A stretch of 21,067 nucleotides of DNA, taken from IMG/VR virus record IMGVR_UViG_3300043449_000575, positions 1 to 21,067 of that record, one strand, 5' to 3'. The translations under genes and the position numbers were made by a program. The DNA comes from a virus. The notes under the pieces were generated by a model. It was not told the origin of the DNA. It ran no database searches and worked only from the letters and a program-made list of their open reading frames with translations. This document shows positions 1 through 21,067 of the stretch, piece after piece (positions within the stretch are counted from its first letter, which is position 1; each line of letters starts with the position of its first letter).

Positions 1-1
1 G

Positions 2-379
2 GCACGCGGCGAATACGACCTAAATCAGTGTCTGAAGGCTTACATATCGCGTCTGCGCGAGATGGCGGCCTCACGCGCTGGCAACGGCGATCTTAACCTG
101 ACGGATGAACGCGCCCGTCTCGCGAAGGAGCAAGCCGACGCGAAGGAAATGGAAAACGCCATCGCCCGCGGTGAACTGGTGTACATTGAGGACGTAGCAA
201 AGAGGGTCGAGCAGTCGCTGGCGAAGGTTCGAACCCGCCTTCTGGCGATCCCGACAAAGGTCGCGCCGGAAGCAGCGGCGGCTGACGACCCGAAGGAAGT
301 GCAGACCCTGATCGAAAGACAAATTGTCGAGGCATTGAATGAACTGGCCGGAATCGACGAAACAGACGCAGGCGAATAA
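2..379 (+). CDS. Terminase small subunit, Nu1-like (5' end cut by window)
   Basis: Small terminase subunits bind the packaging start site and hand DNA to the large subunit. The frame is open from base 2, with the residues before the first ATG (position 62) continuing the same domain: a YDL segment and a YISRLRE helix lead into ERARLAKEQAD and a GELV motif. This arrangement is typical of the C-terminal half of Nu1-type proteins. The N-terminal DNA-binding winged helix therefore lies upstream of the window, and the ATG at 62 is internal. The gene overlaps the next by 41 bases, as expected for a coupled terminase pair. The family call is from motif memory, not from an alignment. Confidence 0.85.
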   Translation, partial: ARGEYDLNQCLKAYISRLREMAASRAGNGDLNLTDERARLAKEQADAKEMENAIARGELVYIEDVAKRVEQSLAKVRTRLLAIPTKVAPEAAAADDPKEVQTLIERQIVEALNELAGIDETDAGE

Positions 380-2186
380 GCTGGAGCAGCGCCTCGCCGA
401 GGCGATCAGCAGGGGCATGAAGCCGCCGCCGAAGCTGACGGTGAGCCAATGGGCCGACTCGTATCGGGTGCTGTCGAGCGAGAGTTCTGCGGAGCCTGGG
501 CGATGGTCAACATCGCGGGCTGAGTACCAGCGCGGCATGATGGACGCGGTGTCTGATCCCGACATTGAGATGGTCGTGCTGATGACTTGCGCTCAGGTCG
601 GCAAGACGGAGTTGATCAACAACGTCGTCGGCTACCACATCCACCAAGATCCGGCCCCCATGCTGGTTGTCCAGCCGACGCTGGAGATGGCGCAGACATG
701 GTCGAAGGACCGTCTGGCGCCGTGCATCCGCGACACGCCTGCCTTGACGGGCAAGATCAGAGATCCTCGGTCGAGGGACAGCGGGAACACGACGCTGCAC
801 AAGTCCTTCCCCGGCGGCCATGTGACGGCCTGCGGAGCGAACAGCCCGTCGAGCCTCGCATCTCGCCCGTGCCGCGTGATCTTGTGCGATGAGGTTGACC
901 GTTACCCTGTCAGCGCGGGTTCCGAGGGCGACCCTGTCTCGCTGGCGAAGAAGCGTGCGACGACCTTCTGGAACCGCAAGATCATCCTGGTCAGCACGCC
1001 GACCGAGAAGGGCGCAAGCCGGATCGAACAGGCATACGAGGAGAGCGACCAGCGCAAGTTCTTCGTGCCGTGCGGTGACTGCGGCGAGAAACAGGTGCTG
1101 AAGTGGGGACAGGTCCAGTGGACCGAGAAGAACCCGTATTCTGCGGTCTATGTCTGCGAACACTGCGGATCTGTCTGGGATGACACGGCCAGATTCAGAG
1201 CGATCCGCAAGGGATCATGGCAAGCGACGGCCACACCGAAGGGCAAGGTCGCTGGCTTCCATCTGAATGGACTCTACAGTCCCTGGACGCCGCTCTATGA
1301 GGCTGTCTCCGACTTCATGAACAGCAAGCGCGATCCCATGCGTCTGAAGACATGGGTAAACACGTTCCTGGGCGAGACATGGGAAGAGCAGGGTGAACAG
1401 GTCGATGAGATGGACCTGATCGATCGATGCGAGAACTGGGGCGATGGCTTGCCGGAAGATGTGCTGCTGATCACGGCGGGCGTTGACGTTCAAGACGACC
1501 GTCTGGAGGTCGAGATCGTCGGCTGGGGCCGTGGCGAGGAAAGCTGGTCGCTGGCCTATGAAACCATGTACGGCGACCCGTCTTCGGCTGAACTCTGGAA
1601 CCGTCTGGACATCACGCTCGGCCAGAAGTTCGACCATCCGCGAGGCGAGATGGTGATCAGGTCGATCTGCGTGGACTCTGGTGGTCACTACACGCAACAG
1701 GTCTACAACTATGCGCGTCTGAGGGCTGGCCGTCGTGTCTTCGCGATCAAGGGTGTCGGCGGCGAGGGGAAGCCGATTGTGGGCAAGCCGACGAAGAACA
1801 ACATCGGCAAGATCAACCTCTTCCCGGTCGGGACCGACACGGCGAAGGAACTGGTCTATGCGCGGCTGAAGATCAGGGATGATGGGCCTGGATATTGCCA
1901 CTTCCCGGTCGGCAGGAGCGAAGAATATTTTCGGATGCTGACGGCGGAAAAGAAGGTGACGCGGTATTTCAAGGGCAGGCCGAGGACAGAGTGGGCAAAG
2001 GTTCGGACCCGCAACGAGGCTCTTGACTGCCGCGTCTATGCGACCGCGGCGCTGGCGATTCTGAACCTCAACCTTGAAGCCGTTTACACTCAGGCACAAA
2101 ATCAGGTATCATCCGACAGGCAAGACAGGCCTGTGCGTAGGCCTGGGGTGCCTATGCGGAGCGGCTTCGTCCACGGGTACAGATAG
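339..2186 (+). CDS. Terminase large subunit, GpA family
   Basis: This is the ATP-driven packaging motor and nuclease that fills the prohead. The 615 residues fit the GpA family (lambda gpA is about 640). An ATPase P-loop variant, AQVGKTE, lies near residues 85-91, and a Walker B stretch, VILCDEVD, near 180-187. A Cys pair at 245/248 and another at 273/276 look like a zinc-binding knuckle. The C-terminal nuclease shows GVDVQDDRLE (Asp383), a CVDSGG segment (Asp446) and RNEALDCRVY near 558-567. The start at 339 overlaps the small subunit; the ATG at 417 is a possible alternative, but residues 12-26 look like the usual N-terminal helix. Partners are the small subunit and the portal. Confidence 0.95.
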   Translation: MNWPESTKQTQANKLEQRLAEAISRGMKPPPKLTVSQWADSYRVLSSESSAEPGRWSTSRAEYQRGMMDAVSDPDIEMVVLMTCAQVGKTELINNVVGYHIHQDPAPMLVVQPTLEMAQTWSKDRLAPCIRDTPALTGKIRDPRSRDSGNTTLHKSFPGGHVTACGANSPSSLASRPCRVILCDEVDRYPVSAGSEGDPVSLAKKRATTFWNRKIILVSTPTEKGASRIEQAYEESDQRKFFVPCGDCGEKQVLKWGQVQWTEKNPYSAVYVCEHCGSVWDDTARFRAIRKGSWQATATPKGKVAGFHLNGLYSPWTPLYEAVSDFMNSKRDPMRLKTWVNTFLGETWEEQGEQVDEMDLIDRCENWGDGLPEDVLLITAGVDVQDDRLEVEIVGWGRGEESWSLAYETMYGDPSSAELWNRLDITLGQKFDHPRGEMVIRSICVDSGGHYTQQVYNYARLRAGRRVFAIKGVGGEGKPIVGKPTKNNIGKINLFPVGTDTAKELVYARLKIRDDGPGYCHFPVGRSEEYFRMLTAEKKVTRYFKGRPRTEWAKVRTRNEALDCRVYATAALAILNLNLEAVYTQAQNQVSSDRQDRPVRRPGVPMRSGFVHGYR

Positions 2187-2771
2187 ATGGCTAATCTTTT
2201 CGACGCTGCGAATGCGCCAGAAGGCGAACCGCTTGAGATCGTCGTTGGCGATTTCATCCAGTGGAAGCGTTCTGACCTTGTGCAGGATTACCCGCTGGCG
2301 TCGTACAGCGCACAGTACGTCGCCCGCATCACGGGCGGTGGCAGCAGCGAGATCCTGCTTGCGGCGACCGAGACGGATGGCACCTATCTGTTCACAGTGA
2401 GCAGCGCGACCAGCGCATCCTTTGAGCCTGGCTATTACCACTGGCAGCTTGAGGTGATCCAGACCGCGACGAACAACCGTATCGTCGTGGATCGCGGCGA
2501 GTTCACGGCCATCGTCGATCTGGATGTGAACGGGTCTGATCCCCGCACGCACGCCCAGATCATGATCGGCAAGATCGAATCCATCTTGCAGGGCAAGGCC
2601 GACAGCGATGTCGGCAGCTATTCCATCGCAGGGCGTTCACTGACCAAGATGTCCTTCGCTGAACTGATGACGGCACGCGACCAGTACAAGGCGGAATTCC
2701 AGCAGGAAGTCGTCAAGGATCGCATCCGTCGAGGCAAATCGTCGGGGGCAACGGTGAAGGTGCGTTTCTGA
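2187..2771 (+). CDS. Head-tail adaptor: N-terminal beta domain plus gpW-like C-terminus
   Basis: The gene lies exactly between terminase and portal, the slot of lambda W. Residues about 14-112 look like a beta-sandwich: alternating polar/hydrophobic strands and a YYHWQLEV segment. Residues about 118-194 resemble gpW: a helix ending in LQGK, a short GRS turn, the MSFAELMTARDQY helix, then a basic RIRRGKSSG stretch leading to a beta-like end. Lambda gpW is only 68 residues and has the same helix-GK-turn-helix-RRRG order. gpW plugs the portal channel after packaging so the tail can join, and this protein probably does the same. The extra N-terminal domain is the oddity. The function is inferred from position and pattern. 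Confidence 0.7.
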   Translation: MANLFDAANAPEGEPLEIVVGDFIQWKRSDLVQDYPLASYSAQYVARITGGGSSEILLAATETDGTYLFTVSSATSASFEPGYYHWQLEVIQTATNNRIVVDRGEFTAIVDLDVNGSDPRTHAQIMIGKIESILQGKADSDVGSYSIAGRSLTKMSFAELMTARDQYKAEFQQEVVKDRIRRGKSSGATVKVRF

Positions 2772-4252
2772 TGGGACTGATGGATTTCTTCAAGCGCCAG
2801 AAGAAGGCGACCGGGAAGCGCGATTATCTGGCGGCTTCGAAGGGCCGCCTGTACATGGACTTCAAGGGCAGCAACAAGTCGGCTGACTCCGAGATCAGGT
2901 GGGTTCTGCGGGATCTCCGCAACCGCGCCCGCGATCTGGAGCGCAACAACGAATACGCCCGTCGATACCTCCAGTTGATGCAGACCAACGTGGTCGGCGA
3001 GAGCGGATTCCGCCTGCAGCTGAAGGGCCGGAACATTGACGGCACCATCGACATGGCCGGGAACAACATCATCGAAGGCGCGTGGGCTGAGTTCTGCCGT
3101 CTCGGCGGCCCGACAGTGGACGGCAAGATGTCAATGGCTGACCTGTCCAACGCGGTCGTGCGCGGCGTGAAGCGCGACGGCGAGGTCTTCCTGCACATCG
3201 TCCGCAGGCAGTATCTGCGCCACGGCATCGCTGTGCAGATCATCGAACCTGACCGCATCGATGAGCAGATGAACGAGACGCTGCGGAATGGCAATCAGGT
3301 CCGCATGGGCGTCGAACTGGACAGCCAGACGCGGCGCGTTGCAGCCTATCACGTTCTGGTGAACAACCCCGGCGACTACGACTACACGACCACGACCACT
3401 GGCGTCTTCCGCGAGAGAATCCCTGCCGATCAGATCCTGCATATCTATGTGCAGGAGCGGGCGGATCAGACGCGGGGCGTGCCGGAACTGGTCACGGCCA
3501 TGCCCGCGCTGAAGATGCTTCACGGGTATCGCGAGGCAGAACTGACGGCGGCCCGTGTCGGCGCGTCCAAGATGGGCTTCTTCACCTCTCCTGCGGGTGA
3601 TGGGTTCACTGCGGACGGGTTCGAAGACACTTTCACGCCGATCTATGACGCCGAGCCTGGCACCTTCCATCAGTTGCCTGACGGCGTCAGCTTCACGCCC
3701 TTCGACCCGACGCATCCGACATCGGCCTTCGCTGATTTCGAGAAGGCGATCCTGCGCGGAATCGCTGGCGGCCTTGGGATCAGCTACACGGCGCTGGCGA
3801 ATGACCTGGAGGGGACATCGTACTCTTCAATCCGGCAGGGTGCGCTGGAGGAGCGTGACTTCTACAAGACGCAGCAGCGGTTCTTCATCGAACACTTCAT
3901 CGACCCGCTCTTCCGCGTGTGGATGCGCCATGTGATGGACTTCGCCCTGATCCCGATCAACGGGCCGGGGAAATTCGAAAAGTTCTCGGCTGGCATCTCA
4001 TGGCGGGCGCGTGGCTTCCAGTGGGTTGACCCACTGAAGGAGATCAACGCTGCCGTTGTCGGGTTGCAGAACGGCATCCTGAGCCACACCGACATCGCGG
4101 CGACCTATGGCCGGGATGCTGAAGAAACCTTCGCGCAGATTGAGCGCGACAAGGAGATGGCGAAGCAGTTCGGCCTGTCGATGGCTTACGAGCCATTCGG
4201 GACGAAGCTGCCCGTCGAGGCTCAAGTGGAGGACGGCGGGAATGGCGTATAA
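2771..4252 (+). CDS. Portal protein, lambda gpB family
   Basis: The portal forms the dodecameric ring at the unique capsid vertex; DNA enters through it and the tail attaches to it. The 493 residues fit the lambda portal family. Recognisable parts are the LRNRARDLERNNEYARRYL helix (about 49-67) followed by NVVGESGFRL, the RRVAAYHVL segment, the QERADQTRGVPEL loop, and GLGISYTALANDLEGTSYSS, the most conserved stretch of the family. The start ATG overlaps the preceding stop codon (TGATG), which implies translational coupling. The end overlaps the capsid polyprotein start by 11 bases. The C-terminus is short and lacks a fused extra domain. Confidence 0.95.
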   Translation: MGLMDFFKRQKKATGKRDYLAASKGRLYMDFKGSNKSADSEIRWVLRDLRNRARDLERNNEYARRYLQLMQTNVVGESGFRLQLKGRNIDGTIDMAGNNIIEGAWAEFCRLGGPTVDGKMSMADLSNAVVRGVKRDGEVFLHIVRRQYLRHGIAVQIIEPDRIDEQMNETLRNGNQVRMGVELDSQTRRVAAYHVLVNNPGDYDYTTTTTGVFRERIPADQILHIYVQERADQTRGVPELVTAMPALKMLHGYREAELTAARVGASKMGFFTSPAGDGFTADGFEDTFTPIYDAEPGTFHQLPDGVSFTPFDPTHPTSAFADFEKAILRGIAGGLGISYTALANDLEGTSYSSIRQGALEERDFYKTQQRFFIEHFIDPLFRVWMRHVMDFALIPINGPGKFEKFSAGISWRARGFQWVDPLKEINAAVVGLQNGILSHTDIAATYGRDAEETFAQIERDKEMAKQFGLSMAYEPFGTKLPVEAQVEDGGNGV

Positions 4253-6977
4253 GCCCACATCCGAGATGCAGGAAGAAGCCCAGCGCGGGCTGGATTGGCG
4301 CCGCGAGTTTGGGCGCGGTGGCACCGAGGTCGGCATCGCCCGCGCCCGTGACATCGTGAACGGCAAGAACCTGTCGCTGGACACCGTCAAGCGCATGAGA
4401 AGCTTCTTCTCCCGCCACGCGGTGGACAAGGAAGCTGAAGGGTTTCGGCCTGGTGAAGACGGGTATCCGTCGAATGGTCGCATCGCGTGGGCGCTCTGGG
4501 GCGGGGACGCTGGCGAGGATTGGGCCGAGGACATCATCGGTGACATCGACGACAGCGCGTCATCGGACGAAAACGCCATGGACGAAAGCCGTGCCGCGGC
4601 TGATGCGCTGAAGGTCGGCGATTTCGTCGAGTGGAACTCTTCTGGCGGCATGGCGCGTGGGCAGATCGAACACATCATGCGTGAGGGGACGCTTGGCATC
4701 CCCGACAGTGATTTCTCCATCAATGCCACGCCGGAAGATCCTGCGGCGCTGATCCGCATCTTCCGCGACGGTGAAGCGACCGAGACACTGGTCGGCCATC
4801 GGTTTTCGACGCTGACCAAGATCAGCCCGATCCGATCTGAAGGTGCGCGGCCCTATGCCAACGAACATGCGGCCCGCATCCGCGATCCTCGCCAATACGA
4901 CAGCTTCCGTCGCAGGAACAACGGCGGCGGCCAAGGCGTCGATTTCATTTTCGGCATCAAGGATGGCAACAGCGAGATCCAAGCCATCCGTTTCCGCACG
5001 CAGTTCTTCACCGTGGCAGAGGCGCGGGCCTGGCTGAAGCGGAACAATTTCGAGCCGATCCAGTTCGAACCAGCGACAGAAGATGCACGCTCTATGCAAG
5101 CGGGGGATGACTTTGATATGATCGCCCGTGAACTGGAGGACTCTGCGATGCTCGACGACGAACAGATGGAGCCGACCGAGGATCAGGCCGAGGCGCTTGA
5201 ACTCGAAACGGCACGCTATTCGCGTGACAAGATCGAAACCCGTGCGATGGACATGGAGGACAAGGTCATCGACAAGGATGGCCGCCGTGTGAAGATCGCG
5301 GTTTCGTCCGAGGCGCCTGTCGAGCGGTCTTTCGGCATTGAAATTCTCGACCACAAGCCTGGCAGCATCGATCTGTCGTTCTTGAATTCTGGTCGGGCGC
5401 CACTGCTTCTGGATCACGATCCGACGAAGCAGATCGGCGTTGTGGAATCGGTGGCTCTTGATGGCTCGGCACGGCGTCTCCGTGCGACCGTCCGCTTCGG
5501 AAGAAACGGGCTTGCCAAAGAGGTCTTCGATGACGTTGAGGATGGTATCCGGGCGAACATCTCGGTCGGGTATCAGATCAACAAACTGGACAAGGAGGGC
5601 AAGGAAACCTACCGCGCCACTTCTTGGATGCCTATGGAAGTTTCCATCGTGTCTATCCCCGCTGACAGGACAGTCGGCGTTGGTAGGGCGGCGGCTGACG
5701 ACCTGACCACCACCATCCCTGCAACCCCTGTCATGGAGGCCAAAATGGCTGAAGTTGATCTGGAAGCGGTCAAGGCCGAAGCTGCCCGTGCCGCTGCCAA
5801 AGAAGCCGCCGAGATGATCCGTCTCGGTTCTGCCCACAACAAGCGTGAACTCGCTGAGAAGGCCATCGCGTCGGGCCGCTCCCTCGCCGAGTTCCGTGGC
5901 GAACTGCTGGAAGTCATCGGCAACAAGCCGCTGGAAACCGCAGATGTGGGCCTGACCCGCAAGGAAGTCCGCAAGTTCTCGCTGATGGCGGCGATCCGTG
6001 CGATGGCGAACCCGACCGATTACCGCGCCCAGGAAGAAGCCCGCTTCGAATTCGAAGCCTCGGCTGCTGCCCAGCGTGCGATGGGTCTGGAAGCCCGTGG
6101 CCTGATGATCCCGGCAGATGTGCTGCGGTCGTGGGCGAAGCGTGACCTCAACACCTCGGACGACTCTGGGCTGATCGCTCAGGACTTCCGTGGCGGCGAC
6201 TTCATCGACGTTCTCCGCAATGCATCCTCTGTGATGCAGGCTGGTGCGACGATGCTGACGGGCCTCAAGGGCAACGTGGCGATCCCGAAGAAGACGGCTG
6301 GCGCTTCCGCTGGCTGGATTTCGACGGAAGGCGGCGCTGCTTCCGAGTCCGAGCCGACCTTCGGCCAAGTCACGATGACCCCGAAGACGCTGGGCGCGTT
6401 CACTGACATCACCCGTCTGATGATGATGCAGTCGTCCCCCGATATCGAAGCCCTGGTTCGTGACGACCTGTCGCGTGCCATCGCTCTCGCCATCGACGAC
6501 GGCGCTCTTGAAGGCTCTGGCTCTTCGGGCCAGCCCACGGGCATCAAGAACACCAGCGGTGTGAACAAGCCGACCTCGTTTGCTGCGGCCAACCCGACCT
6601 TCGCTGAGGTCGTGGCTCTGGAAACCGCCGTCGCCGAGGACAACGCTCTGCTGGGCAATCTGGCGTACATCCTGCCCGCTTCGATGTACGGCGCTCTGAA
6701 GACCACTGCGAAGGCGGCCAACACCGCTCAGTTCGTGGTCGAGCCTGGCAACACCATCAACGGGTATCGCGCCATCGTGTCGAACCAGGTCACCGCTGGT
6801 GATCTGCATTTCGGCAACTATGCCGACCTGCTGATCGGCATGTACGGCGGCCTGGACATCCTGGTCGATCCCTACACTTCGTCCTCTTCGGGTACGGTCC
6901 GCATCCGCGCCCTCCAGACGGTCGATGTGGCGGTTCGTCACGCGGTGTCCTTCGCCTACAACAACGACGGCGTGTGA
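4242..6977 (+). CDS. Fused prohead protease and HK97-fold major capsid protein with extra N-terminal modules
   Basis: This 911-residue polyprotein builds and matures the head. The start at 4242 is chosen because GGAGG lies 9 bases upstream; the longer frame from 4107 sits inside the portal gene. Modules: 1-100, a phage module with RREFGRGGTEVG and GRIAWALWGGD; 123-197, a TUDOR-like DUF2945-type module (VGDFVEWNSSGG); 203-280, another phage module (NEHAARIRDP, AEARAWL); 325-485, HK97-type serine protease with likely His392 (LLLDHDP), Ser441 (ANISVGYQ) and an acidic residue in MEVSIVSIPAD; 500-600, an Ala/Glu-rich delta-like helix; 600-911, the HK97 shell fold (ASAGWISTEGG, GQPTGI). No separate scaffold, protease or shell gene is present. 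Protease-capsid fusions are known in some phages; cleavage near residues 620-640 is inferred. Confidence 0.92.
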   Translation: MAYKPTSEMQEEAQRGLDWRREFGRGGTEVGIARARDIVNGKNLSLDTVKRMRSFFSRHAVDKEAEGFRPGEDGYPSNGRIAWALWGGDAGEDWAEDIIGDIDDSASSDENAMDESRAAADALKVGDFVEWNSSGGMARGQIEHIMREGTLGIPDSDFSINATPEDPAALIRIFRDGEATETLVGHRFSTLTKISPIRSEGARPYANEHAARIRDPRQYDSFRRRNNGGGQGVDFIFGIKDGNSEIQAIRFRTQFFTVAEARAWLKRNNFEPIQFEPATEDARSMQAGDDFDMIARELEDSAMLDDEQMEPTEDQAEALELETARYSRDKIETRAMDMEDKVIDKDGRRVKIAVSSEAPVERSFGIEILDHKPGSIDLSFLNSGRAPLLLDHDPTKQIGVVESVALDGSARRLRATVRFGRNGLAKEVFDDVEDGIRANISVGYQINKLDKEGKETYRATSWMPMEVSIVSIPADRTVGVGRAAADDLTTTIPATPVMEAKMAEVDLEAVKAEAARAAAKEAAEMIRLGSAHNKRELAEKAIASGRSLAEFRGELLEVIGNKPLETADVGLTRKEVRKFSLMAAIRAMANPTDYRAQEEARFEFEASAAAQRAMGLEARGLMIPADVLRSWAKRDLNTSDDSGLIAQDFRGGDFIDVLRNASSVMQAGATMLTGLKGNVAIPKKTAGASAGWISTEGGAASESEPTFGQVTMTPKTLGAFTDITRLMMMQSSPDIEALVRDDLSRAIALAIDDGALEGSGSSGQPTGIKNTSGVNKPTSFAAANPTFAEVVALETAVAEDNALLGNLAYILPASMYGALKTTAKAANTAQFVVEPGNTINGYRAIVSNQVTAGDLHFGNYADLLIGMYGGLDILVDPYTSSSSGTVRIRALQTVDVAVRHAVSFAYNNDGV
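5135..5150 (+). promoter_or_regulatory. Internal Shine-Dalgarno and in-frame ATG before the protease module
   Basis: GGAGG at 5135-5139 stands 8 bases before an in-frame ATG at 5148, at the linker between the third N-terminal module and the protease. Initiation here would give a 609-residue protease-capsid protein lacking the three N-terminal modules. The sequence match is plain; use as a start is inference. Confidence 0.45.
5735..5747 (+). promoter_or_regulatory. Internal Shine-Dalgarno and in-frame ATG before the capsid shell module
   Basis: GGAGG at 5735-5739 lies 5 bases before an in-frame ATG at 5745, immediately after the protease domain. Translation from here gives a 410-residue protein starting MAEVDLEAVKAEAA, the normal length and N-terminal helix of a free HK97-type major capsid protein. 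It could supply excess shell subunits over protease, or be the relic start of a once separate gene. Confidence 0.5.
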
Positions 6978-6994
6978 TGGTCTTGAAATGGAAT

Positions 6995-7016
6995 GGGGGC
7001 GGCTACGGTCGCCCCC
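6995..7016 (+). other. Stem-loop with UNCG-type tetraloop after the capsid gene
   Basis: Nine base pairs (6995-7003 with 7008-7016, including one G-U pair) close a TACG loop on a C-G pair, the exceptionally stable C(UACG)G form. It begins 17 bases after the capsid stop. No T-run follows, so it is not a standard intrinsic terminator. It could protect the 3' end of capsid mRNA or cause partial termination. Confidence 0.65.
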
Positions 7017-7036
7017 AGCCTTCACCGGGGGTTAAG

Positions 7037-7252
7037 ATGTCCTATCTCGTTCTGAAGTCTTGCGTGGCTGGCGGGATCGCCCGCACCGCTGGCGAAATTG
7101 TCGAACTGAGCGATGCCGAGGGCAAATCCCTGACGGCGATGGGCCGTGTCCAGCAGATGGCTGACACCGTCCCGCAGGAAAAAATGGACCGCAGCGTCGG
7201 CCTTGATGCCAGCGATGCGCCGAAGGTGTCCAAGCGCGGCAAGAGGGGCTAA
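7037..7252 (+). CDS. Small capsid-adjacent protein
   Basis: This 71-residue protein follows the major capsid gene, roughly where lambda FI sits. It has a compact N-terminal half with GEIVELSDAEGKSLTAMGRVQ, a pattern I associate with small phage proteins next to capsid genes, and a basic tail ending SKRGKRG. The start at 7037 is preferred over the in-frame ATG at 6974 because 6974 overlaps the capsid stop and would make the hairpin at 6995 coding; a GGGGG run lies just upstream of 7037. The function is unknown; a head completion or capsid-associated role is a guess from position. Confidence 0.65.
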   Translation: MSYLVLKSCVAGGIARTAGEIVELSDAEGKSLTAMGRVQQMADTVPQEKMDRSVGLDASDAPKVSKRGKRG

Positions 7253-7254
7253 CG

Positions 7255-7551
7255 ATGCCTTTGCCTCTGGCCGCCGATCTCGCCACGATGATGAACGTCG
7301 ATGAGTTCGCCGTCTCCGTGACGTATAGCGGCGGCACGATCAAGGGCATCTTCGACAACGAGACGGTCCCGGTCGATGCTGGCGGCTATGTTTCCGTGCA
7401 TCAGGAGCAGCCCAGGCTGACCTGTCGCACGGCGGATGTGCCGAGCATCGCGGAGGACCAGACGATGGTTATCTCTGGGGTGACGTACAAGATCCGCGCT
7501 TGGATTCACGACGGCACCGGGGTCACTGTCGTGCAGTTGGAGAAGCAGTGA
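7255..7551 (+). CDS. Head-tail joining protein, gpFII-like
   Basis: This 98-residue protein probably forms the lower ring of the connector, where the tail docks. It shares the order of elements seen in lambda gpFII: a helical N-terminus, IKGIFDNE (compare IRGVFDDP in gpFII), a strand with PRL, a DV turn, then a hydrophobic strand before KIRAWIHDGTG. Its length is slightly under lambda's 117. It lies two bases after the previous stop with GAGGGG upstream, and its own stop overlaps the next start (TGATG). Position and pattern agree; no alignment was run. Confidence 0.75.
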   Translation: MPLPLAADLATMMNVDEFAVSVTYSGGTIKGIFDNETVPVDAGGYVSVHQEQPRLTCRTADVPSIAEDQTMVISGVTYKIRAWIHDGTGVTVVQLEKQ

Positions 7552-8006
7552 TGGCGCATGTCAGAAAGCAGATCCGCGACCAGTTCGTCTCCATCCTGAC
7601 GGCTGGCGTCTCTCTGGTTTCGAGCCGTGTCTATGCCACGCGGGTCTATCCGCTGACGCAGGCGAAGCTTCCGGCCATCACGGTGACGGCCAGCGCCGAG
7701 GCGTCCGAGATCATGACGATGGGCGCATCGATGGGGACGCGGTCGCTGGACCGCACCGTGGACATCACTGTGTCGATCTACGAGAACGCGACCGCATCGC
7801 TGGATAGCGCACTGGACGCCATCGCGGTGCAAGTTGAAGAGGCCATCGGGGCGGATTACACGCTCGGTGGCCTTGTGAAGCATTCGGTGCTAACATCGAC
7901 AAGCATCGATTTCTCTGGTGAAACCGAGCAGCCTGTTGGGATCGCGACCCTGACATTCGCTGTCCGTTACGTCACCAGTTTCACTGATGTCGAAACAGCC
8001 AAGTAA
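7551..8006 (+). CDS. Tail terminator / minor tail protein, gpU-like
   Basis: This 151-residue protein lies between the joiner and the tube protein, the slot of lambda Z/U. The N-terminus VRKQIRDQFVSILTAG followed by VYATRVYPLTQAKLPAITV is a pattern common to phage tail terminators that cap the tail tube and stop its growth. The middle alternates strands and helices (DITVSIYENA, ALDAIAVQVEEAIG). The ATG at 7551 overlaps the previous TGA, so the longer frame from 7500 is rejected. Assignment to U rather than Z is by fold pattern and length. Confidence 0.75.
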   Translation: MAHVRKQIRDQFVSILTAGVSLVSSRVYATRVYPLTQAKLPAITVTASAEASEIMTMGASMGTRSLDRTVDITVSIYENATASLDSALDAIAVQVEEAIGADYTLGGLVKHSVLTSTSIDFSGETEQPVGIATLTFAVRYVTSFTDVETAK

Positions 8007-8012
8007 AGGAGG
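8005..8012 (+). promoter_or_regulatory. Near-perfect Shine-Dalgarno of the tail tube gene
   Basis: AAAGGAGG lies 8 bases upstream of the ATG at 8021. It is the strongest ribosome binding site seen in the late operon and fits a gene whose product is needed in many copies. It overlaps the stop codon of the preceding gene. Confidence 0.75.
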
Positions 8013-8020
8013 CTCCTGCT

Positions 8021-8413
8021 ATGGCAACGCACGCTGGCAGCGAAGGCACCGTCAAAGTCGGGGCCAACACCATCGCTGAGATTCGGTCCTACTCCATTGA
8101 GGAGTCGGCAGACACGCTGGAAGACACCACGATGGGTGATGTCGCCCGCACCTATAAGTCGTCGCTGACGACCTATACCGGGACCATCGACGTTCTGTGG
8201 GATGAGACGGACACCACTGGTCAGGGTGCGCTGACCATCGGGTCGTCTGTCACGCTGAACCTGTATCCCGAAGGTGCATCCACTGGCGATGTCTACTACA
8301 GCGGGACGGCCATCGTGACGGGTCGGTCGATCTCTGGCGCCTATGACGGCCTGGTCGAGATGTCGATCACCGTGCAGGGCAACGGCGCTCTGTCGCAATC
8401 GACGGTGGCCTGA
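8021..8413 (+). CDS. Major tail tube protein
   Basis: This 130-residue, beta-rich, Thr/Ser-rich protein stacks as rings to make the flexible tail tube. It starts with GSEGTVKVGANTIAEIRSYSIEESADTLEDTTMGD, the N-terminal strand pattern of siphovirus tube proteins, and ends with a strand (LVEMSITVQGNG) typical of the fold. Lambda gpV is about 246 residues and carries an extra Ig-like domain; this protein has only the tube domain. It is followed directly by the G/GT chaperones, the expected order. Confidence 0.85.
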   Translation: MATHAGSEGTVKVGANTIAEIRSYSIEESADTLEDTTMGDVARTYKSSLTTYTGTIDVLWDETDTTGQGALTIGSSVTLNLYPEGASTGDVYYSGTAIVTGRSISGAYDGLVEMSITVQGNGALSQSTVA

Positions 8414-8757
8414 TGAGTCTGGCAAAACGCATCGCGGCCAAGCGGGCTGACCAACAGCGCGGATTTGTCGATGTGGAGGAATGGGGCGAGGGGGATACCC
8501 CCCTTCGCCTCTTCTTCACCTCTGTCAGCGCACGCGACATCGAAAAGGTGCAGCGGAAATACAAGGACTTCCTGACCCAGACATCCCTGGGCGCGATGGT
8601 CGAGATGATCATCGAGAAGTGCGAGGATGAGAAGGGCGACAAGGCCTTCACGCTGGAGGACAAGCCCATCCTGATGGGTGAGCCGATCGGCGTCATCGCC
8701 AAGGTATTCGGCGCGGTCTTCAATGCGACGAACATTGAGGAACACGCAAAAAACTGA
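8413..8757 (+). CDS. Tail assembly chaperone, gpG-like
   Basis: This 114-residue protein between the tube and tape measure genes corresponds to lambda gpG, which coats the tape measure protein and recruits tube subunits before disappearing from the mature tail. It begins with a basic helix (SLAKRIAAKRADQQRG) and contains mixed helices and strands. Its last sense codons are AAA AAC just before TGA, forming a slippery site that lets ribosomes enter the T frame. The ATG overlaps the tube stop (TGATG). The call rests on position and on the frameshift signal. Confidence 0.85.
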   Translation: MSLAKRIAAKRADQQRGFVDVEEWGEGDTPLRLFFTSVSARDIEKVQRKYKDFLTQTSLGAMVEMIIEKCEDEKGDKAFTLEDKPILMGEPIGVIAKVFGAVFNATNIEEHAKN

Positions 8758-8918
8758 GGGGCAACCCGTTCAGACTCAACCTGATCGCGCTGGCCGACAG
8801 GTTGGGTCGTACCATCTCCGAGATTGAGGAAATCTCGCTGGATGAGTACAATGAATGGGTTGCGTACTTTAACGTGCTGAAGGAGCGCGAGGAGCATGAG
8901 CGAAAGACTCGTATTTGA
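8413..8918 (+). CDS. Tail assembly chaperone GT fusion made by -1 frameshift
   Basis: The product joins 8413-8754 to 8754-8918 in the -1 frame, giving 168 residues. The T part starts LRGNPFRLNLIALADRLG and continues SLDEYNEWVAYFNVLKEREEHERK, matching the pattern of the T-like domain seen in many siphovirus chaperones (a DEYNEWVAYF-type helix). The T part has no ATG or GTG start with a ribosome binding site of its own near its beginning. In lambda, GT is needed at low ratio to G: the T part binds tube subunits while G binds the tape measure. It ends inside the start of the tape measure gene (overlap of 23 bases). Confidence 0.88.
8748..8754 (+). promoter_or_regulatory. -1 ribosomal frameshift slippery heptamer
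   Basis: The heptamer A-AAA-AAC is in the correct phase: frame-0 codons are GCA, AAA, AAC, then TGA. Slipping back one base continues as CTG AGG GGC with 54 open codons to the TGA at 8916. This is one of the classic bacterial and viral -1 heptamers. Confidence 0.9.
8773..8808 (+). promoter_or_regulatory. Stem-loop downstream of the slippery site
   Basis: Positions 8773-8783 pair with 8798-8808 over 11 bp, with one G-U pair. Three inner pairs (8785-8787 with 8795-8797) follow a single bulged base. It starts 18 bases after the heptamer, longer than the usual 5-9, so its role as a frameshift stimulator is plausible but not certain. Confidence 0.55.
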
Positions 8919-10647
8919 GTTGCAGGCCATCGACCGCGCAACGGCTCCTCTCCGGGCGGTACAGGACCAGCTTGACCAGACAGGGGCCGCCACCAGGCGG
9001 CTTGCTGGTCAGATGGATGCTTCCGGCAAATCGACCCGCAAGTTCGCGATGGGTGCTTTGCAGCAAGCTGGCTTCCAGATCGGCGACTTCGCCGTCCAGG
9101 TCGCCAACGGCACAAACAAGATGCAGGCCTTCGGGCAGCAGGCTCCTCAGATCCTGCAAATCTTTGGGCCGCTGGGGGCGGTGGCTGGTGCCGCTGTCGC
9201 GATCCTCGCTGCCTTTGCCGTCGCTGCGGACAAGTCCACAAGCGCGACCAGCAGGCTGCAAGAGGCAATGGCGAAGCTGAAGGAAACTTCCGCTGGCCTG
9301 GCCGATCAGTTGCAGATGATCAGGTTTGGCGTCGGCACTCAGGAAGAGGCGACCACGCTTCAAGCCATCCTTGATTTGAATGATCAGATCGCTGTGAAAA
9401 CAGCGCAAAGAGACGCGGCTTATGGCCGTGCGAGAATCCCGCTTGACCTTGAACTGGCTGCACTCATCAAGATGCGTCAAGAGGCGGAAGCCGCTCTTGG
9501 TCTGCTTGACCAGCGACGCGCAGATCTCGCTGCTGTTGCCCAGATTGAAGAGCAAATCTCTCGGATGGCAACCATCAGGGGCAACACCGCCATTGAGGAG
9601 ATCAAGGACCGCCAGCGTGCTGTCGCCGCCCATGCACAGCAAGTGAAGTTCATGGGCCAAGCCATGAACAATCAGCGGATGATGACATTGGCCGCACAAG
9701 AGGCTCTCGACAAATATGCGAAGATGAGGACGGTGGCCGCAGGGGTTGCGAGTGAGATCGGGAATGCGGCCAATGCGGCGGCCAGACTCGCGTCAATCGG
9801 GATCAGGGGCGTTGATGCGTCTGGGAATACGATCTTCGATCCGCGTGACCCGAATTACGATCCAGGCAGGGCTGCACGGGAAAGCCAGTTCGGCTTCGAA
9901 TACAACACATCCTGGATGCGCTCTCAGGGTGGCATGGGGGGCGGTACTGGTGGCGGGGGTGGCGCTAGCCGCGAAGACGCGCTTGCCCAACTCAGGGAGC
10001 AGCTTGCCCTTGAGGAACTGCTGCTCGGAAAGACCGAGGCCCAGCGCCGCGTGATCCAAGCCCTCGGCGTGGATTGGCAGAACTATGGCGCGACGACGGT
10101 CAACGGCCTTGTCGAGCAGATCAACAGGATGGAAGAGTTCAACAAGGTCGCCGCCCAGCAGCGGGAGATCGCGAACACCATCGAAAGCGCGATGACAGGT
10201 GCCTTCATGTCCATGATCCAAGGCACCGCGTCTGTGAAGGATGCCTTCAGCAATATGGCGCGGATGATCATCGCGAAGCTGTTCGAAATCCTTGTGGTCC
10301 AGCGCATCGTGAACGGCATCATGGGCTTCGTCGGGATGGCCGTGCCAGGCCTTCTCCCCGCTGGTGTCGCCACGAACTGGAACGGCGGGAACATCACTGG
10401 CGGGCGCCCGACAGTGGTCGGCGAAAAGGGGCCGGAACTGATCGTGCCGAGCCGGAACGCGCATGTCGTCGCCAACCATCAGATGGGCGGCGGCGTGACG
10501 GTCGTGCAGAACATCAACGTCTCCACAGGCGTGCAGCAGACCGTCCGCAGCGAGATCCGGTCGCTGATGCCGCAGATCGCGGAAAGCGCGAAGGCTGCGG
10601 TCTTTGAGTCGCAACGCCGCAGCGTGAACGGGATGGGCTACGCATGA
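8896..10647 (+). CDS. Tail tape measure protein
   Basis: This protein sets tail length and is ejected with the DNA. The 583 residues would give a tail of roughly 87 nm at about 0.15 nm per residue (a rule-of-thumb inference). The N-terminal helix starts SERLVFELQAIDRATAPLR. A hydrophobic stretch, GPLGAVAGAAVAILAAFAVA, spans about 91-110, long Ala/Gln-rich coiled coils run about 115-300, a Gly-rich hinge lies near 345-359, and the C-terminal GGRPTVVGEKGPELIVPSR motif near 502-520 is shared by many lambda-like tape measures. The start overlaps the T frame, with GAGG just upstream. It is the longest tail gene after the hub. Confidence 0.93.
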   Translation: MSERLVFELQAIDRATAPLRAVQDQLDQTGAATRRLAGQMDASGKSTRKFAMGALQQAGFQIGDFAVQVANGTNKMQAFGQQAPQILQIFGPLGAVAGAAVAILAAFAVAADKSTSATSRLQEAMAKLKETSAGLADQLQMIRFGVGTQEEATTLQAILDLNDQIAVKTAQRDAAYGRARIPLDLELAALIKMRQEAEAALGLLDQRRADLAAVAQIEEQISRMATIRGNTAIEEIKDRQRAVAAHAQQVKFMGQAMNNQRMMTLAAQEALDKYAKMRTVAAGVASEIGNAANAAARLASIGIRGVDASGNTIFDPRDPNYDPGRAARESQFGFEYNTSWMRSQGGMGGGTGGGGGASREDALAQLREQLALEELLLGKTEAQRRVIQALGVDWQNYGATTVNGLVEQINRMEEFNKVAAQQREIANTIESAMTGAFMSMIQGTASVKDAFSNMARMIIAKLFEILVVQRIVNGIMGFVGMAVPGLLPAGVATNWNGGNITGGRPTVVGEKGPELIVPSRNAHVVANHQMGGGVTVVQNINVSTGVQQTVRSEIRSLMPQIAESAKAAVFESQRRSVNGMGYA

Positions 10648-11264
10648 CGATCTCTTATCCTCTGACCCTGCCGACGCACACTGGCATCGCGGCCATCTCC
10701 CTGCGGGCCGTCAACGCAGTCGTCTACAGCAGATCGCCCTTCACCTTCGCGGGCCAGGCCTTCGCCTACCCAGGCCAGATGTGGCAAGCTGATGTCACCC
10801 TGCCGCCCATGAAGCGGGCCGACGCGGAGCAATGGGTCGCTTGGCTTCTCAGCCTGCGCGGGCAGTTGGGGACGTTCCTGCTCGGTGACCCGCTCGGTGC
10901 CACCGCGAGAGGCACGCCGACAGGCACGCCCCTGGTGAAGGGAGCGGGCCAGACGGGCGGCACGCTGGAGATCGACGGGGCCACCTCCTCGGTCACCAAC
11001 TGGCTCCGCGCTGGCGACTATATCCAGCTTGGCAGCGGGTCGTCGGCGCGGCTGCACAAGGTGCTTCAGAACGTCAACAGCGATGGCTCTGGCAACGTCT
11101 CGCTCGACATCTGGCCGCACATCAGGACGGCCCCGGCAGACAACGCAGCGGTCACGGTGAGCGGTGCCAAAGGGCTGTTCCGCCTGGCAACCAATGAGCA
11201 GGATTGGTCGATTGACGCGGCCAGCATCTACGGCGTCACCTTCAGCGCGATGGAGGCCGTCTGA
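10644..11264 (+). CDS. Distal tail protein-like minor tail protein
   Basis: This 206-residue protein follows the tape measure with a 4-base overlap. The first half has the pattern FTFAGQAFAYPGQMWQADV, then LPPMKRADAEQWVAWLLSLRGQLGTFLLGDP, a combination common in alphaproteobacterial siphophages for the ring that joins tube to tip (Dit/gpM position). The second half is beta-rich (LEIDGATSSV, GDYIQLGSGSSARLHKVL) and looks like a small galectin-like or OB insertion. The exact family is not certain; a tail-tip structural role is well supported by position. Confidence 0.7.
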   Translation: MTISYPLTLPTHTGIAAISLRAVNAVVYSRSPFTFAGQAFAYPGQMWQADVTLPPMKRADAEQWVAWLLSLRGQLGTFLLGDPLGATARGTPTGTPLVKGAGQTGGTLEIDGATSSVTNWLRAGDYIQLGSGSSARLHKVLQNVNSDGSGNVSLDIWPHIRTAPADNAAVTVSGAKGLFRLATNEQDWSIDAASIYGVTFSAMEAV

Positions 11265-11818
11265 TGGCAAGATCAGTCCCAGCGGCGATTCTGGCCGCGC
11301 TGACGCAGCCAGAGGTCTATCCGTTCTATGCCGTGGAGATGATCTTCGACAGCGGCACGGTTCGCCTCTGGACGGGCTATGGCGACAGGACCATCGACGG
11401 TCAGACCTACACGGGCGCAGGCACGCTGCTCTCCATTAGCGGCCTGGAGGAAACGAACAGCCTGAGCGCCAAGCAGGCCACCATCAGCCTTGATGGCATC
11501 TCCAGCACGCTGGTGGCGCTGGCGCTGACCGAGCCGTACCAGCAGCGCGTCTGCCGCATCCTGTGGGGCGTCACGACGGTCAGCGACTTCGTCGAGGTGT
11601 TCGGCGGCTATATGAACACGATGAACATTGAAGACAGCGGCGAGACATCGACCATCACCCTGACGGTCGAAAGCAAGCTGGTCGAACTGAACAGACCGCG
11701 GCCTCGGCGGTACACGCACGAAAGCCAGAAGTCTCGCTATCCGAATGATACCTTCTTCAGCTTCGTCGCTGATCTACAGGACAAGAGTGTCGCATGGGGC
11801 CGCAAGACCGACAACTGA
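11264..11818 (+). CDS. Tail tip protein (gpL or DUF2163-like)
   Basis: This 184-residue protein begins overlapping the previous stop. Early strands VRLWTGYGDRTIDGQTYTGAG, then a SISGLEETNSLSAKQATISLDGI segment, resemble hub-adjacent tail proteins in which a beta domain repeats (gpL / DUF2163 type). Lambda gpL carries an iron-sulphur cluster; only one Cys is present here (in RVCRILWG), so that cluster is not expected. It ends PRPRRYTHESQ and a basic tail, a feature I recall from related tip proteins. It probably links the distal ring to the J-like hub. Confidence 0.65.
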   Translation: MARSVPAAILAALTQPEVYPFYAVEMIFDSGTVRLWTGYGDRTIDGQTYTGAGTLLSISGLEETNSLSAKQATISLDGISSTLVALALTEPYQQRVCRILWGVTTVSDFVEVFGGYMNTMNIEDSGETSTITLTVESKLVELNRPRPRRYTHESQKSRYPNDTFFSFVADLQDKSVAWGRKTDN

Positions 11819-12234
11819 AGGCGCTGTTCGCCTTCCTGCGTGAGGCCGGATCTCGCAAGTTCGAATTCGGCGTCTGGGACTGCCTGATCTTCACCAACGA
11901 GGCCTTCCGCCGGATGCACGGCGAAGGCTGGGCTGAAGATTGGGTTGGCCGATACATGGGCCAGGATCGCCCCCTGACGCGGGCTGGCCTTCGCCGCGAG
12001 TACGGCTTCAAGACGCTGGAGGATGCGCTCTGTGCGCGTCTGACGCGGGCCAGCAAGGTGCCGCCGAGGGGTGCCTTGGTCGTCGGCGCCGCTGACGTTC
12101 TGGGGGCGTCCTACATCGGGGTCAGCTTCGGGATCAGCGTCGGCACAAGCGCGGCGTTCCTTTCCGATTCCGGCGTGGTATATTTGCCCATCGAACAGAT
12201 CGACAGCGCATGGGTGAGAAATGACGCCGCTTAA
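11794..12234 (+). CDS. NlpC/P60-like tail protein (DUF6950 type), probably non-catalytic
   Basis: This 146-residue protein occupies the lambda gpK slot before J. FEFGVWDCLIFTNEAFRRM has a Cys (Cys30) at the position of the NlpC/P60 nucleophile, as in the DUF6950 family. The strand that normally begins with the catalytic His (HVGIYLG type) reads SYIGVSFG here, with Tyr107 in its place, so hydrolase activity looks unlikely. A structural or tail-assembly role is more probable. It overlaps the upstream gene by 25 bases and the hub by 14. Confidence 0.65.
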   Translation: MGPQDRQLKALFAFLREAGSRKFEFGVWDCLIFTNEAFRRMHGEGWAEDWVGRYMGQDRPLTRAGLRREYGFKTLEDALCARLTRASKVPPRGALVVGAADVLGASYIGVSFGISVGTSAAFLSDSGVVYLPIEQIDSAWVRNDAA

Positions 12235-14800
12235 AAAGCTGCTGACAGGCACGACGGCTCTGAGCCATCCAGGCAACATCGCCCATGATCCCGTCACCAT
12301 CGGGAACTCAATCTTTTATGCCCTTAGTATCACGACCGATTCGATCTTCCTGATCAAGGCCGTCGGATACCTGGCGACCGCTGTCGTCACATCTTGGGCC
12401 ATGTCCGCTTTGTTCAAGCCACCCGCCCTCGGCGGCTTTGCGAAGGGGACGCTGATCAACAACAGGACCGCCGACGCACCGCATGACTATGTCTATGGGA
12501 CGGTCAGGAAGGGCGGGACCGTCACCTACATGGAGTCTACTGGGAGCAGCAACAAGTATCTCCATATGATCCTGACGCTGGCAGGGCATGAGGTGCAGGC
12601 CATCGACGACATCTACATCGATGACCAGATCGCGACCCTGGATGGCAATGGCTTCGTCACCTCGCAGTCGTGGAACAGCAAGATCCGCATCGTAAAGTAC
12701 ACTGGTTCGCAGACGACGGCGCCTGCGCTGCTGCTGGCAGAGAGCAGCCGGGTCAACAGCAACTTCGTCGGCAACGGGATCGCCTATCTGTACATCCGGC
12801 TGGAATACGACACCGACGCATTCCCGAATGGCATCCCGCTGTTCACCGCAGTCGTGCGCGGCAAGAAGGTGTACGACCCTCGGACGGCGACGATCGCCTT
12901 TTCGTCGAATGCGGCCCTTTGCGTGCGTGATTACATCACCTCGGCGTATGGCCTTGGCGACGGCGCGATCAATGAGACAGTATTCTCGGCGTCGGCCAAC
13001 GTCTGCGACGAAAACGTCAGCCTGTCGGGCGGCGGGACGGAAAAGCGGTACACGATGAACGGGGTGTTCAACGCGGATGCGAACCCCGGCGATGTGCTGC
13101 AAAAGATGATGACCTGTTGCGCTGGCACTCTCTTCTGGGGGCAGGGCGAGTGGCAGTTGAAGGTCGGCTATTACACGCCGCCCGTCAAAACATTGACGCT
13201 CAACGATCTGCGCGGTCCGATCTCGCTTCAGCCGCGCATTTCGATGAGCAGCATCTTCAACTCTGTCGTCGGCACGTTCAACGATGCGGCGCAGGGTTAT
13301 GTGACTGTCGATTACCCGAAGCTGGCATCGGCGACGTTCTTGGCCGAGGACAACGGGATCGACAGCCCCGTCGATCTGGAGCTGCCCTTCACGACATCCT
13401 CTGCCAGCGCCCAACGCATCGCCAAGCTGACGCTCTTCCGCGGTCGTGAGCAGATGACGCTCTCCGCAGAGTTCGGGTTGGCCGCCTTCGGCATCCAGGT
13501 CGGCGACATCGTGGCCTTCACGAATGATCGATATGGATGGACGGCGAAAGAGTTCGAAGTCACGGGATGGACGTTCTTCCCGAGCCAAGACGCGGGCGAT
13601 CTGCGGGTGAAACTGGATCTGCGCGAAACCAGCGAGGCGGCCTTCGATTGGAACGCAGAAGAAAGCGCGATCCTCGCGAATAACACCAGCCTGCCGAGTT
13701 CCTATGCCACCCAGGCGGTCGGGTTGAGCGTGGTGTACGAGACGAGGGTTTACCGCGAGAAGGTCACCAGCGTCATCAAGATCACGACAAGCGTCACCGA
13801 CGAAATCTTCATCGACAGGGTTGAGGTCGAGGGCAAGCTTTCTTCGTCCCCTGCATCCGCTTTCGTGCCTATCGGGTCTGGACCCATCGGGGTTTACGAG
13901 TGGATCGATGTGACCGCAGACTATTACGACATCAGGGCAAGGTCGGTGAGCCAGCTTGGCGTCAAGTCGGCATGGACGACTGTTTCGAACTTCCAAGTCG
14001 CCGGGATCATCGTCCCTCCCGACGATGTGGCCGACTTTTCGGCCAACCTCAACGGCGGCACGATCAACCTTGATTGGGAACCCATCGGCAGTCTTGACCT
14101 GTCATACTACCTGATCCGGCACGCTCTGGAGGAATCCGGCGCATCCTTCGGCAACGCCACGACGGCTGTCCCCAAGGTGTCTCGGCCCGCCACTTCGGTT
14201 GCCGTGCCGACGCGCCCCGGCACATACATGATCAAGGCCTACGACAAGACGGGGAACGGGTCGTCCAACTATACCAGCGTCATCGTCCCAGCGACGGCCC
14301 TTGAGACATTCGCGAACAACCTGACCGACACCGAAAGCCCGACCTTCCCCGGCACCAAGACGGGCTGCTCCGTCACATCCTCCGCACTTCGGATCACGAC
14401 GACCTCCTCGCCGCCTTCTTCGGCGACCTATGAGTTCACGGGATATATCGACACCACCGCTGTTCGCCGCGTGCGGGCGCGGATCGACATAAACGTCGCC
14501 CGCTTCAACTCCAATTCGACCAACTGGGACTCGATGTTCCCGCAGGATCTTCTGTGGGATTCGTGGCCTGGCTTCTGGGACGATTGGAGCGGGTCGAGCG
14601 GTGTGGCCGACATTGATGTGATCAGCTACATCTCCATCACACAGCAAGATCCGGCTGGCTCACCGACTTGGTCGGCGTGGCAGCGGTTCAAGGCTGGCGA
14701 CTTTTATGGACGGGCCTTCAAGTTCAAGGTAGAATTGACCTCGACCACGGCAGGCGTGTCTCCGAGCATCACGGGGCTGACGGCCCGCGTGCAATACTGA
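12221..14800 (+). CDS. Tail tip hub / host specificity protein, gpJ-like
   Basis: This 859-residue protein probably closes the tube and contacts the host. A hydrophobic stretch (LIKAVGYLATAVVTSWAMSALF, about 44-65) precedes the hub region (about 80-480), with VYGTVRKGG, the J-family segment VYDPRTATIAFSSNAALCVRDY, and a DVLQKMMTCCAGTLFW segment. Two fibronectin-III-like modules follow (about 490-600 and 598-690), then a beta-rich C-terminal domain with a Trp-rich patch near 765-788 (five Trp) and PTWSAWQRF. Lambda J is longer (1132). The start overlaps the preceding gene by 14 bases. Receptor binding most likely lies in the C-terminal third or in the next gene. Confidence 0.88.
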   Translation: MTPLKKLLTGTTALSHPGNIAHDPVTIGNSIFYALSITTDSIFLIKAVGYLATAVVTSWAMSALFKPPALGGFAKGTLINNRTADAPHDYVYGTVRKGGTVTYMESTGSSNKYLHMILTLAGHEVQAIDDIYIDDQIATLDGNGFVTSQSWNSKIRIVKYTGSQTTAPALLLAESSRVNSNFVGNGIAYLYIRLEYDTDAFPNGIPLFTAVVRGKKVYDPRTATIAFSSNAALCVRDYITSAYGLGDGAINETVFSASANVCDENVSLSGGGTEKRYTMNGVFNADANPGDVLQKMMTCCAGTLFWGQGEWQLKVGYYTPPVKTLTLNDLRGPISLQPRISMSSIFNSVVGTFNDAAQGYVTVDYPKLASATFLAEDNGIDSPVDLELPFTTSSASAQRIAKLTLFRGREQMTLSAEFGLAAFGIQVGDIVAFTNDRYGWTAKEFEVTGWTFFPSQDAGDLRVKLDLRETSEAAFDWNAEESAILANNTSLPSSYATQAVGLSVVYETRVYREKVTSVIKITTSVTDEIFIDRVEVEGKLSSSPASAFVPIGSGPIGVYEWIDVTADYYDIRARSVSQLGVKSAWTTVSNFQVAGIIVPPDDVADFSANLNGGTINLDWEPIGSLDLSYYLIRHALEESGASFGNATTAVPKVSRPATSVAVPTRPGTYMIKAYDKTGNGSSNYTSVIVPATALETFANNLTDTESPTFPGTKTGCSVTSSALRITTTSSPPSSATYEFTGYIDTTAVRRVRARIDINVARFNSNSTNWDSMFPQDLLWDSWPGFWDDWSGSSGVADIDVISYISITQQDPAGSPTWSAWQRFKAGDFYGRAFKFKVELTSTTAGVSPSITGLTARVQY

Positions 14801-14812
14801 TGAGGGCTTCGA

Positions 14813-15583
14813 ATGGCACAGCATGACTATGTGATCGACAACCAAGCATCAGCAGCCGCGAGGTCTGATCTCAATAACCTGTTCCAAGCCATCGTCACGC
14901 AGAACAGCGGCGACACTGCGCCTGCGACGACCTACGCGAACATGATCTGGTACGAGACAGACACCAACACCCTGTGGAAGCGGAACGAGGCCAACAGCGG
15001 CTGGATTTCGATGGGGACGTTTGATGAGTCCGCGCTGACCTTCACACCCAGCGGCACACCAGCCATCGCCACGCAGGCTGAAGCTGAAGCCGGATCGAAC
15101 AACACCAAGATGATGACCCCTCTGCGGACCTCACAGGCGATCACCGCTCTCGGTGGCGGGATGACTCTTCTGGGGACGCTGACGACGACCAGTGGCTCCA
15201 GCCAGACGATTTCGACCCTGACGTTGACCAACTATCGCGCCGCATATTTCGAATTGGCTTCTGTCACCCGGACAGGCGGCAGCGCGAGTGAACAGCTTCG
15301 GTTTGATGCGACAAATGGAACTCAGTTTTCAGCAAACTTCACTGCCGGGACTCTCATGTCTGGGTTCGCATGGGTTTCGCTGGTCAACGGTTCGTTCTTC
15401 TCCCATGTTTCAGCGTCCACCTCTTCGACGACCGCGAGTGCGCTTTTCGCTGGAACGGCTCCAAGCGGCATGGCCGCATATTACGGGCGGAACACTTTGA
15501 CCACATCCTCCACATCAATCACTGTTGCGCTCAGCGGCGGGACGTTCAATGGCGGCTCCATCCGCATTTACGGGGTGAAATGA
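14813..15583 (+). CDS. Tail fibre protein
   Basis: This 256-residue protein starts AQHDYVIDNQASAAARSDLNNLFQAIV, a widespread N-terminal module of phage side fibres, followed by TAPATTYANMIWYETDTNTLWKRNEA, the usual attachment segment. A short QAEAEAG/MTPLRTSQAI region resembles the fibre repeat with TxxxAxAGT/MTPLRV pattern. The C-terminal 130 residues are Ser/Thr/Gly-rich beta sequence ending IRIYGVK, typical of receptor-binding fibre tips. It sits 12 bases after the hub with GAGGGCTT upstream. Host range would be expected to map here. Confidence 0.85.
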   Translation: MAQHDYVIDNQASAAARSDLNNLFQAIVTQNSGDTAPATTYANMIWYETDTNTLWKRNEANSGWISMGTFDESALTFTPSGTPAIATQAEAEAGSNNTKMMTPLRTSQAITALGGGMTLLGTLTTTSGSSQTISTLTLTNYRAAYFELASVTRTGGSASEQLRFDATNGTQFSANFTAGTLMSGFAWVSLVNGSFFSHVSASTSSTTASALFAGTAPSGMAAYYGRNTLTTSSTSITVALSGGTFNGGSIRIYGVK

Positions 15584-15831
15584 TGGAATATTTTGAGGTC
15601 ATCACCAATGCCGTCACGGGCGAGCAGACCATCCGCCCGTATACGCCGGAAGAGATCGCTGCGCTGACCGCGCCGCCGCCCAAGGCCGCCCAAGAGGAAG
15701 CCAGACGCGCCGCCTATGTTGTCGAGGCTGACCCGCTGTTCTTCATGGCGCAGCGCGGCGAATCGACGATGGAAGAATGGCAAGCCAAGATCGCCGAGAT
15801 CAAGGCCAGGTTTCCCTACCCTGCGGAGTGA
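15580..15831 (+). CDS. Small fibre-associated protein (possible fibre assembly chaperone)
   Basis: This 83-residue protein starts at one of two adjacent ATGs (15580 or 15583) overlapping the fibre stop. The N-terminus EYFEVITNAVTGEQTIRPYTPEEIAAL and the C-terminal block ADPLFFMAQRGESTMEEWQAKIAEIKARFPYP are a pattern seen in small proteins encoded after phage fibres. The mid region is Pro/Ala-rich. Translation coupling to the fibre supports a chaperone-like role, but this is inference. The upstream-extended frame from 15370 lies inside the fibre gene and is rejected. Confidence 0.65.
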   Translation: MMEYFEVITNAVTGEQTIRPYTPEEIAALTAPPPKAAQEEARRAAYVVEADPLFFMAQRGESTMEEWQAKIAEIKARFPYPAE

Positions 15832-15836
15832 CGTTG

Positions 15837-16070
15837 ATGGAAGCGGTCGAATTTCTGAAGATGCTCATGCAGTGGGTCGTCGTCCCGGTGGCTGGCTTCG
15901 TCTGGCTGATGCACAAGACGCAGCAGGATCATGCCACCCAGTTGGCCGTGCTGAAGGCCGTCCATGAGGCGAACAAGGAAGCCCACGACCGCGAATTCAA
16001 AGAGGTCCGAGATAGCTTCAAAGCCGTGTTCGCCAAGCTGGACAACATCGAACAGGCGCTGAGAAAATGA
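15837..16070 (+). CDS. Small membrane protein with coiled coil, lysis-cassette member
   Basis: This 77-residue protein has one predicted membrane helix (about residues 9-25, MQWVVVPVAGFVWLM) and then a charged helix (EANKEAHDREFKEVRDSFKAVFAKLDNIEQAL) likely to form a coiled coil. It lies directly before the endolysin with a 4-base overlap. Such a protein may be an accessory or anti-holin, or a membrane adaptor; the layout is the reverse of XhlA, whose membrane helix is C-terminal. The start at 15837 has GGAG upstream; the longer frame from 15777 overlaps the previous gene and is rejected. Confidence 0.7.
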   Translation: MEAVEFLKMLMQWVVVPVAGFVWLMHKTQQDHATQLAVLKAVHEANKEAHDREFKEVRDSFKAVFAKLDNIEQALRK

Positions 16071-16576
16071 AAGCATACGACCTGGCGAAGGCTGAAGTCG
16101 GCACCGTCGAATGGCGGGACGGGGACAACCCCAAGGTCGTCGCCTATTTCCGCGACGCGGGACACCCGCAGGTCAAGAACGATGAGACGGCCTGGTGCGC
16201 GGCCTTCGTCGGCGCCATGCTCCATCGTGCGGGGATGAAAGGGACGGGTCTGCTGACCGCAAGATCCTACCTCAACTGGGGCGTGCCGATCGATCGCAAG
16301 GACGCACAGGAAGGGGATATCGTCATCTTCACGCGGGGCAACTCGACCTGGCAGGGCCATGTCGGATTCTTCGTCAGGGATGATCTGGACACCATCACGG
16401 TCCTGGGCGGAAACCAGGCCAACGCGGTGAACCGCCGCCCGTACAGCGCCAAGAACCTGTTGGGCATCCGTCGCGCCCCGTCGAAGGTGGTCTACATCGC
16501 GCCGCAGCCCGCAGCCCCGCAGAAGGCATCGTGGCTGTCGTCTCTCCTGTCCCTGCTCTTCGGAGGTCGGAAATGA
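16067..16576 (+). CDS. Endolysin, NlpC/P60- or CHAP-like (TIGR02594 type)
   Basis: This is a 169-residue murein hydrolase that degrades the cell wall at lysis. The catalytic set is visible: Cys44 in TAWCAAFVGAML, His98 in WQGHVGFFV, and Asn116 in VLGGNQ. The segment ARSYLNWG between them is typical of TIGR02594 proteins. There is no N-terminal signal or SAR helix, so export should depend on the holin. The C-terminus is unusual: a Pro/Ala linker (about 145-153) then WLSSLLSLLFGGRK, a short hydrophobic tail that might bind membrane. It overlaps both neighbours. Confidence 0.88.
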   Translation: MKAYDLAKAEVGTVEWRDGDNPKVVAYFRDAGHPQVKNDETAWCAAFVGAMLHRAGMKGTGLLTARSYLNWGVPIDRKDAQEGDIVIFTRGNSTWQGHVGFFVRDDLDTITVLGGNQANAVNRRPYSAKNLLGIRRAPSKVVYIAPQPAAPQKASWLSSLLSLLFGGRK

Positions 16577-16773
16577 AGCTGGTCGAAAACGCGAAGGCCG
16601 CGTGGAAGTGGTATTCCGTCCAGGCTCTGGGCGTCCTGACGGTCGTGCCGATTGTCTGGATCGAACTGCCCGCCGACATCAAGACCAGCATCCCTGATGA
16701 GTGGATGCCCTATGTCGTGTCGGCAGTCGCCCTCGGCGGCCTGATCGGTCGGCTGAAGGCGCAGTCGAAATGA
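16573..16773 (+). CDS. Holin candidate
   Basis: This 66-residue protein has two hydrophobic segments (about 15-29, VQALGVLTVVPIVWI, and 42-57, YVVSAVALGGLIGRL) separated by ADIKTSIPDEWMP, plus basic ends. This matches a common small phage holin family with an AWKWYSVQ start. It is coupled to the endolysin (ATGA overlap) and has GGAGG upstream, so the start at 16573 is preferred over 16531. A holin opens the inner membrane at a programmed time to release endolysin. The pattern is good, though no experimental family member was compared. Confidence 0.78.
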   Translation: MKLVENAKAAWKWYSVQALGVLTVVPIVWIELPADIKTSIPDEWMPYVVSAVALGGLIGRLKAQSK

Positions 16774-16985
16774 TCGATTGGCTGATCGGCATCGCTGCTG
16801 CCGTCGCCGCGCTGGCAGCAATCTGGCTTGGCGGCAGGAAGTCCGTCAAAACTGCCGTCAAACTCAAGGGGCTGGAGGAATATGCAGATACACGCGAAAG
16901 GCTGGATCAGGTTGGCCGCATGTCTGATGCTGACGCTGCCCGTGCTTGGCTGCGCGACCGCGGCAAACAAGGCGGCGATCTGTGA
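16770..16985 (+). CDS. Inner-membrane spanin, Rz-like
   Basis: This 71-residue protein has an N-terminal membrane helix (IDWLIGIAAAVAALAAIWLGG) followed by a charged helical region with LEEYADTRERLDQ and SDADAARAWLRDRGK. These features, the placement after the holin, and a lipoprotein gene nested inside it in the +1 frame fit the lambda Rz/Rz1 plan. The i-spanin spans the periplasm and fuses inner and outer membranes with its partner. It is shorter than lambda Rz (153), so the pair would be compact. The start at 16770 overlaps the holin stop. Confidence 0.75.
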   Translation: MIDWLIGIAAAVAALAAIWLGGRKSVKTAVKLKGLEEYADTRERLDQVGRMSDADAARAWLRDRGKQGGDL

Positions 16986-17109
16986 TGGCACGAAGGCTGC
17001 GCGGACGGATCATGCGGCGGCGCTGGCGCAGGACGGCGGCGATCTTTCAGTGGTCACAGGATCACATCTGATCGCGATGATCGATGCGGGCTGCGGTGAT
17101 GCCCCCTGA
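16882..17109 (+). CDS. Outer-membrane lipoprotein spanin, Rz1-like
   Basis: This 75-residue protein starts inside the Rz-like gene in the +1 frame with GGAGG just upstream. It has a lipoprotein signal: basic N-terminus (QIHAKGWIR), hydrophobic core (LAACLMLTLP) and lipobox LPVLGC with the lipidated Cys at about residue 24. The mature part is short and has two more Cys. Nesting and lipobox together argue for an o-spanin that pairs with the i-spanin. It lacks the Pro-rich body of lambda Rz1. Confidence 0.75.
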   Translation: MQIHAKGWIRLAACLMLTLPVLGCATAANKAAICDGTKAARTDHAAALAQDGGDLSVVTGSHLIAMIDAGCGDAP

Positions 17110-17266
17110 TCGAAAAGTCATCTGGGGCGTCCGCGATTCTGGCCTGTACATCCAGATTGATGATCAGGAAGCAGTGATCCCGACGGCGCAATACACGACC
17201 CTTATCCTGACGCTGGTCGGTGAACTGAAGCGCATTTCGAGGGATCGCGAGGGGCGCAAGGTTTAG
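17099..17266 (+). CDS. Small phage protein of unknown function
   Basis: This 55-residue protein is the last gene of the late operon. It contains RKVIWGVRDSGLYIQID and IPTAQYTTLILTLVGELKRI, a compact beta-then-helix arrangement I recall in small conserved phage proteins with no known role. The ATG at 17099 is chosen because RKVIWG then follows within five residues; the in-frame ATG at 17084 is possible. It overlaps the o-spanin by 11 bases. No function can be assigned. Confidence 0.6.
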   Translation: MPPDRKVIWGVRDSGLYIQIDDQEAVIPTAQYTTLILTLVGELKRISRDREGRKV

Positions 17267-17355
17267 ATGAAATGCCGTGGCGCAGTCAGATCAGCTTCGA
17301 CCACCACAGACTCCGCTTGGACCAGCTTTGTCTATGCGCGCCCCTCACGAATTTT
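17267..17355. other. Convergent gap between late and accessory operons
   Basis: These 89 bases lie between the stop codons of the two converging transcription units. This is where a bidirectional terminator would be expected. I found only weak complementary blocks and no hairpin followed by a T-run on either strand. Confidence 0.6.
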
Positions 17356-17505
17356 CTAGCCGTCTGATTCCCGATCCGCAAGCAAATCGTCAGTGATTTT
17401 TTCGATCTCTTGAATAAGGGCCAAGATGTCTGGCTCCACGGGAGACAGCCTGATCGCGGATCTCAGGCGCTTTCTGAGGTTCTGCAACCTGATCATCTTC
17501 AGCAT
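17356..17505 (-). CDS. Short unrecognised protein (49 residues)
   Basis: A 49-residue open frame starts MLKMIRLQNLRKRLRSAIRLS and continues EPDILALIQEIEKITDDLLADRE. GGGAGG lies 6-7 bases before the ATG. About two thirds of its codons end in G or C, unlike the overlapping frame, which supports real coding. It is a basic helix followed by an acidic amphipathic helix. It overlaps the neighbouring frame by over 100 bases. The function is unknown. Confidence 0.55.
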   Translation of the reverse strand: MLKMIRLQNLRKRLRSAIRLSPVEPDILALIQEIEKITDDLLADRESDG

Positions 17506-17611
17506 CGTCAACCTCCCATGGTGCGCGTGCCAGCGTGATGGCCGAAACGTGCTGCGCGGACGAACTGAAGCTGGCCTTCGCCCTTGCCACCGTGACTGTC
17601 TTCGTCTTCAT
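17390..17611 (-). CDS. Doubtful small protein overlapping the 49-residue gene
   Basis: This 73-residue frame starts at an ATGA overlap with the upstream gene and has GAGGAAG before its ATG, so initiation is credible. The first 36 codons have GC-rich third positions, as expected here. From about 17505 onward the coding signal switches to the +1 frame. Either the C-terminal half is simply overlapped by the next gene, or a frame change separates two parts of one gene. The sequence is low complexity (KASFSSSAQH, then an acidic VDDAEDDQ region). The function is unknown. Confidence 0.42.
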   Translation of the reverse strand: MKTKTVTVARAKASFSSSAQHVSAITLARAPWEVDDAEDDQVAEPQKAPEIRDQAVSRGARHLGPYSRDRKNH

Positions 17612-17814
17612 GACTTCCTCTCTTTGGTCAGATCGATCAAGGCCGCCAGCATGAATTGCCCATGCGACTTTGCCGCAGGATGCTGGATGCCTTTTGCCCT
17701 TCGATTCTTGTGCGCGATAGTGCTGACCAGGCGCCGCACCTCGCTCTTGCTTTCCTTCTTCGTGATGCTGTTGCGGATCAGGTGTTCCCCTTTCCAGCTT
17801 TCATCTTGCGCCAT
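17608..17814 (-). CDS. Small basic protein of unknown function
   Basis: This 68-residue, Lys/Arg-rich protein starts MAQDESWKGEHLIRNSITKKES and has VRRLVSTIAHKN and a hydrophobic helix FMLAALIDL near the end. It overlaps the upstream gene by 37 bases and the downstream start by 4. AAGGAG lies somewhat far upstream of its ATG. A nucleic-acid-binding role is possible from its charge, but nothing specific is recognised. Confidence 0.55.
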   Translation of the reverse strand: MAQDESWKGEHLIRNSITKKESKSEVRRLVSTIAHKNRRAKGIQHPAAKSHGQFMLAALIDLTKERKS

Positions 17815-18032
17815 GCTTTATCCATCTCCTTCCTCTTGCGCTCTTCTTCGGTCAGTTCCGGCAGGGCGTTCGCCTCGACCCGGATGCGCGTCACATCTTC
17901 TTCGTTTTGTCGGACCATGTACATGATCAGGTCCATCTGGTCGCGGGTCACCCAGTAACGAGGCAGCGGGAGGTAGCCCGCCGCCCGCAAGGCGACGGCG
18001 GACTTGCCCTTCAGTTCACTGCCGTTGCTCAC
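17778..18032 (-). CDS. Conserved-type phage protein of unknown function
   Basis: This 84-residue protein starts with GTG at 18032, preceded by AAGGGGAGC. AVALRAAGYLPLPRYWVTRDQMDLIMYMVRQNEEDVTRIR is a pattern I associate with small phage accessory proteins of unknown function. The C-terminus is highly charged (LTEEERKRKEMDKAWRKMKAGK). It overlaps both neighbours, so it is part of the leftward operon. No enzymatic motif is visible. Confidence 0.62.
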   Translation of the reverse strand: MSNGSELKGKSAVALRAAGYLPLPRYWVTRDQMDLIMYMVRQNEEDVTRIRVEANALPELTEEERKRKEMDKAWRKMKAGKGNT

Positions 18033-18249
18033 GGCTGCTCCCCTTGAGTTCTGCGGCCTTGCGTTTGATCTGAGAGATGACGTTCTTCTCGGCGCGTGGG
18101 TCCGCTGGCTTTGAACCCGCCGTCATAACTCCGACCAGATGGCCCGACAGCCTGATTTTCAGATGGCCCCGCCCCTGCTCAACATCCCACGGTAGGCCAG
18201 TCTCCTCCAGCGTCTTGACGACGCGATCACCGTGTTTGATTGCGGTCAT
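18016..18249 (-). CDS. HicA-like small basic protein
   Basis: This 77-residue protein contains LEETGLPWDVEQGRGHLKIRLSGHLVGVMTAGS, resembling the HicA-type double-stranded RNA-binding fold, in which a helix is followed by a strand bearing a His (here in GHLKI). Many phages carry such a protein without a HicB partner, and none is seen next to it, so a toxin role is not claimed. The start at 18249 is supported by AAAGGAG about 8 bases upstream and an ATGA overlap with the preceding stop. An uninterrupted frame reaches back to 18549 but is not the likely gene. Confidence 0.6.
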   Translation of the reverse strand: MTAIKHGDRVVKTLEETGLPWDVEQGRGHLKIRLSGHLVGVMTAGSKPADPRAEKNVISQIKRKAAELKGSSREQRQ

Positions 18250-18549
18250 CGGGCGGCTCCTTTCTGGATCAGGGCGCGGGATAGGGCGGCGAGGACGGCA
18301 TCCTCTGGAAGCATGTTGCCGCTCAGTGTTTGGTAGCGCGGCACATCGGCCAGCAGCGCGGCGGTTCCATGCGGCGATGGCTTCATCGCGGTCTGCGAAA
18401 TACCCATATCCCAGAATGAAGATTGCCCCGTGGCATTCGTGGTATCGGCAAGACACAGCGTAAGCATCTCGACCGTCATAGTCGGTGCGACAAACGATGT
18501 TCTTGTTTCCCCCACAAAACGGGCAGGGCTTCAATTCCGGCGCGGTCAT
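18246..18549 (-). CDS. Lar-like zinc-ribbon protein with a reading-frame break
   Basis: The first 64 residues match the Lar (restriction alleviation) family pattern: LKPCPFCGG near the N-terminus, a second Cys pair in VSCRYHECHG, and the ending EAIAAWNRR. Around 18350-18370 the coding signal moves to the +1 frame, which continues LLADVPRYQTLSGNMLPEDAVLAALSRALIQKG to a stop at 18246. Either one base is extra (mutation or sequencing error), or a second small gene starts inside (ATG at 18386, with no ribosome site). Lar proteins protect phage DNA by modulating type I restriction; for this small ribbon family the function is mostly inferred. Confidence 0.55.
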
Positions 18550-19082
18550 GCCTCACCCCCGATCTGGCGCAGGGCGGCGCGAAACGCATTGAGGATGCGC
18601 TGTTGCTTGCGAAGGTCGGAAGCGTCTGCCTTCAAGGCATCCCACACAGCCGACATAAACGCTTCCTCGGTCGTCACCGCCAGCGCCTCGGCCAGCGTGG
18701 GTTTGACGGCAGGATCAGCCGCCAGACTGTCATCAACGGGTTTTGGTGTTAGCGCGGGCTGTGCGGGGGCGAGGGCGGCTGGCCTGTGCTTCGGGAACAG
18801 TCGCCACATGTGAGCGGATGTGCGGCCTTCTAGGGCATCATTCGCAACGCCTCGCATATGCGCGACCAGCCACCCAAGCTGTTCGCCCTCTCGATAGCCC
18901 AGCAATTCGATCAACCGCAGTTGGTCTCGAAGCCGTGCGTTTTCGGCTTCCAGCCCATCCACCCCCTGCGGCGCGGTCACGGCGGGCAGGGCGGCGATGG
19001 CTGTTGCAATGCCTTCTGGATATGGAAAGCGTGTGCAAATGTTCAACGCATCCCCGCGCCGGATCAGATCATCGTCAGTCAT
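18546..19082 (-). CDS. Phage accessory protein of unknown function
   Basis: This 178-residue protein starts MTDDDLIRRGDALNICTRFPYPEGIATAIAALPAV, an N-terminal pattern recurring in alphaproteobacterial phage accessory proteins. A short coiled coil follows (LEAENARLRDQLRLIELL, about 43-60), then a Pro/Ala-rich linker and a C-terminal helical region (EEAFMSAVWDALKADASDLRKQQRILNAFRAAL). ATGA overlaps join it to both neighbours. The function is unknown. Confidence 0.68.
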   Translation of the reverse strand: MTDDDLIRRGDALNICTRFPYPEGIATAIAALPAVTAPQGVDGLEAENARLRDQLRLIELLGYREGEQLGWLVAHMRGVANDALEGRTSAHMWRLFPKHRPAALAPAQPALTPKPVDDSLAADPAVKPTLAEALAVTTEEAFMSAVWDALKADASDLRKQQRILNAFRAALRQIGGEA

Positions 19083-19297
19083 TGGGTCTTTGCCTCCACA
19101 AAGCTGCCAAGTGCGACAGCGTAATACTTTCCATCGAAGTCAGGTCCGCAGGCGCAGGCAACTGCATCGGCGTAGTCACACTCGTCGCCGTCGATGTCGA
19201 TCCAGTTGGTGATCGGCACTTCCTGCCCATCGCTCAGAATGGCGATGCCTCTGGCGCGGTGGATCATCTGGACTTCGAGGTCGATATGGTCACTCAT
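19079..19297 (-). CDS. Small acidic protein of unknown function
   Basis: This 72-residue protein has GIAILSDGQEVPITNWIDIDGDECDYADAVACACGPDFDGKYYAVAL. The repeated acidic turns (DIDGDECD) and short strands suggest a small beta domain; two closely spaced Cys (ACAC) and one more are present. The ATG at 19297 is chosen over the TTG at 19315 because GGGAGGGAAGAAGG lies just upstream and is also the 3' end of the previous gene. No family is recognised with confidence. Confidence 0.65.
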   Translation of the reverse strand: MSDHIDLEVQMIHRARGIAILSDGQEVPITNWIDIDGDECDYADAVACACGPDFDGKYYAVALGSFVEAKTQ

Positions 19298-19745
19298 CCT
19301 TCTTCCCTCCCTCAATCTCGGCCAGCACGGCGCGGATCAAGTCCATCGCCTCACCCCCATGGTCCAGCGCCGTGTCCATGTCCCCGTAGTGAGGCTGCTC
19401 CCAAGTCTTCACCGCTTCCCGCATCGCCTCCACCGCCTTGGCGAGACGGGCTTCGGCCTTCAACTGCGCCTCGTAGGAATCGTGTGCCTGACCATGTGCA
19501 GCGAGTGCGTCCAACGCTGCTTCACGCTTCTCCCGCCCCAAGGCTTCGATGCGGTCGGCGGCTTCGGCTTTGATCGGTTCCACGAAGGGAATGGAAAAGT
19601 CAGGTGCTTTGTATGCGTTTACCGCCCGCAGCCGCTTCACCAGATCGTCCTGCTTCTCCGCCAGACACCGCTGCGCGGCTTGGCAATCGGCTTCGCGGGG
19701 GCAGTCGCACTCGGCCATGATCTGGCCCATGTATCGCTTAGTCAT
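19290..19745 (-). CDS. Coiled-coil accessory protein (copy A of a related pair)
   Basis: This 151-residue protein has a Cys-rich N-terminus (ECDCPREADCQAAQRC) and then long helices with AADRIEALGREKREAALDAL and EARLAKAVEAMREAV, ending LAEIEGGKKDE. The AADRIEAL, EARLAKAVEA and LAEIEGGK blocks are shared with the next gene upstream. Such Ea22-like proteins are common in phage accessory operons and have no firm function. The start at 19745 has GGGAGGGAAAG just upstream; the frame further upstream (to 19853) lies inside the preceding gene. Confidence 0.65.
   Translation of the reverse strand: MTKRYMGQIMAECDCPREADCQAAQRCLAEKQDDLVKRLRAVNAYKAPDFSIPFVEPIKAEAADRIEALGREKREAALDALAAHGQAHDSYEAQLKAEARLAKAVEAMREAVKTWEQPHYGDMDTALDHGGEAMDLIRAVLAEIEGGKKDE
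19303..19335. repeat. Direct repeat R1, copy A
   Basis: This 33-base block matches 19748-19780 at 31 of 33 positions. Read leftward it encodes the LAEIEGGK end of the coiled-coil gene, and its GGGAGGGAA stretch also serves as ribosome binding site for the following gene. Confidence 0.85.
19425..19454. repeat. Direct repeat R2, copy A (partner 19924-19953)
   Basis: Thirty bases match 19924-19953 with one difference. Both copies encode EARLAKAVEA in the same frame of the two coiled-coil genes. Confidence 0.85.
19542..19562. repeat. Direct repeat R3, copy A (partner 20104-20124)
   Basis: Twenty-one bases are identical to 20104-20124. Both copies encode AADRIEA in frame in the two coiled-coil genes. 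Confidence 0.8.
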
Positions 19746-20199
19746 CTTTCCCTCCCTCAATCTCGGCCAGCGTGGCGCGGGCGATCTTTTGGCACTCCGC
19801 ATATGCCTGCGCTTTGCCGCGATCAAACGGACTTGCGGGCGCTTCATGGTCAATCGTTCCGTCAGCGTTGCGGATGAAAGTCACATAATCGAAGCGGATT
19901 TCAGCGTTTTCAATCTCCCGCAGCGCCTCCACCGCCTTAGCGAGACGGGCTTCAAGATCACGGACAGCTTGCGTCCCAATCCTGTCGCACTCGGCGTAGG
20001 CGTCACGGTATTTGCGGGCCTCGTCCCGCTCCCGCTCCAACTCCTCCGCATAAGCCTCGGCCTCCTTGGCGTCAGCGCAAGCGGCTTCGAGTTGCTCGGT
20101 CAGGGCTTCGATGCGGTCGGCGGCGAGGTCAGGCACATCGGCAGTCTCAACCCAAGTGTCCAAGTCCCGCAGCCGTGCGATCAGTTCTTCGTCGGTCAT
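19738..20199 (-). CDS. Coiled-coil accessory protein (copy B of a related pair)
   Basis: This 153-residue protein starts MTDEELIARLRDLDTWVETADVPDLAADRIEALTEQLEAA. It continues as a strong coiled coil rich in Ala/Glu/Arg (EAEAYAEELERERDEARKYRDAY), then LEARLAKAVEALREI, a short globular part with RFDYVTFIRNADGTID, and ends LAEIEGGKDD. It shares three near-identical DNA blocks with copy A in the same order and frame. ATGA overlap with the upstream gene. The function is unknown; multimer formation is likely from the coiled coil. Confidence 0.68.
   Translation of the reverse strand: MTDEELIARLRDLDTWVETADVPDLAADRIEALTEQLEAACADAKEAEAYAEELERERDEARKYRDAYAECDRIGTQAVRDLEARLAKAVEALREIENAEIRFDYVTFIRNADGTIDHEAPASPFDRGKAQAYAECQKIARATLAEIEGGKDD
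19748..19780. repeat. Direct repeat R1, copy B
   Basis: This is the partner of 19303-19335. It encodes the C-terminus of the second coiled-coil protein and provides the Shine-Dalgarno sequence of the gene starting at 19745. Confidence 0.85.
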
Positions 20200-20411
20200 T
20201 GCAGTTCCTCCGGGCGAGGCAGCGGGCGCATGGAGCCGGACGGTGTGTTCGTCTCCACGCAGAGCAGTCTGTAGTCATAGCCCAAGGTCGCGCCGACCTC
20301 GAACTTGGCTTCCGCGCAGGCTTCCAGCGACGGGTAGACCAGCCCGGTAAGCTGGTTTGCAAACGGGCCGTCAAACGGCAGGATCGCCATGATTGTCCAG
20401 AGCGTGTTCAT
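20196..20411 (-). CDS. Small protein of unknown function
   Basis: This 71-residue protein starts MNTLWTIMAILPFDGPFANQLTGLVYPSLEACAEAKFEVG and ends YRLLCVETNTPSGSMRPLP. The N-terminus is moderately hydrophobic but too short and polar to be a sure signal or membrane helix. Two Cys could pair. AGGGGGGAA precedes the ATG, the upstream stop lies one base away, and the end overlaps the next start. No family is recognised. Confidence 0.6.
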   Translation of the reverse strand: MNTLWTIMAILPFDGPFANQLTGLVYPSLEACAEAKFEVGATLGYDYRLLCVETNTPSGSMRPLPRPEELQ

Positions 20412-20412
20412 G

Positions 20413-20592
20413 TCATTCCCCCCTGACCGCTTTGTTGATCGCGTCGGACACGATCTGTGCCTGCCCAGGCTTCAGAAACAGTGTCACATGGGGCAGGAGA
20501 TCATCCCGCCGCATGAAGATTTGTGCGACCGAGAAGTCGCCCCTGTCCGCGAATGTCGCGTGGCTGATGTTGTGGATGTTGATGTCGATCAT
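20413..20592 (-). CDS. Small protein of unknown function
   Basis: This 59-residue protein begins MIDINIHNISHATFADRGDFSVAQIFMRR, continues DLLPHVTLFLKPGQAQIVSDAINKAVRGE, and looks like a small alpha/beta domain. The ATG at 20592 overlaps the upstream TGA; a GTG immediately before it is in frame but less likely. GAGGAG is placed suitably upstream. The function is unknown. Confidence 0.6.
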   Translation of the reverse strand: MIDINIHNISHATFADRGDFSVAQIFMRRDDLLPHVTLFLKPGQAQIVSDAINKAVRGE

Positions 20593-21002
20593 CACTCTGT
20601 CTCCTCATCAATCAGATCAAGCATGGACAAGGCATAGACCGTGTCATGCACCAAGCCGCCCTTGCCGCTCATCTCGCGCATCTTCCTGGCGACCAGATCG
20701 ACGGGCTGGTTGATGCTCTTGGCGACCTGTTGCGCCGTCGCGGGGCCGCGCTCCAGATCGGCGCGGATCTCATCGGCCAGCGTGTCGGCGTCCTCCGCGG
20801 CCCCGATATAGACGGCCATCCAGGGCGTGCGTTCCGGCATGGTCTGGTTCGGAACCAGGACCGCACGCACGGTCTGACCGATCCGAATGTTGGCCGCGTC
20901 AGCAACCTTGCCGGGGATGAAGACGGACTCGGTGCCTTCTGCCAGCACGCCGAAGGCCGTCTTCGTCGTCAGGATGTTGGTGATGATGATGTCAGTGTGC
21001 AT
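20592..21002 (-). CDS. Possible OB-fold plus winged-helix protein
   Basis: This is a 136-residue protein of two parts. Residues about 14-66 resemble a small OB or cold-shock-like barrel: FGVLAEGTESVFIPGKVADAANIRIGQTVRAVLVPN. Residues about 74-126 look like a winged helix: LADEIRADLERGPATAQQVAKSINQPVDLVARKMREM and a hinge GKGG before a strand. This suggests nucleic-acid binding, for example a replication-linked or regulatory role. The ATG at 21002 has GGAGAG upstream. The fold assignment is by eye only. Confidence 0.6.
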   Translation of the reverse strand: MHTDIIITNILTTKTAFGVLAEGTESVFIPGKVADAANIRIGQTVRAVLVPNQTMPERTPWMAVYIGAAEDADTLADEIRADLERGPATAQQVAKSINQPVDLVARKMREMSGKGGLVHDTVYALSMLDLIDEETE

Positions 21003-21066
21003 CTTTACTCTCCAGTGCTTGCAACTTCTTTTCGGCTTCCTGCTTGTAGGCCGTGATCATGCCAAT
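20992..21066 (-). CDS. 3' end of an upstream leftward gene (5' end outside the window)
   Basis: The last 24 codons of an open frame enter from the right edge, with MITAYKQEAEKKLQALESKDAH before TGA at 20992-20994. It overlaps the next start by 11 bases in the same style as the rest of this operon. Only a charged helix is visible, so no function is given. Confidence 0.5.
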   Translation of the reverse strand: MGMITAYKQEAEKKLQALESKDAH

Positions 21067-21067
21067 C

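Follow-up and report, generated by a model that had tools for sequence, protein, structure and literature searches.

A conserved sequence signal for a probable -1 ribosomal frameshift between the tail genes G and T of Roseobacter-type phages and their relatives

Introduction

The frameshifted G-T class of tail genes is well known. In phage lambda, the genes lie in the order V-G-T-H, that is tube protein, G, T and tape measure, with a -1 heptamer (G_GGA_AAG) near the end of G, and in HK97 the deposited record annotates a -1 frameshift product for gp13/gp14. A_AAA_AAC has been described in the same kind of gene of the haloarchaeal virus HCTV-2 (PMC5009743). Outside tail genes, the -1 signals of Escherichia coli dnaX and IS911 are built from three parts: a Shine-Dalgarno-like motif upstream, an A-rich heptamer and an RNA structure downstream, which in IS911 is a three-way junction (PMC5009743).

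Here we describe the G-T locus of a virus record of 21,067 bases that carries a morphogenesis block of siphophage type; this whole stretch, to which all positions refer, is called the window. A preliminary description, made from the sequence alone, had read a frameshifted G-T tail chaperone here, and heptamer conservation, selection on T and the profiles matched by G and T support that reading. The class itself being familiar, what the locus adds is a new member with an unusually well-defined signal; its T is unannotated in the ten G-T-type phage records that we examined, in keeping with the earlier remark that ordinary gene finding misses it.

Results

The morphogenesis block of the window runs from terminase, portal, protease-capsid fusion, head closure, tail terminator and tail tube to G, T, tape measure and distal tail, and all features of the G-T locus lie on the plus strand. 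The gene for the major tail (tube) protein (8021..8413) matches PHROG 1407 major tail protein (E 7e-13), falls just short of the cut-off for Pfam Phage_tail_2 (E 1.5e-4) and adjoins G on the 5' side, as in the lambda order. Directly 3' of G-T lies the tape measure protein gene (8896..10647; PHROG 1538, E 1e-12; TMP_2, E 1.6e-5, under the curated cut-off), which starts inside T with an overlap of 23 nt. The major tail protein and tape measure genes thus enclose two overlapping frames; the second of these, T, is in the -1 frame and has no start of its own. The 138-nt gap between G and the tape measure gene that had been pointed out earlier was measured at 8758-8895; it is really coding, being occupied by T.

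Other parts of the window also drew our attention. At 4248-6977, a single ORF combines an N-terminal part that is TUDOR-like with an S78 prohead protease and a major capsid protein of HK97 type (PHROG 617 and 4523). On the minus strand, several small ORFs between 17778 and 20199 start with MTD-D/E-E/D-LI and have a RIEAL-type stretch in common; they look like paralogues. The top RNA stability relative to codon permutation across the whole window was found at 13181-13303 (z -6.0), within the tail tip/fibre ORF 12221-14800.

Gene G (8413..8757) begins with ATG, ends with GCA AAA AAC TGA and encodes 114 aa as the product of ordinary translation. It matches the tail assembly chaperone profile PHROG 344 (E 1.1e-5), as do 29 of 33 family members, and has this profile in common with HK97 gp13. 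The AlphaFold model of G (pLDDT 85.7) has the same protein as its top PDB match (2OB9; Foldseek probability 1.00, E 1.2e-3), at 17-19% identity in the fold alignment. A Pfam search returned nothing over the cut-off for G, and a PDB search with the sequence profile of G found no relative. By profile and predicted fold, G belongs to the tail assembly chaperone family and would function as a chaperone.

The slippery heptamer A_AAA_AAC is located at 8748..8754. Its first A is the third position of the codon GCA, which gives the exact X_XXY_YYZ phase and agrees with what had been claimed for the end of G. The TGA stop of G (8755..8757), an 'intercodon' stop, is the codon directly after the heptamer. 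The preliminary description had placed the heptamer two codons before the stop; its two codons are indeed the last two of G, but the stop abuts directly, with zero nucleotides in between. AAAAAAC was observed once in the window against 0.69 expected from dinucleotide shuffles, so its presence alone is unremarkable and the evidence therefore rests on phase, place and conservation.

We examined conservation in 202 distinct G relatives. They came from GenBank phages and from IMG/VR, which was queried with three sequences: the window, CRP-406 and Pelagibacter phage HTVC026P. A permitted -1 heptamer is flush with the stop in 200 of the 202 (191 AAAAAAC, 7 AAAAAAT and, in HTVC111P and HTVC112P, 2 AAAAAAG). 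With Sinorhizobium phage phi3LM21, in which AAAAAAC lies one codon ahead of the stop, 201 of 202 relatives have a permitted in-phase heptamer at the stop or one codon before it. Heptamer-bearing relatives span Roseobacter-type and Pelagibacter-type phages, with identities in G as low as about 26-34%. The one relative without a heptamer is the distant, single-cell-derived Marine virus AG-345-A17 (L336, 1501-1900), where a T-like frame after G lies in the +1/-2 frame. This sequence suggests that the shift has changed direction in the wider family, which fits the variation in direction known among tailed phages (PMC5009743). The alignment of related phages that the preliminary description had proposed as a check is therefore favourable, the 200 relatives keeping the heptamer in the same phase and place; close relatives that retain T and have lost the heptamer, named there as the observation that would overturn the reading, were searched for among the 202 and not found.

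Conservation extends to the choice of codons. The end of G, its last three codons, shows zero synonymous variation in 67 distinct genes: codon 112 may encode A, E, T or L yet always ends in A, codon 113 is always AAA and codon 114 always AAC. Two published findings count against a frameshift at such a site, namely that in E. coli A_AAA_AAC slips less readily than A_AAA_AAG (PMC5009743) and that a stop adjoining the heptamer reduced frameshifting in test constructs (PMC4373837). In known phage sets, heptamer and stop are on average 26-36 nt apart (PMC10885494).

The two AAAAAAG phages, HTVC112P and HTVC111P (L331, L332), have a dnaX-like layout of their own: A_AAA_AAG flush with the stop is followed about 5 nt further on by a common compact hairpin, AGCGACC...GGTCGCT. 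Their records annotate an antisense ORF over T, which is probably spurious.

The T frame (8754..8918) runs in the -1 frame from CTG at 8754 to TGA at 8916-8918 and comprises 54 codons and a stop, as had been described, the prior stop in this frame being a TGA at 8736, only 12 nt ahead of the heptamer. T would form the C-terminal part of a G-T fusion with a calculated length of 114 + 54 = 168 aa, the length given earlier. ATG is absent from the frame, and the sole start-type codons found are TTG 8802 (codon 17) and GTG 8874. Among relatives, start-type codons in T are scattered, and 13 of 200 have an ATG among the first 12 codons of T. The absence of an evident start, also noted in the preliminary description, hence extends to the family: no alternative start is conserved, so that a start of T's own, the other refuting observation named there, was sought in these sequences and not found.

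We found the T frame open over 102 nt in 198 of 198 aligned relatives, compared with 14 and 1 for the other two frames. In 33 thinned sequences, pairwise pN/pS was 0.26 in the T frame, compared with 0.87 and 2.28 for the two remaining frames. By these sequence measures, T evolves as a protein under purifying selection. T matches PHROG 337 (E 4.1e-6), as do 27 of 30 relatives, and lambda gpT matches the same profile (E 4.7e-7), which places T in the gpT family. Its AlphaFold model consists of three helices (pLDDT 91.4). Pfam gave no match over the cut-off for T, and a fold search with T alone gave no match.

Within the T region, folds, pair counts and a synonymous null point to a long-range 12-bp RNA stem with its 5' arm at 8761..8772 and its 3' arm at 8852..8863. 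The stem begins 6 nt past the heptamer, a spacer that fits the usual 5-9 nt (PMC5009743). In the window and near relatives it closes a predicted three-way junction with two inner hairpins, at 8773..8808 and 8809..8849, the former of which is not kept through the family. This hairpin was also considered as the stimulator and rejected, since it begins as far as 18 nt past the heptamer and covariation in the family does not support it; we retain it as an inner arm only. An Rfam search of 8600-9100 gave no match.

Stability of the T-region mRNA was compared with synonymous recodings sampled from the codon usage of the same phage. A codon-permuting null, applied to an 8-bp version of the stem, had revealed nothing, because residues that occur only once cannot be permuted; it was replaced by this sampling. 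The mRNA was more stable than its recodings in all of 32 thinned near relatives (mean z -3.44, 32/32 negative), in 19 further relatives (mean z -2.91) and in the window itself (z -5.7), while control windows in G and the tape measure gene gave z -0.95 for the 32 near relatives and -0.83 for the further 19. The 12-bp stem formed 362 of 384 pairs against 302 +/- 5 under the synonymous null (0/1000) and, in a second set, 190 of 228 against 159 (0/1000). Pair counting in 35 sequences gave 93.6% paired, versus at most 43.6% when slid. The covariation score in these sequences exceeded 500 of 500 shuffles; these shuffles do not keep relatedness, which makes the synonymous null the stronger test.

Codon choice in T follows the stem as well. 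Arg7 of T is AGG/AGA in 30 of 33 sequences versus a background of 28%, and Asn33 is AAT in 31 of 33. Of 25 sequences whose codon 4 starts with G, 21 have a codon 36 ending in C, whereas of 7 whose codon 4 starts with A, 5 have a codon 36 ending in T. Part of the conservation of the stem is imposed by the T residues DPF and NEW. Taken together, these comparisons support selection on the 12-bp stem, with conservation beyond what the protein would require, so that a downstream structure at 5-9 nt under selection, as in signals of the dnaX/IS911 type, is present here.

Farther from the window, the downstream region varies. In DSL-LC06, a distant phage from a lake, a stem of other sequence lies at about the same place (z -3.3), no structure was seen in this region of phi3LM21 (z -0.9), and the Pelagibacter group has none over background (mean z -0.4). 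In Pelagibacter-type relatives (L007, L170-L249, L330), the heptamer ends a run of about nine A's and the GAGG motif described below is missing.

Upstream of the heptamer, we identified a Shine-Dalgarno-like GAGGA at 8737..8741 as a candidate 5' stimulator, based on codon 109 and on its invariance. Codon 109 is GAG in 67 of 67 distinct relatives, though GAA is the commoner Glu codon, and positions 8737-8741 show zero variation in 33 thinned close relatives. From the end of GAGG it is 7 nt to the heptamer, 8 to the P-site codon and 11 to the A-site codon; Shine-Dalgarno spacings reported for -1 shifts are 9-14 nt (PMC5009743). Counting against a stimulatory role, GAGG offers no more than four bases for pairing, at a spacing of 7 nt compared with 10 nt for AGGGAG in dnaX. 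A function of GAGG as an internal Shine-Dalgarno stimulator is plausible. Neither this motif nor the downstream stem figured in the preliminary description.

Discussion

We consider it very probable that a programmed -1 ribosomal frameshift makes gpG-T from G and T. The phase of the heptamer, its conservation, the protein selection on T, the membership of both genes in known families and the selection on the stem can be read from the sequences themselves; slippage itself, its efficiency, the parts played by GAGG and the stop, and the action of G as a chaperone are inferred. According to this model, most ribosomes would end G at the stop at 8755 and release gpG of 114 aa. In a minority, tRNA-Lys on AAA and tRNA-Asn on AAC would slip back by one base onto AAA AAA, and the slipped ribosomes would read T to 8918, yielding gpG-T of 168 aa. 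The mRNA stem with its 12-bp base 6 nt past the heptamer probably stimulates the slip, pairing of GAGG with 16S rRNA possibly assists it, and termination at the flush stop may compete with slippage, at least with slippage after translocation. As in lambda, gpG would coat the tape measure protein while the T domain of a few gpG-T copies would recruit the tail tube protein; the ratio of G to G-T would matter for tail assembly because of this division of roles.

Other explanations of the overlapping frames have to be weighed against this model. T could be a separate gene, translated from TTG 8802 or by coupled re-initiation at the overlapping stop. Both TTG 8802 and GTG 8874 are present in frame, the stop of G does overlap the T frame, and Shine-Dalgarno-like motifs near gene ends can serve coupling (PMC5009743). 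However, the window's T frame has no ATG and the start-type codons it does have are not common to its relatives, in most of which T codon 1 is CTA, not a usual start; a start at 8802 would moreover lose the conserved first 16 residues, and a start of any kind within T gives the heptamer no reason to be invariant. We regard an independent start as very improbable. Even less credible is that T is an unexpressed remnant whose frame is open by chance, as its annotation in none of the ten deposited G-T-type records might suggest; a chance frame is at odds with the low pN/pS of T relative to the other frames and with its being open in every aligned relative. A further alternative places the slip at the level of transcription, with RNA polymerase deleting or adding a base on the A run of the mRNA. 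The Pelagibacter-type L007 and L330 have about nine A's, a length reported for such slippage (PMC5009743), and Pelagibacter-type relatives are without RNA structure, so in those phages transcriptional slippage could contribute. The run in the window is only A6, however, and nearer relatives have A6-A7; the seven AAAAAAT and two AAAAAAG relatives all keep the ribosomal heptamer phase, and the downstream stem at ribosomal spacing is under selection. Slippage of the polymerase is, in our view, highly unlikely to account for gpG-T here.

Within ribosomal frameshifting, the point of slippage can be placed differently. Instead of tandem slippage in the P and A sites, the tRNAs might slip in the E and P sites after translocation, with the stop in the A site, in which case the level of release factor would set the ratio of G to G-T. 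That 200 of 202 relatives keep the stop flush with their heptamer argues for this variant, as does a bacterial system with a stop at such a place in which frameshifting is sensitive to the cognate release factor (PMC4373837). The 6-nt spacer, on the other hand, fits the ordinary P/A placement, and the stop may be invariant simply so that gpG ends at the right residue; as both routes yield the same protein, the sequence does not separate them. We think E/P-site slippage unlikely, though a serious contender, and take tandem slippage on the A_AAA_AAC heptamer as the working model.

Selection supports a compound signal of GAGG, heptamer, stop and stem, which appears to resemble the dnaX/IS911 type. 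We tentatively put forward, while holding it to be somewhat doubtful, that a compound signal undescribed for tail genes, made up of a GAGG that pairs with rRNA, a stop always next to the heptamer and the conserved long-range stem within T, sets the G-T ratio throughout this family of aquatic alphaproteobacterial phages, that tail assembly responds to the release factor level, and that Pelagibacter-type phages use a longer A run without structure instead. With this locus, a widespread phage group whose records lack T gains a well-supported, unannotated case of frameshifting of the conserved tail type. Its signal, which includes an RNA stem open to testing and a stop adjoining the heptamer, is unusually clear, and natural variants (AAAAAAT, AAAAAAG, A9 without stem, and a distant relative with T in +1/-2) would allow the parts to be compared in a single gene family.

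Among named phages, the Roseobacter phages CRP-821/822/823/831 and CRP-811 (70-71% identity in G) and CRP-406 (57%) are nearest; they have the same gene order, the heptamer flush with the stop and the downstream stem. CRP-822-type phages have been described as a family-level group (PMC12629253), in a paper whose main text makes no mention of a frameshift, and their records differ from our reading in leaving T unannotated. Genome contigs yielded one partial relative. Compared with HK97, G resembles gp13 in profile and predicted fold, and the -1 product annotated there is of the kind proposed here, while a classic X_XXY_YYZ heptamer is absent near the end of gp13. The likeness to lambda lies in the gene order, in the -1 heptamer near the end of G and in the T profile PHROG 337; lambda differs in its heptamer sequence, in a stop 15 nt away from the heptamer rather than abutting it, in a T of 144 aa compared with 54 aa, and in a downstream RNA whose stability exceeds that of synonymous recodings only weakly (z -1.6). 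The preliminary description had seen the lambda mechanism with a different heptamer. The mechanism is supported, but A_AAA_AAC was already known as a G-T site from HCTV-2 (PMC5009743), which we set beside our locus by description and which has an archaeal host. With E. coli dnaX and IS911, the locus would have the three-part arrangement in common, GAGG being the candidate for the upstream part. The dnaX Shine-Dalgarno element AGGGAG stands 10 nt before its heptamer, compared with 7 nt here, and in the window the stop follows the heptamer directly, as reported for some bacterial dnaX genes, the gene is a tail gene, and the closing stem spans about 100 nt.
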